Assembly: GCA_022843585.1 (NCBI GenBank)
Contig: JALHNJ010000010.1
Span: 62,001-126,000 of the forward strand
Origin: Chitinophagaceae bacterium
Lineage (GTDB): Bacteria; Bacteroidota; Bacteroidia; Chitinophagales; Chitinophagaceae
Direction of reading: 5' to 3'
DNA length: 64,000 nucleotides
The notes beneath the pieces were generated by a model. It was given only the letters and a program-made list of their open reading frames with translations. It made no database searches and was not told the DNA's origin. Below, piece after piece: positions 1 through 64,000 of the stretch. Within the stretch, counting starts at the first letter, position 1, and every line of letters begins with the position of its first letter. A program made the position numbers and the translations under genes.

Positions 1-36
1 CAATATGGTCGGCACTATTTCTCAACTAGCAAATGA
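1..36 (+). CDS. 3' end of an upstream gene (partial)
   Basis: An open frame runs in from the left edge and stops at TGA 34-36. Its last eleven codons read QYGRHYFSTSK. The stop overlaps the ATG of the next gene in an ATGA arrangement, the tight coupling seen elsewhere in this cluster. That makes a real upstream gene of the same glycan operon likely, but too little is visible to assign a function. Confidence 0.5.
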   Translation, partial: QYGRHYFSTSK

Positions 37-1055
37 TATACAGAAGTAAAGCTCCCTTACGAATTGGATTGGCCGGCGGCGGCACAGATGTAAGTCCGTA
101 CAGTGATATGTATGGAGGTGCTATCCTCAACGCCACCATTTCATTGTATGCAAACGCAACGATAGAACCTTTAGCGGAGAATAAAATCATCATAGAAGCA
201 TTAGATAGAAATGAAAAACAGGAGTTTGGCTGGGCTGCTGAATTGCCAATCGATGGCACTCTTGATCTGCTGAAAGGTGTTTACAATCGTATTCAAAAAG
301 ATTATGGAGTTAAGCAACAGGGCTTTCGCCTTTCCACTTTTGTAGATGCCCCTGCTGGTTCGGGTTTGGGTACTTCATCTACCCTTGTTGTAGCAATTAT
401 CGGTGCTTTTTCAGAAATGCTTCGCTTGCCATTGGGAGAATATGATATGGCACATTATGCCTATGAAATTGAAAGAAATGATTTGAAATTGGCTGGTGGG
501 CGACAAGATCAATATGCTGCTACATTTGGCGGAGTAAATTTCATGGAATTTTATGCCGATGATAAAGTGATTGTCAATCCGCTGCGTGTAAAAGAAGAAC
601 ATTTATTCGAGCTGGAGAATAATCTTGTTTTGTATTATACTTCCACCAGTCGTGAGTCAGCAGAGATCATTAAAAAACAAAGTAAGAACGTAACTGACAA
701 TAAAGAAAAATCAATTGATGCGATGCACCAGTTGAAACAGCAGGCACAACGAATGAAGGAAGCGTTGCTAAAAGGCAAGTTGAATGAAATTGGAGAGATT
801 CTGGATTACGGTTTTCAACAGAAAAGACAAATGGCCGAAGGTATCAGTAACCCGTTGATGGAAGAAATTTATGAATCGGCAAAAAAGGCTGGAGCTACCG
901 GAGGGAAAATCTCCGGTGCCGGTGGTGGTGGTTTTATGATCTTTTATTGTCCTGGTAATACAAAGTATAACGTTAAGAGTGCATTAGAAAAATTCGGCGG
1001 ACAAAGCCGGAATTATTTGTTTACAGAACATGGATTGAAAACATGGAAGATATAA
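33..1055 (+). CDS. hddA: D-glycero-alpha-D-manno-heptose 7-phosphate kinase (GHMP kinase)
   Basis: This 340-residue GHMP-superfamily kinase is expected to phosphorylate D-glycero-alpha-D-manno-heptose 7-phosphate at C1, in the cytoplasm, on the way to GDP-heptose. The N-terminal APLRIGLAGGGTDV segment (residues 7-20), the ATP-binding loop PAGSGLGTSS (107-116) and the C-terminal KISGAGGGGFM motif are typical of HddA and related fucokinase-like enzymes. The assignment is strengthened by gmhA and a fused hddC-gmhB gene directly downstream, which supply the other steps. The ATG overlaps the upstream stop, suggesting translational coupling. A generic sugar kinase cannot be excluded, but the context favours heptose. 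Confidence 0.88.
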   Translation: MIYRSKAPLRIGLAGGGTDVSPYSDMYGGAILNATISLYANATIEPLAENKIIIEALDRNEKQEFGWAAELPIDGTLDLLKGVYNRIQKDYGVKQQGFRLSTFVDAPAGSGLGTSSTLVVAIIGAFSEMLRLPLGEYDMAHYAYEIERNDLKLAGGRQDQYAATFGGVNFMEFYADDKVIVNPLRVKEEHLFELENNLVLYYTSTSRESAEIIKKQSKNVTDNKEKSIDAMHQLKQQAQRMKEALLKGKLNEIGEILDYGFQQKRQMAEGISNPLMEEIYESAKKAGATGGKISGAGGGGFMIFYCPGNTKYNVKSALEKFGGQSRNYLFTEHGLKTWKI

Positions 1056-1083
1056 TAGTGACTTGTGAATAGACAATAGTGAA
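1056..1083 (+). repeat. Degenerate intergenic repeat (GTGAATAG / ATAGTGAA type), copy 1
   Basis: The short hddA-gmhA spacer is built from variants of GTGAATAG and ATAGTGAA. Its stretch AATAGACAATAGTGAA matches, with one difference, AATAGGCAATAGTGAA on the minus strand at 29.67-29.70 kb. The two copies are the only ones I found in the window. It looks like an interspersed low-complexity repeat that inserts next to gene ends. Confidence 0.45.
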
Positions 1084-1096
1084 CAAAATCAGCAAT

Positions 1097-1675
1097 ATGG
1101 AAAAGATAAAAAATATTATTCAGGCTTCAATAGATACCAAACAACAGGTATTGCAAAATCCTGAATTGCTTGCTACGGTGGAGAAAGTAATTAATGTAAT
1201 TACTACTGCATTTAAAAATGGCAACAGAATTTATTTTTGTGGTAATGGAGGTAGTGCAGCAGATGCACAACATCTGGCGGCTGAATTTTCTGGTCGCTTT
1301 TATACTGATAGAAAAGCCTTACCTGCCGAAGCGTTGCATTGTAATACGTCTTATTTAACCGCAGTTGCTAATGATTATGGATATGATGTTGTGTATTCAA
1401 GAATGATCGATGGCATTGGCGAAAAAGGAGATGTGCTGATCGGACTTTCTACCTCCGGCAACTCCGGAAACATCATCAAAGCATTTGAAGTGGCAAAAGA
1501 AAAAGGAATCGTCACTATAGCTTTTACAGGCATTACCGGGGGGCAAATGAAATCGGTCAGCGATTATCTAATTAATATCCCTTCAGCCGATACCCCCCGC
1601 ATACAGGAGAGCCATATTACCATTGGCCATATTATTTGCCAGTTGGTGGAAGAAAAATATTTCACTAAGCAATAA
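1097..1675 (+). CDS. gmhA: Phosphoheptose isomerase (sedoheptulose 7-phosphate isomerase)
   Basis: GmhA converts sedoheptulose 7-phosphate to D-glycero-D-manno-heptose 7-phosphate, the first committed step toward nucleotide-activated heptose. The protein (192 residues from this ATG) is one SIS domain, with the YFCGNGGSAADAQHLAAEF sugar-phosphate-binding segment, LIGLSTSGNSGNIIKA, and the C-terminal QESHITIGHIICQLVE helix carrying the conserved Glu and His. The frame is open to a GTG at 1079, but that codon lies in a repeat-like spacer, so I prefer ATG 1097. The stop shares one base with the next ATG (TAATG), so the genes are coupled. Confidence 0.9.
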   Translation: MEKIKNIIQASIDTKQQVLQNPELLATVEKVINVITTAFKNGNRIYFCGNGGSAADAQHLAAEFSGRFYTDRKALPAEALHCNTSYLTAVANDYGYDVVYSRMIDGIGEKGDVLIGLSTSGNSGNIIKAFEVAKEKGIVTIAFTGITGGQMKSVSDYLINIPSADTPRIQESHITIGHIICQLVEEKYFTKQ

Positions 1676-2934
1676 TGATAAAAGAAGCAATAATTCTCGC
1701 AGGTGGATTAGGAACAAGATTAAAAGAGGCCGTTCCCGATTTGCCAAAGTGCATGGCTCCAGTTGCCGGAAGGCCATTTCTATTTTATGTTATTAATTAC
1801 CTCCGCAGTCAGGGTATTGAAAAATTTATTTTTTCATTAGGATACAAGAATGAAATAATTGAAGCTTACTTGAACGAACAATTTTCTACACTGAATTTTC
1901 AAAGCGTAATAGAATTGGAGCCATTGGGTACTGGTGGAGCAATTCAATTAGCCTTATCGAAAGCAACGGAAAGAAATGTAGTAATTGCCAATGGCGATAC
2001 GATCTTTAGAACCAATTTGCAGAAAGCAGTAACTTTCCACGACTTTAGTAATGCTGGCAGTACGCTATTGCTGAAGCCGATGAAAAATTTTGACCGCTAT
2101 GGAGTAGTAGAAATAAATAGTGATAATCTTGTAACTGATTTTAAAGAAAAAAAGTATTACGAGCAAGGTACTATCAACGGCGGTTTATACATACTAAATG
2201 TTAGTAATTTTTTGGCGCATCAATTCCCTGAAAAATTTTCTTTTGAAAAAGATTTCCTCGAAAGTTCAGTAAATAAATCAACTGATAAAGAGCAAAAAAT
2301 ATTTGGGCAAATACAAGATGAATATTTTATTGACATTGGCATTCCTGAAGATTTCAATAAGGCGCAAATAGAATTCGCAACAACTCCTCCAAATCTAAAG
2401 ACTATTGATAAAAGCTGGACACTTTTTATCGACCGGGATGGGGTGATCAATCATGAAAAAAAGGATGATTATATTCTTAACTGGCGGGAATTTATTTTTT
2501 ATGATGGTGCCAAAGAATCCTTTCAACAGTTTAGTCAAAAATTCGGGCAGATCATTATAGTAAGTAACCAGAGGGGAGTTGGCAGAGAATTGATGACAGA
2601 AGCCGAACTCAGGAGTATCCATCGGCACATGGAAACTCAAATTATTTCTGCCGGAGGCAGAATTGATAAAATTTATTATTGTACCAGTACCGATAATAAA
2701 CATCCAAACAGGAAACCGAATCCCGGTATGGCTTTCCAGGCAAAAGCCGATTTTCCGGCCATTGATTTAGCAAAATCATTAATGGTAGGCAATAAGCCCA
2801 GCGATATGCTTTTTGGGCGAAATGCCGGTATATTTACCGTTTTTACTGCTACTACCAATCCCGATGTGGCTTTTCCACACCCAGATATTGATTTTCGCTT
2901 TAGTTCATTGGCAGATTTTGCCAAAGCTTTATAA
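1675..2934 (+). CDS. Fused heptose-1-phosphate guanylyltransferase / heptose bisphosphatase
   Basis: Two enzymes are joined in one 419-residue chain. Residues 1-235 are a nucleotidyltransferase with LAGGLGTRL (8-16), KCMAPV, an NGD metal-binding motif (106-108) and FIDIGIPEDF (218-227), matching HddC. Residues 248-419 are a HAD phosphatase with DRDGVIN (253-259), a VSNQRGVGR segment and KPNPGM, matching GmhB. With hddA and gmhA upstream, this completes the GDP-D-glycero-alpha-D-manno-heptose pathway: GmhB removes the C7 phosphate and HddC adds GMP. In many genomes these are separate genes. The nucleotide used (GTP) is inferred from the pathway, not visible in the sequence. Confidence 0.87.
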   Translation: MIKEAIILAGGLGTRLKEAVPDLPKCMAPVAGRPFLFYVINYLRSQGIEKFIFSLGYKNEIIEAYLNEQFSTLNFQSVIELEPLGTGGAIQLALSKATERNVVIANGDTIFRTNLQKAVTFHDFSNAGSTLLLKPMKNFDRYGVVEINSDNLVTDFKEKKYYEQGTINGGLYILNVSNFLAHQFPEKFSFEKDFLESSVNKSTDKEQKIFGQIQDEYFIDIGIPEDFNKAQIEFATTPPNLKTIDKSWTLFIDRDGVINHEKKDDYILNWREFIFYDGAKESFQQFSQKFGQIIIVSNQRGVGRELMTEAELRSIHRHMETQIISAGGRIDKIYYCTSTDNKHPNRKPNPGMAFQAKADFPAIDLAKSLMVGNKPSDMLFGRNAGIFTVFTATTNPDVAFPHPDIDFRFSSLADFAKAL

Positions 2935-3018
2935 CATCTTACAAAATTTTACAACCCTTTTGACGTTAGTCACATCTGAATTAAGCTATATATTTATACA
3001 AATTCAAAAAAAATCCTG

Positions 3019-4011
3019 GTGAAAAAAATATTGACCTTTCTTTTTGTAACAACAATTACCTGGGCAGCTACTTCTTACAGCTCCTTCTCTCAAAAAATAG
3101 CCCCGGCTGATTTGAAAAAATTAAAGAAGGTAGAAGATACACTTAAGGATTACGCCTATTATCTTATTACCGATACTTTGCCGGAGGAAAGGATGGTTTC
3201 TGATAGCGTTTTCACCAAAACACTGGTAAGAGCATTGCAGGTAAAAAATTCGTTCTACTATCCTTTCGATTCAATGGTGGGTATTTCAAAAATTTATGCG
3301 CCAGATACATCCTTTAGAATTTTTACTTGGGCACTTTCTTTTGACGATCATTATTGGCGGCAAAAAGGGGCGATACAATTACGTACAGCAGATGGCTCGT
3401 TGAAGTTGCTACCGCTCCGGGATTTTTCAGAATTTACAGATAAACCGGAGGATTCTATTCGCAATCGTGGCAATTGGATTGGTGCAGTCTATTACAATAT
3501 TATTAAGACACAGCATAAAGGAAAAAATTTCTATACCCTTTTTGGTTTTGATAATAATAATGCCATGAGCAGTATGAAGTGGATGGAAGTATTAACATTC
3601 AATGAAAAGAAAGAACCTGTATTTGGTGGGCCATTTTTTAGTTATGAAAAAGATTCGATACCAAAACCTGCGAAACATCGATTTGGTATTGAATTTAAAA
3701 AAGGTGCCAGGGTGCTGGTAAATTATATTGAAGATCTGCAAATGATACTGGTTGATCATTTGGTTTCAGAAAATGATGACCCCGATAACAAGTGGACGTA
3801 TATTCCTGATGGCGACCAGGAAGGTTTTGTATGGGAAAATGGCAAATGGATGCATATAGACAAAGTCTTTACGTTTAAACTTCAGGATGGCCAGGCTCCT
3901 ATCGGCGATCCGTTGCTCGACCCGAAAGGAAAACGAAACGAGCAAAAATTACAGGAAAAAACAGATAAGAATAAGGCGAAAGAAAAGAACCAGGTGAATT
4001 ACGATAATTAG
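3019..4011 (+). CDS. Secreted protein of unknown function
   Basis: The 330-residue product starts with a Sec signal peptide (KKILTFLFVTTITWAA, then cleavage near SFSQK), so it should leave the cytoplasm. No domain was recognised. The body is rich in aromatic and charged residues, and the last 35 residues are Lys/Gln/Glu-rich and probably disordered. The start used is GTG 3019, which puts the Lys-Lys and hydrophobic stretch correctly at the N-terminus. It sits between the heptose genes and the glycan exporter on the same strand, so a role in envelope assembly is possible but unproven. Confidence 0.7.
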   Translation: MKKILTFLFVTTITWAATSYSSFSQKIAPADLKKLKKVEDTLKDYAYYLITDTLPEERMVSDSVFTKTLVRALQVKNSFYYPFDSMVGISKIYAPDTSFRIFTWALSFDDHYWRQKGAIQLRTADGSLKLLPLRDFSEFTDKPEDSIRNRGNWIGAVYYNIIKTQHKGKNFYTLFGFDNNNAMSSMKWMEVLTFNEKKEPVFGGPFFSYEKDSIPKPAKHRFGIEFKKGARVLVNYIEDLQMILVDHLVSENDDPDNKWTYIPDGDQEGFVWENGKWMHIDKVFTFKLQDGQAPIGDPLLDPKGKRNEQKLQEKTDKNKAKEKNQVNYDN

Positions 4012-4061
4012 AATAATTCTCTTCTTTTACGTTCACAACGCATTGGTTATCTTTAGGGCTA

Positions 4062-4886
4062 ATGGAGAAACCTGTAATACATATTAAGCCCCCTTCCCGT
4101 TTATCGTTGGGCTTTAAAGAATTATGGCAATACCGGGAGTTGTTCTATTTTTTTACCTGGCGGGATATTAAAGTCAAATACAAGCAAACCTATTTGGGTG
4201 TTATTTGGGCATTGCTACAGCCATTGGGCATGATGCTAATCTTTACATTTCTGTTCTCCAAAACCTGGCCAATCAATACTGGCGACATCAAGTATCCTGT
4301 TTTTGTTTTATCGGGATTAATATGCTGGAATCTTTTTAGCAGTTCTGTATCTCATGCCGGCGAAAGCATGGTTCAAAATGCGAACATTATTAAGAAAATA
4401 TATTTCCCCCGGCTTATTATTCCCTGCTCTGCTATGTTGGTGGCTCTGTTTGATTTCCTAATAGCTTTTGCCATTTTTATTATTCTGTGTTTTGTAATGC
4501 AACAACCACCCTCCTGGACAGCCATTCTATATTTTCCGGCTGGAATAGTAATGAGTTTGCTATCTGCTGCGGGTCTAGGTTTGCTGTTAGCAGCGTTGAA
4601 TGTAAAATTCAGAGACTTCCGGTATGCATTACCATTTCTGCTACAAGTATTATTTTTTGCATCGCAGGTTATTTATCCATTACAATCTGTGCAACAATCT
4701 CTTTTTAAATATTTACTGGCTATTAACCCGATGAATGCTGCCATTGAATTATTCAGAGCTCCACTCAGCAATATTTCACCGGATATGACCATTATTGCGA
4801 TTGGAACTGGCAGCAGTGTATCTCTTTTAATTATTGGATTATTGTATTTCCGTAAAACCGAAGCATACTTCGCTGATTTAGCTTAA
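4062..4886 (+). CDS. Polysaccharide ABC transporter permease (Wzm/TagG type)
   Basis: This is the membrane subunit of an ABC-2 exporter that moves lipid-linked polysaccharide (O-antigen, capsule or teichoic-acid-like polymer) across the inner membrane. The 274-residue protein opens with an amphipathic segment and the FFTWRDIKVKYKQTYLGVIWA motif typical of Wzm/KpsM/TagG. About six hydrophobic segments follow, with QVIYPLQSV and NPMNAAIELFR near the end, also characteristic. Its stop overlaps by one base the ATG of the ATPase gene, the normal arrangement for a Wzm/Wzt pair. Confidence 0.9.
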   Translation: MEKPVIHIKPPSRLSLGFKELWQYRELFYFFTWRDIKVKYKQTYLGVIWALLQPLGMMLIFTFLFSKTWPINTGDIKYPVFVLSGLICWNLFSSSVSHAGESMVQNANIIKKIYFPRLIIPCSAMLVALFDFLIAFAIFIILCFVMQQPPSWTAILYFPAGIVMSLLSAAGLGLLLAALNVKFRDFRYALPFLLQVLFFASQVIYPLQSVQQSLFKYLLAINPMNAAIELFRAPLSNISPDMTIIAIGTGSSVSLLIIGLLYFRKTEAYFADLA

Positions 4887-6142
4887 TGAGGCCAGCAATA
4901 GAAATATTAAAATTAGGTAAACAATACAAACTGACTACCAGTGCCCCTTATGTTGCATTGCGGGATGTAATCAGCGAATCGGCTAAAAACATTTTTTCGG
5001 CAAAGAAAAAAGAGCAAGATAGCTTTTGGGCATTGCAGGATATTAATTTTTCTATTGAACCCGGAGAACGGGTTGGAATAATTGGTCGCAACGGTGCAGG
5101 TAAAAGCACATTGTTAAAAATAATCAGCCGCATTACTCCACCTACTACCGGCGAGGCAATTATTCGTGGCCGGGTAGGTAGCTTATTAGAAGTAGGCACC
5201 GGCTTTCATCCTGAATTATCAGGCAGAGAAAATATTTATCTCAATGGTTCGATATTGGGATTAAAAAGAGCAGAGATCACCAAACAATTAGATGCCATTA
5301 TTGATTTTAGCGGTGTAGAAAAATTTATTGACACTCCACTGAAACATTATAGCAGTGGCATGCAGCTACGGCTTGCATTTTCTGTGGCAGCTCATCTGGA
5401 GCCTGAAATATTACTGATCGATGAAGTGCTGGCGGTTGGTGATATGGAGTTTCAGAAGAAGTGTTTGGGGAAAATGGAGGAAGTGAGTAAGAAAGATGGG
5501 AGGACGATACTTTTTGTAAGCCATAATATGGACTATATATCAGCTTTATGTAACAAAGCCATTTTACTTGATAAAGGTATAGTAGTAAAAACAAGTAATT
5601 CGAAGGAAGTAATAAGTGAATATGTAACTAATGTAATTGGCAAATCTTTTTTAACCAATGGTAGCGAAAGCCACATAGGTAATTCGGTTGTAAAATTAAC
5701 TAAAATTCAAACTGTCGATGAAAATGGTACTGCTAAAAACAATTTTAGTGTTACTGAAAAAATTGGCATAGAAATGAAGTTCCAGGTATTGCATCGGGGC
5801 CATGAATTATGGCTAGGTTATAATATTGTTAACGAACAAGGTGTAAATGTATTTGACACACACAATGTGAGTTCTCCGTTCTATAATCAGGTTTATGAGG
5901 CTGGTGAGTATAGTGCTATTGCGTGGATTCCTGAAAATCTATTTAATACTGGAAGCTATTTTATAGGATGTGCTATCTTCAATCATTTAAAGCAGGTTAT
6001 TCACTTTCATGAAAAAGACAGTTCATTTTTTTCTGTACATGATAGCTTTGATGCTCCAACAGCCAGAGGGCTTAGCCCCGGTAATTTTACAGGCATAATT
6101 CGACCACTATTGAACTGGGATGTTAAAAAAATAGACCGATGA
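4886..6142 (+). CDS. Polysaccharide ABC transporter ATPase with C-terminal Wzt-like domain
   Basis: The ATPase partner of the preceding permease. Residues about 45-245 form the nucleotide-binding domain: Walker A GRNGAGKST (67-75), signature YSSGMQ (155-160), Walker B LLIDE (176-180) and switch His 213. Residues about 265-418 make an extra beta-rich domain resembling the Wzt carbohydrate-binding domain, which in characterised O-antigen systems recognises the modified chain end before export. At 418 residues it has the length of Wzt rather than of short KpsT/TagH-type ATPases. It overlaps the methyltransferase gene by 4 bases, consistent with one functional unit. Confidence 0.9.
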   Translation: MRPAIEILKLGKQYKLTTSAPYVALRDVISESAKNIFSAKKKEQDSFWALQDINFSIEPGERVGIIGRNGAGKSTLLKIISRITPPTTGEAIIRGRVGSLLEVGTGFHPELSGRENIYLNGSILGLKRAEITKQLDAIIDFSGVEKFIDTPLKHYSSGMQLRLAFSVAAHLEPEILLIDEVLAVGDMEFQKKCLGKMEEVSKKDGRTILFVSHNMDYISALCNKAILLDKGIVVKTSNSKEVISEYVTNVIGKSFLTNGSESHIGNSVVKLTKIQTVDENGTAKNNFSVTEKIGIEMKFQVLHRGHELWLGYNIVNEQGVNVFDTHNVSSPFYNQVYEAGEYSAIAWIPENLFNTGSYFIGCAIFNHLKQVIHFHEKDSSFFSVHDSFDAPTARGLSPGNFTGIIRPLLNWDVKKIDR

Positions 6143-6960
6143 AAGAGCAATGGACAGGAGAACGATTAGAAACTTTCATTACAAATGAAAGCATGCTGGA
6201 GCATCTTCACCGCTATGCTGTTGCAATGGAATTTACAAAAGGGAAAAAGGTGCTGGATATTGCCTGCGGCGAAGGATATGGTGTACATTTACTTGCAAAA
6301 AATGCCAGTCATGTAACTGGAATTGATATTGATGAGCCGACTATTAAAGCAGCAAACAACAAATATACAGCGCCCAATATTATTTTTAAAATTGGTTCGG
6401 TGGTTAATATTCCAGCTGATGATAAGAGCTTTGAAGTGATTACTTGTTTTGAAACGATTGAACATATTAATGAACACCAGCAGCTTTTAAGCGAATTAAA
6501 AAGGGTACTTGCAACTGATGGCATATTATTTATTTCTACCCCGGAAAAATTAAACTACAGCGATATATCTGGCTATAATAACCCTTTCCATCAAAAAGAA
6601 CTTTATGGAGATGAGTTTAAAAATTTATTAACTCAATATTTCGTAAATACATCATTCTTTGGGCAAATATCATTTATTGGCTCCTTGCTTATCAATGAGC
6701 AAGCTACTGCTCTAAAAAACATATATACTGGAAATTATGAGCACATTGAACCTTCTTCCTATTTCCCGACAATGTACTGGTTTGGAATAGCATCAAACAA
6801 TACACTTCCTTCACTCAATAGCAGTATTTTTCATACTACACAAACAATTGAAAGAATAACGGATGAACAAACCAAGGCTGTACATAAAACAGTGACTTAT
6901 CGAACTGGAAATTTCATTTTATCACCCTTTAAATTCATTTATTCGCTTTTAAAGAAATGA
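6139..6960 (+). CDS. Class I SAM-dependent methyltransferase
   Basis: The 273-residue protein has a class I SAM-binding fold: motif I VLDIACGEGYG (38-48), an acidic GIDID at the end of strand 2, and CFETIEHI followed by KRVLATDGILFIST. The family is Methyltransf_11-like. Its place between the Wzt ATPase and the glycosyltransferases, overlapping both neighbours by 4 bases, suggests it methylates the glycan or its non-reducing end. Such a cap stops chain growth and marks export in ABC-dependent O-antigen systems. The substrate is inference; the fold is clear. Confidence 0.82.
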   Translation: MKEQWTGERLETFITNESMLEHLHRYAVAMEFTKGKKVLDIACGEGYGVHLLAKNASHVTGIDIDEPTIKAANNKYTAPNIIFKIGSVVNIPADDKSFEVITCFETIEHINEHQQLLSELKRVLATDGILFISTPEKLNYSDISGYNNPFHQKELYGDEFKNLLTQYFVNTSFFGQISFIGSLLINEQATALKNIYTGNYEHIEPSSYFPTMYWFGIASNNTLPSLNSSIFHTTQTIERITDEQTKAVHKTVTYRTGNFILSPFKFIYSLLKK

Positions 6961-7997
6961 AAATTCTCGGACTCATATCGTCGTTAACAGATCCAGCCTC
7001 CCGTGCCAGAATCATTCAATATAAAGATCATTTTAAAGAGTCAGGGCATACCCTAACTCCCCGTTATTTTACTCCTATAAAGGATGCAGATCCTCAAAAT
7101 TGGGCTTATCATGTAAAAAAAATAACCGGCATTAATGAATGGCGTAGTTTAAACCTATTAAAAGCTGCGGGGAGAATTCCTCTCTTATTTTCGCAATCGG
7201 GCTACGACATTATTTGGCAAAATCGATTACTTCACCCTCATCATTTTTTTTGGGAAACAAAACTGTTGAAACCAGTAGTATTTGATTTTGATGATGCAAT
7301 ATGGTTATCAGAGGGTAAAAAACAGGTTATTAAAAAAATTGAATTATCCTCTATGGTTTTTGCCGGCAATGAATACCTTGCTGAGTTTGCCAAAAAAATT
7401 AATAATAATACTCATGTAATCCCTACTACAATTAACACAAACTTACTTTATCCACAAAATATACTACAGCCACATTTTACTATAGGTTGGATTGGAACTG
7501 AAACAAACTTTGAATACCTGGAGAACATATACCAGCCTTTAAGAGATTTTCTTGGCGCCAATAAAGACTCAAGACTTATGATTGTATCATCTCATTTACC
7601 AGATTTTATTAAATTAAATACTAACCAGCTCATTTTTAAACAATGGAAAGTAGAGAAAGAGAATGAATATATAAATGAATTTTCTGTAGGCATTATGCCG
7701 CTAGCTGATACTGAGTGGACAAGAGGAAAATGCAGTTATAAGCTATTGCAATATCTTGCTTGTGGAATTCCAGCTATTGCATCGCCCATTGGTACCAATA
7801 TTAAAATTATTAAAGAAAGTAATGCAGGAATAGCGGCCTCTTCAAGCGAAGAATGGTTAGCTGCCTTGTTGAAAATAAAAAACGAAAAAAAATTAAATAA
7901 CCTCTGGGGAACAAATGGAAGAAAATTTATAGAAGAAAAATTTTGTAGTTTGAAATGGTCAGACACTATTATTAAACTCATCAAGACAGTTTCATAA
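6957..7997 (+). CDS. Glycosyltransferase, GT4-like
   Basis: This 346-residue protein has the two-domain layout of GT-B glycosyltransferases. The N-terminus is a MKILGLISSL strand-turn, and the C-terminal half has IGWIGTETNFEYL (donor-domain start), GIMPLADTEWTRGKCSYKLLQYLACGIPAIASPIG (the family's sugar-nucleotide site) and a closing helical segment. It probably adds one sugar to the exported polysaccharide on the cytoplasmic face. Donor and acceptor cannot be read from sequence. It overlaps the methyltransferase by 4 bases and ends 1 base before the next gene. Confidence 0.8.
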   Translation: MKILGLISSLTDPASRARIIQYKDHFKESGHTLTPRYFTPIKDADPQNWAYHVKKITGINEWRSLNLLKAAGRIPLLFSQSGYDIIWQNRLLHPHHFFWETKLLKPVVFDFDDAIWLSEGKKQVIKKIELSSMVFAGNEYLAEFAKKINNNTHVIPTTINTNLLYPQNILQPHFTIGWIGTETNFEYLENIYQPLRDFLGANKDSRLMIVSSHLPDFIKLNTNQLIFKQWKVEKENEYINEFSVGIMPLADTEWTRGKCSYKLLQYLACGIPAIASPIGTNIKIIKESNAGIAASSSEEWLAALLKIKNEKKLNNLWGTNGRKFIEEKFCSLKWSDTIIKLIKTVS

Positions 7998-7998
7998 A

Positions 7999-8946
7999 AT
8001 GAAGACATTTTGCACCATAATTACTGCTGACTATTTGCCATTTGCAAAAGTGCTATATGACTCATTAAAAAAAAATAACGTAGACTCCCAGCTGCAAATC
8101 TTGGTAGTTGACGACAATAATATAAAGGATTCACGGGGTCTTACCCTACATTACATTGATGCATTAACGAGTACTCCCTTTTTTAATAAAGTCAAAGACA
8201 AATATGCCCACACAGATAGTCCAAATCATTTTCGCTGGGCATTAAAGCCAATCTTTATTAATTATTTATTACAAAATGGCTTCGACAAGGTTTTATATGT
8301 TGATCCTGACCAATATTTCGTAAACAATAGTGCCTTTTTGTTCGATGAGCTCAATAGCAATAATATACTCCTTACACCACATTGGCCTGATGTAAACCCC
8401 ATTGGGAATGAAGACAGTTTATTTGCAGTATTAAGAGGCGGTTTGTTCAATGCAGGTTTTATTGGAGCTAATTCGAAGGGCATTAACGCAATGAAATGGT
8501 GGGCAGAAATGTGTCATTTTAAAATGGAGAGACGAAAAGAGCTGGGGCTATTTGATGATCAGAAATATCTGGACTTGCTACCGGTTCAGTTTTCCGGTGT
8601 GCAAATAATAAAACATCAGGGATGCAATCTTGCCTCCTGGAACATTGATGCTTGCAGAAGGGAATTGATTAATGGGGAGTTGCGTATCAACAAGGTATTT
8701 AAGCCTATATTTATTCACTTCTCTGATGATACCATAGCCAATATTCTTAATCAAAATGATAAACTTTTGCGCCCTTATCTTGAGGAGTATATAATTGCTT
8801 TACAGAGAGAAAATATTGATTTATTAAACAGGAGTAAGAATAACGATGAAAAAAAATACAACTCTTTCTTTTACTCTGTCAAACATAACCTGCGTTTACG
8901 TACTCGGGTAAAACGTTTCTTATATAAGCTTGCCGAAAAATTATAA
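7999..8946 (+). CDS. GT-A type glycosyltransferase (GT8-like / nucleotide-diphospho-sugar transferase)
   Basis: The 315-residue product starts with FCTIITADYLPFAKVLYDSL, the opening strand-helix of GT8 and related nucleotide-sugar transferases. It carries a metal-binding VDPDQYFVN motif (a DxD equivalent), then GGLFNAGFIG and a late HFSDDT segment. It should use a nucleotide-sugar and divalent metal to extend the surface glycan. The C-terminal 40 residues are basic and may hold the enzyme at the membrane. It lies in the glycan operon with 1 base to its upstream neighbour; the sugar is unknown. Confidence 0.72.
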   Translation: MKTFCTIITADYLPFAKVLYDSLKKNNVDSQLQILVVDDNNIKDSRGLTLHYIDALTSTPFFNKVKDKYAHTDSPNHFRWALKPIFINYLLQNGFDKVLYVDPDQYFVNNSAFLFDELNSNNILLTPHWPDVNPIGNEDSLFAVLRGGLFNAGFIGANSKGINAMKWWAEMCHFKMERRKELGLFDDQKYLDLLPVQFSGVQIIKHQGCNLASWNIDACRRELINGELRINKVFKPIFIHFSDDTIANILNQNDKLLRPYLEEYIIALQRENIDLLNRSKNNDEKKYNSFFYSVKHNLRLRTRVKRFLYKLAEKL

Positions 8947-8949
8947 CTT

Positions 8950-10038
8950 CTGAAAAACAAAAAACATATTGCTATTCTTTGTTCACGACTAGATTTAGCG
9001 GGAGGCATTGAGAAGGCTGTAGTAAATTCGGCCAATTTATTTCAAGAAAAAGGGCATATCGTTACATTGATAATTCTTGATGAAACAAAAAAATGTTTCT
9101 ACCCAATCGACTCATCAATAAACATCATCCAACAACATTTGTCATTCGGAATAACTCCCCAAGGAAATATTTTCAGTCGTAAATTAAAATTGCTTAGCGA
9201 CGCACTAGAGCTTAGGAAAATAATAAAACAATTACAACCAGATATTATCATCGCAACTGAATATCCTTTTGCAATTACCGCGGTATTAATGGGGGGGCAA
9301 AAGAAAGCTAAATTAATCTCGTGGGAACATCATCATCTTTATGAACTTCAAAAAAATTATTTCTGGGAAAGAATGTTTAAAGTGGCTTATCCAAGAATGA
9401 ACTTAATAGTTTGCTTAAATGAAGATGAAAAAAATATATTTAAGAAAATTAACAGTAATGTAAATGTAATTCCCAACTTTATTTCTATAACCCCACTAAT
9501 AAACAAACCTACAAGTAAAACAATACTTACTATAGGCAGACTCACAGCTGTAAAAGGAACTGACCTATTATTAAAGACTGCTAAAATTGTTCTTACTAAA
9601 TACCCGGATTGGAAATGGAAGCTTATCGGTCACGGTGATATGGAAGAAAATGTTATGAAGTTTATTCATCAGGAGAACCTTGCACAAAACCTTGTACTTA
9701 CTTCACCACTTTCTTATGATCTGAAAGACGAGTATAATAATTCAGCGATTTATGTTTGCACTTCACGCAATGAAAGTTTTGGTATGACCCTTATAGAAGC
9801 CATGGCTTCAGGTACGCCTTGTATTGCTTTTGATTGCGAAACAGGCCCCCGACACATCATTACCAATAACGAAGATGGAATCCTAGTAGAAAACGAAAGC
9901 CCCGAAAAATTAGCTACAGCTATTTCATCATTAATCCTCAATGAACCGCAAAGAAAAAAAATGGGTGAAAAAGCAGCACATAATGTACAACGCTTCTCAC
10001 CCGAAAGAATTTATAAATTGTGGGAACAAGTTTTTTAA
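8950..10038 (+). CDS. Glycosyltransferase family 4, probable CTG start
   Basis: A GT4 enzyme with the expected donor-site motifs [46 protein letters not shown] and GPRHII. The first ATG/GTG/TTG in frame is TTG 9067, but the frame is open from the previous stop (8944-8946), and codons 8950-9066 encode [20 protein letters not shown] and more. That is the usual GT4 N-terminal strand plus GG-(I/A)-E loop, so a start at 9067 would remove an essential part of the fold. CTG 8950, three bases after the upstream stop, is the most likely start (362 residues). The stop overlaps the convergent lepA stop by 4 bases. Confidence 0.78.
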
Positions 10039-11828
10039 TCATCCAACTTCAACACCGCCAAAAAAGCTTCCTGCGGAACTTCCACATTTCCTATCTGGCG
10101 CATCCGCTTCTTTCCTTCCTTCTGCTTTTCCAATAACTTACGCTTACGGCTGATATCACCACCATAACATTTGGCAGTTACATCTTTCCGCATAGCAGAA
10201 AGAGTTTCTCTGGCCAATACTTTGGCTCCAATGGCCGCTTGTATGGCGATTTGGAATTGCTGGCGGGGAACCAGTTCTTTCAATTTTTCACAAAGCTTTC
10301 TTCCAAACTCCTGCCCTTTTCCACGATGTATCAAAGCACTTAAAGCATCCACTTTATCACCATTCAATAATATATCCATCTTCACAATATCCGCATCACG
10401 GAAGCCGATCGGATGATAATCGAATGATGCATATCCTCTTGTTTGTGATTTCAATTTATCGTAGAAGTCAAATACGATCTCTGTCAAGGGCATTTCGAAA
10501 ATCAATTCTACTCTTGTTGTGGTCAGGTAACTTTGGTTCATCAATATTCCTCTTTTGCCAAGGCAAAGGGTCATAATGTTACCAATATATTCTGGCTTGG
10601 TAATGATCTGTGCTTTGATAAAAGGCTCTTCTATTCGTTCTGTTTTTACAGGATCAGGAAACTGTGTTGGATTATTTACAATGATCTTTTCTCCAGCCGT
10701 GGTATAGGCTATAAAATTTACGTTGGGAACAGTAGTAATAACGGTTTGGTTAAACTCTCTTTCTAATCGTTCCTGGATGATTTCCATATGCAGCATTCCA
10801 AGAAAGCCGCAACGAAAACCAAAACCTAAAGCCTGTGATGTTTCTAATTCATAACTCAATGATGCATCATTCAATTGCAGTTTGTCCATGCAATCTCTCA
10901 ACTCTTCAAAATCGTCTGTATTTACGGGGAAGATACCGGCAAAAACCATTGGCTTAACTTCCTGGAATCCTTTAATAATTTCCTTCGTTGGATTAGCAGC
11001 CAATGTAATGGTATCACCAACTTTTACCTCCTTCGCATTTTTAATTCCCGTTATCAGGTAGCCAACATCACCACAAAGCACTTCCTTTTTCTCTGTCATC
11101 TTCAACTTCAAAATACCTACCTCATCGGCTTCGTATTCCTGGTCGGTGCTTACAAACTTTACTTTGTCACCTTTTTTAATTTTGCCATTTCTTACTCGGA
11201 AGTACACGATAATACCACGGAAAGAATTGAACATACTATCAAATATCAAAGCCTGCAATGGCTCATCCGGCTTGCCTACAGGAGCCGGAATTCTATTTAC
11301 AATAGCATCTAAAACTTTTTCTACTCCCAATCCCGTACGTCCACTGGCATGTAAAATGTCTTCTTGCTTACATCCAATCAATTCAATTATCTGGTCTTCT
11401 ACTTCTTCGATCATCGCACCATCCATGTCTATTTTATTGATGACAGGAATAATTTCAAGATCATTATCAATTGCCAGATACAAGTTTGAAATGGTTTGCG
11501 CCTGTATTCCCTGCGTAGCATCCACCAATAGCAAACAACCTTCACAGGCAGCTAATGCCCGGCTTACCTCGTAGCTAAAATCTACGTGGCCGGGTGTATC
11601 AATCAAGTTCAGGATGTACTCCTGTCCATCGGTGTGTTTGTAATTGATCTGAATAGCATGGCTCTTAATAGTAATGCCCTTTTCTCTTTCAAGATCCATA
11701 TCATCCAACACCTGGTCCATCATATCCCGGTCGCTGATAGTACCTGTGCTTTGTAGTAACCTATCGGCCAATGTGGATTTACCATGGTCAATATGTGCGA
11801 TAATGCAAAAATTTCGAATGTTCTTCAT
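10035..11828 (-). CDS. lepA: Elongation factor 4 (LepA), ribosome back-translocase GTPase
   Basis: LepA is a translational GTPase that acts on stalled or mis-translocated ribosomes. At 597 residues it matches the family length. The GTPase motifs are intact: AHIDHGKST (11-19), the REKGITI switch I region (48-54), DTPGH (77-81) and NKID (131-134). The LepA-specific C-terminal domain ends with [20 protein letters not shown] and [20 protein letters not shown]. It starts at ATG 11828. Its last codons overlap the end of the glycan cluster's terminal glycosyltransferase, tail to tail, with no space for separate terminators. Confidence 0.97.
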
Positions 11829-12200
11829 GTACTTTTTTTAACCGCTTGCCTGCCGACAGGCAGAATTTTTAAGGTGGCGAAGGTAAGCTTTTTAGGCGGT
11901 TTTTTAGGTATTGTTTGACTGGTAAAATAGAAGCACTTCTTGCAGATTCGAAGCATTTATCCTGTTTTTGCTAATTCATTAACGTTAAATAACATTCCCC
12001 TGAAATTCTTTACTGACAAGCATTTCATTTAATTTATCATTACTAAAAAGCTATATCTGTTTCCTGCTTAACATTTCTTTTATCCTTTTTTGGCACAGTG
12101 GCATTTGCTTTGAAATATAGCTGATAACCGGGCTACGAAAACAAATCAGTACTTCAGTTCTCCCGGTAATTGCAGTACGAAACAATTAAATCGTATTAAC
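11829..12200. other. 372-base intergenic region between divergent lepA and a secreted-protein gene
   Basis: AT-rich, with no coding frame I can support. It contains the palindrome listed at 11847-11862 within the lepA leader, and a CGAAGGTA at 11878-11885 that on the minus strand reads TACCTTCG, one base from the TAnnTTTG promoter box. TGGCAC at 12091 followed by TTGC at 12105 resembles a sigma-54 promoter but has the wrong spacing. Confidence 0.6.
11847..11862. repeat. Palindrome TGCCTGCCGACAGGCA
   Basis: A 6-bp stem (TGCCTG/CAGGCA) with a CCGA loop lies 19 bases upstream of the lepA start. It is strikingly GC-rich in an AT-rich spacer. Similar GCCTGCC/GGCAGGC palindromes are, from memory, dispersed in many Bacteroidota genomes. 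Only this copy is in an intergenic part of the window. Confidence 0.45.
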
Positions 12201-12584
12201 ATGAAAAGAATTTTTACACTGTTCGCAGCTCTTTTTGTAACCGTTGCATTATTTGCCGCCGACCGAAGGCCTGTAGTAACAGTAAACAGCAGCAAAAATT
12301 ACAAAATTGTTATTGACGGAAGAAGCTATTACAGTAATGACCGGAGCATTAAATTGACAAACCTGCACAACGGCCGTCACAGCATTAAGGTTTTTGAAAT
12401 GAGAAGAGTAGGTTATAACCAACGGGAAAAATTGGTAGCGTCTACTTCATTCCAGGTAAACCGAAAAAATGTGCAGATCCACATCGACCGTTTTGGCCAC
12501 ATCAACATCCGTGAAGTGAGAAACAATGGCCGCTTTGACAACGACAGGGATTGGGATGATAGGAATAACAACAGAAGATTCTAA
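12201..12584 (+). CDS. Small secreted basic protein, unknown function
   Basis: The 127-residue product has a clear signal peptide (MKRIFTLFAALFVTVALFAA) and a compact beta-rich middle with repeated short strands (VTVNSSKNYKIVIDGRSYY, then HSIKVFEM). This resembles the small Ig-like or PEGA-like folds seen in Bacteroidota exported proteins, though no family was identified with certainty. The last 25 residues are Arg/Asn/Asp-rich (NNGRFDNDRDWDDRNNNRRF) and probably disordered. A strong hairpin terminator follows, so it is a single-gene unit. Confidence 0.72.
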   Translation: MKRIFTLFAALFVTVALFAADRRPVVTVNSSKNYKIVIDGRSYYSNDRSIKLTNLHNGRHSIKVFEMRRVGYNQREKLVASTSFQVNRKNVQIHIDRFGHINIREVRNNGRFDNDRDWDDRNNNRRF

Positions 12585-12601
12585 AACCTTTCTATGACTT
12601 A

Positions 12602-12635
12602 AAAAGCCCCTCTGAATATTCAGAGGGGCTTTTTG
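12602..12635. terminator. Bidirectional hairpin terminator
   Basis: A perfect inverted repeat, AGCCCCTCTGAA paired with TTCAGAGGGGCT, is flanked by A-tracts on the left and T-tracts on the right. It can serve both the + gene ending at 12584 and the minus gene ending at 12659. Confidence 0.88.
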
Positions 12636-12658
12636 TTGTAAAAATTCTAAAGTAAAAG

Positions 12659-13111
12659 TTACTCAATCACATCTTTCGCTGTGTACCAGAATTCATCCAA
12701 TGCAATGAGGCGGGGTTTGAGAAAAGAAATGACGGATGGCCAATCGTTCTCATTGAATATGTTTACATTCTTAATACTTTTTTCTACCCGGCTAATACTA
12801 ACACTATTCTCATCCTGCTGGTGCAATTGCCAATTCCACTTGTCCCCTGCTATTTGCTCAAGTAAATTTTTTAATGACAGTAGCTGCTCATAATAATATT
12901 GCTGAATTTGTCTATCAGGATGGCGAAGTTCAATTGCAATAGAAGCATTGTCTTTATCAAAATCCATCCGAAAAAAAACATCCTTGATGCCTGTTTTATA
13001 ATTTAACCAGTTTATTGTTTCCCCGCTGGCAGAAGTAACAGGTTTCATATATACACCGAAACTTGTCCAGAATTTTTTTCGGATCAATGAGGCTTCTTGT
13101 CGTGAATACAT
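12659..13111 (-). CDS. DUF4268-type protein
   Basis: A 150-residue cytoplasmic protein with features of the DUF4268 family: an N-terminal helix RQEASLIRKKFWTSFGVYMKP, then NWLNYKTGIKDVFFRMDFDK, a central RQIQQYYYEQLLSLK helix, and a C-terminal ENDWPSVISFLKPRLIALDEFW. DUF4268 occurs alone, as here, or fused to nuclease-like modules; its fold suggests a link to restriction-endonuclease-like proteins, but no catalytic residues can be named. It has no signal peptide, and its nearest neighbours give no functional hint. Confidence 0.75.
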   Translation of the reverse strand: MYSRQEASLIRKKFWTSFGVYMKPVTSASGETINWLNYKTGIKDVFFRMDFDKDNASIAIELRHPDRQIQQYYYEQLLSLKNLLEQIAGDKWNWQLHQQDENSVSISRVEKSIKNVNIFNENDWPSVISFLKPRLIALDEFWYTAKDVIE

Positions 13112-13165
13112 GTGTGCAAAATAAGAATTGGCACAGTTTTCTTAATACTACTCCAAAAATAACTT

Positions 13166-13288
13166 ATGAAAGGTTGGCTTAAAACAGTAATTGCAGGCTA
13201 TGCCGGTTGGAAATGGGGCGGTGGATGCCTTGGCTTTATAGCAGTTTTTGCTATTGTATATTTTTTGTTGGGCAATGTAAATTGTTGA
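13166..13288 (+). CDS. Small single-pass membrane protein (40 residues)
   Basis: ATG 13166 opens a 41-codon frame ending at TGA 13286-13288. The product has an N-terminal MKGWLKTVIAGYAGWKWGGG and then one hydrophobic helix, CLGFIAVFAIVYFLLG, ending NVNC. The basic start followed by a Trp/Gly-rich amphipathic part and one membrane segment is typical of genuine bacterial small membrane proteins. It fills an otherwise empty 255-base gap between a divergent gene and a promoter. No family is recognised, and expression is unproven. Confidence 0.5.
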   Translation: MKGWLKTVIAGYAGWKWGGGCLGFIAVFAIVYFLLGNVNC

Positions 13289-13331
13289 GAATATTCCCCT
13301 AAAGAGGGTTCAAACCCGTCACATTTATTTA

Positions 13332-13362
13332 TTGGAAAATAATATGTACGCAATTATTTTTG
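13332..13362 (+). promoter_or_regulatory. Promoter for the TonB-C protein gene, near-leaderless
   Basis: TTG at 13332-13334 and TATTTTTG at 13355-13362 match the Bacteroidota -33 and -7 elements with a 20-base spacer. The -7 box ends only 4 bases before the ATG at 13367, so the transcript would start at or near the start codon. Confidence 0.55.
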
Positions 13363-13366
13363 ATAC

Positions 13367-14119
13367 ATGAAATGTATCACTGTCCTGATTTTGTTATTTT
13401 TTGTACTCGAAGCAAGCAGCCAAAAAAATAAGAAGGAAGCAGAAACGTATTACTTATTTGATAAGCAATGGGAAGCAACGACAGTTGAAAACGCAGTTTA
13501 CCTGGCAACAGTTCAAAAGAAAAATGATACCACTTTTCAATGGAACTATTATCATTTTGCCGGTCCATTAATTAATATAGAAACATATAGGGATGAAAAT
13601 GCGACCCTATTAAATGGCTATATCGCTTATTTTGATAAAGATGGCAAAATAGACTCTTCCGGTTACACTGCTAATGGTAAAAAAGATAGTACCTGGTTTT
13701 TTTACGATGATACGTTGGCAACTTCAATGCAATTTGATTACAAAAATGGGGTTCTTATAAAATCTACCAACCTGTACGATAAAAGAAAAGAAGATGCTAA
13801 AAGCGGCAATGATACAATAGCAGCAGGTGAGAAAGAAGCAGATTTTCCAGGCGGCACAAAAGCCTGGATAAAGTATCTTGAAAATAATTTTCAATTTCCC
13901 GATAGGGCCTCACAGATGGGTATTAAAGGCACTACCATTACCCAATTCACCGTTGATTCAGAGGGAAAAATTTCGCATTTAAGAACATTAAAGTCAGTAG
14001 AGTATTCGTTAGATAAAGAGGCACTGCGGCTTATTGAAAAATCCCCAAAATGGAATCCTGCCTTCCAACGAGGAAGAAAAGTTAAAGCCTACAGAAGACA
14101 ACCCATTACATTTGGCTAA
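13367..14119 (+). CDS. TonB C-terminal domain protein with MORN-like N-terminal region
   Basis: The 250-residue product has a short signal sequence (LILLFFVLEASSQ). Residues about 50-135 carry loosely repeated Tyr/Gly-rich strands (NGYIAYFDKDGKIDSSGYTA, then GKKDSTWFFYD) of the MORN/toxin-antitoxin-like type common in Bacteroidota. A TonB-C domain follows from about 155 to 250: FPGGTKAWIKYLENNFQFP, then GIKGTTITQFTVDSEGKI and ALRLIEKSPKWNPAFQRGR. TonB-C domains contact outer-membrane receptors. This protein lacks the long Pro-rich linker and inner-membrane anchor of classical TonB and has no ExbB/ExbD neighbour, so it may be a periplasmic partner instead. Confidence 0.85.
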   Translation: MKCITVLILLFFVLEASSQKNKKEAETYYLFDKQWEATTVENAVYLATVQKKNDTTFQWNYYHFAGPLINIETYRDENATLLNGYIAYFDKDGKIDSSGYTANGKKDSTWFFYDDTLATSMQFDYKNGVLIKSTNLYDKRKEDAKSGNDTIAAGEKEADFPGGTKAWIKYLENNFQFPDRASQMGIKGTTITQFTVDSEGKISHLRTLKSVEYSLDKEALRLIEKSPKWNPAFQRGRKVKAYRRQPITFG

Positions 14120-14213
14120 TGAAAATTTTAACCCCTTTAAGAAAGTAACAGGCTAAATTAACATTCAACCTGGTAGAAATCCTAAAATGAAGGTATAGCT
14201 GTAACATTGCAGT

Positions 14214-14852
14214 ATGCTTCTACAGATTGCTCCTTATTTCGGCTACCTGGCTACCGTTTTATTAGCCATAGGGCTACTGGTAAACAGCGATCTTAAATTT
14301 CGTTGGTTAAATACAGGCGGTAATATTGCTTTTATAATTTATGGTGTTATTTTACAAGCCATTCCGGTAATTCTTACCAATTGCATTCTGCTCAGCATTA
14401 ATATTTACTTTCTTTTCCGCATCTATAACCGCAAAGAACATTTTGAATTATTGGAATTTCAATCAGGTGGAATTCTTATTGATAGTTTCTTATCCTTTTA
14501 CAAAACCGATATTGCCAGTTATTTTCCGGCCTTTACAAAAGAACAATTGTCCGGAAACATCAATTTTGTAGTATTAAGAAACCTGGTTATTGCCAATATT
14601 TTCAGTGTGCGACCCAACAATGACGGTACAGCAGAAGTACTTTTAAATTATACAGTAGCGAAGTACAGAGATTATAAAATTGGCCCCTTTATTTTTGAAA
14701 AAGAAAAGGAGTTTTTACTGGCAAAAGGAATAAAAAGTATTGTTTATACCGCCGTAGCCAACCCAAAACATGAAAAATTCTTAAAAGTAACAGGCTTCGC
14801 CCTTCAGGAATTTGATGGCCATCGCAAGTACATAAAACACCTAACTTCCTGA
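14214..14852 (+). CDS. Membrane protein with YgjV-like N-terminus and acetyltransferase-like C-terminus
   Basis: Residues 1-72 form about three hydrophobic segments (GYLATVLLAIGLLV, GGNIAFIIYGVILQ, ILLSINIYFLFRIY) similar to the YgjV family of small inner-membrane proteins. Residues 75-212 form a soluble domain with a beta-rich core and an EKEFLLAKGIKSIVYTAVA / HEKFLKVTGFALQ ending. That ending resembles the last strands of a GNAT fold, but the acetyl-CoA loop is not obvious, so catalysis is uncertain. The gene stands alone between two unrelated + genes. Confidence 0.65.
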   Translation: MLLQIAPYFGYLATVLLAIGLLVNSDLKFRWLNTGGNIAFIIYGVILQAIPVILTNCILLSINIYFLFRIYNRKEHFELLEFQSGGILIDSFLSFYKTDIASYFPAFTKEQLSGNINFVVLRNLVIANIFSVRPNNDGTAEVLLNYTVAKYRDYKIGPFIFEKEKEFLLAKGIKSIVYTAVANPKHEKFLKVTGFALQEFDGHRKYIKHLTS

Positions 14853-14996
14853 TACAAAATAGTAAACAAATATTTCCAGAAATCAAATACTAATACCTGG
14901 TTTAAAATAAAGGCCGTTCATCAAATTCCTACATAATATTAACTTGTACATGTATATATTGCATAATCACTGTCTTTTAACCAAATCAAATTAATA

Positions 14997-17579
14997 ATGA
15001 AAAAACTATTGCTAAGTTTACCAGTTAGTTTTTTGTGTAGCTTTCTGATGGCGCAGGATAAACCAAAAAATCCTGTTATGCCAACAGGTGCGCCAATGGA
15101 TACATCGAAGCCAAAAAAACCTGCGGGTATTACGGACAAAATAAAGTCCAGTAAAAAAATTGACGGGCTTTTTACCATTTATCAGGATACTGCAACAGGC
15201 AGTGTTCAGTTATATGTAAAAAAAAGTCAGTTAGATAAAGAATTTATTTATCAAAGTTTCTCAATCAGCGGACCAACAGCTTTATTCCTGAATCAAAGTA
15301 TGCATAGAGCTACTGCTGTATTCACCATTAAAAAAGCATTTGACAAACTTGAATTCAGCCAGGTAAATACTTCTTTCTATTATGATGCTGAAAATCCTGT
15401 TAGCAAAACTAAAGATGTAGATAAACCAGAAGCCGTTTTCTATGCCGAAAAAACAAGTGCTGAAGACGAGGGTGGATACCTGATTAATGCAGATGCTCTT
15501 TTTATAAGCGAAAAATTGGATCCTGTAAAACCAACAACAATACCGGGCCAACCAAACTTTGGCTTTACATTGGGTGGTTTAAATCCAACTAAATCAAAAT
15601 ACAATACGATACGTTCTTTCCCCGATAATACAGATATCGTAGTTGATATGGCATATGATAATCCAAACGCCTTCAATCCGGGCGGTGCTGATATTACAGA
15701 TGCCCGTTATGTTCGGGTTCGTATGCAGCATAGTCTTATTGCTATGCCAGAAAATGGTTTCAAAGGCCGTCGTGACGATCCAAAAGTTGGATACTTCATC
15801 GAACAAAAAACTAACCAGACAAGCATTAGTCCTGTTCCCTACAAAGACGTTATTAATCGCTGGAACTTAAAGAAGAAAGATCCTTCTGCTGCTGTAAGCG
15901 AACCCGTAGAGCCGATTGTTTTTTGGGTAGAAAATACAACTCCGCTTGAGTATCGTCAGACCATCGTTGATGCAGGTCTAAAATGGAATGAAGCATTTGA
16001 AAAAGCTGGATTTAAAAATGCTGTTCAAATGAAAATAATGCCAGATGATGCCACTTGGGATCCAGCAGATATTAAATACAATGTTATCCGTTGGGTAGCT
16101 TCTGCACAACCAGGCTATGGTGCAATAGGGCCAAGTTTTGTAAATCCAAAAACAGGACAAATTCTGGGTGCTGATATTACTATCGAATGGTTTAGCGGAA
16201 GTGCTACTCCTATCAGCGATGAATTATATAATGGCAACACTGCTGCTAACCACAACGAAGAATTACATTTCTCCGGTATGATTGATGCAAAACATCTTGC
16301 TACTTGTAGCATGGCGAGTGAATTAAAGCAACAATTAATTACCGGTATGACGCTGGCTGATGCGGTAGATGCAGGTCCTGCAGAAATAAAAGAAATGCAC
16401 CAGCAGTTTTTGATTTACCTGGTAATGCATGAAATGGGCCACACCCTTGGTTTGAACCACAACATGAAAGCCAGCCAAATGCTTTCACCTGCAGAGATCA
16501 ACAATAAAGAATTGACAAGAAGAATTGGTTTGATCGGTTCTGTAATGGACTACCCTGCTATCAATATAGCAGCGGATAAAAGCAAACAAGGCGATTATTA
16601 CACAACCCGTTCAGGTCCTTACGATTTATGGGCTATTGAATATGGATATACTGAATTTCCGGAAGGTCAGGAAGAAGCTGGTCTTAGAAAAATTTTAAGC
16701 CGCAGTAATGATCCTCAACTTGCTTTTGGTAACGATGGTGATGATATGCGTTCTCCGGGTAAAGCAATGGACCCAAGAGTAAATGTAAACGACTTAACAA
16801 GTGATGCAATTGGATATGCTGAAGAAAGATTCAAGATCGTAAATTCTCTTATGGGCAAACTGGTACAGAAATACAGTAAACCTTACCAGAGCTATGCAGA
16901 ACTCCGTGCCAGATATGGTGCATTAAACGGACAACGTAATGGTATGATAGCTGCAACAAGCCGCTATATCGGCGGTGTTTATATCGACAGAAGCACTCCT
17001 GAACAAGGTTCTGCTACAAAACCATTTACTCCAGTACCATTAGCTACTCAAAAAAGAGCTATGGAAATTTTAAGCAAATATGCTTTTGCACCAAATGCTT
17101 TTGATGCAGATACACAAGTATTTCCTTATCTGCAGCCACAGCGTCGTGGTTTTAACCAGGCGGGAACAGGTGATGATTTTAAAATCACTGGTAATATCTT
17201 AAACACCCAGGTATTTGGAGCACTTGCTCACATTCTACACCCCGCTACTTTGCAACGTATTACAAACAGCCGATTATATGGTAATCAGTACAGCGTTGCA
17301 GATGTAATGAATGACCTTTTAAAGGCTTGCTTTGATGCAGATATGAAAGGGAATGTGAATGTGTTTCGCCAGAACCTGCAAACAACTTTTGTAAAAGCTG
17401 CAGCAGATATTATAGATCCTACAAAAACACAGTATGATGATGTGGCCAAAGCAGCTGCATTAAACACCTTGAAAAAACTGAAAACACAATTGGCTGGTGC
17501 CGTTTCTACAAACGAAGATTCAAGAGCACACCGTGGAAGTTTGCTTTTCAGAATTAACAATGCGTTGGAACGTAAATAA
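14997..17579 (+). CDS. Secreted zinc-dependent metalloprotease (metzincin-like)
   Basis: The 860-residue exported protein has a signal peptide (KKLLLSLPVSFLCSFLMAQ), a low-complexity Pro/Lys segment, then a region like the DUF5117/DUF5118 domains found in Bacteroidota metalloproteases. The zinc site is HEMGHTLGLNH (residues 478-488), the extended HExxHxxGxxH metzincin motif. A Met-turn-like VMDYPAI follows about 35 residues later. It should act in the periplasm or outside the cell as a peptidase; the substrate is unknown. A hairpin terminator follows directly, so it is monocistronic. Confidence 0.9.
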   Translation: MKKLLLSLPVSFLCSFLMAQDKPKNPVMPTGAPMDTSKPKKPAGITDKIKSSKKIDGLFTIYQDTATGSVQLYVKKSQLDKEFIYQSFSISGPTALFLNQSMHRATAVFTIKKAFDKLEFSQVNTSFYYDAENPVSKTKDVDKPEAVFYAEKTSAEDEGGYLINADALFISEKLDPVKPTTIPGQPNFGFTLGGLNPTKSKYNTIRSFPDNTDIVVDMAYDNPNAFNPGGADITDARYVRVRMQHSLIAMPENGFKGRRDDPKVGYFIEQKTNQTSISPVPYKDVINRWNLKKKDPSAAVSEPVEPIVFWVENTTPLEYRQTIVDAGLKWNEAFEKAGFKNAVQMKIMPDDATWDPADIKYNVIRWVASAQPGYGAIGPSFVNPKTGQILGADITIEWFSGSATPISDELYNGNTAANHNEELHFSGMIDAKHLATCSMASELKQQLITGMTLADAVDAGPAEIKEMHQQFLIYLVMHEMGHTLGLNHNMKASQMLSPAEINNKELTRRIGLIGSVMDYPAINIAADKSKQGDYYTTRSGPYDLWAIEYGYTEFPEGQEEAGLRKILSRSNDPQLAFGNDGDDMRSPGKAMDPRVNVNDLTSDAIGYAEERFKIVNSLMGKLVQKYSKPYQSYAELRARYGALNGQRNGMIAATSRYIGGVYIDRSTPEQGSATKPFTPVPLATQKRAMEILSKYAFAPNAFDADTQVFPYLQPQRRGFNQAGTGDDFKITGNILNTQVFGALAHILHPATLQRITNSRLYGNQYSVADVMNDLLKACFDADMKGNVNVFRQNLQTTFVKAAADIIDPTKTQYDDVAKAAALNTLKKLKTQLAGAVSTNEDSRAHRGSLLFRINNALERK

Positions 17580-17597
17580 GTTTATATATTCTTTTCA

Positions 17598-17628
17598 AAA
17601 ACCGTCTCGCTTTAGCAAGACGGTTTTT
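17598..17628 (+). terminator. Rho-independent terminator of the metalloprotease gene
   Basis: AAACCGTCTCGC pairs with GCAAGACGGTTT across a TTTA loop (one C/A mismatch), followed by a T-run. It lies 20 bases after the metalloprotease stop. Confidence 0.85.
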
Positions 17629-17666
17629 TATTCCTATTAGGTTTTTAAAAAAAGAATAGCAATATC

Positions 17667-17674
17667 TACTTTTG
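17667..17674 (+). promoter_or_regulatory. -7 promoter box TACTTTTG upstream of the GNAT gene
   Basis: TACTTTTG fits TAnnTTTG exactly. It ends 3 bases before ATG 17678, implying a leaderless or nearly leaderless transcript. No clean -33 TTTG was found at the right distance. Confidence 0.4.
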
Positions 17675-17677
17675 CCT

Positions 17678-18196
17678 ATGCATATTTCAACAGCAACCAC
17701 ACAAGACATTCCGGCACTAACGGAGTTGATCAATAGTGCTTATCGTGGCGAAGCTTCCAAAAAAGGTTGGACAACTGAAGCTGATCTTTTAAAAGGAGAT
17801 TTGCGTACAGATATATCAACTCTTACAGATTTATTGAGCAATCCAAAAGCTATAATCTTAAAACATTCCCTAGCCGATGGAACAATAGCCGGTTGTGTTT
17901 ATCTTGAACAACGGGAAAGAGGCCTATATCTCGGAATGCTTACAGTATCTCCACAAATGCAAGCGGCAGGAATAGGCAAGAAATTACTGGCAGCTGCAGA
18001 AACTTACGCTAATGAAAATGGTTGTAAAAATATCTTCATGAATGTAATTACACTGCGAACTGAGTTAATTAAATGGTATGAAAGACATGGCTATGTACAA
18101 ACAACCGAACGGGTACCCATGCCTGAAAATCCCAAATTCGGCATTCCCACACAGCCATTGGAATTTGTGATCATGGAAAAAATAGTTGCCTATTAA
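17678..18196 (+). CDS. GNAT family N-acetyltransferase
   Basis: The product (172 residues) is a GNAT acetyltransferase. It begins with MHISTATTQDIPALTELIN, the standard first strand and helix. The acetyl-CoA site is GLYLGMLTVSPQMQAAGIGKKLL, with AAGIGK matching the Q/R-x-x-G-x-G/A loop. The C-terminus has NIFMNVITLRTELIKWYERHGY, the usual FYxxxGF-like end. The acceptor is unknown and may be a small amine or a protein. An in-frame TTG at 17672 overlaps the promoter box, so ATG 17678 is the better start. Confidence 0.88.
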   Translation: MHISTATTQDIPALTELINSAYRGEASKKGWTTEADLLKGDLRTDISTLTDLLSNPKAIILKHSLADGTIAGCVYLEQRERGLYLGMLTVSPQMQAAGIGKKLLAAAETYANENGCKNIFMNVITLRTELIKWYERHGYVQTTERVPMPENPKFGIPTQPLEFVIMEKIVAY

Positions 18197-18289
18197 ATTT
18201 TAAAATAAATTATTTGTTCAAAACTTGCTGCCATAGGGTTGTCACCAGCTGCTGTTTTATTTGTGCTATAACAATTAAAACAATCAACT

Positions 18290-18787
18290 ATGACAATCAT
18301 GCAATCCTTTTTAAATGAATTAGAAAAAGAAGCTGTTACCACCCGTAAAATGCTGGAAAGAGTTCCACTGGAACAATACGATTGGGCTCCTCATGAAAAA
18401 AGTATGAAATTGGGAACCCTGGCTACCCATGTGGCCGAATTGCCCGCCTGGATAGAAATGGTGTTGAATACTGATGAACTTGATTTTGAAGCAAACCCTT
18501 ACAAACCCGAACACTTCACCAGCACCAACGAGTTGCTAAGTTATTTTGAAAAGTGTCTGACCAATTGTCGAAAAAATTTGACAAAAGAAAACGAAACGCA
18601 ACTTGAATTACTCTGGACATTAAGAAATGGCAACCAGATTTACAGCACCGAGCCAAAAGCAGATGTTATCAGGATGTCGCTATCTCAAATAATACATCAC
18701 CGGGCACAATTAGGGGTGTATCTGCGATTATTGAACATCCCCATACCCGGCAGTTATGGACCTAGTGCAGATGAAAATAATTTTTAA
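18290..18787 (+). CDS. DinB/YfiT-family metalloenzyme-like protein
   Basis: A 165-residue four-helix-bundle protein of the DinB superfamily. Helix one is FLNELEKEAVTTRKMLERVP, followed by YDWAPHEKSMKLGTLATHVAELPAWI, which supplies the first metal-ligand His, and MSLSQIIHHRAQLGVYLRLL, which supplies the His pair. Family members act as metal-dependent thiol transferases using low-molecular-weight thiols, or are uncharacterised; nothing here shows which thiol is used. ATG 18290 is used, and ATG 18299 is a close alternative. A terminator follows 5 bases after the stop. Confidence 0.85.
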   Translation: MTIMQSFLNELEKEAVTTRKMLERVPLEQYDWAPHEKSMKLGTLATHVAELPAWIEMVLNTDELDFEANPYKPEHFTSTNELLSYFEKCLTNCRKNLTKENETQLELLWTLRNGNQIYSTEPKADVIRMSLSQIIHHRAQLGVYLRLLNIPIPGSYGPSADENNF

Positions 18788-18792
18788 AGACA

Positions 18793-18820
18793 AGGCTTAC
18801 CGGTTTGGTAAGCCTTTTTC
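18793..18820 (+). terminator. Terminator of the DinB-family gene
   Basis: AGGCTTACC pairs perfectly with GGTAAGCCT around a 5-base loop, followed by five T residues. Confidence 0.85.
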
Positions 18821-18840
18821 ATTTTCTACCGGGAAGAAGT

Positions 18841-18848
18841 TACTTTTG
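18841..18848 (+). promoter_or_regulatory. -7 promoter box TACTTTTG
   Basis: An exact TAnnTTTG match 28 bases before ATG 18876 of the next gene, just after the preceding terminator. No -33 element was recognised. Confidence 0.4.
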
Positions 18849-18875
18849 TAGCCGTACCGCTAATACTTACTCTAC

Positions 18876-19340
18876 ATGAACCCGATCATCTTGCTCTTTT
18901 TTATACTACTCCCCTTTTCAGGCTCTGCACAGAAATATATCAACAAGAAGAAAGCGGATATAAAAAAAGAATTGAGCCAATATATAAAAGATAATAAAAA
19001 CATAAATGCTGCGCTCAACGAAACAGACACTTCGTTGGTATTAAATATTCCGGGCACTACAACGCAACAAGCGACTTTTGTTTATTTTTTTGATAAGCAA
19101 GGGAAATGCAGATTACAAAAAACAACAGCCAACTGCGATTCTTGCATTAATAAATATTTACAGGAAGCCCTTGGACAGGATAAATACAAGTGGCGAAAGA
19201 TCAATGAGAACCAATACATCTCTTCTTTTGAAGATAAATTGATGATTGAAACACCTGCCGATGGCAAAGAGTTTTCTTTTATGATCCTTCGTACCGATTG
19301 GTCAAGAATTCTTTATGATATGATTACAGAACGAAAATAG
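18876..19340 (+). CDS. Secreted protein of unknown function
   Basis: The 154-residue product has a signal peptide (NPIILLFFILLPFSGSAQ) and a small mature domain with two Cys residues close together (NCDSCINKYL) that could form a disulfide or bind metal. The rest is alternating strands and helices with no recognised family. It has its own promoter-like box and converges on the SET-domain gene 29 bases away. Confidence 0.65.
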   Translation: MNPIILLFFILLPFSGSAQKYINKKKADIKKELSQYIKDNKNINAALNETDTSLVLNIPGTTTQQATFVYFFDKQGKCRLQKTTANCDSCINKYLQEALGQDKYKWRKINENQYISSFEDKLMIETPADGKEFSFMILRTDWSRILYDMITERK

Positions 19341-19369
19341 TAAGGGGGTTACCGGACCTATAACTATTT

Positions 19370-19828
19370 TTATTTCATTTTTTGCCGGGTACGCTGTAGT
19401 TTCTTTTGCCGTTCCGCATCTACTTTTTGGTTATGCTTAATTACGTCCCAGTACTCTTTGCCATATTCTACAAATATTTCAGCTCCCGCCGCAATATCTT
19501 TATTTGATTTAATATACACCTTCGTCCCAACTTCCACATACTCGGCATTATTAGTTAAACCTTTTGTTCTTCGCAAACCCCTTGCATCGTTTGCATAACG
19601 GGCCAATGCTTTTTTGTGATTACTGGCATCAATTACATGATTTCTCTTTACAAAATAGATATATCCGTTATTGCCATCCTTATCATCCACCTCTTTCCAG
19701 GTGGTTATTTTGCCTTTGTATTCAACAATCAACATATTTTTTGGAATAAACACTTTTGCAAACAATCCATTACCCGCATTGGTTAGCCTGGATTTTTTTA
19801 CTGTTACTTGTTTCTCTAACAAAGCCAT
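19370..19828 (-). CDS. SET-domain protein (putative lysine methyltransferase)
   Basis: The 152-residue protein is essentially one SET domain. It has TNAGNGLFAK (the SAM-binding G-x-G region), YIYFVKRNHVIDA, LARYANDARG (in place of the eukaryotic RFINHSC motif) and EIFVEYGKEYW (the EExxxDYG motif with its catalytic Tyr). Family members transfer methyl groups from SAM to lysine side chains. There is no pre-SET or post-SET region, only a basic, helical tail (AERQKKLQRTRQKMK) that may bind nucleic acid or the ribosome. Bacterial substrates are mostly unknown. CAAATATA at 19849-19856 (TATATTTG on this strand) is its likely promoter box. Confidence 0.85.
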   Translation of the reverse strand: MALLEKQVTVKKSRLTNAGNGLFAKVFIPKNMLIVEYKGKITTWKEVDDKDGNNGYIYFVKRNHVIDASNHKKALARYANDARGLRRTKGLTNNAEYVEVGTKVYIKSNKDIAAGAEIFVEYGKEYWDVIKHNQKVDAERQKKLQRTRQKMK

Positions 19829-19848
19829 ACTATTATTTTAATTGGCCG

Positions 19849-19856
19849 CAAATATA
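19849..19856 (-). promoter_or_regulatory. -7 promoter box TATATTTG of the SET-domain gene
   Basis: An exact TAnnTTTG match on the minus strand, 20 bases upstream of the SET gene start. The -33 element is not convincing at the expected spacing. Confidence 0.38.
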
Positions 19857-19941
19857 GCCATAGCACCACTTCAAAAGTCTATCGCTTTGCAAAAGAATAG
19901 TTTAACCGCAGAGGCTTCAACTTCCTCTGCGGTTAGTTTAT

Positions 19942-20823
19942 TTATCCTTTTACTCCTTTCACTTCATATAAAATTTGTAGAATTTCTTTTAGCAGCAAGG
20001 GATCCTTATTTATTTCTAAGGCTCTTTCCAAAAACTGGACAGCCGTTTTGTTGTCACCTATTTTATAATACCCCTCTCCCAAGCTCGACAATACATTGGC
20101 CGATTCCGGATAAAGTTGTGCATTTAGTTGAAAGACCTTAAACGCTTCTTGCTTTTTTTCCTGTTGCAGTAATAAATAACCAACACTATTCAACTCCCTT
20201 TCGCTGCCCACTAATGATTTTAATTGCATGGCCATTCCACGGATGTTGCTGTTTTTGTTGAGCAATGTTCCGTCATTCAACCATTCGCTCAGCAATGAAA
20301 AGCTTTTATAGTTGGGGCTATAATCTCCACCGGTAAGTATAGTTTGCAAATCTTTTTCAAGTGATGTAACAGGGAATTCATTGATCCGCCCTACTTCTAC
20401 CCCATTTTTATAAACTATAAAAACAGGCACTCTGAATATTCCTTTTCCCTTCTCTTCTTGCTTCGGCCCTTGTTTGTACAATGAATCACTACCACCTAAT
20501 CCGATCAGCTTTACCTGGCTGGTAGCAAATGATGCCTCATGCAGCAATTTCATAAACCTTGGCACTTCTCTTTTACTATCCCCACACCAGGTGCCGAGAA
20601 AGATCTCCATGCTAATGTCTTTGGTGTTGGCTTTTTTAATTGCCGCTGTAATTTTTGTATCCGGTTGGTACGCATTGTATATACTGTCGAACCATTTGTT
20701 GAAAGGTGCTTGCATCAGATCATTTTGCGTAATTGTTCCGTATAAAATTATTGGCCTGGCTGTTTGTGCCATAGTAATTATTGATACAGCCATTAATACA
20801 ATGGCCATTGATATTTTTTTCAT
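19942..20823 (-). CDS. Periplasmic thioredoxin-fold protein with TPR tail
   Basis: A signal peptide (KKISMAIVLMAVSIITMAQ) leads into a thioredoxin-like domain at about 25-180 with FLGTWCGDSKREVPRF (75-90) and a VPVFIVYKNGVEVGRI strand with the cis-Pro. The active site is W-C-G-D-S: only one Cys remains of the usual CxxC. Residues about 200-293 form TPR-like helices (VLSSLGEGYYKIGDNKTAVQFLERAL). The loss of the resolving Cys argues against classical disulfide reduction. A monothiol exchange, redox sensing or structural role is more likely, perhaps guided by protein binding through the TPRs. Confidence 0.82.
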   Translation of the reverse strand: MKKISMAIVLMAVSIITMAQTARPIILYGTITQNDLMQAPFNKWFDSIYNAYQPDTKITAAIKKANTKDISMEIFLGTWCGDSKREVPRFMKLLHEASFATSQVKLIGLGGSDSLYKQGPKQEEKGKGIFRVPVFIVYKNGVEVGRINEFPVTSLEKDLQTILTGGDYSPNYKSFSLLSEWLNDGTLLNKNSNIRGMAMQLKSLVGSERELNSVGYLLLQQEKKQEAFKVFQLNAQLYPESANVLSSLGEGYYKIGDNKTAVQFLERALEINKDPLLLKEILQILYEVKGVKG

Positions 20824-20912
20824 AAAAAATCATTGTTTGGTTAATTATAATAATAGAATAGTTGTATGCCCAATGTAAATCAGGCATATCCATAAAAAAC
20901 ATAGAAATATAA

Positions 20913-21251
20913 TTAACCTAATTGAGGAGGATGGTCAATGCTGTAAACATTACCGGAGGACAAAACGGCAACATAATTAATCGGAAATGCTTTATTCAAA
21001 TAATAGAAAAGGTATACTTTGTCATTCACCGGAGTAAAAAAAGATTCATCCGGATGATGGTGAATATGAACAGGTGGAGTTGCATTATCTGTAAGAAGGT
21101 TGTCATTATCTTCCAGTAAGCTTTCGCAATCGCAAGTCTTTCCGTCGGTAGTGAAATAATTGGTAACCCGGCAATTTACATAGCCGATATGCTTCTCGTA
21201 TTGAGCAACAAAGAAAACAAGCAGTAATATAACAGCAATAACTTTTCTCAA
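20913..21251 (-). CDS. Small membrane-anchored protein with His-rich motif
   Basis: The 112-residue product starts at TTG 21251 with a strong hydrophobic segment (KVIAVILLLVFFVAQ). An exported part has four Cys in its first half (VNC, then KTCDCES) and a metal-binding-looking HIHHHPDESFF stretch. Small proteins of this build occur near metal and TonB genes in Bacteroidota, but no family is claimed. The TTG start is the first usable codon that keeps the hydrophobic helix at the N-terminus. Confidence 0.55.
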   Translation of the reverse strand: MRKVIAVILLLVFFVAQYEKHIGYVNCRVTNYFTTDGKTCDCESLLEDNDNLLTDNATPPVHIHHHPDESFFTPVNDKVYLFYYLNKAFPINYVAVLSSGNVYSIDHPPQLG

Positions 21252-21381
21252 CTGGCCGGCTATTTGGTTTTGGTGCCGCAGGAAGCCCTGCTACATTTAC
21301 CTGACAAATAGTGGGTAGAAAGGGTTGCATAGTAATGATTCAGCTTTAATCAGTTCATTAAATACTTGCTACTTACCCTGA

Positions 21382-21729
21382 TTATTTCTCAATCAAACCA
21401 TCTGTCTTCCATTGTTTGAAAACATTGATCGTACTGTCGCTTAGCTTAGCGGCTTTGCGGAAAGGCATAAACCCTCTCTCAGTTGGGTTCAATTCTACCC
21501 GGCGGATGATCTCATCAATATCAGCTTTTACATTGGCAAAATTATCGTACGGCTTTTTATTGCCTTTACCTGAAATATGACAAGGAGAACAATTTGTTGT
21601 AATAGCCATTTGCACATTGGCTTCATAACTAAACTTAGGCACCGCAGCCGTAGCCTTTTTAGAAGAACTGCAATTGGCAAATAATACTACAGTAGCAACA
21701 ATGGCTGAAAGGACAATGATTTTTTGCAT
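21382..21729 (-). CDS. Mono-haem c-type cytochrome lipoprotein
   Basis: The product (115 residues from ATG 21729) has a lipoprotein signal with lipobox LFANC (Cys 20), a Ser/Lys linker, and one haem-attachment site CSPCH (47-51). The likely distal Met ligand lies in RGFMPF. It is therefore a small electron carrier fixed to the periplasmic face of a membrane. An in-frame upstream ATG at 21771 would add 14 residues in front of the signal peptide and spoil it, so 21729 is preferred. No terminal oxidase gene is nearby. Confidence 0.83.
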   Translation of the reverse strand: MQKIIVLSAIVATVVLFANCSSSKKATAAVPKFSYEANVQMAITTNCSPCHISGKGNKKPYDNFANVKADIDEIIRRVELNPTERGFMPFRKAAKLSDSTINVFKQWKTDGLIEK

Positions 21730-21814
21730 GTGGTTTGTTTTTAAAAATGAAATATATCCAAAAAAATACAATCTCTATCACCAACTATCAAAACGATTGA
21801 ACCAATACTTCCGG

Positions 21815-21845
21815 TTGCCCGCCTTCATTCCAAATATTATCTTCG
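21815..21845 (+). promoter_or_regulatory. Promoter-like sequence for the MFS gene
   Basis: TTG at 21815-21817 and TATCTTCG at 21838-21845 are separated by 20 bases. The second box has one mismatch to TAnnTTTG. It lies 10 bases before ATG 21856. Confidence 0.35.
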
Positions 21846-21855
21846 CAATACTACC

Positions 21856-23049
21856 ATGCTTAGAGCTACTGCTAAAACCTACCGTAATGCATATGCAGGC
21901 CTGTCGAAAGAAACATGGCTGCTTTCCCTGATAATGCTGATAAACCGCAGCGGCACCATGGTAGTGCCGTTTATGACGCTATACCTTACCAGTCCGGAAA
22001 TGGGCTACTCCGTAGGCGATGCAGGAATTGTATTTGGTTTATTTGGTGCAGGTGCTTTTGCAGGTGCATGGCTCGGCGGCAGACTCACAGATAAAATTGG
22101 TTTCTACCCTGTTCAGTTATTTACCTTATTCGGCGGCGGAATTCTATTTATTGTTTTGGGACAGATGAATACCTATCCGCTTATTTGCATCTTTACTTTT
22201 TTACTCAGTTTTGTAAATGAAGCATTCCGCCCTGCTAATTCAACAGCTATTGCATTCTATAGTAATGAAAATAACAGAACAAGATCTTATGCATTGAACA
22301 GGCTGGCTATTAATCTTGGTTGGGCTGCAGGCAGTGCCTTAGGCGGATTTATTGCACATATTGATTATGAATTATTGTTTTGGGTAGATGGATTTACTAA
22401 TATGGGTGCCGCATTATTAATGTGGCTGGTTTTAAAACCCGTTGATTACAAACCACCAAAAAAACAAAAGATAGATGATCCGCTGATACAATCTGCGTAT
22501 AAAGACAAAACCTATTTGTCTTTTGCATTTATCACTATTTTATTTGCCTGTTGCTTTTTTCAGATGTTTAATAACGTACCTGTTTACTTTAAAAGGGAAC
22601 TTAATTTCTCTGAACCCTTTATCGGCATTTTAATGGCTGCAAACGGCATCATCATTGTGCTGGTTGAAATGGTGCTGGTGTATAAACTGGAAGGTAAAAG
22701 GAACAACATTTACTATATCAGCATCGGGGTGTTTTTGGTTGGTATTGCTTTCCTTTTATTGAACATACCTGCAGCAGCAGTACCGGTTGCAATCGCTATG
22801 ATTGTGCTGGTTACTTTTGGCGAAATACTATCTATGCCTTTTATGAACAGCTATTGGATTGCCCGGACGCAACCGTCCAACCGGGGACAATATGCGGCTC
22901 TATATACCATGGCCTGGTCAGTAGCACAAGTACTTGGTCCTATGGGCGGTGCACAGCTTGCCGAATATTCCGGTTTCAATGCTTTATGGTGGACGGTGGG
23001 ACTGGTTTCTATCATCGCATCCTTCGCTTTTTGGAAATGGCACCGGTAA
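21856..23049 (+). CDS. Major facilitator superfamily transporter
   Basis: The 397-residue protein has about twelve hydrophobic segments in two halves. The MFS signature between segments 2 and 3 is GGRLTDKIGFYP (matching GxLaDrxG-r-k). A substantial cytoplasmic loop (KPPKKQKIDDPLIQSAYKD) separates the two six-helix bundles. The sequence is close to the drug:H+ antiporter-like group common in Bacteroidota, but the substrate cannot be told. It is a single gene that converges on the racemase homologue with a 7-base gap. Confidence 0.88.
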   Translation: MLRATAKTYRNAYAGLSKETWLLSLIMLINRSGTMVVPFMTLYLTSPEMGYSVGDAGIVFGLFGAGAFAGAWLGGRLTDKIGFYPVQLFTLFGGGILFIVLGQMNTYPLICIFTFLLSFVNEAFRPANSTAIAFYSNENNRTRSYALNRLAINLGWAAGSALGGFIAHIDYELLFWVDGFTNMGAALLMWLVLKPVDYKPPKKQKIDDPLIQSAYKDKTYLSFAFITILFACCFFQMFNNVPVYFKRELNFSEPFIGILMAANGIIIVLVEMVLVYKLEGKRNNIYYISIGVFLVGIAFLLLNIPAAAVPVAIAMIVLVTFGEILSMPFMNSYWIARTQPSNRGQYAALYTMAWSVAQVLGPMGGAQLAEYSGFNALWWTVGLVSIIASFAFWKWHR

Positions 23050-23056
23050 ATTTTAG

Positions 23057-23746
23057 TTATCCAAGCGCAAAATCGACCGCAGCAGTTGCATGTAATAAAG
23101 TGGTATCAAAAACAGGCAGTGATGTATCTGATTGTTTGATAAGCATCGGAATTTCCGTGCACCCCAATATTGCACCTTGCGCCCCTTCATCAGATAGCTT
23201 ATCAATTATTTCTAAAAATCCTTGCTTAGTTTCAGCAAGAAATTTACCTTTTCCCAATTCGTTATAAATAGCATTGTTTACAAATTCAATTCCATCGGCC
23301 CCCGGTATTATTGTTTCGATACCATACCTGGCAAGTTTGTATTTATAAAAGTCAAACTGCATGGTGTAGCGGGTGCCTAATAGTGCTACCTTATTGATTC
23401 CTTTTTGTTGTATGGCTTTGGCAGTTACATCGGCAATATGCAGCAGCGGAATAGATATTTTTTCCTGCACCCTCTCTGCAACATGGTGCATAGTATTAGC
23501 TCCCAATAACACACAAGTAGCGCCGGCTGCTTCCACTTTTTTAGCAGCATCGGTAATAATGCGGGTAATTTCATCCCAATCTCCTTTATGGGTAAGGGTT
23601 ACTATTTCTCCATAATTAACGGAATACATCGCAATTTTTGCGGCTTCATTTCCACCCAATCGTTGATTAGTAATTTCATTAAACAGCCGGTAATAGTCCA
23701 ACGAGGAGACCCATGATAAACCGCCTACAAATCCAATAGTTTTCAT
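23057..23746 (-). CDS. Aspartate/glutamate racemase family protein, first catalytic residue altered
   Basis: The 229-residue protein (from ATG 23746; the upstream ATG at 23764 precedes the conserved MKTIGFVGGLSW start) has the Asp/Glu racemase fold. Members interconvert D- and L-acidic amino acids with two active-site residues, usually two Cys (or Thr and Cys in the E. coli YgeA group). Here the second is present, LGCTEIP (Cys 196), but the first motif is GANTMH with Ala 83 in place of Cys/Thr. It may work on one enantiomer only, or have a related isomerase or decarboxylase-like activity. Confidence 0.82.
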   Translation of the reverse strand: MKTIGFVGGLSWVSSLDYYRLFNEITNQRLGGNEAAKIAMYSVNYGEIVTLTHKGDWDEITRIITDAAKKVEAAGATCVLLGANTMHHVAERVQEKISIPLLHIADVTAKAIQQKGINKVALLGTRYTMQFDFYKYKLARYGIETIIPGADGIEFVNNAIYNELGKGKFLAETKQGFLEIIDKLSDEGAQGAILGCTEIPMLIKQSDTSLPVFDTTLLHATAAVDFALG

Positions 23747-23838
23747 ATAATAAAAATATTGCAAAGCATCCTCCGCAACAAAACTTTCGTCACAGAATGA
23801 TAATATTTCCTAATATCAGCTGGGGCGAAACAAACCCT

Positions 23839-23846
23839 TACATTTG
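23839..23846 (+). promoter_or_regulatory. -7 promoter box TACATTTG upstream of pafA
   Basis: An exact TAnnTTTG match 15 bases before ATG 23861. The leader would be about 10 bases long. No clear -33 element was found. Confidence 0.4.
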
Positions 23847-23860
23847 TCAAAATTTTTTTC

Positions 23861-25483
23861 ATGCGACTGGTATCTATTTTAGCGTTAGTATTATTCTGCA
23901 CTTTTACTGTTGAGGCACAGCAAACTATTAAGCGTCCAAAACTTATTGTAGGTATTGTGGTGGACCAGATGCGCTGGGATTATCTCTATCGTTTCTATGA
24001 CCGGTACGACGCTAATGGTGGATTTAAGCGAATGCTTAACCAGGGCTTTACTTGCGAGAATACATTAATTCCATACACTCCTACTTATACAGGTTGCGGA
24101 CATAGTTCTATTTACACAGGATCAGTGCCTGCTATAAATGGCATTACCGGAAATTATTGGTGGGATAGAGACCAAATGCGTTCTGTTTATTGCACAGAAG
24201 ATAAAACAGTAAACACCGTTGGCAGCACAACTTCTGCAGGCAAACAAAGTCCGAGAAATATGCTTACGACAACCATCTGCGATGAATTGCGGATTGCTAC
24301 CAACTTCAAAAGCAAAGTGGTTGGAATTTCTATAAAAGACAGAGGCGGCATTTTACCTGCGGGCCATAGTGCTAACGCCGCTTATTGGTACGATGGCGGT
24401 GTAGGCAAATGGATAACGTCTACTTATTACATGAATGAATTACCGAAATGGGTAAATGATTTTAATGCACAAAAATTAGTTGATAAATACTACGAGAAGG
24501 GTTGGAATACGCTGTATCCTATTAACACCTATACACAAAGTACAGCCGACGAAAAAAGCCATGAAGCAAAAACATTAGGCGGTAATAAGTTTCCCTATGA
24601 TATGAAGGGCTATATTGGAAAAGACTATGGTAAAATTTCTACCACACCCATGGGAAATACATTGACTGCAGAATTTGCAAAAGCTACATTGGTGGCTGAG
24701 CAATTAGGAGCAGATGATATTACGGATTTCCTGGCGGTGAGTTTTTCTTCACCCGATTATATTGGACATACATTCGGACCTAATTCGGTAGAATCTGAAG
24801 ATGGATTTTTAAGACTCGATAAAGAACTTGGCTCTTTCTTAGATTTTTTGGATGCAAAAGTTGGCGAGGGCCAGTACACTGTTTTTCTTTCTGCCGACCA
24901 TGGTGTGGCACATACCCCCGAGTATATGACGGAAAATAAAATGCCCGGCGGAAGAGTTTTCATGAGCGACATAACCAAGCAACTCAACGCAGCATTGAAT
25001 GAAAAATACAACATCACTCCTTTGGTGGTGTATGATGATAATTACCAGTTTGGATTGAATCATCCAAAAATTGATTCCGCTAAATTGGATGCGGAAGATA
25101 TTATTGACTGGATCGTTGCCCGTATGTCGAAAGACTCAAACTTTGCAAGAATATTTTCGCTGGAAGAGTTGAATGAAGTGCCGCTCCCCGTAACGGTAAG
25201 AAATATGCTGAATAACGGATATTATAAACGCCGGAGTGGGGACATCCAGTTTCTGCTTAAACCCAATTATATAGATGCCTGGAGCAATACCGGTACCACC
25301 CATGGCCTATGGAACCCCTATGATACGCATATTCCTTTGCTGTGGTATGGGTGGGGCATCAAGCAGGGAAAAACGAACCGGGAAACCTATATGACTGACA
25401 TTGCGCCAACTATAGCGGCTTTGTTGCGCATACAAATGCCTAATGGAAATGTAGGCCAGGTGATCACAGAAGTACTGAAATAA
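23861..25483 (+). CDS. pafA: PafA-type alkaline phosphatase (periplasmic)
   Basis: This 540-residue exported alkaline-phosphatase-superfamily enzyme hydrolyses phosphate monoesters. It has a signal peptide (RLVSILALVLFCTFTVEAQ), the metal-binding GIVVDQMRWDYL, the nucleophile region PTYTGCGHSS (the expected Thr nucleophile is Thr 77), the PafA-specific KDRG (Lys 159, Arg 161) that contacts phosphate, and metal ligands in SADHGV and GTTHGLW. Thr-nucleophile, two-zinc phosphatases of this type are the main secreted phosphatases of Bacteroidota and release phosphate from organic sources, independent of the PhoA family. Confidence 0.92.
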   Translation: MRLVSILALVLFCTFTVEAQQTIKRPKLIVGIVVDQMRWDYLYRFYDRYDANGGFKRMLNQGFTCENTLIPYTPTYTGCGHSSIYTGSVPAINGITGNYWWDRDQMRSVYCTEDKTVNTVGSTTSAGKQSPRNMLTTTICDELRIATNFKSKVVGISIKDRGGILPAGHSANAAYWYDGGVGKWITSTYYMNELPKWVNDFNAQKLVDKYYEKGWNTLYPINTYTQSTADEKSHEAKTLGGNKFPYDMKGYIGKDYGKISTTPMGNTLTAEFAKATLVAEQLGADDITDFLAVSFSSPDYIGHTFGPNSVESEDGFLRLDKELGSFLDFLDAKVGEGQYTVFLSADHGVAHTPEYMTENKMPGGRVFMSDITKQLNAALNEKYNITPLVVYDDNYQFGLNHPKIDSAKLDAEDIIDWIVARMSKDSNFARIFSLEELNEVPLPVTVRNMLNNGYYKRRSGDIQFLLKPNYIDAWSNTGTTHGLWNPYDTHIPLLWYGWGIKQGKTNRETYMTDIAPTIAALLRIQMPNGNVGQVITEVLK

Positions 25484-25566
25484 GAAGATTGCCCATGTGA
25501 GTTGTTATTGTGTTTTCTTTCGTAATTTTCTTATCCGCAATATAAGACACCATTAATAACCACTAT

Positions 25567-26589
25567 ATGAACAAGATGACACGACTGTTACTTGTTTGCC
25601 TGCTGGCAGGTACTTTTTCAGCGTCTGCACAGAACCAGGTTGACAGTATCAAATTTTTTACCGACCCCGGCATTTTAGAAATAACACTGACTACTGATTT
25701 TGGTAAACTTCAAATTGCCGAAAATATTGAAGTTTACCAGGAGGCAGATATCTCCGTTCGTTTTCCTGATAACACCACGATCAGCGAAAAAATGAAACTA
25801 CATGCAAGAGGCAAGTCAAGAAGAATTAACTGTGCTATGCCTCCCATAATGCTGGACTTTCACACTCCCACTTCGCCAAGACTTTATACACTAAGCAGGT
25901 TGAAACTGGTGGTTGGGTGTGCCAACTCAAGTGTGGATGAGCAATTGCTTTTGAAAGAGTATATGGTGTATAAAATTTACAACCTCTTTGATGAGAAAAG
26001 TTTTAGGGCAAGATTAGCCAAAGTAACTTATAATGATACAAAAGGAAAAATGAAATCATATACACAATATGCTTTCTTGCTGGAGGATGTGGATGATATG
26101 GCCAAAAGAAATGGCTGTAAAGCCAGTAAAAAAGTTGCTTTTGCAGTAGATGAAGCAGACCCTGCATTGATGAATAAAGTTGACATTTTTGAATACATGA
26201 TTGGTAATACAGACTGGTCGGTGCCGGCTAACCACAACATTAAAATGATTTATCCCCGCAATGATGAAAAAGCTAAAGTGCTTACAGTGCCTTACGACTT
26301 TGATAATTCGGGTTTTGTAAATGCCTATTATGCAGTACCAAGCGAAGTGGTGGGAACCGCCTCTGTTACCCAACGGGTGTATAGAGGTTATAAAAGAACA
26401 ATGCCTGAAATACAAAATACACTAAAGATTTTTAAAGAAAAAAGACAAAGTATCAATGAACTGGTAAACGGATTTGACTTGTTTAAAGACAAAACAAAAA
26501 AAGATATTATTAGTTATCTCAACGAGTTCTATAAGACTATAGAAAATGAAAAAAAAGTACAATCAATCTTTATAGATAACGCCAGGTAG
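25567..26589 (+). CDS. Secreted CotH-kinase-like protein, copy 1
   Basis: The 340-residue exported protein has a signal peptide (MTRLLLVCLLAGTFSASAQ), a beta-rich N-terminal domain (residues about 25-110) and a helical C-terminal half. It is a tandem paralogue of the next gene. The conserved core NTDWSVPANHNIKMIYP, then VPYDFDNSGFVNA, resembles the N-x-D and DFD catalytic segments of CotH-like protein kinases. The match is by eye and weak. If right, it could phosphorylate secreted proteins or glycans; otherwise it is of unknown function. It ends with a QSIFIDNAR tail shared with copy 2. Confidence 0.68.
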   Translation: MNKMTRLLLVCLLAGTFSASAQNQVDSIKFFTDPGILEITLTTDFGKLQIAENIEVYQEADISVRFPDNTTISEKMKLHARGKSRRINCAMPPIMLDFHTPTSPRLYTLSRLKLVVGCANSSVDEQLLLKEYMVYKIYNLFDEKSFRARLAKVTYNDTKGKMKSYTQYAFLLEDVDDMAKRNGCKASKKVAFAVDEADPALMNKVDIFEYMIGNTDWSVPANHNIKMIYPRNDEKAKVLTVPYDFDNSGFVNAYYAVPSEVVGTASVTQRVYRGYKRTMPEIQNTLKIFKEKRQSINELVNGFDLFKDKTKKDIISYLNEFYKTIENEKKVQSIFIDNAR

Positions 26590-26645
26590 TAATAACTTTT
26601 TTGACTTTTACCACTATCATATACTTTAACCATAACAATCACTGT

Positions 26646-27674
26646 ATGAAAAAATTAAAGTGGCTGCTGCTGGCCTTTATAATAAGCAGCAGTTTTTTAT
26701 CTTCTGCACAAACAAAGGTTGATAGCATAAAATTTTTTACTGATGAAGATATTGTTGAAATTAGCCTGTCGACAGATATTAGAAAATTGCAAAATGAAAA
26801 ACTGCCAGATGTTTTCCAGGAAGCCGAAGTTACACTTACCCTGCCGGGAAGCACTCCTATCAAAGAAGCAATAACGGTTGGAGCCAGAGGTCATTTTAGA
26901 AGAGAGCAGTGCAACATTCCGCCCATTATGATGGATTTTAAAAATCCAACCTCACCTCTTCTATCCCCGTTGGGAAAACTAAAATTAGTAATTGCCTGCG
27001 GTCCGAAAGCAGATGATGAGCAACTGGTGCTGAAAGAATTTCTTGTTTATAAAATCTATAACCTGCTGGAGGATAAAAGCTTTCGGGTAAGGTTAGTAAA
27101 AATGAATTATAATGATACAAGAGGAAAAGTAAAGCCCTTTACTCAATATGCATTCCTTTTAGAAGATGATAAAGACATGGCAACAAGAAACGGTTGTATC
27201 AAAAAAGAAAAAGCGACGTATAATACCGAAGCAACCAATCGTAGTTTAATGACAAAAGTGGCCGTATTTGAATATATGATCAGCAACGGCGACTGGTCTG
27301 TTCCCGGCAATCATAACATAAAACTTATTTATGATAAGGAAAATACAAATGCATTACCCTTTGTTGTTCCCTACGATTTTGACCACTCGGGGTTTGTAAA
27401 TGCGGGCTACGCTTTGCCCAGTGAAATTTTAGGAACTGAGGCTGTAACAGAAAGAGTATACAGAGGGTTCCCAAGATCAATGGAAGAATTACAGTTGACC
27501 TTTGATCTCTTTAAAGCAAAGAAAGACGCCATCATGTCGTTGATAAACAATTTTACTTTATTGAAAGAAAATTATCGCAAAGAGGCTACCCGGTATCTGG
27601 AAGAATTTTATAAAATTATTAATAACAAAAAAGAAGTGCAATCAATATTTATTGACAATGCCCGTACTAAATAA
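26646..27674 (+). CDS. Secreted CotH-kinase-like protein, copy 2
   Basis: The 342-residue product (from ATG 26646; the TTG at 26601 would add 15 residues before the signal peptide) is a diverged copy of the preceding gene. Shared blocks are VDSIKFFTD near the mature N-terminus, NYNDTRGKVKPFTQYAFLLE, GDWSVPGNHNIKLIY, VPYDFDHSGFVNAGYALPSE and QSIFIDNAR at the end. The basic residues and spacing of the possible N-x-D and DFD catalytic segments are kept in both copies, which argues against decay of either. Copies differ most in the N-terminal beta domain, where target binding would sit. Confidence 0.68.
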   Translation: MKKLKWLLLAFIISSSFLSSAQTKVDSIKFFTDEDIVEISLSTDIRKLQNEKLPDVFQEAEVTLTLPGSTPIKEAITVGARGHFRREQCNIPPIMMDFKNPTSPLLSPLGKLKLVIACGPKADDEQLVLKEFLVYKIYNLLEDKSFRVRLVKMNYNDTRGKVKPFTQYAFLLEDDKDMATRNGCIKKEKATYNTEATNRSLMTKVAVFEYMISNGDWSVPGNHNIKLIYDKENTNALPFVVPYDFDHSGFVNAGYALPSEILGTEAVTERVYRGFPRSMEELQLTFDLFKAKKDAIMSLINNFTLLKENYRKEATRYLEEFYKIINNKKEVQSIFIDNARTK

Positions 27675-27718
27675 TTCACTTACTATTACACCAACCATTT
27701 AAAATTAAAAAGCAGCAC

Positions 27719-27976
27719 ATGGATTTAAAAGAGCAGTTTGAACAAGCAGCATCAGATAGCAAAAGTCTTTCCGAAAAGCCAAGTAACGAAACCTTATTGC
27801 AACTCTATTCGTTGTACAAACAAGGTAGTATTGGGGACGTAAATACAGACCCTCCCTCTAACCCATTTGACTTTGTAGCCAAAGCTAAATATGAAGCATG
27901 GTCAAACTTAAAAGGAAAATCAACTACTGACGCAATGAAAGAATACATTGAGTTGATAAGCAGGCTAAAAAACTAA
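27719..27976 (+). CDS. Acyl-CoA-binding protein
   Basis: An 85-residue four-helix acyl-CoA-binding protein that carries long-chain acyl-CoA in the cytoplasm. It starts with LKEQFEQAASDSKSL and has the family signature LLQLYSLYKQGSIGDVN, then PFDFVAKAKYEAWSNLKGKS and AMKEYIELISRL. The conserved Tyr, Lys and Trp that bind the CoA are present. It lies 44 bases after the CotH-like pair and is probably co-transcribed with it, though a functional tie is not evident. It converges with the GT4 gene (3-base gap). Confidence 0.92.
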   Translation: MDLKEQFEQAASDSKSLSEKPSNETLLQLYSLYKQGSIGDVNTDPPSNPFDFVAKAKYEAWSNLKGKSTTDAMKEYIELISRLKN

Positions 27977-27979
27977 TTA

Positions 27980-29143
27980 TTACTTTGTTGATAAAACAGT
28001 TGTATAGATTTCATCAAGCTGTTTACTGATTACCGGATAGCTGAAAAAGTTTTGTGCTTTTTCAGCTATTTTTTTTCTGTTATATGTAAAATAGTTTTTC
28101 ATTACTTCTTGCATTGCAGTAGCCAAAGTATTTTCATTTCCTGCCTCCACCAATATTGAATTAGTTTCATCAACCAATTCCGGAATACCGCCAACTCTTG
28201 TTGCAATAGCAGGCAATCCACAACATAATGCTTCTCCAATTACACAAGGAGAATTTTCAATATTACTGAAAAGAATAAAACAATCAGCCAACTGCATTTC
28301 AGCAGCCACTTGTTGGTACGGCACTTCTCCCTTAAAAGAAACAGCTCCTTTCGCAAAGTGTAAGCTGTATGCATACTCTCGTATTTCATTCGCAGTATCT
28401 CCTATCATTATCAGTTCAACATTTGAATTTTGTTCTGCAACTGTTTTAAAAGCTCTTAATATTCCCTCTGCATTTTTAAGCGGTACCATATTTGACACAT
28501 GCAGGAAGCGAAAGCTGGCTGGCTGCTTTTCTTTATAATAAAAAATATTCGTGTCAACCACATTGGGTACAACGGTATATTTTTTTTGCAATACTAACCT
28601 GTTTACACCTTCGGCTAAATAACGGCTAACAGATATAAATACAGCAGCTCCATCATACACTTTTTTTGTAAGCTGTTTGAACAGGGAGTTTTTACTTTCA
28701 TAATTATGCACTTCCACCTCATTATAAATACCCCAGTGTTCTGTAACAACATATGGTATGCCGTATTTTTTTTGGGCCCACAAACCTAAGTATCCTGCTT
28801 TTACAGGGATGTTTACATGAATGACATCAGGTTTGCCATTTTCAATGATGTACTTCCTGATAGCTTTTTTTGAAAGATGAAGCCATTTGTAATGTGATAA
28901 CAATTTGGCGGGGAAAGAAGCATGCTTTTTATAATAGATTATTATCTCCGCAATACCAGGAGCATTCGTCACCACTTCGCCGGTTTCTTTTACCACACCA
29001 GTGTTATCTCCTGCCAGGTGAATTACAAAAACATCATTGAGTAATGCTGCGGCATGCGCCTGCCGTTGGATAAAATCGCCATTAAAAGGTTCCAGTTTAT
29101 TCGGATACCAACTGCAAAGCCAGAGTATTTTTTTTCGGGACAT
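27980..29143 (-). CDS. Glycosyltransferase family 4
   Basis: The 387-residue GT-B enzyme begins with KKILWLCSWYPNKLEPFNGDFI, the strand-loop typical of bacterial GT4. The donor domain has VPNVVDTNIFYY, FRFLHVSNMVPLKNAEGIL, MIGDT and FILFSNIENSPCVIGEALCCGLPAIATRVGGIPELV with the conserved E-x7-E region. It should transfer a sugar from a nucleotide donor to a glycolipid or polysaccharide. It is far from the main cluster and downstream of tpiA and a small membrane protein, so it may act in a different glycan pathway. Confidence 0.88.
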   Translation of the reverse strand: MSRKKILWLCSWYPNKLEPFNGDFIQRQAHAAALLNDVFVIHLAGDNTGVVKETGEVVTNAPGIAEIIIYYKKHASFPAKLLSHYKWLHLSKKAIRKYIIENGKPDVIHVNIPVKAGYLGLWAQKKYGIPYVVTEHWGIYNEVEVHNYESKNSLFKQLTKKVYDGAAVFISVSRYLAEGVNRLVLQKKYTVVPNVVDTNIFYYKEKQPASFRFLHVSNMVPLKNAEGILRAFKTVAEQNSNVELIMIGDTANEIREYAYSLHFAKGAVSFKGEVPYQQVAAEMQLADCFILFSNIENSPCVIGEALCCGLPAIATRVGGIPELVDETNSILVEAGNENTLATAMQEVMKNYFTYNRKKIAEKAQNFFSYPVISKQLDEIYTTVLSTK

Positions 29144-29203
29144 CAGTTGCTAAAATAAACCAGCCTTTACTGTGAAAAAAATCGGTTTTTGAATCAATGC
29201 CTG

Positions 29204-29575
29204 TTAGTTCAATACCGGCACCAATTTGATGAATTCCTTTCTATTGAGATAGTAAAATGAAACAAGGTAAAGAAGGGGTAAAAAACTGAGCACTTTTAGC
29301 ACCAGCAAGCCGGTAAAAAAGCCACCCAGGTATAAGCCCGTTAAAAGGCTTAATACTCCCAATAATTGTTTATCACTGATGGCACACACAACATTAAAGC
29401 AATAAACAGGCAGTTCATTATACTTTAATTTCATTGGCCGGGTAAAATGATACCCATCTGTGATAACAACTTTTGGATTATTCTCACTCACAGGAATTAC
29501 CACCGGCTTTGTATTGGACAGCGGATAAATTTGCCGTCCATTCACAATGGCCCTGATCTTCAAAAAACTCAGCAT
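29204..29575 (-). CDS. Small membrane protein of unknown function
   Basis: The product (123 residues from ATG 29575; ATG 29599 is possible) has a beta-rich N-terminal half (IRAIVNGRQIYPLS, then PKVVITDGYHFTRP) and two adjacent membrane helices (LLGVLSLLTGLYLGGFF and VLKVLSFLPLLYLVSFYY). The layout suggests a cytoplasmic domain held at the inner membrane. No family is recognised. It lies between tpiA and the GT4 gene, in the same direction. Confidence 0.6.
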   Translation of the reverse strand: MLSFLKIRAIVNGRQIYPLSNTKPVVIPVSENNPKVVITDGYHFTRPMKLKYNELPVYCFNVVCAISDKQLLGVLSLLTGLYLGGFFTGLLVLKVLSFLPLLYLVSFYYLNRKEFIKLVPVLN

Positions 29576-29664
29576 TACCTGGTTCTTTCGCTGGAGCACT
29601 ATGTGAAATGGTGCGGAAATAAATTACCAATTTATTTTTAAATATGTTTTACACGACATGTGGT

Positions 29665-29700
29665 TCACATTCACTATTCACCATTCACTATTGCCTATTT
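29665..29700 (-). repeat. Degenerate intergenic repeat, copy 2, overlapping the tpiA 3' end
   Basis: On the minus strand this is a run of GTGAATAGTGAAT-type units including AATAGGCAATAGTGAA, matching the hddA-gmhA spacer at 1056-1083 with one difference. It begins within the last codons of tpiA and includes the tpiA stop (29695-29697), so the stop codon may come from the repeat itself. Confidence 0.45.
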
Positions 29701-30456
29701 CAACGCCTTTATAATCTCAATAAAATCAGCAGCTACTAATGATGCACCTCCTACAAGGCCACCATCAACATCAGCACAAGCAAAAATCTCTTTTGCATTA
29801 TTTGCTTTTACACTTCCACCATAGAGAATAGGAATTTCATTGGCTACAGCTTCTCCATATTGGGCGGCAATTACAGAACGTAAATATTGATGTATTTCTT
29901 GTGCCTGTTCAGTGCTGGCTGTTTTACCGGTACCAATAGCCCAGATAGGCTCATAAGCAATCACTATATTTTTAATGGTTGCCTCCGGTAAATGAAACAA
30001 GGATTCTTTTAACTGTGTGGCTACAAATTCATTTTGCGTACCTGCTTCACGGATGGACAAAGGTTCGCCACAACAAAAAATAGGAGTGATGAAATTTTCA
30101 AAACAAAGACTCACCTTGTCAGCAAGCATTGCGTTTGTCTCTCCATTGTATTCTCTTCTTTCACTATGCCCAATTACACAATATTTAATATTCATGGAGT
30201 GAAGCATTTCTACAGAAACTTCTCCCGTAAATGCGCCTGATTTTTTATGGTGACAATTTTGCGCTGCTACTTCATAATTACTCTCTTCTTCAACCTCACT
30301 TCTTGTCATTAACAAATAAGGAGAAGGCACCGCAAAAATAGCCAGCTGATGATTGGCCAATTCAATTTCAGCTCCCAAAATTTCATCTAATAATTTCTCT
30401 CCTTGCTGATAAGTAAGATTCATTTTCCAGTTAGCTGCTGCAATTTGTTTCCGCAT
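29695..30456 (-). CDS. tpiA: Triosephosphate isomerase
   Basis: TpiA interconverts dihydroxyacetone phosphate and glyceraldehyde 3-phosphate in glycolysis and gluconeogenesis. The 253-residue protein has AANWKMN with the catalytic Lys (11), YCVIGHSERR with the electrophilic His, and YEPIWAIGTG with the catalytic Glu and the flexible lid that closes on the substrate. ILYGGSVKANN and DGGLVGGASL form the phosphate-binding end. It lies 33 bases after a sugar-nucleotide enzyme homologue in the same direction. The last codons lie in a degenerate repeat. Confidence 0.97.
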   Translation of the reverse strand: MRKQIAAANWKMNLTYQQGEKLLDEILGAEIELANHQLAIFAVPSPYLLMTRSEVEEESNYEVAAQNCHHKKSGAFTGEVSVEMLHSMNIKYCVIGHSERREYNGETNAMLADKVSLCFENFITPIFCCGEPLSIREAGTQNEFVATQLKESLFHLPEATIKNIVIAYEPIWAIGTGKTASTEQAQEIHQYLRSVIAAQYGEAVANEIPILYGGSVKANNAKEIFACADVDGGLVGGASLVAADFIEIIKALK

Positions 30457-30489
30457 AATGTATCAGTTGTGTTTATTTTAATTTTTACT

Positions 30490-31668
30490 TTACCACTTCT
30501 CAAAAATATATTTCAAAATACTTTTTTCATCATCACTAATCAATCGCCCTTTTAATTTTTTCCAGTCTTCAATATCCAATAATGCTTTTTCAAAATCATA
30601 CCGATTCAGCCCCTCACTACCCCAGCTAAAGTTTGGAATATATTTAGGTGTAAGTCCCGCACCAAATACATTGCAACTTACGCCTATAACCGTACCAGTG
30701 TTGATCGCAGTATTTACAGCAGTCCGGGAATAGTCTCCCATCATCACCCCACATTTATTACCTGCCGTCATTTCTCCTTTAGGCATCCATACTTTAACAT
30801 TGCTGGCATTATTCTTTAGATTAGAGTTGGTGGTGCCTGCCCCCATATTACACCACTCGCCAATTACCGAATCACCCAAATAGCCATCATGTGCTTTGTT
30901 ACTGAAACCAAACAGCACAGAATTTTTTATTTCGCCACCTACTACACAATAAGGACCAAGCGTAGTAGCCCCATATACTTTAGTACCTAATTTTAAACAA
31001 GCTCCTTCTCCCATGGCAAATGGCCCACGAATAATACAACCTTCCATTAATTCTGCATTCTTACCAATATATACAGGGCCTGTGGCAGCATTAATAATGC
31101 AATGCTCCACCTTAGCACCTTTTTCAATAAATACCTGTGATGGCTTTATAACCCGGTTTGTTTTTGAAAGGGGCTGCGATTTTTTCTTGCCCGTAAGCAA
31201 TTTAAAATCCTGGCGAATAGCCCAATCATTCAATTGAAAAATATCCCAGGGATAGCGGATGATCTTCAACTCCTCATCAAAGTTTATAGCATTGCCTACT
31301 TTTATTTTATGTCGTCCTTCTATATCGTTTTTAGCAACCCGAAACACAATACTGTTCCCTCCCTTTGCAGCAATAAATTCTCCATTTTTTAATTTACGGA
31401 CAGCCTTTACCAAAGCTGCTGTGGGTAGTACATTGCCATGAATAATAAAACAAGCCCCATCACCCACTGCTTCATCAATATGTACAGAACGTTGCAGGTC
31501 TTTGTAATCATCTTCTTTTTTATCGAACGACTCTAACCCAAGCATCCGTTCCCATTTCTCCCGGATGGTAAGTATGCCCACTCTAATGTCCTGCAATTGC
31601 CTGGTAAGCGTAAAAGGATGCAGATCTTCCGGCTGGCAAAACTCTTCTGTAAAAATGATTTTATTCAT
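30490..31668 (-). CDS. GlmU-family sugar-phosphate nucleotidyltransferase-like protein
   Basis: The 392-residue protein has an N-terminal domain like a degenerate nucleotidyltransferase (MNKIIFTEEFCQPEDLHPFTLTR, with LTIREKWERML) and, from about residue 185, a left-handed beta-helix of hexapeptide repeats (VYIGKNAELMEGCIIRGPF, then LGPYCVVGGEIKNSVL, GYLGDSVIGEWCNMGAGTTN). It resembles GlmU but lacks a standard GxGTRM nucleotide loop, so UDP-GlcNAc synthesis is doubtful. Bacteroidota often carry this extra homologue. A role in sugar-nucleotide or acyl-sugar chemistry is a reasonable guess. Confidence 0.8.
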   Translation of the reverse strand: MNKIIFTEEFCQPEDLHPFTLTRQLQDIRVGILTIREKWERMLGLESFDKKEDDYKDLQRSVHIDEAVGDGACFIIHGNVLPTAALVKAVRKLKNGEFIAAKGGNSIVFRVAKNDIEGRHKIKVGNAINFDEELKIIRYPWDIFQLNDWAIRQDFKLLTGKKKSQPLSKTNRVIKPSQVFIEKGAKVEHCIINAATGPVYIGKNAELMEGCIIRGPFAMGEGACLKLGTKVYGATTLGPYCVVGGEIKNSVLFGFSNKAHDGYLGDSVIGEWCNMGAGTTNSNLKNNASNVKVWMPKGEMTAGNKCGVMMGDYSRTAVNTAINTGTVIGVSCNVFGAGLTPKYIPNFSWGSEGLNRYDFEKALLDIEDWKKLKGRLISDDEKSILKYIFEKW

Positions 31669-31749
31669 AACGCTGTAATTACCAAAAATAAGGAAAGATA
31701 ATTGGGTTGTAATTCATTAGAGCTGTAAAGGACGACAACCCTGACACAA

Positions 31750-31780
31750 TAAAAAAAGGGGTAGTTCAAAAGAACCACCC
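31750..31780 (-). terminator. Terminator of the T9SS cargo gene
   Basis: On the minus strand GGGGTGGTTC pairs with GAACTACCCC (one G-U) around a short T-rich loop, followed by a run of seven T. It lies 36 bases after the stop of the gene ending at 31816. Confidence 0.85.
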
Positions 31781-31815
31781 CGTAGGTGTTTTAAAAATAA
31801 AAACCCCTGAGCATA

Positions 31816-33303
31816 TTATTGTTTATTCACCACAATCTTCTGCACTGCCTGTTCGCCGGTAGCGGGCACAAATACACGAAGGCTGTAGATGCCGGGGGCC
31901 AGGTTTTCAATAGTAATATTATTGTTTGTTACATTTCTAAATTGTTTTACGAACCGACCACTCATATCAATTACGGATACCTCACGGGTCTCTTTTGAAT
32001 CTTCAAAAGCTACATTCACTTTTCCATCGCTACTTGGGTTTGGATAAACGATTATTTTACCGGCTTGTCCATCTCCACGAACGGAACGTACTTCAGAGTA
32101 TTTAAATTGAGCATCAATATCAATTTGCTTAATGCGATATTGGCTAACACCTTTATTACTGTTCAAATCGTTGAAGCTATAAGCCAGCGGGCTGTTACTA
32201 TTACCGCTTGATGCTTGTGAAGGAACAAAAGCAACTTGCATCCATGTACCATTTACATTTCTTTCAACTGCAAATCCGCTGTTGTTAACTTCTGTAGAAG
32301 TTTCCCACTTCACCAATACATTAGAATTATTTCTTGTAGCGGTGAATGATTTGAAATCAACCGGAAGTGGGGCACATTCTACACCGGGTAATGGACTTAT
32401 TAGTTTTGAAACGCCTGAAACATTTCCAACCTGAGTAAGTACAATCCAATACCTATAATCAGATAATAATGAGCCTGCTGGAGGTTGTACAATGGGATAT
32501 TGAGCAAGCGGAACAAGACCAGATCCATTTGTAGTTACAGTAGGATTAGTTCCAACGGTCACATCAAGATCATTTGCAGTATTAAATATCCCATTACCAT
32601 TATCTCTATAAATTCTATAATAAAACTGAGTATTTGTACGCACAGAATTTATTTGAAAGTTAACAACTCTTGGGCTTGAACATGGAACTATACCTGAAAT
32701 TAGTGGGTCATTAAAATATTGAGTAATACCACAGTTGACACAATGTACTGGTGTGTTCGGACCACTACCGGCTGCTTGAGTTGAAAATACATCTGTTGTA
32801 ACAGCAATAGGATCATCAACTGATGTAAAAGGTCCGGGTATTGTAACTATGACACCTGTTAATGTAATTCTGTTAACACCCGGTAGAACATTATATACTT
32901 TACTTATACCAGTTGCAGTAGTCATAGCAGTTCCATCAAATCCATAGGTTGTATAAGTTGGTTGAGCAGGAGCAGATACATCATTATTAATAGCCAATCT
33001 TAAAAATGAATTAACTAAATCGGGCCCTAATGGTGCTTTTCTGGGATTGCGGGTATCACTTCCGTTTACACATTGCCAGTAATTAGGCCACTGACTGGTT
33101 TTCCAGCTCTGGATATAAATGTATTTATTTCCGTCATTTTGAGCGATATCAAAACTCACATCAAAATTAACATTCATATTACCAGCTACAACTGCAGCTG
33201 AATTAACAGTGATAACAACATTGGAAGGCGTACACTGCGCCTGAACTTTAGCAGTAATTCCCATTACTGCCAGAGTCATAATTGAAAGTAAAATCTTTTT
33301 CAT
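31816..33303 (-). CDS. Secreted protein with T9SS type A sorting domain
   Basis: The 495-residue product has a signal peptide (KKILLSIMTLAVMGITAKVQAQ), a long beta-rich, Asn/Thr/Ser-rich body, and a fibronectin-like stretch (VDFKSFTATRNNSNVLVKWE, ending SQYRIKQIDIDAQFKYSEVR). The C-terminal 75 residues start IIVYPNPSSDGKVNV and end with IENLAPGIYSLRVF and KIVVNKQ, the type A sorting signal of the type IX secretion system. It is therefore exported through the outer membrane and probably attached to the surface. The mature function is unknown. It is preceded by an unusually long leader. Confidence 0.9.
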   Translation of the reverse strand: MKKILLSIMTLAVMGITAKVQAQCTPSNVVITVNSAAVVAGNMNVNFDVSFDIAQNDGNKYIYIQSWKTSQWPNYWQCVNGSDTRNPRKAPLGPDLVNSFLRLAINNDVSAPAQPTYTTYGFDGTAMTTATGISKVYNVLPGVNRITLTGVIVTIPGPFTSVDDPIAVTTDVFSTQAAGSGPNTPVHCVNCGITQYFNDPLISGIVPCSSPRVVNFQINSVRTNTQFYYRIYRDNGNGIFNTANDLDVTVGTNPTVTTNGSGLVPLAQYPIVQPPAGSLLSDYRYWIVLTQVGNVSGVSKLISPLPGVECAPLPVDFKSFTATRNNSNVLVKWETSTEVNNSGFAVERNVNGTWMQVAFVPSQASSGNSNSPLAYSFNDLNSNKGVSQYRIKQIDIDAQFKYSEVRSVRGDGQAGKIIVYPNPSSDGKVNVAFEDSKETREVSVIDMSGRFVKQFRNVTNNNITIENLAPGIYSLRVFVPATGEQAVQKIVVNKQ

Positions 33304-33980
33304 GCTTCAAGGTTTTTTTAATTAATAAACAGTTTAAATAATTACGGAACTGCTTTATAAGCAGCACGATATATGACGAATCAGTACATCCACATTTGAT
33401 TGTGGTGATTCAGTTGGAATGGACCTTGAGGCATTTGTATAGGAAGGTGGACATCAGGAGTTAGCAAATGCTAAAACCAGCAGTATTCAATTGAAAATGG
33501 ATTGTTTGGTGTAGCCGGTTAGCTACTTTGTACTTTTCAGTGGATTGGACAGGTGGTTATTTCAGTAGAAATAATAATGATTTATAAAATCAGAAGGCAA
33601 ACGTATATTTTTATTTTTTGCTTTACAACTTATAATCGTTAGTTTTTTTTGCAGATTTACGTTTATGCTTTAATTCTGGAGACAACCTGATTTTAAAAAA
33701 AATTATTTTTTCTTGCTGGTATAAAAAAACAAAATATTAGAAAAAAATCTACCCTGTTCTATAATTAAATTTGGTTCTACCTGATGTTCTTTGCTAATCC
33801 ATTAAAACTATTTTCAGAAAAGATTACAATATCATTCCTGTAAAGTGTAGCAGTTTGCAGTAATCATTCAATTAAACTCTGAAGACAATCTGAAGAATAT
33901 ATTATTTACACTACATTTTAAAAAATATAACTGATATTCGGCATTCTGGATTGCTGAAAAAACATTAACCCGTATTTAAC
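33304..33980. other. 677-base intergenic region between divergent genes
   Basis: Very AT-rich, with no coding frame I can support. It holds a short perfect hairpin CTGCTT-TAT-AAGCAG near 33350 and the minus-strand promoter at 33598-33629. That promoter implies a leader of about 290 bases for the T9SS gene. Nothing convincing was found upstream of the response regulator at 33981. Confidence 0.55.
33598..33629 (-). promoter_or_regulatory. Promoter of the T9SS cargo gene with long leader
   Basis: On the minus strand a GTTG -33 element (33626-33629) and TACGTTTG (33598-33605) are separated by 20 bases, an excellent match. The start codon is at 33303, leaving about 290 bases of untranslated leader. 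Confidence 0.5.
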
Positions 33981-34658
33981 ATGAGGCTACTCATCGTTGA
34001 GGATGAAAATGAACTCGCCGCCGATATTCTTCTATATCTGCGACAGGAAAAATATATTTGCGACCGTGCCCTCAATTCGAGAGATGCATTGTCGAGAATT
34101 GAAATGCATGAGTATGATTGTGTACTGCTCGACCTCAACCTGCCTGATGGTTCTGGCCTTGCAATTTTGCAAGAATTGAAACACAAAAACAGGAATGATG
34201 GTGTTATTATAATATCGGCCAACCATTCATTAACAGATCGCATTAACGGCCTAAAACTGGGTGCTGATGATTATCTGGTAAAACCATTTCATCATTCAGA
34301 ACTGGCAGCCCGCATAGAAGCCATTATCCGTCGTAAAATGCATGCCGGTCATACTGTAATTTCCTGGAATGAAATTTCTATTGACACACAATCAAGTGAA
34401 GTGAGCATTCATGAAAAGCCGGTAGAACTCACTGGCAAAGAATACCAGCTATTATTATTTCTGCTGGCCAATCCTAAAAAAGTGATCACCAGGGCTGCAC
34501 TCATCAATCATTTATGGAACGAGTCTATTGATTCCGAAGACAACTTTGATTTTATCTATACACACATCAAAAACTTGCGAAAAAAATTACAGCAGTCCGG
34601 CTGTAAAGATTATATTAAAACGGTGTATGGCATCGGTTATAAACTAGTTGATAAATGA
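33981..34658 (+). CDS. OmpR-family response regulator
   Basis: A 225-residue DNA-binding response regulator. The receiver domain (1-118) has Glu-Asp at 8-9, the phosphoacceptor Asp 51 in LLDLNLPDGSG, a Ser/Thr switch, and Lys 101 in LVKPF. The winged-helix effector (about 130-225) has ELTGKEYQLLLFLLANPKKVI, then DFIYTHIKNLRKKL and IKTVYGIGYKLV. It overlaps the sensor-kinase gene by 4 bases, so the two form a two-component system. The target genes are not visible. The neighbouring secreted proteins are candidates only. Confidence 0.95.
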   Translation: MRLLIVEDENELAADILLYLRQEKYICDRALNSRDALSRIEMHEYDCVLLDLNLPDGSGLAILQELKHKNRNDGVIIISANHSLTDRINGLKLGADDYLVKPFHHSELAARIEAIIRRKMHAGHTVISWNEISIDTQSSEVSIHEKPVELTGKEYQLLLFLLANPKKVITRAALINHLWNESIDSEDNFDFIYTHIKNLRKKLQQSGCKDYIKTVYGIGYKLVDK

Positions 34659-35902
34659 AATTACAATCGCATTATAACAAGGCTTCTGTTATTGGGGCCA
34701 TATGTGTTTTATTCATAGCAACGATCGGTTATTATTTCCTGCTGAATAATGTGCTTACGGATCAGGTGGATGATGCACTTGCTGTAGAAGAAGCAGAGGT
34801 CTATGATTATATAAAAAAACATGACAGCCTGCCCGATGAAAGCGTTTACGAAGATCAGCAGCTCTTTTTTGTAAAAAAAACCGGGCCTTCATTTAGAGAA
34901 TTTAATAGCCTGAAAATTTACAACCCGGAAGAAAAAGAAACCGAATCACACCGGCAACTTGTTTTTACACTCACGGTACACAACGAACAATATGTAGCTA
35001 CTATCAGGAAATCAACAGAATCTGGCCAGGATCTTTTGTGGCTGATTTTATTTTCTACCCTGCCAATGGTTTTACTGTTGATGATCATTGTATATTTTAT
35101 CAAGCGATACCTTGAAAGAAAATTGTGGCGACCCTTTTACGTTACACTTTCTTCCATCAAAAAATTTAATCTTTCCGCACCTCAAAATATAACGACACAG
35201 CCTACCAACATAACTGAATTCAAGGAGCTAAATGAAAGTATTCTGTCAATGACCGACAAAGTAAGAAAGGATTATCAATCATTAAGGCGTTTTACTGATA
35301 ATGCTTCTCATGAAATACAAACACCACTCGCCGTTATTCATTCCAAATTGGATATACTGATACAGCAACCCGAACTAAAAGAAGATAGCATGGAGCTGAT
35401 CGAACATATATATAGTTCTGTCGAAAAATTGTCGGGGATCACTCAAAAACTTTTACTACTCACTAAAATTGAACAACAGCAGTTTTCGAACAAAGAAGCC
35501 GTATCCATCAGCAGTATCGTGAATGAAAAAATAACTGAAATGCAGGACTGGATCAAATCTGCTCAATTAAATGTAGTCATTCACGGAACTGACGGGCAAA
35601 TTCAGATGGACAAAGACCTTGCAACAATACTCGTCAGCAACCTTCTGCGAAATGCTGTTCAGCATAGTTCTCCCGGTACTGATATTATAATAGAAACCAG
35701 TGCTGAACATTTAGAAGTTACTAATGCTGGTATTGAATCACTTGATAGTAGCAGGGTATTTGATCGTTTTTTTAAAGGAGATGATTCCAGTGGCCATGGC
35801 TTAGGTCTTTCCATTGTTGCGCAAATATGCGAACAATATGGATTTCATTACGACTACGAGTTCAGAAAAGACAAACATATTTTCACGGTCTGGTTTCTTT
35901 AA
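34655..35902 (+). CDS. Membrane sensor histidine kinase
   Basis: A 415-residue sensor kinase with two membrane helices (about 11-31 and 127-149). They enclose a periplasmic sensor domain of about 95 residues rich in Glu, Lys and Tyr. It continues with a linker, the dimerisation/phosphoacceptor helix DNASHEIQTPLAVIHSKL (His 219), and a HATPase domain with NLLRNAVQHSSPGT (N box), a DNAGIES-like segment and GHGLGLSIVAQI (G2 box). It phosphorylates the response regulator encoded just upstream. No known small-molecule-binding domain was recognised in the periplasmic part. Confidence 0.93.
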   Translation: MKLQSHYNKASVIGAICVLFIATIGYYFLLNNVLTDQVDDALAVEEAEVYDYIKKHDSLPDESVYEDQQLFFVKKTGPSFREFNSLKIYNPEEKETESHRQLVFTLTVHNEQYVATIRKSTESGQDLLWLILFSTLPMVLLLMIIVYFIKRYLERKLWRPFYVTLSSIKKFNLSAPQNITTQPTNITEFKELNESILSMTDKVRKDYQSLRRFTDNASHEIQTPLAVIHSKLDILIQQPELKEDSMELIEHIYSSVEKLSGITQKLLLLTKIEQQQFSNKEAVSISSIVNEKITEMQDWIKSAQLNVVIHGTDGQIQMDKDLATILVSNLLRNAVQHSSPGTDIIIETSAEHLEVTNAGIESLDSSRVFDRFFKGDDSSGHGLGLSIVAQICEQYGFHYDYEFRKDKHIFTVWFL

Positions 35903-36007
35903 TGCAAGACCGATTTCGCAAGAAGGCCATCCTAATATTTTTGTTTGCAAAAGAAGGAGTAACAGGTTATTAATTTCTGCCCATAGGTTTTACATAGTTT
36001 TCACAAA

Positions 36008-36036
36008 GGGGGCCGATTCAAAAGAATCGGCCCCTT
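36008..36036. terminator. Hairpin between convergent genes
   Basis: GGGGCCGATTC pairs perfectly with GAATCGGCCCC around an AAAA loop. It lies about 105 bases after the sensor-kinase stop and 40 bases beyond the stop of the minus gene ending at 36077. The T-tracts are short on both sides, so efficiency is uncertain. Confidence 0.6.
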
Positions 36037-36076
36037 GCATTTGTTATAGAGTTATAAGAAGAAGTAAAACTATTGA

Positions 36077-36679
36077 TTATCTGTCACCACCATCATCGCC
36101 GCCACCTGCCAGGCATCCTACTCCTTGAAAAGCAGTGGTGCAGCAACCTGTTCTTCTGCCTGATTTATAATAGGCTAAAGAATTAGTGTAGTCATAATTC
36201 TGGTTTAGTATCAGCTTATAATAAGTTTTAGCACCTCCGCTGGTACCATAGTTAAACTTCAACACCGGAGTTTGCATACAAAGTTGGCTTGGATCAGGAG
36301 CATAACTGGGAGTAAAGCCAGTCCAGGTTGTTCCGTTATAGCTATAGGCTGCTCCGGCAACTGAACTCCAGGTAAAGCATGAGCCAAATTCCATACCCCA
36401 ATGGCTTAAATCCTGCACTGTACCATTAGTACCATTGCCAGGATTTGGATTCTGAACACTCCATACCCATTCCCAGTTACTGCCAACCTGTGTTCTGCTT
36501 TCCAATACAATGTCATAAGCATCAGAATTACATGGACCCTCTTCCGATTCAAGAGAGATACCATTTGTTGATGTTTGTGCTACCGGTGCCGTTAGCTCTT
36601 TGGCAGCATCCCGTTGACAAGCTGTAATAAAAATAGCGGAAGTTAATACTGCTGAAAAAATAAGTCGATTTGTTTTCAT
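36077..36679 (-). CDS. Lipoprotein of unknown function
   Basis: The 200-residue product has a lipoprotein signal (KTNRLIFSAVLTSAIFITAC). After a Ser/Thr/Gln linker there is a beta-rich region with many Trp, Tyr and Asn residues. It reads WEWVWSVQNPNPGNGTNGTV, then HWGMEFGSCFTWSSV, a layout seen in some carbohydrate-binding or jacalin-like secreted domains, but not enough for a call. It ends with four Cys (RTGCCTT, VGCLA) and a GGGDDGGDR tail. It is probably on the outside of a membrane. Confidence 0.68.
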   Translation of the reverse strand: MKTNRLIFSAVLTSAIFITACQRDAAKELTAPVAQTSTNGISLESEEGPCNSDAYDIVLESRTQVGSNWEWVWSVQNPNPGNGTNGTVQDLSHWGMEFGSCFTWSSVAGAAYSYNGTTWTGFTPSYAPDPSQLCMQTPVLKFNYGTSGGAKTYYKLILNQNYDYTNSLAYYKSGRRTGCCTTAFQGVGCLAGGGDDGGDR

Positions 36680-36892
36680 GTTGTTTTCTTTAGGTGATGG
36701 ATTAATTTTTAAAAAGCAGCCTGCAAAAACTGCAAGGATGCATTAATATAAAAATATAATCCATACAGCAATGATGCAAGCAGCAATTGGAATATTGCAT
36801 AGAAAAACAAAAATCATGTACTTTCTACTATGCAAAAACACTTCATTAGCCTGTTCTAACAACGTACATGTAACAATCAACCATCAGCAATT

Positions 36893-36927
36893 ATCATAAA
36901 AAAAGCATTCTGGTTACAGAATGCTTT
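36893..36927 (-). terminator. Terminator of the DUF4382 lipoprotein gene
   Basis: On the minus strand AAAGCATTCTG pairs perfectly with CAGAATGCTTT around a TAAC loop, followed by a T-run. It is 22 bases after the stop at 36949. Confidence 0.85.
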
Positions 36928-36948
36928 GTAGAATATAAAAATCGAATA

Positions 36949-37467
36949 TTATTTTATTTTCAAAACAGGTTTTAATTTATAATCACCAGCACCGGTTTGC
37001 ATTATTGATAATGCAGCATCAAAATCAATTAATAATGAATCAAATGAAGCGTTTAATCTTTTATTGAGTTTTATTTTTAAACCAGACTCACTTCCGCTTG
37101 GGATGGTAAGCGGATAGGTAACTCCGGCAATTTCAATGCTATTATTACTACCCAATACAAAACGAATTTCTTTTAAAGTGCCGGTAGGAATATTTCCTTG
37201 TGCTAATACCGTATCTACACCATTTTGAAAATCAAGCAGATTATAAACACCACTAACGGTAGCAAGGCTTGTCCAGCCGGATGAATCATCCCGCATATTT
37301 ACCCGTACTTCCTGTATATCCACATTTACTGCTGTTGCATTAAAGGGGTTATCTGTAAGATGTACTTTTAAATTAGTAGTACCCCCGGAGTTTTCTTTAT
37401 GACAGGCAATAATTGTTACTGCTGCAATTACTACTGCAAGCACTGAAATGTTTCTACGTACTATCAT
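36949..37467 (-). CDS. DUF4382-type lipoprotein
   Basis: The product (172 residues from ATG 37467) has a lipoprotein signal (VRRNISVLAVVIAAVTIIAC) and the DUF4382 domain: LKVHLTDNPFNATAVNVDIQEV, SGVYNLLDFQNGVDTVLAQGNIPTG and LKEIRFVLGSNNSIEIAG, ending DAALSIMQTGAGDYKLKPVLKI. The domain is a beta-sandwich found in many Bacteroidota surface lipoproteins; its function is not known. The in-frame upstream codons before 37467 would precede the signal peptide and are unlikely to be translated. Confidence 0.85.
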   Translation of the reverse strand: MIVRRNISVLAVVIAAVTIIACHKENSGGTTNLKVHLTDNPFNATAVNVDIQEVRVNMRDDSSGWTSLATVSGVYNLLDFQNGVDTVLAQGNIPTGTLKEIRFVLGSNNSIEIAGVTYPLTIPSGSESGLKIKLNKRLNASFDSLLIDFDAALSIMQTGAGDYKLKPVLKIK

Positions 37468-37546
37468 AATTATTTTTTTAGAGGAGTAGAAAAAACCATG
37501 CCGTTGGGGCAAAATGTGACTAACTTATTTAAAAAGATGATATGCA

Positions 37547-37580
37547 TAAAAAAATAGACCCCCCGAAGAATCGGGAGGTC
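37547..37580 (-). terminator. Terminator of rpmE2
   Basis: On the minus strand GACCTCCCGA pairs with TCGGGGGGTC (one G-U) around TTCT, followed by a T-run. It lies about 70 bases after the rpmE2 stop. Confidence 0.82.
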
Positions 37581-37651
37581 TTAAAGTATAGCCATGAAAA
37601 ACAAAACTCTTTCCGATGTTATTCGGATCGAGTAGTTATCACAATTTAATA

Positions 37652-37906
37652 TTATTCTGCTTTCTTAGCGTATTTCTTCTTGAATTTATCGATACGGCCT
37701 GCGGTATCAACCATTACATTCTTACCGGTAAAAAATGGGTGCGACATGTTGGAAATCTCCAGTTTAATTAATGGATATTCATTGCCATCTTCCCATTTCA
37801 ATGTTTCTTTTGAAGCTGCTGTAGAGCGGCTCAGGAAAGTGTGACCATTACTCATGTCTTTAAAAACAACTAACCGATAGCTATCGGGATGGATTCCTTT
37901 TTTCAT
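37652..37906 (-). CDS. rpmE2: 50S ribosomal protein L31, type B
   Basis: The 84-residue protein is L31 of the zinc-independent (C-minus) type. It starts [19 protein letters not shown], has [20 protein letters not shown] and [20 protein letters not shown], and lacks the four Cys of the zinc-binding form. This version can replace the zinc-containing L31 under zinc limitation where both exist. It is monocistronic with a good promoter (37971-38002) and terminator. Confidence 0.96.
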
Positions 37907-37970
37907 AACTTGATGATTTTGAAGGTTGCACGGATTTTGCCGTACAAATTAAAAGATAAATTTAGGGCGG

Positions 37971-38002
37971 CAAAGATAGGCCAGAGAAGGCTTATAGCCA
38001 AA
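37971..38002 (-). promoter_or_regulatory. Promoter of rpmE2
   Basis: On the minus strand TTTG (37999-38002), a 20-base spacer and TATCTTTG (37971-37978) match the Bacteroidota promoter consensus. The rpmE2 ATG is 65 bases downstream. Confidence 0.65.
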
Positions 38003-38095
38003 TATTGAGGGAAATAGATTTTCGAAAAATATAAAGCACCTAAAATACGAAAGCACCAAGTTAGCTCACATTCAGACTTACGTCTTTTTGTTTAC

Positions 38096-38227
38096 TTACC
38101 CGATGCTTTCTGGAGTTATTTTCACCTTTTGACGGGTTTCCATTTCCCCAAGAGTTACTTCCACCTTTTGACGGGCTTCCGTTTCTCCGGCACTAATTTT
38201 ATTGCTAAAACTTCGTGCAGTTGTATA
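38096..38227 (-). pseudogene. Short open frame with a 13-residue repeat, probable gene remnant
   Basis: This minus-strand frame of 43 codons has no start codon upstream of its repeat. It reads SAGETEARQKVEVT, then LGEMETRQKVKIT and PESIG before its stop, so a 13-residue unit (GE-x-E-x-RQKV-x-x-T) occurs twice. Keeping the frame across the repeats suggests descent from coding DNA or a coding repeat element. The unit is unrelated to either neighbour gene. Function, if any, is unknown. Confidence 0.35.
38113..38190. repeat. Two tandem 39-base units differing only by transitions
   Basis: Units start at 38113 and 38152, each beginning GAGTTA and sharing the core CACCTTTTGACGGG. They match at 32 of 39 positions. 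All seven differences are transitions (C/T or A/G). The length is 13 codons, so both copies remain in one frame on the minus strand. Confidence 0.75.
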
Positions 38228-38340
38228 TCAAATATAGTTTATCAAACTACCCGTTTCCAAATTTTTGCCCCTTTTGATATGCACCCCTTATGCACTCACT
38301 TATGCACAGAAATCGGCCATATCCGCAGGTTTTAAGGAGA

Positions 38341-38832
38341 TTAATCCCTCATATTCACAAATTGTAAAGGAATTCCCAGATTTCCTGTTTTACAAAGCTG
38401 AATCACATCCTGCAGGTCGTCAATTTTCTTCCCGGTTACTCTTACCAGATCATCATTGATAGATGCCTGCACCTTCAACCCAGAGTCTTTTATCAACTTT
38501 ACTACCTTCTTTGCATCTTCTTGCGCCATACCGTTTTTCACTTTCACGGTTTTCTTCCAATATTTACCACTTATGGCACCTTCTTTTGACAGATCAAATG
38601 CCTCAGGGGCTATTCCTTGTTTATGAGAACGGCTTACCAATACATCTAACAATTGGCGCATCTTCATATCATCATCTGTTTCCAGTTTTAACTGAAATTC
38701 TTTTTTGTCCAGGTCAATAACGATATGTGATCCTTTAAAATCAAACCGGTTCGTAATTTCTTTGGTTACTACATTCACGGCATTATCCAATGCTTGTGCA
38801 TCTACTTTGCTAACAATATCAAATGAAGGCAT
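38341..38832 (-). CDS. YajQ-family nucleotide-binding protein
   Basis: A 163-residue YajQ protein: two ferredoxin-like domains with MPSFDIVSKVDAQALDNAV, then TNRFDFKGS and EGAISGKYWKKTVKVKNGMAQE, ending NLGIPLQFVNMRD. Some YajQ proteins bind cyclic di-GMP and act with transcription factors; others bind RNA or nucleotides. Nothing in the neighbourhood tells which applies. TACATTTG on the minus strand (38873-38880) is a likely -7 promoter box. Confidence 0.95.
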   Translation of the reverse strand: MPSFDIVSKVDAQALDNAVNVVTKEITNRFDFKGSHIVIDLDKKEFQLKLETDDDMKMRQLLDVLVSRSHKQGIAPEAFDLSKEGAISGKYWKKTVKVKNGMAQEDAKKVVKLIKDSGLKVQASINDDLVRVTGKKIDDLQDVIQLCKTGNLGIPLQFVNMRD

Positions 38833-38872
38833 AAAAGAGTTTTTAGTTTAAGGTTTTAAGTTTTGGCTTTAT

Positions 38873-38880
38873 CAAATGTA
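38873..38880 (-). promoter_or_regulatory. -7 promoter box TACATTTG of the yajQ-family gene
   Basis: An exact TAnnTTTG match on the minus strand 40 bases before the start codon. The -33 element is not clear. Confidence 0.4.
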
Positions 38881-38941
38881 AGATTGTTTTCATTTTCTAA
38901 GCAGTAAGATTTTTGAAAGATCTTTTCGTATTTAAGTATAT

Positions 38942-38969
38942 AAAAAGGCCCCTCCTAGAAAAGAGGGGC
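38942..38969 (-). terminator. Terminator of the first outer-membrane barrel gene
   Basis: On the minus strand GCCCCTC pairs with GAGGGGC around an 8-base loop, followed by CTTTTTA. It is 39 bases beyond the stop at 39008. Confidence 0.8.
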
Positions 38970-39007
38970 GATTATGTATCGTTAATACATGAGAAAATCC
39001 TTATGGT

Positions 39008-41488
39008 TTATTGACCACCTTGCCCTACCCTGTTCTGCTCATCTTGCGAGGCACTGTTGCGGCGGCGTGGTGGAGTGTTTTGCTGTCCGCTTTTACCAAA
39101 GCGGTAGGTAAATGAAGTTGTGATTTGGCGGTTATCCCACCTGTTTTGTATTCTTGAATCAACAAGGTCATATTGTGTTTTTCCTTTGTAGCGTTGTATC
39201 CAGAAGGGATCTCTCAGGTTCAGGCGAAGGGTGCCCTTGCCTTTCAACACTTGTTTTTGTGCGCCAAAACTTATAACATACATTGGCTCATCAATATTCA
39301 ACTGGTTAACACCTCTTGCCCGGTAAAAACCATTCATCTCTAACGTAAATCCTTGCTTTAGTGTAAACGTCTGTGTCATGTTTATCATAAAAGATGTAAA
39401 AGCAATATCAAGTGGTTTGTTTTCGTACACACCTTCGTAATGATTATTAAATACATTAACGAAAATATTTGACATCCACCATTTAGTAACAGGCACCGGT
39501 GCAGTAATAGAAACACCAATGTTCCTGAACTTTGCCACATTATCAGATGTAAGAAAAAGAAGATCGTCATCCGGCTTTATCAATTGAGAAATAACATTTG
39601 TTGTATTATTATAATTAAGAGTGGTGATCAATTTCCCTTTGAAGGAATGACTCAATTCTATATTATGAGAAAACTGTGGCAACAAGAATGGGTTTCCCTT
39701 TCTGTATGACAATGAATCCAGAAAATAAATAAATGGGTTTAGATCCTGGTAATTAGGTCTTGTTATTCTACGACTGTAGGATACGGTAAGACTGTTATCT
39801 TTATCAACAGCATAACTTACAAAAGCACTAGGGAATAAATTAGTGAAATTTCTTTTGAATGTAGAATCGTTAGTTACCTGGTAACCTTTGGCTATTGTAT
39901 TTTCCAATCTCAATCCACCCTGGAATGACCATTTTTTTACCTGCCTGTTTACATTCAGGTAAAGGGCATTGATATTTTCATCATAAATAAAATGGTTTGA
40001 TCGGCTGTCAGCAATCCACTTTGTTTCATCCCATCGTTCATAATTAACGATGTTATTATTTTTCACAAAAGAGCTTTTTACACCGGCTTCTAATCGTCCG
40101 CCTTTCTTAAATGGGTGTGTATAATCTGATTTAAGAGATATGATTTCAATTTCAGAAGGCAGATGTCCTTTTAATTGCAACGGGTCTCCTGTTGGCATAC
40201 CGGCTCCGTTGTAAAAATCCGTACTCAATGTCATCCTTGAAGTATTGTTGTAGGTAATATAATCTGCATCGGCTGTAATTTCTCTGCCAGCTGAATCAAA
40301 TTGATGACGATAATTAAAGTTAGAAGTGAAATTTTTGAACTTTAACCGGTTATTAGTTACAGATACCATTGTCGATAACAGCTGGTAATTTTCATCCGCA
40401 GTTGTTGTAATTGTTTTAGGTGTTGGATGACCTGAAAAAAGGAATCCGCTGACTACCACACCAAAACTGTTTTTCTTATCAGCAAAATAATCAAGGCCGA
40501 GTTTCAACGTATGATTATTATTTCCAAACTTAAACTGGGTTGCTACATCATTATATCCCAGTACGTTTTTATTATTATCAATTTTTATTCTGTTGATGTC
40601 GAGCATATTCATTCCCTTAAATACATTGGGATTGTAATTACCAAAGAAGTTGATCTTGTTTTTCCGGTAATTAAAGTTGATACTATTTTGTGTTTTGGGA
40701 ATTACATAAAATGTACCAGACGGAGTTTCAAAAAAACTGGTGGTAATACCTGCCATTACAGAGCCATTAAAACCTGCTGTTCTGCCTTTCTTTGTTTTTA
40801 TATTAATTACACCAGAATTTCCTGATGCATCATATTTAGAAGAAGGATTTGTCATTATTTCAATCTGGTCAATAGCTGAGGCGGGCAAATTTTTTAGCAA
40901 GTTTGCCAAATCTGTTGGTGATAAAAAAGTTGGTTTGCCATCCATCATTACAATTACACCTGCTTTTCCACGTAGGCTGATTGCTCCATCATTACTCACC
41001 ATTATGCCAGGTGATTTTTCCAGTACTTCCAATGCAGTAGCACCTGCATTAGTTGGTGAGGCGTCTACATTTACAACTGTCTTATCGATCTTTGTTTCAA
41101 TAAATGGTCGCTTTGCTGTTACAGTAACTTCACTCAGTCCTTTTGCAGCGGGGGTAAGTTGCAACGCATCAAGTTGAACCGTATTCTCTGTTGAGCTTAT
41201 TATTATTTTCTTACTGTTACCTTTTTCAAAACCAACAGTGGTAGCCTGAACGATGTATTCTCCTTCAGCAATATTTTGAAATTCATAAATACCTTCTTTA
41301 CTGCTTATAGCAGTTTTAATAAGTAGCGAATCAATCGCTTTTAACAACGATACTGTTACTGATGGAAGTGGTTTACCGGATGCATCCAATACAGCACCGG
41401 ATATTTTTCCTGTTTTGTTTTGTGCTGCCGTATGAAGAATACATACTAACAGAAGACAGCAGAGAGTAAAATACTTTCTCATAATCAT
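39008..41488 (-). CDS. TonB-dependent-receptor-like outer-membrane barrel protein, copy A
   Basis: The 826-residue protein has a signal peptide, a carboxypeptidase-regulatory-like domain (GKISGAVLDASGKPLPSVTV), a plug domain (VLEKSPGIMVSNDGAISLRG, then MDGKPTFLSPTDLANLLK and IEIMTNPSSKYDASGNSGVI) and a large barrel of the outer-membrane beta-barrel type 3 kind. It lacks a recognisable TonB box. The ligand is unknown. About 28 residues follow the last barrel strand and include DEQNRVGQGG, matched in copy B. ATG 41488 and ATG 41482 are both possible starts. The LytS/LytTR pair nearby is a candidate regulator. Confidence 0.9.
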   Translation of the reverse strand: MIMRKYFTLCCLLLVCILHTAAQNKTGKISGAVLDASGKPLPSVTVSLLKAIDSLLIKTAISSKEGIYEFQNIAEGEYIVQATTVGFEKGNSKKIIISSTENTVQLDALQLTPAAKGLSEVTVTAKRPFIETKIDKTVVNVDASPTNAGATALEVLEKSPGIMVSNDGAISLRGKAGVIVMMDGKPTFLSPTDLANLLKNLPASAIDQIEIMTNPSSKYDASGNSGVINIKTKKGRTAGFNGSVMAGITTSFFETPSGTFYVIPKTQNSINFNYRKNKINFFGNYNPNVFKGMNMLDINRIKIDNNKNVLGYNDVATQFKFGNNNHTLKLGLDYFADKKNSFGVVVSGFLFSGHPTPKTITTTADENYQLLSTMVSVTNNRLKFKNFTSNFNYRHQFDSAGREITADADYITYNNTSRMTLSTDFYNGAGMPTGDPLQLKGHLPSEIEIISLKSDYTHPFKKGGRLEAGVKSSFVKNNNIVNYERWDETKWIADSRSNHFIYDENINALYLNVNRQVKKWSFQGGLRLENTIAKGYQVTNDSTFKRNFTNLFPSAFVSYAVDKDNSLTVSYSRRITRPNYQDLNPFIYFLDSLSYRKGNPFLLPQFSHNIELSHSFKGKLITTLNYNNTTNVISQLIKPDDDLLFLTSDNVAKFRNIGVSITAPVPVTKWWMSNIFVNVFNNHYEGVYENKPLDIAFTSFMINMTQTFTLKQGFTLEMNGFYRARGVNQLNIDEPMYVISFGAQKQVLKGKGTLRLNLRDPFWIQRYKGKTQYDLVDSRIQNRWDNRQITTSFTYRFGKSGQQNTPPRRRNSASQDEQNRVGQGGQ

Positions 41489-41670
41489 GGCTATGGTTAA
41501 TGTTCTGTTTGAAAAACTAAAATTGCATTACAAAACATTCAAAAGAAAACGAAATATGACAAGCTTCGTAGTTCTCATGACAAAGGGCAACTATTACTTA
41601 CCGATACACAAGCGGTAAGTTTGTCATTTGAACATCGATAAATGTTAATGGTGCATTAACATAGCTTTCA

Positions 41671-41703
41671 AAAAAAATCCTCCCGATAATTATCGGGAGG
41701 ATT
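41671..41703 (-). terminator. Terminator of the second outer-membrane barrel gene
   Basis: A perfect 13-bp palindrome, ATCCTCCCGATAA followed directly by TTATCGGGAGGAT, with a seven-base T-run on the minus strand. It separates the two barrel genes into different transcription units. Confidence 0.9.
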
Positions 41704-41730
41704 GGAATGGTTAATGGTTATACTTTGTTA

Positions 41731-44187
41731 TTAATTTCCTGCACCTACTCTACCTTGCTCATCAGACGCACCACCCTCTTTTTTACCACTTCCTGCTTTT
41801 AATTTTCCTTTGTTAAATCTCCAGGTAAAGCCAAGGCTTACCGAACGGCTATCATTAATATTTTTAAACACTGCATCTACATTGCTATACTTACTATACC
41901 CTCTTGCAACACCACCAGCAAATATGTCACGGAAATTTAACCGAACACTTCCTTTGTTATTTAAAATTTGTTTGCTGAAACCAACATTCATTTGCGCCAT
42001 TGATCTGATAAATATCACACCTTCTAATCCTTTTGATCTGAAGAAGCCACTTACTTCGGCACCCCATCCTTTACCCCATTTAAATTGTTGTTGGGCCTGC
42101 GCCATAAACATTACAATACCAAGAGAAACTTCCTCATTATTTACAATACCTTCAAAACGGTTGTTCGAAAGATTGGTGTAAATGCTACCGCTCCACCATT
42201 TAGTAATTTGCTTATTAGCACTTACAGCAATCCCTAATTGTTTGCGGGATGCAATGTTCGCTTTTTTAATAAATGTTTCGTTCGTCAATTCATTTTGCTC
42301 TAATACCTGCTGAATGATATCAGTCGTATTGCTATAATTCAATGTAGTGGTCAATGCCCCGCCATAAGTGTGGCTTAATTCAATATTATGGCTGAACTGT
42401 GGTTTCAGGTTAGGATTACCCTGTTGAAATGTATATCGGTCGATAAAATTGATAAATGGATTTAAATCCTCGTAGTTAGGCCTGTTAACTCTTCTGCCAT
42501 AATTAATAACAAATGAATTTTTCTCATTGGCGGCATATTGTAAATAAGCAGTTGGAAAAAGTTGGGTATAGTTTCTTTTAAACTTTTCCCCTGAAGTCAA
42601 CTGGTTACCTTTTGCATTGGTGTTCTCCATACGAAGACCAAATTGCCCTGTCCATTTTTTGCTTAGTGGTCTGCTATAATTTACGTAAGCAGCATTGATA
42701 TTCTCCTCGTACAAAAAGTGATTGCTACGGTTATAATCATGTATTATTTGCCCGTTTTGTATGCTATCATAGCTTGCATTATTATCAGTTTTTACATAGC
42801 TTGATTTTATACCTGCCTCAAACTTTGCACCATTTTTTAACGGAAGTGTATAATCCATTTTGCCGCTATAAATTGTAATAGCTTGTGGCAGTGTACCCAT
42901 TAATGAATCTATTTTACCATTTTGGTTGCCCATATTATCATAATAGGTAGTGAATAAAGGCTGACTATTTGTTACCCTGTATTGAATATAATCCAGATCA
43001 GCTGTTAACTCCTGCCCTGCTGAATCCAATGCAGTACGAAAATTTACATTACCACTAAAATTTTTCCATTTTTCCTCGTTTTTAGCTAATGATATTGTTT
43101 GGCTTATCAAAGCATTGTTAGGATCGTATATATAAGTATTAGTATTGCTTAGCCAGTTGCTTGGATTATAAAATCCACTCAATACAAAGCCAATAGTTGT
43201 TTTTTTAGTAGCAGAATAATCTAAACCCAGCTTACCGCTGTAGAAATGACCCTGGTTTTCCATTTCAGATTTTTGATCGAAAATGGTAAGAATTTCTTTG
43301 GTATTTGTCTCCCTGAAGTTTCGTAATATCTCCAGATCTTCTCCCCGGTGATTTCTATTATAATTGAGGCTGGTAAAAAGGTTTATTTTTCCGTTACGGT
43401 AATTAAAATTTGCTCCTTCATTAAATCTTGAGTACTGACCTCTTGTATAACCCGTTGTCAAACTACCATTGTATCCAAACTGCTTGTTCTTTTTTGTTTT
43501 GATATTGATTACACCGGAGTTACCAGCTGCGTCATACTTTGCAGGAGGATTAGTCATAATTTCAATTTGCTCCAGTTGGCTTGCACTCATGCTACGTAAC
43601 ATATTTGCAAGATCCGCACCACCTAAATAACTTGGGCGGCCATCGATCATTACTACAACACCTTGTTTTCCTTTCAGGCTAATGTTACCATCTTTATCAA
43701 CGGTAATGCCCGGAGATTTTTCAAGCACTTCCAATGCAGAGCTACCAACATTAGTTATTGAAGCTTCTACATTCACAATCATCCTGTCGATCTTTTGTTC
43801 AACAAGTGGTTTGGTGGCAGTAACTGTTACTCCCGCTACTGATTTAGCAACCGGAACCAACTCAATAGCTTTTAATGAAATTGAGGGATTTGCTGAATTA
43901 ATAGTAAACGCTTCGGAGAAACCTTTATCATGTCCAACTGCAGATATGGATACCAAATAGGTTCCTTCAGCTACGCCTTCAAAATTGAATTTGCCAGCTT
44001 TATCTGCTACACTCATTTTTACTACTGTAGAATCTTTTGCTCTTAGCAATGTAATGGTTGCCGATTCTATGGTTTTGGTATTCCCGTCGATAACGGTTCC
44101 ATTTACTGTTCCGTTTTTAACCTGGGCAAGCCCGGAAATAGATACACATATCAGGAAAGCTAGCAGCAGGTTCTTAATTTGTTTCAT
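41731..44187 (-). CDS. TonB-dependent-receptor-like outer-membrane barrel protein, copy B
   Basis: An 818-residue paralogue of the previous gene with the same order: signal peptide (NLLLAFLICVSISGLAQ), carboxypeptidase-regulatory-like domain (NGTVNGTVIDGNTKTIESAT), plug (VLEKSPGITVDKDGNISLKG, then MIDGRPSYLGGADLANMLRS and IEIMTNPPAKYDAAGNSGVI) and a barrel. It ends with a similar tail, DEQGRVGAGN. Copy B has its own promoter box and terminator. Tandem copies with diverged barrels probably differ in ligand, which cannot be read from sequence. Confidence 0.9.
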   Translation of the reverse strand: MKQIKNLLLAFLICVSISGLAQVKNGTVNGTVIDGNTKTIESATITLLRAKDSTVVKMSVADKAGKFNFEGVAEGTYLVSISAVGHDKGFSEAFTINSANPSISLKAIELVPVAKSVAGVTVTATKPLVEQKIDRMIVNVEASITNVGSSALEVLEKSPGITVDKDGNISLKGKQGVVVMIDGRPSYLGGADLANMLRSMSASQLEQIEIMTNPPAKYDAAGNSGVINIKTKKNKQFGYNGSLTTGYTRGQYSRFNEGANFNYRNGKINLFTSLNYNRNHRGEDLEILRNFRETNTKEILTIFDQKSEMENQGHFYSGKLGLDYSATKKTTIGFVLSGFYNPSNWLSNTNTYIYDPNNALISQTISLAKNEEKWKNFSGNVNFRTALDSAGQELTADLDYIQYRVTNSQPLFTTYYDNMGNQNGKIDSLMGTLPQAITIYSGKMDYTLPLKNGAKFEAGIKSSYVKTDNNASYDSIQNGQIIHDYNRSNHFLYEENINAAYVNYSRPLSKKWTGQFGLRMENTNAKGNQLTSGEKFKRNYTQLFPTAYLQYAANEKNSFVINYGRRVNRPNYEDLNPFINFIDRYTFQQGNPNLKPQFSHNIELSHTYGGALTTTLNYSNTTDIIQQVLEQNELTNETFIKKANIASRKQLGIAVSANKQITKWWSGSIYTNLSNNRFEGIVNNEEVSLGIVMFMAQAQQQFKWGKGWGAEVSGFFRSKGLEGVIFIRSMAQMNVGFSKQILNNKGSVRLNFRDIFAGGVARGYSKYSNVDAVFKNINDSRSVSLGFTWRFNKGKLKAGSGKKEGGASDEQGRVGAGN

Positions 44188-44225
44188 TATTTAGTATTTA
44201 GTACTGGTTTTTGATTATTACAGTT

Positions 44226-44233
44226 CAAAGGTA
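44226..44233 (-). promoter_or_regulatory. -7 promoter box TACCTTTG of barrel gene B
   Basis: An exact TAnnTTTG match on the minus strand, 39 bases before the start codon. A -33 element is not obvious at 19-21 bases. Confidence 0.42.
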
Positions 44234-44268
44234 AGTACTTTGCATTACCTAGAACATTGTTTTAAATT

Positions 44269-44300
44269 AAACGGCCATATTTAAGGATGTACGGCCGTTT
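44269..44300. repeat. Inverted repeat AAACGGCC ... GGCCGTTT
   Basis: A perfect 8-bp stem with a 16-base spacer, GC-rich in AT-rich DNA. It lies about 200 bases downstream of the LytTR regulator gene and 36 bases upstream of the barrel B promoter box. It could be a weak terminator of the two-component operon or a binding site for the regulator. Confidence 0.5.
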
Positions 44301-44499
44301 TCTGGAATAATAGTGTGACGCAAGGCTGACAATCTGGTTACAATTGCGCTATTTTTTAGGATAAGCGGCTAATTTTTCCCATAAATGGCCTTTTGACTCG
44401 GATTCAAAGCTAATCCGGCCTTTGGGAGAGATAAAACAATATTAAGTTAAGGGGCTATTTCGCAATTTGAAGTGTATGGAATATGAATTAAGTGGGAAA

Positions 44500-45264
44500 T
44501 TATAATCCAAACTCCGTCCGAATGGCATCATGGTAAGTGCGGCCTGAGGTGAGCCGGGTAGACTCTTTATCATCCAGTACAAATAGGTAGCGACCATTAA
44601 AATGACGGTGCATTTCCTTTATTTTCTCTTTATTTATAATATATGACTTTTGGATCCTGTAGAACTGGGAAGGTAATTTATCAGATAAAGCGGAAAGAGA
44701 TTGATCTGTCAGGTGCTTCTGCCCTTCTGTTGTATGAATAAACACATATTTATCCTGCGCTTCCAGGTAAACGATGTTTTCATATTTGAGCAATATTATT
44801 CTGTCTCCTGTTCTTATTGGCAAGGCAGTAGTTTGCTTCGGAGCTTGTAGCTGCCGGATTATTTCCTGTAAACTCACCGAATTCAACTCTTGGTTCAGTC
44901 TTCCAAATTGTTTTAGCTTATCAATACTTTGCTGAAGCCTTTCCTCTTTAATTGGTTTCAATAAATAATCAATAGAAAAAGTTTCAAATGCTTTTATCGC
45001 ATATTGCTCATACGCTGTAGTAAAAATAATATTCGGCTTTTCTTTTAGTTGTTCCAATACTTCAAAACCGGTTAGATCCGGCATTTGAATATCTAAAAAA
45101 ACGAGATCGGGTTTTAGCTCCTCTATTTTTTGAATTGCCTCTCTGCCTGTACCAGCCTCGTCAACAACAGTAACTACATCGGCATGTTCCTCCAAAAGAC
45201 TTTTCATTAATCTTCTTGCTGCAGGCTCATCATCCACAACAATGGCTTTAAATACCTGGCTCAT
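44500..45264 (-). CDS. LytTR-family response regulator
   Basis: A 254-residue regulator with a receiver domain (1-120; phosphoacceptor Asp 58 in VFLDIQMPDLTG; Lys in YLLKPI) and a C-terminal LytTR DNA-binding domain (about 150-254; ILLKYENIVYLEAQDKYVFIHT, then SALSDKLPSQFYRIQKSYII). LytTR domains bind direct repeats in promoters. It overlaps the histidine-kinase gene by 17 bases and must be paired with it. The two outer-membrane barrel genes downstream on the same strand are candidate targets. Confidence 0.95.
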   Translation of the reverse strand: MSQVFKAIVVDDEPAARRLMKSLLEEHADVVTVVDEAGTGREAIQKIEELKPDLVFLDIQMPDLTGFEVLEQLKEKPNIIFTTAYEQYAIKAFETFSIDYLLKPIKEERLQQSIDKLKQFGRLNQELNSVSLQEIIRQLQAPKQTTALPIRTGDRIILLKYENIVYLEAQDKYVFIHTTEGQKHLTDQSLSALSDKLPSQFYRIQKSYIINKEKIKEMHRHFNGRYLFVLDDKESTRLTSGRTYHDAIRTEFGL

Positions 45265-46414
45265 TTCTAATTAATTTTTTAATATAGATGCAAACTTCTT
45301 TTTGAGGTATATTATTAAAACTAAGTTCAAAGTTTTCAGGAAAAAGTAATTCCAATTTATCATACACACTTTTCACTCCATAGCCGGGGCTTAACTCATC
45401 AGGGAAAAGTGGCCCATTGTCACCCACTATTAACTTCATGCCTTCTTCGTGTTTTTTTACTTCAAGGCTTATTTCAGTCATTTTGCCGGTGGCTTTCAAC
45501 CCATGCTTTACTGCATTCTCTACCAGCGGCTGTAGTACAAATCTTGGAACCAGAAAATGATTCAAACTATCATCTACTTTTATAGTACAGCTTAATTGAT
45601 CTTCAAATCTTATTTTTTCGATTTGCAAGTACACTTCGGCCATTGCTACTTCATCTTTTATGGTTGAATAATTATTCTGACTATAATTGATGCTGTAACG
45701 AAAAAGATCGGCTAAAGCAATCGTCATTCTTCTTGCTTTTTTACCATCTGTAATTGATAGATCGGCAATAGAGTTTAACGCATTATATAAAAAATGAGGA
45801 TTTACTTTTGAATGCAGCGCATCCAGTTCTGCTTTTACTTTTAATTCCCGTAATCTGCTTAACTCTAACTCCTTTTCATCAAATTTTCTTTTCCTTTCTA
45901 TATCCAGGTAACGGATAACGATGTACACCAAGCCAGTGGCACCTGCAAGATAAACACTATTAATAACTACATACTTCAACACCATTGGCTTCATTCCATG
46001 AACCAAATAACCCAAGGGAATATTTATAGCTAGTGTTGTTACAACAAGTGTGATAAATATTATTATGTTGTGTTTGACAAAAGGTAATTTTTTCAGCTTT
46101 TTATTTTCTGATACAATTCTTACCAGGTTATAAATAATAAGAGTGCAGAGTGTTGTAGAAACAATTTGTGCCCCTATTGCCCATACCCAGCCATATGTGC
46201 CCACCAGGTAAAAGAACATACCGCCCAACGGCAGCATAGCGTTTGACAGGCAAAATATGATAAGCCAGGCTGCTACATTTTTACGAAGCAACTCATTACG
46301 TATGCTATTTTTAAATAAGCGGCTAAATGCTGCTAATAAATAAAGGCCTGCTAAAGCAAACAATAAGCTAACTGCAATCAGTATAACTAGTTCGAGTGTG
46401 GAAGGTTCTTTCAT
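45248..46414 (-). CDS. LytS-type sensor histidine kinase
   Basis: The product (388 residues from ATG 46414; TTG 46426 is also in frame) has about five membrane helices at the N-terminus, a linker coiled coil (DEKELELSRLRELKVKAELD), then the His_kinase domain with SKVNPHFLYNALNSIADLS (phosphoacceptor His), and a HATPase region with LVENAVKHGLKA and GVKSVYDKLELLF. It lacks a separate periplasmic sensor domain, so it may sense through its membrane part. It is translationally linked to the LytTR regulator by a 17-base overlap. Confidence 0.93.
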   Translation of the reverse strand: MKEPSTLELVILIAVSLLFALAGLYLLAAFSRLFKNSIRNELLRKNVAAWLIIFCLSNAMLPLGGMFFYLVGTYGWVWAIGAQIVSTTLCTLIIYNLVRIVSENKKLKKLPFVKHNIIIFITLVVTTLAINIPLGYLVHGMKPMVLKYVVINSVYLAGATGLVYIVIRYLDIERKRKFDEKELELSRLRELKVKAELDALHSKVNPHFLYNALNSIADLSITDGKKARRMTIALADLFRYSINYSQNNYSTIKDEVAMAEVYLQIEKIRFEDQLSCTIKVDDSLNHFLVPRFVLQPLVENAVKHGLKATGKMTEISLEVKKHEEGMKLIVGDNGPLFPDELSPGYGVKSVYDKLELLFPENFELSFNNIPQKEVCIYIKKLIRNEPGI

Positions 46415-46514
46415 TTGAACCAACAAGATATAAAAACAGGAATAATATAATACTTAGGGTTCGTAAAATGCCGGTTTTAAAGAGTGAACTGATTATATTG
46501 CAGAAAAACAGGAA

Positions 46515-47531
46515 ATGATAATAGACTACCGGTCAGATACAGTTACACAACCTACCCCGGCTATGCTGGAAGCTATAATGAAGGCAAAAACCGGAGATGA
46601 TGTGTTTGGCGAAGATCCCTCCATCAACGAATTGGAAAGAATGACAGCCGATATGTTTGGTATGGAATCCGCCATTTTTTGTCCTTCGGGAACCATGACC
46701 AATCAAATAGCAATTAAATGTCATACACAGCCGGGTGATGAAGTGATTTGTGATGAAAGCTCCCATGTGTACCAATATGAGGGTGGTGGCATTGCATTTA
46801 ATTCGGGTGCTTCTGTAAAACTATTATCTGGCGATAGAGGAAGAATAACTGCTGACCAGGTTCTAGCTGCTATTAATCCCGATGATCCGCATAGAGCAAA
46901 CACAAGTCTTGTGTCGTTAGAGAATACGTCTAATCGTGGTGGTGGTAGTTGCTATGACCTTGCTGAGATTAAAAAAATACAAACATTATGCAAAGAAAAA
47001 AATCTTGCCTTCCATCTTGATGGCGCAAGATTATGGAATGCAATAGTTGCAAAAAAAGAAACCGCCAAACAGTATGGAGATGCGTTTGATAGTATCTCTG
47101 TTTGTTTAAGTAAAAGTCTAGGTTGCCCTATAGGTAGTTTATTGGTTGGCAAAAAAGATTTGATTAAAAAAGCCAGAAGAATAAGAAAAGCTTTTGGCGG
47201 AGGAATGCGACAGGCAGGATTTATCGCCGCTGCGGGTATTTATGCACTGGAAAATAATATTAACCGGTTAGAAGAAGATCATATTCATGCAAAGAAGATT
47301 GCTGATGTTATTGCAACAAAAGATTTTGTGCAACTGGTATTGCCGGTAGAAACTAATATTATCATATTTGAATTAAAAGATGGAATGACAGCTCCGGAGT
47401 TAGTGAATACATTAAAAAACAGTTCTATCTTAGGATATGCTATTTCCCCCAATAGAGTAAGATTGGTTACTCACCTCGACATTAGTCCGGCAATGGTGCA
47501 AAAAACAATAGAAGTATTTACTCAACTCTAG
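46515..47531 (+). CDS. ltaE: Low-specificity L-threonine aldolase
   Basis: A 338-residue fold-type I PLP enzyme that splits L-threonine or L-allo-threonine into glycine and acetaldehyde. It begins [19 protein letters not shown] and has [39 protein letters not shown] and the PLP lysine region [26 protein letters not shown] and [10 protein letters not shown] are also typical. It is followed 11 bases later by pgi, so the two may be co-transcribed, although no metabolic link is obvious. Confidence 0.95.
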
Positions 47532-47542
47532 TACTTATAATT

Positions 47543-49192
47543 ATGTTTCCGAAAATAAATCCGCTTAATACAAACTCCTGGAAAGAACTGCAAGCCCATT
47601 ACCAGCAGATGAAACAGATACACATGAGAGAACTATTTCTTAATGGCAACAGATTCAAAAAATTTTCTCTTTGCACAAATGAGCTTGTCTTTGACTATTC
47701 AAAAAACATCATTACAGATGAAACAATAAAACTATTGCTACAACTAGCTGAAGAGTGCAAAGTAAAAGAGGCCATTGAAGCAATGATGAATGGCGAAAAG
47801 ATAAACGCTACAGAAAACAGAGCCGTACTGCATACTGCGCTGCGTAATTTTTCGGGCAACCCGGTTTTTACTGAAGGGAAAGATATAATGCCAGATATAA
47901 AAAAAGCACTGAAAAAGATGAAAGCTTTTTGTAGTGGCATTCACAAAGGCAATACAAGAGGATATACTGGGAAGCGGATTACCAATTTTGTAAACATTGG
48001 TATTGGCGGAAGCGATTTAGGACCTCTAATGGTAACCGAAGCACTAAAGCCATATTGGGTGGACGGTATTCAAACATACTTCGTTTCCAATGTTGATGGA
48101 TCTCATATTGCAGAAGTGCTAAAAAAAGTTGATCCGGAAAGAACTTTATTTCTTATTGCTTCTAAAACATTTACTACACAAGAAACGATGACGAATGCTC
48201 TAACAGCAAGAGAATGGTTTCTTAAAAAAGCAAAAAAAGAAGCATATATAGCAAAGCATTTCGTTGCCTTATCTACTAATGAAAGTGCAGTAATAAAGTT
48301 TGGTATCGACAAAAAGAACATGTTTGAATTTTGGGATTGGGTGGGTGGCCGTTATTCATTATGGAGTTCTATTGGCCTTTCTATTGCGTTGACAATTGGC
48401 TACAAAAATTTTGAACAGTTATTGAAAGGTGCTTATGAAGCGGATGTTCATTTTTCTACTACTACATTCAAAGAAAACATTCCGGTATTGATGGCTTTAT
48501 TGGGAATATGGTACACTAATTTTTTTGGTGCACAATCAGAAGCAATTTTGCCTTACGACCAATACCTCCACCGTTTTACGGCATACTTTCAACAGGGAAA
48601 TATGGAAAGTAATGGAAAAACTATTGACCGGAATGGCGAAGCAGTTGAATATGCCACCGGGCCAGTTATTTGGGGAGAACCGGGTACGAATGGCCAACAT
48701 GCTTTTTATCAACTGATACACCAGGGCACTCCATTAATACCCTGTGATTTTATTGCAGCGGCGCAAACACACAATGCTATTGGCGATCACCACATAAAAC
48801 TGTTAAGCAATTTTTTTGCGCAGACAGAAGCCTTGATGAATGGGAAAACAGAAGCTGCAGCAAGAAAAGAATTAGAACTGGCGGAACTTAATACAGAGCA
48901 GGTTGTTAAATTACTGCCGTATAAAATTTTTGCAGGCAACAAGCCCAGCAATTCCTTCATTATCAAAAAAGTAACGCCACATTCATTAGGCAATCTTATT
49001 GCTATGTATGAACATAAAATATTTGTACAAGGTGTAATCTGGAATATTTACAGTTTCGATCAGTGGGGAGTAGAATTAGGCAAGCAGCTAGCCAATAAAA
49101 TTTTACCGGAACTAGAAACGGAAACATCCGTTTCTAATCATGATTCTTCAACAAATGGTTTGATCAATGCGTGGAAGGGAATGAGAAAATAA
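47543..49192 (+). CDS. pgi: Glucose-6-phosphate isomerase
   Basis: Pgi interconverts glucose 6-phosphate and fructose 6-phosphate. The 549-residue protein has the family signatures [36 protein letters not shown] and [20 protein letters not shown], with [11 protein letters not shown] at the end. The catalytic Glu and His are present in these blocks. It reads through to 49192 and converges with the minus-strand operon, leaving only 5 bases between stops and no visible terminator. Confidence 0.97.
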
Positions 49193-49197
49193 ACACT

Positions 49198-49695
49198 TTA
49201 CTCTGGGGTAAGTGTAAAAATGAGATTTACTTTATAGCTACCTCCTTCTACTTTCCAGGAAGGCGGTTTTACTTTTACATCCAGCAGATAAGAGTTTGAA
49301 ATCAAATTATTTAAACTTTGTAATATTGTTATAGGTGTGTTTGATAAAGGCATAAAATCTTTGCTTGTATTCCCCCGGATTTCTATCAGTCCTACTGGAA
49401 TTTTTCGGAAAGTGCCATTAGTCCTTTCAATTAAATACGGTTCACTGCTCATTACATTTACAGACCATGGACCATTACTTATTATCGAAACCCTGCAAAA
49501 CCCCGGGATGATCTTCTGGGTTTCCATTTCGGAAAGCGACTCAAAACTAAGTGGTATTGGCATTAATTCTTCAACCTTCATACTTTGCAGCGATGAAACC
49601 GAAATAGCCCCTGCTAAAGTATGAGACTGAGCCCCTGGTTGAGCTGAGGACACCAGGGATAAAAAAAATAATAGTATGTATAATAAATATTTCAT
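49198..49695 (-). CDS. Small secreted beta-protein C (putative fibre subunit)
   Basis: The 165-residue exported protein (signal peptide YLLYILLFFLSLVSSAQ) is related to the upstream gene's product. Both have a mature-start block PLSFESLSEMETQKIIPGF or similar and both end with a G-x-Y strand plus FT-x-TPE (GGSYKVNLIFTLTPE here). The ATG overlaps the previous stop in ATGA. A short, edge-exposed C-terminal strand is what donor-strand-type subunits have. It is last in an operon with an outer-membrane barrel and a chaperone-like protein. Function is inference. Confidence 0.72.
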   Translation of the reverse strand: MKYLLYILLFFLSLVSSAQPGAQSHTLAGAISVSSLQSMKVEELMPIPLSFESLSEMETQKIIPGFCRVSIISNGPWSVNVMSSEPYLIERTNGTFRKIPVGLIEIRGNTSKDFMPLSNTPITILQSLNNLISNSYLLDVKVKPPSWKVEGGSYKVNLIFTLTPE

Positions 49696-50180
49696 TCAGG
49701 TGTAATAGTAAAGATTAGTGAAAAATTATACGAACCTGGTTTAATAAAAGTTTTCGATGGCAAAAGCTTCATATCATAAAGAAAGAAATGTTGTTGCGAT
49801 AGTAATGCCCTGCCGGGAATTGTAAACAATGGAGTAGCAAACTCTGAAAGCAATATATCTGAATTCGTTGTACTTGAAGGTAATGAACCTTTTTGAGCAA
49901 GTTTTAACACAAGCAGTTTCGAAAGCGGTGAGCTCTGGAGATTTCCACCTGATCGTAGTTGCACAAATGCCTTCAAATTTCTTTGCCCACTAGTTACTTT
50001 AAGTTCAAATGCTCCCGGAACTATTTGTGGAGCCAATAGATCTTCCGGGGTTTCGAATGTAAAAAAAATAGGTTTGTGTTGGATTAGAAGTACCTCATTT
50101 TCAGGCAACGATTGTTGCTGACCATTTCCTGTTTTAATAAGAAATAAAAATCCTGTTATAAGCAATAAGCAATACTTCAT
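49692..50180 (-). CDS. Small secreted beta-protein B (putative fibre subunit)
   Basis: The product (162 residues from ATG 50180, which places the signal peptide KYCLLLITGFLFLIKTGNG at the start; TTG 50198 is also in frame) is a paralogue of the next gene. The mature protein has FTFETPEDLLAPQIVPGAFELKV near the start and ends KPGSYNFSLIFTITPE, close to GGSYKVNLIFTLTPE of protein C. The body is nearly all short strands with few charged clusters, suited to a beta-sandwich. It overlaps the following gene by 4 bases. Confidence 0.72.
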   Translation of the reverse strand: MKYCLLLITGFLFLIKTGNGQQQSLPENEVLLIQHKPIFFTFETPEDLLAPQIVPGAFELKVTSGQRNLKAFVQLRSGGNLQSSPLSKLLVLKLAQKGSLPSSTTNSDILLSEFATPLFTIPGRALLSQQHFFLYDMKLLPSKTFIKPGSYNFSLIFTITPE

Positions 50181-50199
50181 GTCATTCTCTTTATTCAAC

Positions 50200-51027
50200 T
50201 CATTTTATTTCAAATTCCTTTTGTGCAGCTTCTAGAGGCAAATCCTCTCCTGCATCAACCAACACCAGAAACGAGTAACGACCTTTCGGTATACCAACGG
50301 GCAAAACAAAAGTGCTAACTCTTTTTTGCTTTGGGAAAATGGGAAACTCTTGTGGAACTAATTTCATTTTTGCACCTGTTGACAAATTTGTTATTTCAAG
50401 TGTGCTTTTACATCTTACCTGAATATCACCTTCATTACTGGATACCACCCTGTAAACAGAAGAATCGGGAGTAATAGCCACTTCCTCAAACTTTTCTAGT
50501 TTTACTTCCTTTTTCATACCTGTAAGCGGTGTGTGATATATATGAATCCCTAGTCGGAAAAGCTGATTGATTATAGATTTTTGCGTTGTATCAATTTTGG
50601 GCATTTGCATTTCATTTATCATCTCAACAAACAGCATACCCCACTTCATTTGTTTCATAGACTCTGCGTCATTAGGAACTACAATTGTAACAACAACCGG
50701 AACTGTTTCACCTGGCTTCACTTCAACAAAATCTTTTTCAAGTTTGATCCAGTCAGAACAACTAAAAGGCTTTGTTCCGGGAGCATAATACCTGTGTTTT
50801 CCTAAACTATCCCTTTCCCAGTCACCGAGGTATAATTTAAATTGTTTAGTCTCACTTAATTTATTTGTGATTTTTAATGTTCTTGTACCAATTTGCCCTC
50901 CATTCAATTTATATTCTATAACAGAAGGCAGGGCAAATATACCCTTCTCAGGTGCTGCGGAACCATTTCCCAATTGCCCTAATAGGTAAATAGGCGAACA
51001 AAGAAATATAAAAAATAAGGTTTTCAT
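50200..51027 (-). CDS. Periplasmic chaperone-like protein (PapD/DUF916-like Ig fold)
   Basis: The 275-residue product has a signal peptide (KTLFFIFLCSPIYLLGQ) and two Ig-like parts. The N-terminal one (about 30-150) reads LPSVIEYKLNGGQIGTRTLKITN, CSDWIKLEKDFVEVKPGETV and VPVVVTIVVPNDAESM. This is the order expected of pilus chaperones (an N-terminal domain with a long G strand) and also of the Gram-positive DUF916 proteins of WxL systems. The second part continues to a GRYSFLVLVDAGE strand. It sits 7 bases after an outer-membrane barrel gene and just before two small secreted proteins. A chaperone role is inference. Confidence 0.7.
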   Translation of the reverse strand: MKTLFFIFLCSPIYLLGQLGNGSAAPEKGIFALPSVIEYKLNGGQIGTRTLKITNKLSETKQFKLYLGDWERDSLGKHRYYAPGTKPFSCSDWIKLEKDFVEVKPGETVPVVVTIVVPNDAESMKQMKWGMLFVEMINEMQMPKIDTTQKSIINQLFRLGIHIYHTPLTGMKKEVKLEKFEEVAITPDSSVYRVVSSNEGDIQVRCKSTLEITNLSTGAKMKLVPQEFPIFPKQKRVSTFVLPVGIPKGRYSFLVLVDAGEDLPLEAAQKEFEIK

Positions 51028-51034
51028 TTTTTAA

Positions 51035-53788
51035 TTAATTATTAAGGAATCTAACTTTTCTTGTTTTTTGTCGAATTTCAAAATTTACAACCACTTCATC
51101 AGCAGTCATTCCAAGCTCTACATTAAACGACATTTCGACCGGCCTTACTTCTTTTGTAAAGGCCTCTTCGTTTAAAAACACACGGTATTTACCCGCCGGC
51201 ACATTAATAAAATATTCTCCTTTAGAGTCGGTAAGGGTGCTGTAATAGTTGCCTGAGCTATCTGTTACCATTACCTTTATTCGTTCAGCTTTAAAAGGCA
51301 AACTCATAGATGACAAAGAATCTAGTATAACATCAACTTTGCCTGCGATTACTTTGCCTTTTTGATAAGGAATTTCTAACACAGTATTTCCGGCAACCTG
51401 TGCAAATTGCAATGTTCCTTCTTTTGGTATATAACCTCTTGGTGCATACACTTTCGATAAATCAATTGCATATAATTTCTTCTCCACATTTGAGTATGTG
51501 GCAATACCTGCATTGCTGGTAATTAACTGGTCTTCGCCAATTTTAATTACAACATCCCTTAAAGGTATTTCTGTTGCTTCTTTTCGGTTATTTAAGTTTT
51601 CATCAATAAATAGAACAACTTTAAAGTCATAAAACTTTCTCTTAAAGAAAACAGGTAGATTCAGTTTTTTCTTAACTGTAAGAAGCACATTATTATTAGC
51701 AAGGCTTGAAAAATCAGGATTCGATGATGTGATAGGAACATTTCCCATAAGGCTTATATCCCAACCTGACAGCAGGTCTATATAACTTATATTCATGTTA
51801 TTAAAAATCATAACACTATTATCGAATAAAGATTTTGAGAAATTCAGCCCAGTATTAATTCTCAATTTTTTAAAGAATAGTAAATTTATATATGGTCTGA
51901 TGTTCATTGTTTCTCGTACAAGATTTGTGGTATCTCTGTTGTTCCCAAATCCTGAGTTTGGCATTCTAACGTAAAATGCACTAATGCCGCCATGCCTGGA
52001 ATTGATTGCGGCACTTGTTGAACTAATCCAAACTTGTTTATCCTTAAATGTTCTTCCTGCTCCAAAACCATTAAAGCTATTGAGAATAATACTTGTGAAC
52101 TTGCTTATTCGATAGGTGGATGAAAGCTCCAGGAATCTATAAGAAGGAAGACTATTTGATGCATTTAGAGTTTGACGAAAGTAACCAGCACTTGTCAATA
52201 AAGAGACCTTACCAACAACAGTTGACAAGGAGACCCCATATCTTTCAACATCAAAATTAAAGAAGTCTGAATTATACACCGTATCCCTGAAAATATAATT
52301 ATATCCTTTGGTTTTATTGTATTGATAAAACAATCCAACACTAAAATTCTTAAAAAATGTTCTGATAGTATGATTATGAATAAGAGCTCCTTTATTAAAG
52401 CCCGGATAGTAATTACCGGCTAAAAGAAAATCTGAAGAAAGCTCAATCTTTTTAAGCCGATATAATACATTATAACCAAGCAGAGTACCTGCTACCTCTT
52501 TTGGCATACCTGGCAGTTTAAGCATATAGTGGTCTTGTCCAACACCGAAATTTAGTTTGACCATTTTGTCATTCTTATCTATTAGGCTAACCTCGTTGGA
52601 TAATAAAAGGCTTCCCTTTTTTTCAACTGGGTCTACATTTACTGCCATAGTGTGCTTGAGTCCAATGCCTTTAATTTTGTATTTATGATACCCGGATACC
52701 AGATCATTTTTGAATATGCTTCTCCGGTAATTAAATATTGTTGTAAAATTAGACTCTTGTTGATTTTTCCCTTTATAAGTAATACTAAGCCCTTGTCCAA
52801 AAGCAAAAAATGAGTTGATATCTGAAAGGGCTCCTGCATAAACAGACCATCTTTTGTATTTATACTCCAATGAAAATACATTGCTTTCAATCGTATTGGC
52901 AATACCGAGTTGTTTAGTGCGATAGGAGAACCTTATATCTTCTCCTTTTTTTGTTTTTGCGCCTCCTGAAATTCCAGTGTAGTAAGATGACTGATTATCA
53001 GCCCAAAAAATTCCAGCTTCTAATTCTATTGGAATAACGTCATAAGCAAATTCGTTTTTTAAAACATGGCTGCTCAATCTTGAAAATGTAAACCGGAGTT
53101 TGTTGGTCTTGTCGTGTTGACCGGCGGCATTTACATCTATATACTTGCTTTTAATTGATTTTCGCATGATGGGGGTTATGCGAAGGGGAATAGAAATTTT
53201 TTTTTCTTCTCCTGGCTTTAAAGAGAGTTGATACATTTTGGAGAGGTAAAAAAAATCATTTCTTGCAGCTATACTAAAAGACTCTGTGGTATTCCCTTTG
53301 TTAGCAATGGCAAAATCTATTTCTACTTTTTTTGTATTATCCCTTATTATAATTTCTTGATTTTCAGTTGTCAAAGCGAATTTGTAAACTGAAGGAGCCC
53401 TGACAAAAAAAGAATCTCTATAAACATCCCCTTTTGAATCTTTTATATGTATTCCAAATGCTTGCCAGGATGCAAGCGACAATGGAGTTCTTATTAAATT
53501 TAGCGGAGTAACTTTTGTTTCATTGGGCATGAGTTTAACGACAATTGAATCGCTTCCTACAAGTTGCCACAACGGTGGGGCAAAAAGCCTTATTGTTACA
53601 TTTTGCTGGCTGCCCGAAGTATTTACCAGCAATAAATCATTATTTACAATATTGGAGCCTTCTGTCAGATTTACTGAATCTTTAAAAGAAAGAGTAATTG
53701 ACCTTTGCGATTTTGCATCCGGCAGGTATATAAATAGCACAACCACCAAAAACATCAGCTTCCATATGGCTATGTATCTATAATACAT
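51035..53788 (-). CDS. Large outer-membrane protein with Ig-like N-terminus and CarboxypepD-like C-terminus (usher-like)
   Basis: The product (917 residues from ATG 53788; TTG 53803 is in frame) has a signal peptide (WKLMFLVVVLFIYLP), Ig-like N-terminal domains (about 30-220, with GDSIVVKLMPNETKVTPLNL and YQLSLKPGEEKKISIPLRI), and a middle of about 450 residues with alternating short strands (SVYAGALSDINSFFAFGQGL, and others) typical of a beta-barrel. The C-terminal 200 residues hold carboxypeptidase-regulatory/SdrD-B-like domains (FIDENLNNRKEATEIPLRDV, then TDSSGNYYSTLTDSKGEYFI). The order Ig-barrel-Ig, with a chaperone-like gene next to it, parallels an usher, but it lacks the PapC sequence signature. 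The exact role is inference. Confidence 0.75.
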   Translation of the reverse strand: MYYRYIAIWKLMFLVVVLFIYLPDAKSQRSITLSFKDSVNLTEGSNIVNNDLLLVNTSGSQQNVTIRLFAPPLWQLVGSDSIVVKLMPNETKVTPLNLIRTPLSLASWQAFGIHIKDSKGDVYRDSFFVRAPSVYKFALTTENQEIIIRDNTKKVEIDFAIANKGNTTESFSIAARNDFFYLSKMYQLSLKPGEEKKISIPLRITPIMRKSIKSKYIDVNAAGQHDKTNKLRFTFSRLSSHVLKNEFAYDVIPIELEAGIFWADNQSSYYTGISGGAKTKKGEDIRFSYRTKQLGIANTIESNVFSLEYKYKRWSVYAGALSDINSFFAFGQGLSITYKGKNQQESNFTTIFNYRRSIFKNDLVSGYHKYKIKGIGLKHTMAVNVDPVEKKGSLLLSNEVSLIDKNDKMVKLNFGVGQDHYMLKLPGMPKEVAGTLLGYNVLYRLKKIELSSDFLLAGNYYPGFNKGALIHNHTIRTFFKNFSVGLFYQYNKTKGYNYIFRDTVYNSDFFNFDVERYGVSLSTVVGKVSLLTSAGYFRQTLNASNSLPSYRFLELSSTYRISKFTSIILNSFNGFGAGRTFKDKQVWISSTSAAINSRHGGISAFYVRMPNSGFGNNRDTTNLVRETMNIRPYINLLFFKKLRINTGLNFSKSLFDNSVMIFNNMNISYIDLLSGWDISLMGNVPITSSNPDFSSLANNNVLLTVKKKLNLPVFFKRKFYDFKVVLFIDENLNNRKEATEIPLRDVVIKIGEDQLITSNAGIATYSNVEKKLYAIDLSKVYAPRGYIPKEGTLQFAQVAGNTVLEIPYQKGKVIAGKVDVILDSLSSMSLPFKAERIKVMVTDSSGNYYSTLTDSKGEYFINVPAGKYRVFLNEEAFTKEVRPVEMSFNVELGMTADEVVVNFEIRQKTRKVRFLNN

Positions 53789-53818
53789 TTTAAAGACTAT
53801 CAAAGGGTTTAACGGTAA

Positions 53819-53851
53819 AATATAGAAGCCCTTATTTAGGGCTTCTATATT
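53819..53851 (-). terminator. Strong hairpin between putative major subunit and barrel gene
   Basis: A 13-bp perfect stem, AATATAGAAGCCC paired with GGGCTTCTATATT, with a 7-base loop and a short T-tract on the minus strand. It lies between the small secreted protein gene (53863-54480) and the downstream operon, and could reduce read-through so that the first protein is made in larger amounts. Confidence 0.78.
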
Positions 53852-53862
53852 GTTAAGTGCAA

Positions 53863-54480
53863 TTAATCAACAGTAGCAGTTACATAAACATCAGCTTTGT
53901 AAAGACCTGGACCATAGTTCCAGGCATTTGCCAATGGCTTCATTCTGAACTGCAATTCAAATTGGCCATAAGTTGGGTTATGCTCACTGATTACGTTATC
54001 AAAACCTGCACCTGCACCAATTGATGCAAAGTAAGGCAAGTCAACATAAGTACCTTTTGCGTTTACAAAAGAAGTAAGCCCAGGAGTAGCAGCATTTTTT
54101 ACTGTCCACTGAACGTTGCTTGTTGATAGGTTCTGATTAAAATTTGAACCAAAGTACTCAAAATTCTGATCAGTAGTGAATAGGTTGATATCAAACTTCA
54201 TGTTTGACCATACATTCAAATCCCAATCATTTTGACCGCCATCGTTGTTTTCAAATTGCTGATAGCTGTCAAAATCAGTACGGCAATCATACTCAACATA
54301 ACCAGTTGGTTGTTGGTTTGGCCATAAACAAATAATTGGTTCAATTTCAACTTTTAAATCAAAGTCAACTTTGTAATCGCAGCATGGTGCTGGTGGTGGA
54401 TTGTACGTATTGGCAACTTGTGCATTTACAGCTACAAATGAACCAATAGCCAATGCGGCTGTGAAAAAAATTTTTCTCAT
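53863..54480 (-). CDS. Secreted beta-protein A (putative major fibre subunit)
   Basis: The 205-residue exported protein has a clear signal peptide (RKIFFTAALAIGSFVAVNAQ), and the mature protein starts with a Pro/Cys-rich PPPAPCCDYKVDFDLKVEIEP. It is rich in Asn, Phe, Tyr and Asp with no long helix, and ends NYGPGLYKADVYVTATVD. This ending matches the strand ends of proteins B and C (G-x-Y, alternating hydrophobics, then T). It is first in the operon and followed by a strong hairpin, which suits an abundant structural subunit. No family is recognised. Assignment as a subunit is inference. Confidence 0.7.
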   Translation of the reverse strand: MRKIFFTAALAIGSFVAVNAQVANTYNPPPAPCCDYKVDFDLKVEIEPIICLWPNQQPTGYVEYDCRTDFDSYQQFENNDGGQNDWDLNVWSNMKFDINLFTTDQNFEYFGSNFNQNLSTSNVQWTVKNAATPGLTSFVNAKGTYVDLPYFASIGAGAGFDNVISEHNPTYGQFELQFRMKPLANAWNYGPGLYKADVYVTATVD

Positions 54481-55103
54481 TTTTTTACATTTAGAATTTA
54501 AAAAAAATTGTTACTGTGGTAATCCAGAGGTTGATTTACGGTGGTTGGGTTCAGAGGAGGTAGATAGTGGGCTACTTGTTCAGAGGAAAAACCTTCAACG
54601 TTGATAAGGCTAAAGTAGATAATTTATTTATATAACCGAAATTGTTTTTCCACATTTTTTATAACATGATAAAATGATTATCGTAAATCTACTATAACCC
54701 ATGTAAAGGAATAATGTTGCAACAATGATATTTTATTATTGCGATAATAGCACCTCAAACTTACACGTATAAATGACTTGATTGTATTTACCTGCAAATT
54801 CATTATTATTTATTATCTGCATCAGTTATCCTTGCAATTGGATTATACCTATACATAAACCCGTTATAGGCATGGCCATATATATCTCTTCTACAAAAGC
54901 AAGTATAAATTTTTACAGGAAAATATCACCGGTTGATTTTATACTTTTCTTTTGTCCCTATATATTTCTACAACTTCATAGCCTTCGTTTTCAGCTTTCT
55001 GATTTATATTTTTCACAAACCTATTAGTAGTAAACGAGACAATAAAAAAATCCCCCGTTTTATAAACGGGGGATTTTGTATGCTATAAAAAATCTAATTC
55101 AGC
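54481..55103. other. 623-base intergenic region
   Basis: AT-rich, with no supported gene. A possible hairpin with imperfect arms CAATGATA / TATTATTG near 54.72 kb, and the terminator at 55043-55075. It must hold the promoter of the beta-protein operon, but no clean TAnnTTTG box was found on the minus strand. Confidence 0.5.
55043..55075 (-). terminator. Terminator of the large T9SS protein gene
   Basis: On the minus strand AATCCCCCGTTT pairs perfectly with AAACGGGGGATT around a 3-base loop, followed by a seven-base T-run. It is 29 bases after the stop. Confidence 0.92.
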
Positions 55104-58100
55104 TTAAAGAATCTGAAGGAAACCAGCTACTATTTTTTCAGTAGTTTTCTCTGTAACCTTCACTACATAAGTTCCGGCTGGTTGATTGCTTAGATCAAAC
55201 TCTACCTGAACGTAAGGAGGAGTAGTTCTTCTTAAATCAATATTCTTCCTTGCTACCAATTGTCCTTGTGAGTTGTATACAGAAATCACACGACTGTCAG
55301 CTTCAGCTGTTGGAGATCCATAGAACAATCTTACCTGGAATCTGCCATCAGATGGGTTTGGATAAATCCAAAGTCTGTCAGAGAATTGTGCATCTATAAC
55401 AATTACATTCGAACTATTTACACATCCATTGACATCAGTAACGGTTGCACGGTATGCACCTAATTTATCAACGTCAGCAGTAATAGTTGAAGTAGTAGCA
55501 CCTGCTACTGTAGCACCATTGAGTGTCCATGAATAGCTGGTAGCATTTAATGGAGCTGGTGAAGTAGTAGCAGTAATTACAGTTGTAACGCCAGGTGTCA
55601 ATGAAGTTACCGGAGTTGAAATTGTAATTACAGGAAGTGGATTCACATTCAACCTTGCACCGTTAGATGTAACTGTTGTAGCACAAGGTGCAGTAGTTAC
55701 AACCACTCTGTACAGGTTGTTATTCATCAACAAGGTAACATTAGTAAGTGTAAGCGTTGCAGCTGTTGCACCAGTAATGTTTGCATAAGTAAGACCATTG
55801 TTGGTACTTACCTGCCACTGATACGTGGATGCAGCAGGGCCGTTAGGGGCATTAGCTACAACAGTAAATGTTGCAGTTGCACCAAGACATCTTGTTGTAT
55901 TAACCGGTTGTGTAACGATTGTTGGATTAATATTTACAAACAAGGTAGCTGCAGAACTTGTAACACTTGAACCCGGAGCAGGACAAGCACCACTTACAAT
56001 TACACGATACAGGTTTTGATTTAAACCAGCAGTTGCACCAGTAATAGTTAAGGTATTTGTTGTTGCACCAGAATAAGGAGCAGCATTAGCAATATTTGAA
56101 TAAGTACCACCGCCGTTTGTGCTTACCTGCCACTGATATGTAGTACCAAGTGATGGGCCTGCAGCAACCGTAAATGATGTATTTAAACCGGCACATGTTG
56201 TTCTGTTTACCGGCTGTGTAGTGATGGATGGCGGAGGTGTTACAGTAATAACTGCTGCACCTGTATTACCAACACCTACACAACCATTAGCACCTGTTAC
56301 AGATACAATAGTATAAGTAGTAGTAGCAGATGGGAACACATCAATTGGTGTACCGCTTACATAACCATTAACTATAAAGTTAGAAGTACCATTAGTATAA
56401 ACCAATGTATACGGTCCGGTTCCACCAGTAATATCTACTTTGATGTTAGATAATGTGTTAGCACATGTAACTGCAGGTGGCCTAAGTACCGATACATTAT
56501 CAATACCGATAAAATCTGAGTTAGCTCCAGTTGGTCCACCACTTTCAACAAAATATCTAAAGGCAAGGCGACCAGATGTTGGGCTACCTAAACCAGATAC
56601 AGTAGCGGTATATTTTGTCCAAACATTCGGGAATGCAGTTGCATTGTAGGTAGGATTAATATCTAATAACAATGTACCAAAATCTCCGGTAGATGTGGCA
56701 GTTGCACCAACATTCACACTTGCACCGCTGGTACTAAGTCTTACTTGTAACCTATCCGGGAAACCAGCATTTGCAGCTCTTCCATAAAACTCCAGAACAT
56801 CACCATTTTGAAGTGTGGTTGTAGGAGTAAATAACCAGTTGCTGATTGTTCCGGTACCTGCAGTATTATTAAAGTTTGCACCGATATATGAAGTAGGTCC
56901 GCCATTAAATGCAGGGAATACAGTAGCATTACCCTGGAACCAGCCAGTAGTACCAACAGGGGCACTCAGATTTTGAGCAGCCCATCCTGCCGGAAGTGGT
57001 GCAGCAACATCCCAGCTTTCATTCCATAATGTAGTTGGAGGTGCTCCCAAACTGCTTATAACAGCAGAAGTAGAAGTTCCTAAAACCTGAACACTTACAG
57101 GAGCAGTTGCACAACCATTAGCACCATAACCATTAACTGTATAAGTAGTATTTACACTAGGCGTAGCAATTACTGTAGAACCCGTTGTTGTGTTCAATCC
57201 TGTTGCAGGAGACCAGTTATAAATGCTGCCACCTGAAGCTACTAATGTAGCCCGGGCACACACTCCACTTGGTAAACCATTAGGAGTAACTGATACAGTT
57301 GGGACAGGTAATACATTTACCGTAACTGTATTTGCACCTACGCAAGGTCCGTTGTTTACAGTAGCTGTATATGTTGTTGTTGTAGCAGGACTTGCATAAA
57401 CAACTGAAGTTTCAGTACCGGCAACATAAGCACCTGTACCATTAGGATTTGTAAATAAACCGGTTACAGGAGTCCATGTGGCTGTTGTGGCTGGTATATT
57501 GAATGTTATACTAAAACCACCAGAAATAGAACCTGCATCTCCACCTAAATCATCAACAACAAATAATTCCCATGTACCGTTTCCTGCAGTAATAGAAGAT
57601 AATAAAGGAGTAGCCTGAGATATACTACCAGGACCAGGAGCAGGGAAATTATCCGGAACACCTATGTTAGTAGGTCGGTAAGTACCAGACACAATTGCAG
57701 CTGGCAATAGAGTAGCCGCACCATCATTAAATGTTAGGTTAGCATTTACAGCATCTGTTGCTCCACCTGCATCTGACATTAGAATTACCGTTTGACCTGA
57801 TGGTGAACGTAAGGCGATATCTACATCAGCAGGGAAAGTATGTGAAAATCCGGTTAGAGTTACAGAATTAATAGTTGCTCCACCTGGTAAACCTGCAACT
57901 GCTAGTGTAGCAGGATAAGGGCTGGCATTTCCAACAGCATTGATTGTAATAGCCCCCGCTGCAGTAAATGGAGCAGATATAGTTGCCGGAAGAGTTTGAT
58001 TAACTCGTAAAGCTTGTACAGAGCCTGCACAAATTGTAGATACATCCGGAGTTATACAGCTGCAAGCAGTAACAGTTACAGCCTGTGATCCGCAAGGACC

Positions 58101-59039
58101 AGGAGCTGGAGCACAACCACCCTCACCACGGGCAAAATAGGTTGTATTGGCAACAGGGCTTACAGTTATAGAAGTTCCAGTGCCAATTGAAGCACCAGTA
58201 CCACAACCACCAGCATACCATACCCAGTTTGCAGCACCATTGAGGTTGCCAGACAAAATGCTTAAAGTAATTGGCGAGCCAGCACATGTGCTGGAAGGAA
58301 CTGAAGATATAACTGGAGCAGTTGCATTAGTAGGTACACAAGGTGTGCAAATACCATCTACTGTAATTGAATAGCCTGAAGAAAATACACCAGGTGTAAC
58401 TGTTGTTACAGCCAGAACCATTGTTGCTGAACCCGGAATAACAACTTGAAAACTTATAACACCACCGGCACCAGCAGCGCTAGAGCCTGCGTCAGCAAGA
58501 TAATTAGTACAAACATTGGAAGGATCAAAGCTACCAAGGTGTGCAGACACAAATTGGCTGATTGCCGGGTCATTGTTAGTTACAGTAACTGTAACACACT
58601 GAGAAACTGGCTGAGTATTAACAAACGAATACGTGTCGTACACATTACCTGCAGCCCCAAAAGCTCCGGGGCAAGCCGGCTTTGGAGTACAGGTTGAAGG
58701 AACACCATCTCTAAAAAACCTTCCTCCTGTCATAACAGGATCAGCAGCTGTAAGTGCTCCTGTAAATGTGGTACAAATAGCTTCTGGTTGATTTCTATTA
58801 ACTAATTGCACCTTATTAGGGCGTCCCGCATCATTATCACTAATGCTGCCAGCAGCTAAACGCTGCTGCTCAACTTGTTCTTTGGTAAGTGCCTTTTTTT
58901 CTGTGACAACGGGCTTAGGCCTTGCCCCATTTGTAGTCTTTTGAGCATACGAGAATTGCAACGATAGCAGCAGAACAATTGCCATCGGAAGAAATCTCAT
59001 GCAGAATAACTCTTTTAATCGAGTAAATTTTGGTTGCAT
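55104..59039 (-). CDS. Large T9SS-secreted adhesin-like protein with P-domain and Ig-like repeats
   Basis: The 1311-residue protein has a signal peptide (MRFLPMAIVLLLSLQFSYAQ; an ATG at 59000 would also start there), a Thr/Ser/Val/Gly-rich body low in Lys and Arg, a P/Homo-B-like domain at roughly 57.5-58.0 kb (VTLTGFSHTFPADVDIALRS, then GNGTWELFVVDDLGGDAGSI), and at about 55.6-56.2 kb two Ig-like repeats that both have TTQPVN or VTQPVN, YQWQVSTN-G and LYRV-V. The C-terminal 75 residues (LWIYPNPSDGRFQVRLFYGS to NQPAGTYVVKVTEKTTEKIV) are the type A T9SS sorting signal. It is likely exposed on the surface as an adhesin or enzyme-carrying scaffold. Confidence 0.9.
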   Translation of the reverse strand: MQPKFTRLKELFCMRFLPMAIVLLLSLQFSYAQKTTNGARPKPVVTEKKALTKEQVEQQRLAAGSISDNDAGRPNKVQLVNRNQPEAICTTFTGALTAADPVMTGGRFFRDGVPSTCTPKPACPGAFGAAGNVYDTYSFVNTQPVSQCVTVTVTNNDPAISQFVSAHLGSFDPSNVCTNYLADAGSSAAGAGGVISFQVVIPGSATMVLAVTTVTPGVFSSGYSITVDGICTPCVPTNATAPVISSVPSSTCAGSPITLSILSGNLNGAANWVWYAGGCGTGASIGTGTSITVSPVANTTYFARGEGGCAPAPGPCGSQAVTVTACSCITPDVSTICAGSVQALRVNQTLPATISAPFTAAGAITINAVGNASPYPATLAVAGLPGGATINSVTLTGFSHTFPADVDIALRSPSGQTVILMSDAGGATDAVNANLTFNDGAATLLPAAIVSGTYRPTNIGVPDNFPAPGPGSISQATPLLSSITAGNGTWELFVVDDLGGDAGSISGGFSITFNIPATTATWTPVTGLFTNPNGTGAYVAGTETSVVYASPATTTTYTATVNNGPCVGANTVTVNVLPVPTVSVTPNGLPSGVCARATLVASGGSIYNWSPATGLNTTTGSTVIATPSVNTTYTVNGYGANGCATAPVSVQVLGTSTSAVISSLGAPPTTLWNESWDVAAPLPAGWAAQNLSAPVGTTGWFQGNATVFPAFNGGPTSYIGANFNNTAGTGTISNWLFTPTTTLQNGDVLEFYGRAANAGFPDRLQVRLSTSGASVNVGATATSTGDFGTLLLDINPTYNATAFPNVWTKYTATVSGLGSPTSGRLAFRYFVESGGPTGANSDFIGIDNVSVLRPPAVTCANTLSNIKVDITGGTGPYTLVYTNGTSNFIVNGYVSGTPIDVFPSATTTYTIVSVTGANGCVGVGNTGAAVITVTPPPSITTQPVNRTTCAGLNTSFTVAAGPSLGTTYQWQVSTNGGGTYSNIANAAPYSGATTNTLTITGATAGLNQNLYRVIVSGACPAPGSSVTSSAATLFVNINPTIVTQPVNTTRCLGATATFTVVANAPNGPAASTYQWQVSTNNGLTYANITGATAATLTLTNVTLLMNNNLYRVVVTTAPCATTVTSNGARLNVNPLPVITISTPVTSLTPGVTTVITATTSPAPLNATSYSWTLNGATVAGATTSTITADVDKLGAYRATVTDVNGCVNSSNVIVIDAQFSDRLWIYPNPSDGRFQVRLFYGSPTAEADSRVISVYNSQGQLVARKNIDLRRTTPPYVQVEFDLSNQPAGTYVVKVTEKTTEKIVAGFLQIL

Positions 59040-59141
59040 AATATATTATTTAAATGATTGATTACTACCACTTGGCAGTAGAATGTCCAGAATCCGGGAC
59101 GTAAGATAATTTTTTTTTGAATACCACGAAAAAAAAACAAA

Positions 59142-59603
59142 TTACCACTTATCCACTTCTTCAGTATTCTTCTCCGGCTCTAAGCCAGCATCAGATAAAG
59201 AAGTTGTTTCCGGCTTTTCTTCTACAGCAGCTACTTCAATAGGATTGTCTGCGGCAGGCAATGCTTCTTGCAGGCCTGCCTCATCCATGCTCTCGTCATG
59301 ATTGAATGCATCAAAATCAAAATCAGGCATCAGATCAGTTTTTACATAATCAACTGCTTCCCCTAATGCTTTGATGAATTTATTAAAATCTTCTTTGTAA
59401 AGAAATATCTTATGGCGGTCATATCCATTATCATCAAACCGTTTGCGACTTTCTGTAATGGTAAGGTAATAATCATTACCCCTTGTAGCTCTTACATCAA
59501 AAAAATAAGTTCTTCGTTTACCAGCACGAATACGTTTGCTGTAAATGCTCTCCATCTTCCGGTCGTTGTTATCAAATTTTTTTTCGTTGTTTTCGTACGC
59601 CAC
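59142..59603 (-). CDS. PUR-family (DUF3276) nucleic-acid-binding protein
   Basis: The 153-residue protein starts at GTG 59603. It has the PUR-alpha-like repeat as found in Bacteroidota DUF3276 proteins: SIYSKRIRAGKRRTYFFDVRAT, then GNDYYLTITESRKRF and HKIFLYKEDFNKFIKALGEAVDYV. It ends in an acidic, low-complexity tail (about 50 residues). PUR proteins bind purine-rich single-stranded DNA or RNA. Such acidic tails are usual in this family. A promoter with good spacing lies upstream (59651-59681). Confidence 0.92.
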   Translation of the reverse strand: MAYENNEKKFDNNDRKMESIYSKRIRAGKRRTYFFDVRATRGNDYYLTITESRKRFDDNGYDRHKIFLYKEDFNKFIKALGEAVDYVKTDLMPDFDFDAFNHDESMDEAGLQEALPAADNPIEVAAVEEKPETTSLSDAGLEPEKNTEEVDKW

Positions 59604-59650
59604 TGTGTAAGTTTTTAGCAGTTAAGGAATTACTTTAGTTTTGGAAGGCA

Positions 59651-59681
59651 CAAATATAGAGATGTTTTTGAAACAGCCAAA
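59651..59681 (-). promoter_or_regulatory. Promoter of the PUR-family gene
   Basis: On the minus strand TTTG (59678-59681), a 19-base spacer and TATATTTG (59651-59658) fit the Bacteroidota consensus. The GTG start is 48 bases downstream. Confidence 0.62.
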
Positions 59682-59773
59682 TGGGTTTTAGGGTTGCTGA
59701 AAGCAGATATTAAATAAATTTCTCAGGTTGTCAGAAGCCGGAGTTGTTATAGTGAAAAAATATTGCCTGTCTG

Positions 59774-61615
59774 CTACCTATTTCCAGTGTTTCGTTTTTC
59801 CTCTTCCTGCTGGCGTTTATATAATTTTGCATAGTACCCATTTTTTTCCAGCAACTGTTTATGAGTGCCCTTTTCTATCATTTTCCCATCTTCCAAAACA
59901 ACAATCGTATCAAAATCCAGCAACGAGAAAATTCGATGTGTAATAATAATGGCTGTTTTGCCGCTTAGATAACTTTTCAGGTTGCCAATAATTTCTTTTT
60001 CGGTTCTTGCATCAACTGCACTCAAACAATCATCGAAAATTACAAGTGCCGGGTTTTTGACAAAAGCCCTGGCAATGGAAATTCGTTGCTTTTGTCCACC
60101 ACTTAGCGTAACCCCTCTTTCCCCAATCATTGTATCATATTGCTGAGGAAATGTTTCAATCTCTCTGGCCACACTGGCCTGGGTGGCTGCTTTAATAGCA
60201 TTGGCTTTATCTATGTCCGCAGTTCCAAACCGTATATTATTCTCCACAGTTTCACTAAAAAGAAAAACATCCTGTGGCACATAGCTAATCTGCTCCCTCA
60301 ATCTTTTTAATTCTATATCGGTGATATTATCTCCATCCATTTCAATTTTTCCGCCTGTAACATCATACATACGCAACAGCAAATGAGCAATGGTTGATTT
60401 GCCGCTACCTGTTCTGCCCACAATAGCAACCTTCTCCCCTTTTTTAATTTCGAGGTTAAAATCTTTCAACGCCTGAATGCCGGTATGCGGATATATAAAC
60501 TGAACATTGCTGAAACTAATATTACCCCCGATATTTTTCTTTATAGGATTTTTTTGATTTTGAATCGCCGGTTCTGTTGTAAGAAATTCGTTTATTCTTT
60601 TTTGCGATGCAGCTGCCCGTTGAATCATACTGGCCGTTAATCCGATTGCACTTACAGGGAAAGTGAGCATATTAATATACATCACAAACTCAACTATGGT
60701 GTTAACGCCAATATTATGTCCGCCATTAATATAATATAGCCCGCCAATCATTATAGTAAGCAAAGTACTTATGCCAATCAGCAAAGTGATAGAGGGAAAA
60801 TAAATGGCTTCCACTTTAGAAAGTCCAATAGCATTTTTTTTATACTCTTCACTGTTTTTTGTAAAAAATCCAAGCATTGCTTTTTCCTGTACAAACGACT
60901 TTATAACCCGTATGCCTGAATAAGACTCCTGTGCATTGGTAGTAAGTCTGGAGAGTGAAGCCTGGATCGCTTCACTTTTTTTATTAATTGTATTATTGAC
61001 GAAATAGATAGTTATTGCAAGAATTGGCAACGGCGCCAATACATACATGGTGAGCTCAGCGTCTCGCTGAAGCATAAAAAATACACTCAGCGATATAATT
61101 GTTACCAGGTTTGCCAGGTACATAATAGCGGGGCCGGTAAACATTCTTACCCTACTTACATCTTCTGCAATACGGTTCATTAAGTCTCCGGTGCTATTTG
61201 TTTTGTAAAATGCCGTATCCAATTGCTGATACTTAGAATAAATCTCATTTTTTTGATCATATTCAATATGGCGGCTCATTACAATTATGGTTTGCCGCAT
61301 CAAAAAGAGAAAAAAGCCCCGTAAAAGTGCCAGTACAAGAATAGTTACACCACATAAAGCAACTACCTCACCTACTGAATCAAGTCCTTGTACACTTGCA
61401 ATAAATTTATCAACCAGTACATCATAGTTAGCATTATTGTCAGGGGATTTATAGCCCGGAAGATTTAAAGCCTTTTGTACAAAGTCGATAACAAAGCTTG
61501 TTACCTGTGGTGTTAATACGTTAAAGTAGTTAGACAGGAATACAAAAAACACCCCTATAATCAGGCGAGTACGATATTTCCAGAAGTATTTATTGAGAGA
61601 TTTAAGCTGCTTCAC
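59774..61615 (-). CDS. ABC-type exporter (fused permease and ATPase) with Asp at the catalytic Glu position
   Basis: The 613-residue half-transporter joins an exporter membrane domain (about 15-345, six helices) to an ATPase (about 365-610). ATPase motifs are Walker A GRTGSGKST (400-408), signature LSGGQ (504-508) and Walker B VIFDD (525-529), then an H-loop in ITHR. Position 529 is Asp, not the usual catalytic Glu, as also occurs in MdlA-like exporters. A homodimer would then have two altered ATP sites. Alternatively it may pair with another half. The substrate is unknown, possibly lipid or peptide. It starts at GTG 61615 and diverges from the tRNA-Ser gene. Confidence 0.9.
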   Translation of the reverse strand: MKQLKSLNKYFWKYRTRLIIGVFFVFLSNYFNVLTPQVTSFVIDFVQKALNLPGYKSPDNNANYDVLVDKFIASVQGLDSVGEVVALCGVTILVLALLRGFFLFLMRQTIIVMSRHIEYDQKNEIYSKYQQLDTAFYKTNSTGDLMNRIAEDVSRVRMFTGPAIMYLANLVTIISLSVFFMLQRDAELTMYVLAPLPILAITIYFVNNTINKKSEAIQASLSRLTTNAQESYSGIRVIKSFVQEKAMLGFFTKNSEEYKKNAIGLSKVEAIYFPSITLLIGISTLLTIMIGGLYYINGGHNIGVNTIVEFVMYINMLTFPVSAIGLTASMIQRAAASQKRINEFLTTEPAIQNQKNPIKKNIGGNISFSNVQFIYPHTGIQALKDFNLEIKKGEKVAIVGRTGSGKSTIAHLLLRMYDVTGGKIEMDGDNITDIELKRLREQISYVPQDVFLFSETVENNIRFGTADIDKANAIKAATQASVAREIETFPQQYDTMIGERGVTLSGGQKQRISIARAFVKNPALVIFDDCLSAVDARTEKEIIGNLKSYLSGKTAIIITHRIFSLLDFDTIVVLEDGKMIEKGTHKQLLEKNGYYAKLYKRQQEEEKRNTGNR

Positions 61616-61657
61616 CCAAAAAATTTGATGCGAAGGTAAATGATTGATACACTAAAG

Positions 61658-61689
61658 TTTGGGTTGAAAACAGATAGACCTTACTTTTG
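61658..61689 (+). promoter_or_regulatory. Promoter of tRNA-Ser(UGA)
   Basis: TTTG (61658-61661), a 20-base spacer and TACTTTTG (61682-61689) form a good Bacteroidota promoter. The tRNA begins 5 bases after the -7 box, as expected for a stable RNA with little 5' leader. Confidence 0.7.
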
Positions 61690-61693
61690 CGCC

Positions 61694-61778
61694 GGAGAGA
61701 TGGCAGAGCGGTCGAATGCGGCGGTCTTGAAAACCGTTGAAGCGCAAGTTTCCGGGGGTTCGAATCCCTCTCTCTCCG
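61694..61778 (+). tRNA. tRNA-Ser (anticodon UGA)
   Basis: The sequence folds as an 85-base class II tRNA. The acceptor arms are GGAGAGA and TCTCTCC with discriminator G at 61778. The anticodon stem GCGGT/ACCGT holds the loop CTTGAAA, anticodon TGA at 61728-61730. A long variable arm and the GGTTCGAATCC T-loop are present. CCA is not encoded. It reads UCA and, by wobble, other UCN codons. It faces the integrase gene, so its 3' end is the likely integration site. Confidence 0.97.
61745..61778 (+). other. Putative attachment site (attL-like) at the tRNA-Ser 3' end
   Basis: The 3' part of this tRNA, including the T-loop and acceptor strand, lies between the tRNA body and a tyrosine integrase gene beginning 263 bases downstream. 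Tyrosine integrases of Bacteroidota elements often recombine at tRNA 3' ends. The second att copy would be at the far end of the element, outside this window, so the site and its exact limits are inferred. Confidence 0.3.
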
Positions 61779-61813
61779 CTGGTTACAGTTAATTGAGATA
61801 ATCTTAAAGTAAG

Positions 61814-61846
61814 AAAACCTGCAAAATCAATCACTTGCAGGTTTTT
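61814..61846 (+). terminator. Terminator downstream of tRNA-Ser
   Basis: AAAACCTGCAA pairs perfectly with TTGCAGGTTTT around a 10-base loop, followed by a T-run. It ends the tRNA-Ser transcript. Confidence 0.88.
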
Positions 61847-61906
61847 GTATTTTTAAACATACCTGTTTTTCTCCCGCTTTACGGCTATAGTTTCATGCGT
61901 GATTCA

Positions 61907-61937
61907 GTGAGTAGTCCAAAACTTTACCACTACTCAC
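61907..61937. repeat. Inverted repeat GTGAGTAGT ... ACTACTCAC upstream of the integrase
   Basis: A 9-bp perfect inverted repeat with a 13-base spacer lies 104 bases before the integrase start. Its position fits an integrase-arm or excisionase/operator site of the putative mobile element. It does not look like a terminator, since no T-run follows. Confidence 0.6.
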
Positions 61938-62040
61938 GAAACTTAACATAAACGACTTGTTTTTAACGATTTACAAGAGCTGAACTCCCCTTTTCACTGA
62001 TTTAAGAAACTAATTTTAAACCCTTAAAAGAGGAGTGTTT

Positions 62041-63258
62041 ATGGAAAAAAGTTTTGGCCTGCAGTTTTATCTCAGAAAAAGCAAATATGACAAGGATGGC
62101 GAGGTAGCAATTTATATGCGAATTACAGTAAATGGTGGATCATGTGAAATCAGTACCAAGAGAAGGTGTACGACTTCAAATTGGAATACTAATGTCGGCA
62201 GAGTTGGTGGTAGAACAGAGTTTGCAAGATCACTAAATTCCGAACTTGACTTGTTTCAACGCAAAGTTTATGAGAAAAGAAAATTTCTCATAGACAATGA
62301 TCACGAAGTAAGTGCATCAAACATTAAAATATTGATGCAGGGTGGCGAGCTTCATCAGCATAAATACATGCTGATGGAAATTTTCAAACATCATAACCAG
62401 CAAATGAAAGAACTGGTAGGCCGTGAGTATGCTCCAGGAACCCATGAACGCTATACGACATCCTATAAGCATACGTTGTCTTTTCTTCAATGGAAATACA
62501 ATGTTGCAGACATTGATATCAACCAACTGAATTTTGAATTCATTACCGAGTATGAGTTCTGGTTGAAAAGCACACGTAAGTGCGATCATAATTCTACTAT
62601 GAAATACCTGAGCAATTTCCGGAAGATAGTTAACCGATCTATCCGGAATGGATGGTTACAAAGAGACCCTTTCCTTGGTTTTAAAATGACAAAAAGAGAA
62701 GTAGAGAGAATTGCGCTTACTGAGTTTGAACTACAAGCACTTGCTTCCAAGCAATTCCCGACTGAACGGCTCAGCATCGTGCGGGACATCTTTCTGTTTA
62801 GCTGTTACTCCGGTCTTGCTTATGCTGATGTAAAAAAATTAAAGCGCTCCGAAATTGTTATAGGTATTGATGGTGAAAAATGGCTTATGAGTAAACGACA
62901 AAAGACCGATATAGCCGCCAGAATCCCATTATTACCGTCTGCGATGAGTATTGTAAATCGTTACGCAAATAATCCCCAGTGCATTATGGAAGGCCGGGTA
63001 TTACCTGTTTTGAGCAATCAAAAAATGAATGCTTATCTAAAAGAGATAGCTGACTTATGCGAAATCTCTAAAAAACTGACGTATCATATTGCCCGCCATA
63101 CATTTGCCACTACTGTTACTTTAAGTAATGGAGTGCCTATAGAAACAGTGAGTAAAATGCTCGGTCACCGGAATTTAAAAACCACACAGCATTATGCAAG
63201 AATACTGGATATAAAGATCAGTGAGGATATGAAGGAACTACGAAAGAAATTCTTATAA
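62041..63258 (+). CDS. Tyrosine recombinase/integrase (Bacteroidota conjugative-element type)
   Basis: The product (405 residues from ATG 62041; GTG 62035 is in frame) has an N-terminal arm-binding region (about 1-100, SFGLQFYLRKSKYDKDGEVA), an SAM-like core-binding domain (about 110-210) and a catalytic domain. The catalytic residues include HIARHTFA (His-x-x-Arg), GHRNLKTTQHYARI (His and nucleophile Tyr). The box that usually reads TGLR has CYSGLAYADV, so the first catalytic Arg is replaced, as is known for IntDOT-like integrases. It should integrate or excise the element starting here. It lies just after tRNA-Ser. Confidence 0.93.
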   Translation: MEKSFGLQFYLRKSKYDKDGEVAIYMRITVNGGSCEISTKRRCTTSNWNTNVGRVGGRTEFARSLNSELDLFQRKVYEKRKFLIDNDHEVSASNIKILMQGGELHQHKYMLMEIFKHHNQQMKELVGREYAPGTHERYTTSYKHTLSFLQWKYNVADIDINQLNFEFITEYEFWLKSTRKCDHNSTMKYLSNFRKIVNRSIRNGWLQRDPFLGFKMTKREVERIALTEFELQALASKQFPTERLSIVRDIFLFSCYSGLAYADVKKLKRSEIVIGIDGEKWLMSKRQKTDIAARIPLLPSAMSIVNRYANNPQCIMEGRVLPVLSNQKMNAYLKEIADLCEISKKLTYHIARHTFATTVTLSNGVPIETVSKMLGHRNLKTTQHYARILDIKISEDMKELRKKFL

Positions 63259-63327
63259 TCAAAAGCTTTACAACTAATATGATTCAGGTTAATTGGCTAT
63301 TTGATTGACAAGATTCCTGTATCGTTC

Positions 63328-64000
63328 ATGATAAAAACGGTAAAAGATGAAGAAGACAGTATCCATAAATTTGGAATAATTATCTTTAAGACCATAGACA
63401 AAAACTTTCGCTTATCGATGAATCAATCTTTACCAATAAAAGATAAAAGTGAATCAGGAAAGTCTATCAAAATTGCATCATTCCGAAAGAATGTACGCAG
63501 AACAGAGCCTCATAAGCATAATAGCTATTTTGAAATTATTTATCTTTCTAAGGGGAAAGGTTTCCATACCATAGACTCACAACAATATCCTGTAACCCCA
63601 CCTGTAGTTTTTATTGTAAGAAAAGAGCAAGTGCATAACTGGGAACTGTTTTCTGAACCTGATGGCTATGTTCTGATTCTGAAAAAATCTTTCGCTGACA
63701 TAAGTCTTGATAAAGAACTGAAAAACCTGCTGATACAGGTGAGCGCCTTTTCTTATATCCTCCTGCAGGAAAAGAAAATGATAGAACACTTGTTTGAAAT
63801 GCTGGTACAAGAATACAACGATGATTTGAATATCAACTCGCCTGTGATCGAGGGTCTGTTGAAGGCGCTGCTTGGCAAGATGCTGCAACTGGCAAAGCCT
63901 GTTCAGCCTCCAAAGAAAAAGGCATCTAACATTTGCCTGGAGTTCCGGGAAATACTCAGCCAGGACAAAGCGCTTAAAAACAGTGTTGCCCATTATGCCT
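63328..64000 (+). CDS. AraC-family-like transcription regulator (partial, runs off the window)
   Basis: ATG 63328 opens a frame that stays open for 224 codons to the last base. The first 150 residues look like the AraC_binding cupin domain: VRRTEPHKHNSYFEIIYLSK, then SQQYPVTPPVVFIVRKEQVH and a VLILKKSF strand. The end of the visible part (residues about 190-224) has CLEFREILSQDKALKNSVAHYA, like the first helix of the AraC DNA-binding HTH, which is cut off by the window end. It follows the integrase and probably belongs to the same mobile element. Confidence 0.75.
   Translation, partial: MIKTVKDEEDSIHKFGIIIFKTIDKNFRLSMNQSLPIKDKSESGKSIKIASFRKNVRRTEPHKHNSYFEIIYLSKGKGFHTIDSQQYPVTPPVVFIVRKEQVHNWELFSEPDGYVLILKKSFADISLDKELKNLLIQVSAFSYILLQEKKMIEHLFEMLVQEYNDDLNINSPVIEGLLKALLGKMLQLAKPVQPPKKKASNICLEFREILSQDKALKNSVAHYA

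Follow-up and report, generated by a model that had tools for sequence, protein, structure and literature searches.

Assembly of beta subunits at the cell surface with the help of a chaperone is already known. In classical ushers the barrel has 24 strands and is interrupted by a plug domain, and the subunits of type V fimbriae are lipoprotein precursors. Gram-positive WxL/WxLIP clusters (DUF916-DUF3324, PF06030/PF11797; PMC10599100) combine a two-Ig-domain partner with small secreted beta-sandwich proteins, as does the locus described here, and a survey of secretion systems leaves chaperone-usher out in the part of its text that was available (PMC4793230). Structures have been deposited for TLP-1/2 and for a WxLIP-WxL complex, which indicates that parts of the system are already under study; a paper on the TLP entries 9ikj/9ikk was not found in the open-access PMC literature, and neither was, among its titles and abstract beginnings, a description of the variant reported here. 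The initial annotation had called the system putatively new, a label that needs qualifying, since its chaperone is a relative of WxLIP and a subunit of a related cluster has solved full-length homologues in TLP-1/2.

The window, a stretch of 64,000 nucleotides, comes from a genome of 4.49 Mb in 20 contigs (G000) and contains five open reading frames on the minus strand in the transcription order A, hairpin, OMP, CHAP, B, C (Table 1). We consider it likely that this locus is a chaperone-usher-like assembly pathway of Bacteroidota.

Table 1. Features of the locus and its boundaries, numbered by position in the window
Feature	Positions	Strand	Description and basis
pgi, glucose-6-phosphate isomerase-like gene (presumed)	47543-49192	+	left module boundary
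C	49198-49695	-	165 aa, small secreted, conserved subunit type
C, C-terminal 14 residues (GSYKVNLIFTLTPE)	49201-49242	-	sequence
B	49692-50180	-	162 aa from ATG, small secreted, conserved subunit type
B, TTG start	49692-50198	-	alternative start
B, C-terminal 14 residues (GSYNFSLIFTITPE)	49695-49736	-	sequence
CHAP	50200-51027	-	275 aa, two-domain WxLIP/PapD-like chaperone (profiles; homologue fold)
OMP	51035-53788	-	917 aa from ATG; alternative TTG 5 codons upstream
OMP residues ~740-907	51068-51571	-	two prealbumin/carboxypeptidase-regulatory-like C-terminal domains (model, Pfam)
OMP residues 251-712	51653-53038	-	barrel region, 26 long beta strands (model)
OMP residues ~30-243	53060-53701	-	strand-rich N-terminal region (model secondary structure)
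A-OMP intergenic hairpin, T-rich tail	53819-53851	-	folding energy vs shuffles
A	53863-54480	-	205 aa, small secreted protein (ORF; orthologues L014, L015)
A, C-terminal 14 residues (GLYKADVYVTATVD)	53866-53907	-	G-x-Y strand motif; G -14, Y -12 by eye
Terminator-like hairpin of T9SS gene	55047-55077		terminator scan
T9SS-sorted multidomain protein	55104-59039	-	right boundary; Por_Secre_tail (Pfam/NCBIfam)

Layout and conservation of the five-gene block

The positions and strand initially assigned to the five open reading frames are borne out by the ORF calls, and the ORF list has no further gene inside the block. OMP and CHAP are 7 nt apart, CHAP and B 1 or 19 nt depending on the start chosen, and the stop of B overlaps the start of C in an ATGA. 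The gene on the left we take to be pgi; the large T9SS-sorted protein on the right has choice-of-anchor J and Ig domains. Beyond it, a tRNA-Ser (tga) at 61694-61779 is followed by what is presumably a tyrosine-recombinase-like integrase gene (62035-63258), tRNA genes being a usual attachment site for integrating elements, and elsewhere in the window a tandem pair of genes encodes secreted proteins of 340 and 357 aa that resemble each other (25567-27674). No Pfam or NCBIfam family matches any of the five module proteins above cut-off, in agreement with the initial statement that classical fimbrial, type V and T9SS signatures are lacking, and T9SS membership was rejected as no C-terminal sorting domain was found in them with either collection. 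Among relatives of these proteins, WxLIP_HBD and DUF4402 match above cut-off, PapD_N and CooC_C below.

Among relatives, CHAP occurs in 13 of 97 genomes, a count that includes the genome of the window and spans 6 of 49 genera; its profile matches 60 of 392 Bacteroidota genomes (32 of 178 genera), 31 of them at E < 1e-15 and the weakest as fragments. Within one genus of another family, 38 of 60 genomes have it at E <= 1e-20. A protein-database search that relies on short words in common returned just 8 CHAP homologues, and a genome-collection scan 6 loci; the relatives with names are Bacteroidota, several of them Chitinophagaceae. Flanks were fetched for 58 loci, chosen by CHAP match and some from one genome, of which 54 have a CHAP ORF passing the filter and four (L075, L076, L085, L088) do not, though the genome search matched there. 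An OMP homologue, found with HMMs iterated on these loci, lies in the same stretch at 46 of the 54 and is absent from 8, a count that, with loci chosen for CHAP, is uninformative on how often OMP stands alone. Among the 46, CHAP and OMP are separated by no more than 50 nt in 26 and by no more than 3 kb in 45; they share a strand in 37, and a pattern search finds one or more subunit-like ORFs in 36. Gene order varies by lineage while membership is constant. The window-clade OMP profile found 19 of the 392 genomes at E <= 1e-8. CHAP is present in each of the 12 that score E < 1e-15 and in 2 of the 7 weaker ones; because the profile missed 46 of the 60 CHAP genomes, it says little on divergent OMPs.

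The pgi gene was found in 38 of 42 genomes of the window's genus, and 30 of these loci were examined. In three (the window, L148 and L149) C, B and CHAP lie directly behind pgi, and longer stretches of the latter two relatives (L014, L015) have all five genes between pgi and the T9SS gene. At 20 loci a match to the end of the T9SS protein (40-53% identity) lies 110-964 nt from pgi and the module genes are unmatched; 15 of these gaps measure 110-202 nt, and the other 5, at 561-964 nt, leave room for a hidden small gene. Seven loci have neither module nor T9SS match in the stretch, two contigs ending less than 60 bases from pgi, and four genomes with a module-free junction (G013, G016, G017, G023) carry CHAP elsewhere. 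Presence and absence at this site thus indicate that the five genes came or went as one block, which supports their being a conserved module; the initial annotation had made its reading depend on co-occurrence in other genomes, which is seen both at the CHAP loci and at the pgi junction. The same observations, together with an adjacency kept in divergent genomes despite changed gene order, largely contradict the idea that the neighbours are unrelated and resemble an assembly system by convergent beta-strand chemistry. We give that idea almost no credence, even though Bacteroidota have many small beta proteins and Ig-like domains and most of a set of 73 subunits (see below) have no family match.

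The CHAP and OMP proteins

CHAP is homologous to WxLIP by profile comparison, and the structure model of a CHAP homologue has the assembly-chaperone fold that WxLIP shares, grouping it with assembly chaperones as the initial label of chaperone-like Ig protein implied. Its nearest relative in both sequence and fold is WxLIP rather than PapD: a first match to PapD (probability 86.9) came from the signal peptides and was gone once these were removed, and sequence homology to PapD was rejected. The aligned CHAP sequences end with the second domain and have no C-terminal membrane helix. For the WxLIP comparison nine loci were fetched and eight aligned, L134 being dropped for its short gene; ten proteins were aligned as WxL, of which two (L136, L138) lack that annotation, and the nulls for profile scores were reversed and shuffled decoys alone. 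One stretch of a plasmid labelled Klebsiella pneumoniae (CP069367.1, 101788-102462) is 73% identical to Enterococcus faecium WxLIP and possibly comes from a mixed culture or a mislabelled contig.

The AlphaFold2 model of OMP (md652296aa46a, mean pLDDT 85.7) agrees with the initial description of a barrel preceded by a strand-rich region and followed by C-terminal domains. The N-terminal region, which has weak FixG_C/NEW3-type Pfam matches, is probably two Ig-like domains as modelled. In the barrel the longest gap between strands in the model's secondary-structure string is 18 residues, which indicates that there is no plug domain; the model replaces an earlier count of 26 hydrophobic-moment peaks in this region (shuffles 12.5 +/- 3.0). 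The carboxypeptidase-like character proposed for the C-terminus is upheld by the model and weakly by Pfam, where CarboxypepD_reg scores 22.4 bits against a cut-off of 32.3. With an N-terminal domain, a barrel and two C-terminal domains, the predicted layout is usher-like. OMP residues ~41-106, the first Ig-like region, match the WxLIP profile with probability 79.8, as if chaperone and pore might share a domain. Two homologues are extended, to 1491 aa (L093:4675-9147) and 1175 aa (L100:5409-8933), the latter with SPOR domains over the Pfam cut-off near its C-terminus.

The classical usher family PF00577 was ruled out for OMP, with 0 of 20 genomes over the cut-off and a positive E. coli control, and it is not among the Pfam matches of the 10 + 9 OMPs scanned. 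A TonB-dependent transporter was likewise rejected, as Pfam gave no match to the plug family and the model has no plug-like insertion. When OMP was searched against the protein database, the signal was swamped: of 7,996 candidates scored, 2 were hits, and one of these was the protein of the window itself. The barrel itself could be that of a porin, a substrate-uptake protein or an LptD-like lipid or glycan exporter with the secreted proteins as accessories, since porins, TonB receptors and LptD match it about as well as FimD (VIA), and the LptD barrel also has 26 strands. However, the FimD match spans residues 250-906 and so reaches across the C-terminal domains, a CHAP with an assembly-chaperone fold shares the stretch with OMP at most of the CHAP-chosen loci, and the block holds no other gene, all of which makes such a function very unlikely. 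At the level of secondary structure, the prediction also speaks against a non-pore transporter, the outcome that the initial annotation had named as contrary to its idea.

The secreted subunits

In the tree, A, B and C each represent an orthologous type, and all three are kept in L014 and L015, where the A orthologues have 39-40% identity and occupy the same place, and the B and C types also appear in more distant clusters. Their C-terminal patterns are exactly as initially described. The motif lies 14 residues from the end in all 30 subunits of 12 loci (G-x-Y in 28, D-x-Y in 2), with the distance taken by script in 29 and by eye for A of the window, where the script caught a later tyrosine. 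These 30 come from the same lists as the set of 73 subunits, in which Gly -14 is found in 47 and Tyr -12 in 61, counts that are biased upward because most members came from a list pre-filtered by C-terminal pattern and some were chosen by eye. E. coli K-12 pilins have Gly -14 in 11 of 11 and Tyr at -2 in 10 of 11. Candidate tip proteins of 342-345 aa, with two domains and a C-terminal strand like that of the subunits, are encoded at four loci (L065, L066, L068, L070). At L071:5414-8961, five consecutive subunit genes of 180-181 aa, alike at both ends, precede CHAP and OMP, a pattern that would suit amplification or diversification of the subunit.

DUF4402 (PF14352), a family named in no paper found in an open-access literature search, matches 9 of the 73 subunits at E <= 1 (best 4e-23), among them one of L096 that passes the cut-off and adjoins CHAP and OMP, but in Pfam it does not match A, B or C. 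The 73-subunit profile scores 28.3 against WxL, a weak similarity that exceeds the maximum of 13.1 in 100 shuffles, and a similarity of SUB9 to WxL was rejected, 3 of 100 shuffles being as good. WxL is absent among the best 25 of the 33 families matched by the 73 subunits, and no pilin or WxL chain was among the matches listed for the subunit profiles against solved structures. In a model of a fused CHAP and subunit, the subunit half is of low confidence and contacts are not visible.

The profile score, and the fact that CHAP is closest to WxLIP and not to PapD, would also suit a Gram-negative relative of the WxL complex that forms no fibre, with CHAP staying at the surface or peptidoglycan as a structural partner and OMP exporting or anchoring. 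We regard this as improbable, as the C-terminal helix by which WxLIP is anchored in the membrane is missing from CHAP, the fixed Gly -14 strand is pilin-like, and the entries of the homologous TLP-1 and TLP-2 (9ikj, 9ikk) hold 16 chains each, a count that suggests a polymer.

The strong hairpin initially noted between A and OMP has a folding energy of -21.4 kcal/mol, far beyond chance (shuffles mean -6.0, sd 2.1; z -7.5), and was not picked up by a simple terminator scan. It may act as a partial terminator and so reduce expression of the genes behind it. Because the T9SS gene upstream has a terminator-like hairpin of its own, transcription of A probably begins separately. With attenuation behind it, A would be made in excess of the other products, which would suit a main subunit and makes A a candidate for the abundant one.

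A putative assembly route and its relation to known systems

For the chaperone-usher-like pathway that we favour, we infer the following order of events. A, B and C would enter the periplasm by their signal peptides, where CHAP, as a soluble protein of two Ig domains, would hold each subunit and probably lend a beta strand from a long hairpin to its incomplete sandwich. The periplasmic N- and C-terminal domains of OMP would take up the loaded chaperone, the subunits would exit via the wide plugless barrel, and the conserved C-terminal strand region may help to join them into a fibre or layer. A strand-lending fold, a barrel flanked in sequence by docking-type domains and a fixed edge strand fit such a route, and the initial reading of chaperone, pore and subunits is supported in part, by the module, the chaperone fold, the plugless barrel region and the Gly -14 strand.

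If it works as proposed, Bacteroidota would gain a chaperone-usher-like surface route besides type V fimbriae and T9SS, DUF4402 would have a setting, and the poorly understood WxL system would be tied to pilus assembly; the resemblance of CHAP to a Gram-positive surface protein would link two systems hitherto treated apart, and OMP would be a test case for pore control by a plugless usher. We tentatively raise the possibility, with the odds somewhat against it, that one ancient strand-lending machinery has three branches, WxL/WxLIP, chaperone-usher and the Bacteroidota module, with OMP as a separate usher class. WxLIP would in that case be a membrane-tethered assembly chaperone and not mainly a host-binding protein.

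Compared with WxL/WxLIP clusters, CHAP has the two-domain composition of WxLIP, homologous by profile and of the same fold, but it lacks the membrane helix, the module adds an outer-membrane barrel, and no match to the WxL-domain partners of PF13731 is found at E <= 0.01 in the genome of the window. Type V fimbriae of Bacteroidia (FimA, Mfa1), described in the portions of the literature available as donor-strand fibres, belong to the same phylum; A, B and C were rejected as subunits of this type, having no lipobox cysteine and no match to the FimA/Mfa families. With chaperone-usher pili (type 1 FimC/FimD/FimA; class 5 CfaA and partners) the module shares the PapD-type two-Ig fold of the CHAP homologue, the usher-like domain order of OMP, the candidate tip proteins and an alternating strand with Gly -14, in which Tyr -12 replaces the penultimate Tyr of pilins. 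OMP differs from ushers in having no sequence homology to them, in its modelled barrel region of 26 strands without a plug, and in a longer N-terminal region that is probably two Ig-like domains. Solved relatives are TLP-1 and TLP-2, to which subunits at L022:10284-11102 and L023:10250-11026 are homologous. In the PDB profile search the 73-subunit profile finds them at 3e-10, and that of 18 closer subunits at just 0.02. The L023 subunit (258 aa), which adjoins CHAP and OMP, is a full-length homologue (E 3e-45 and 4e-43) that has the C-terminal PGVYT motif in common with the TLPs and represents a larger subunit type than A, B and C.
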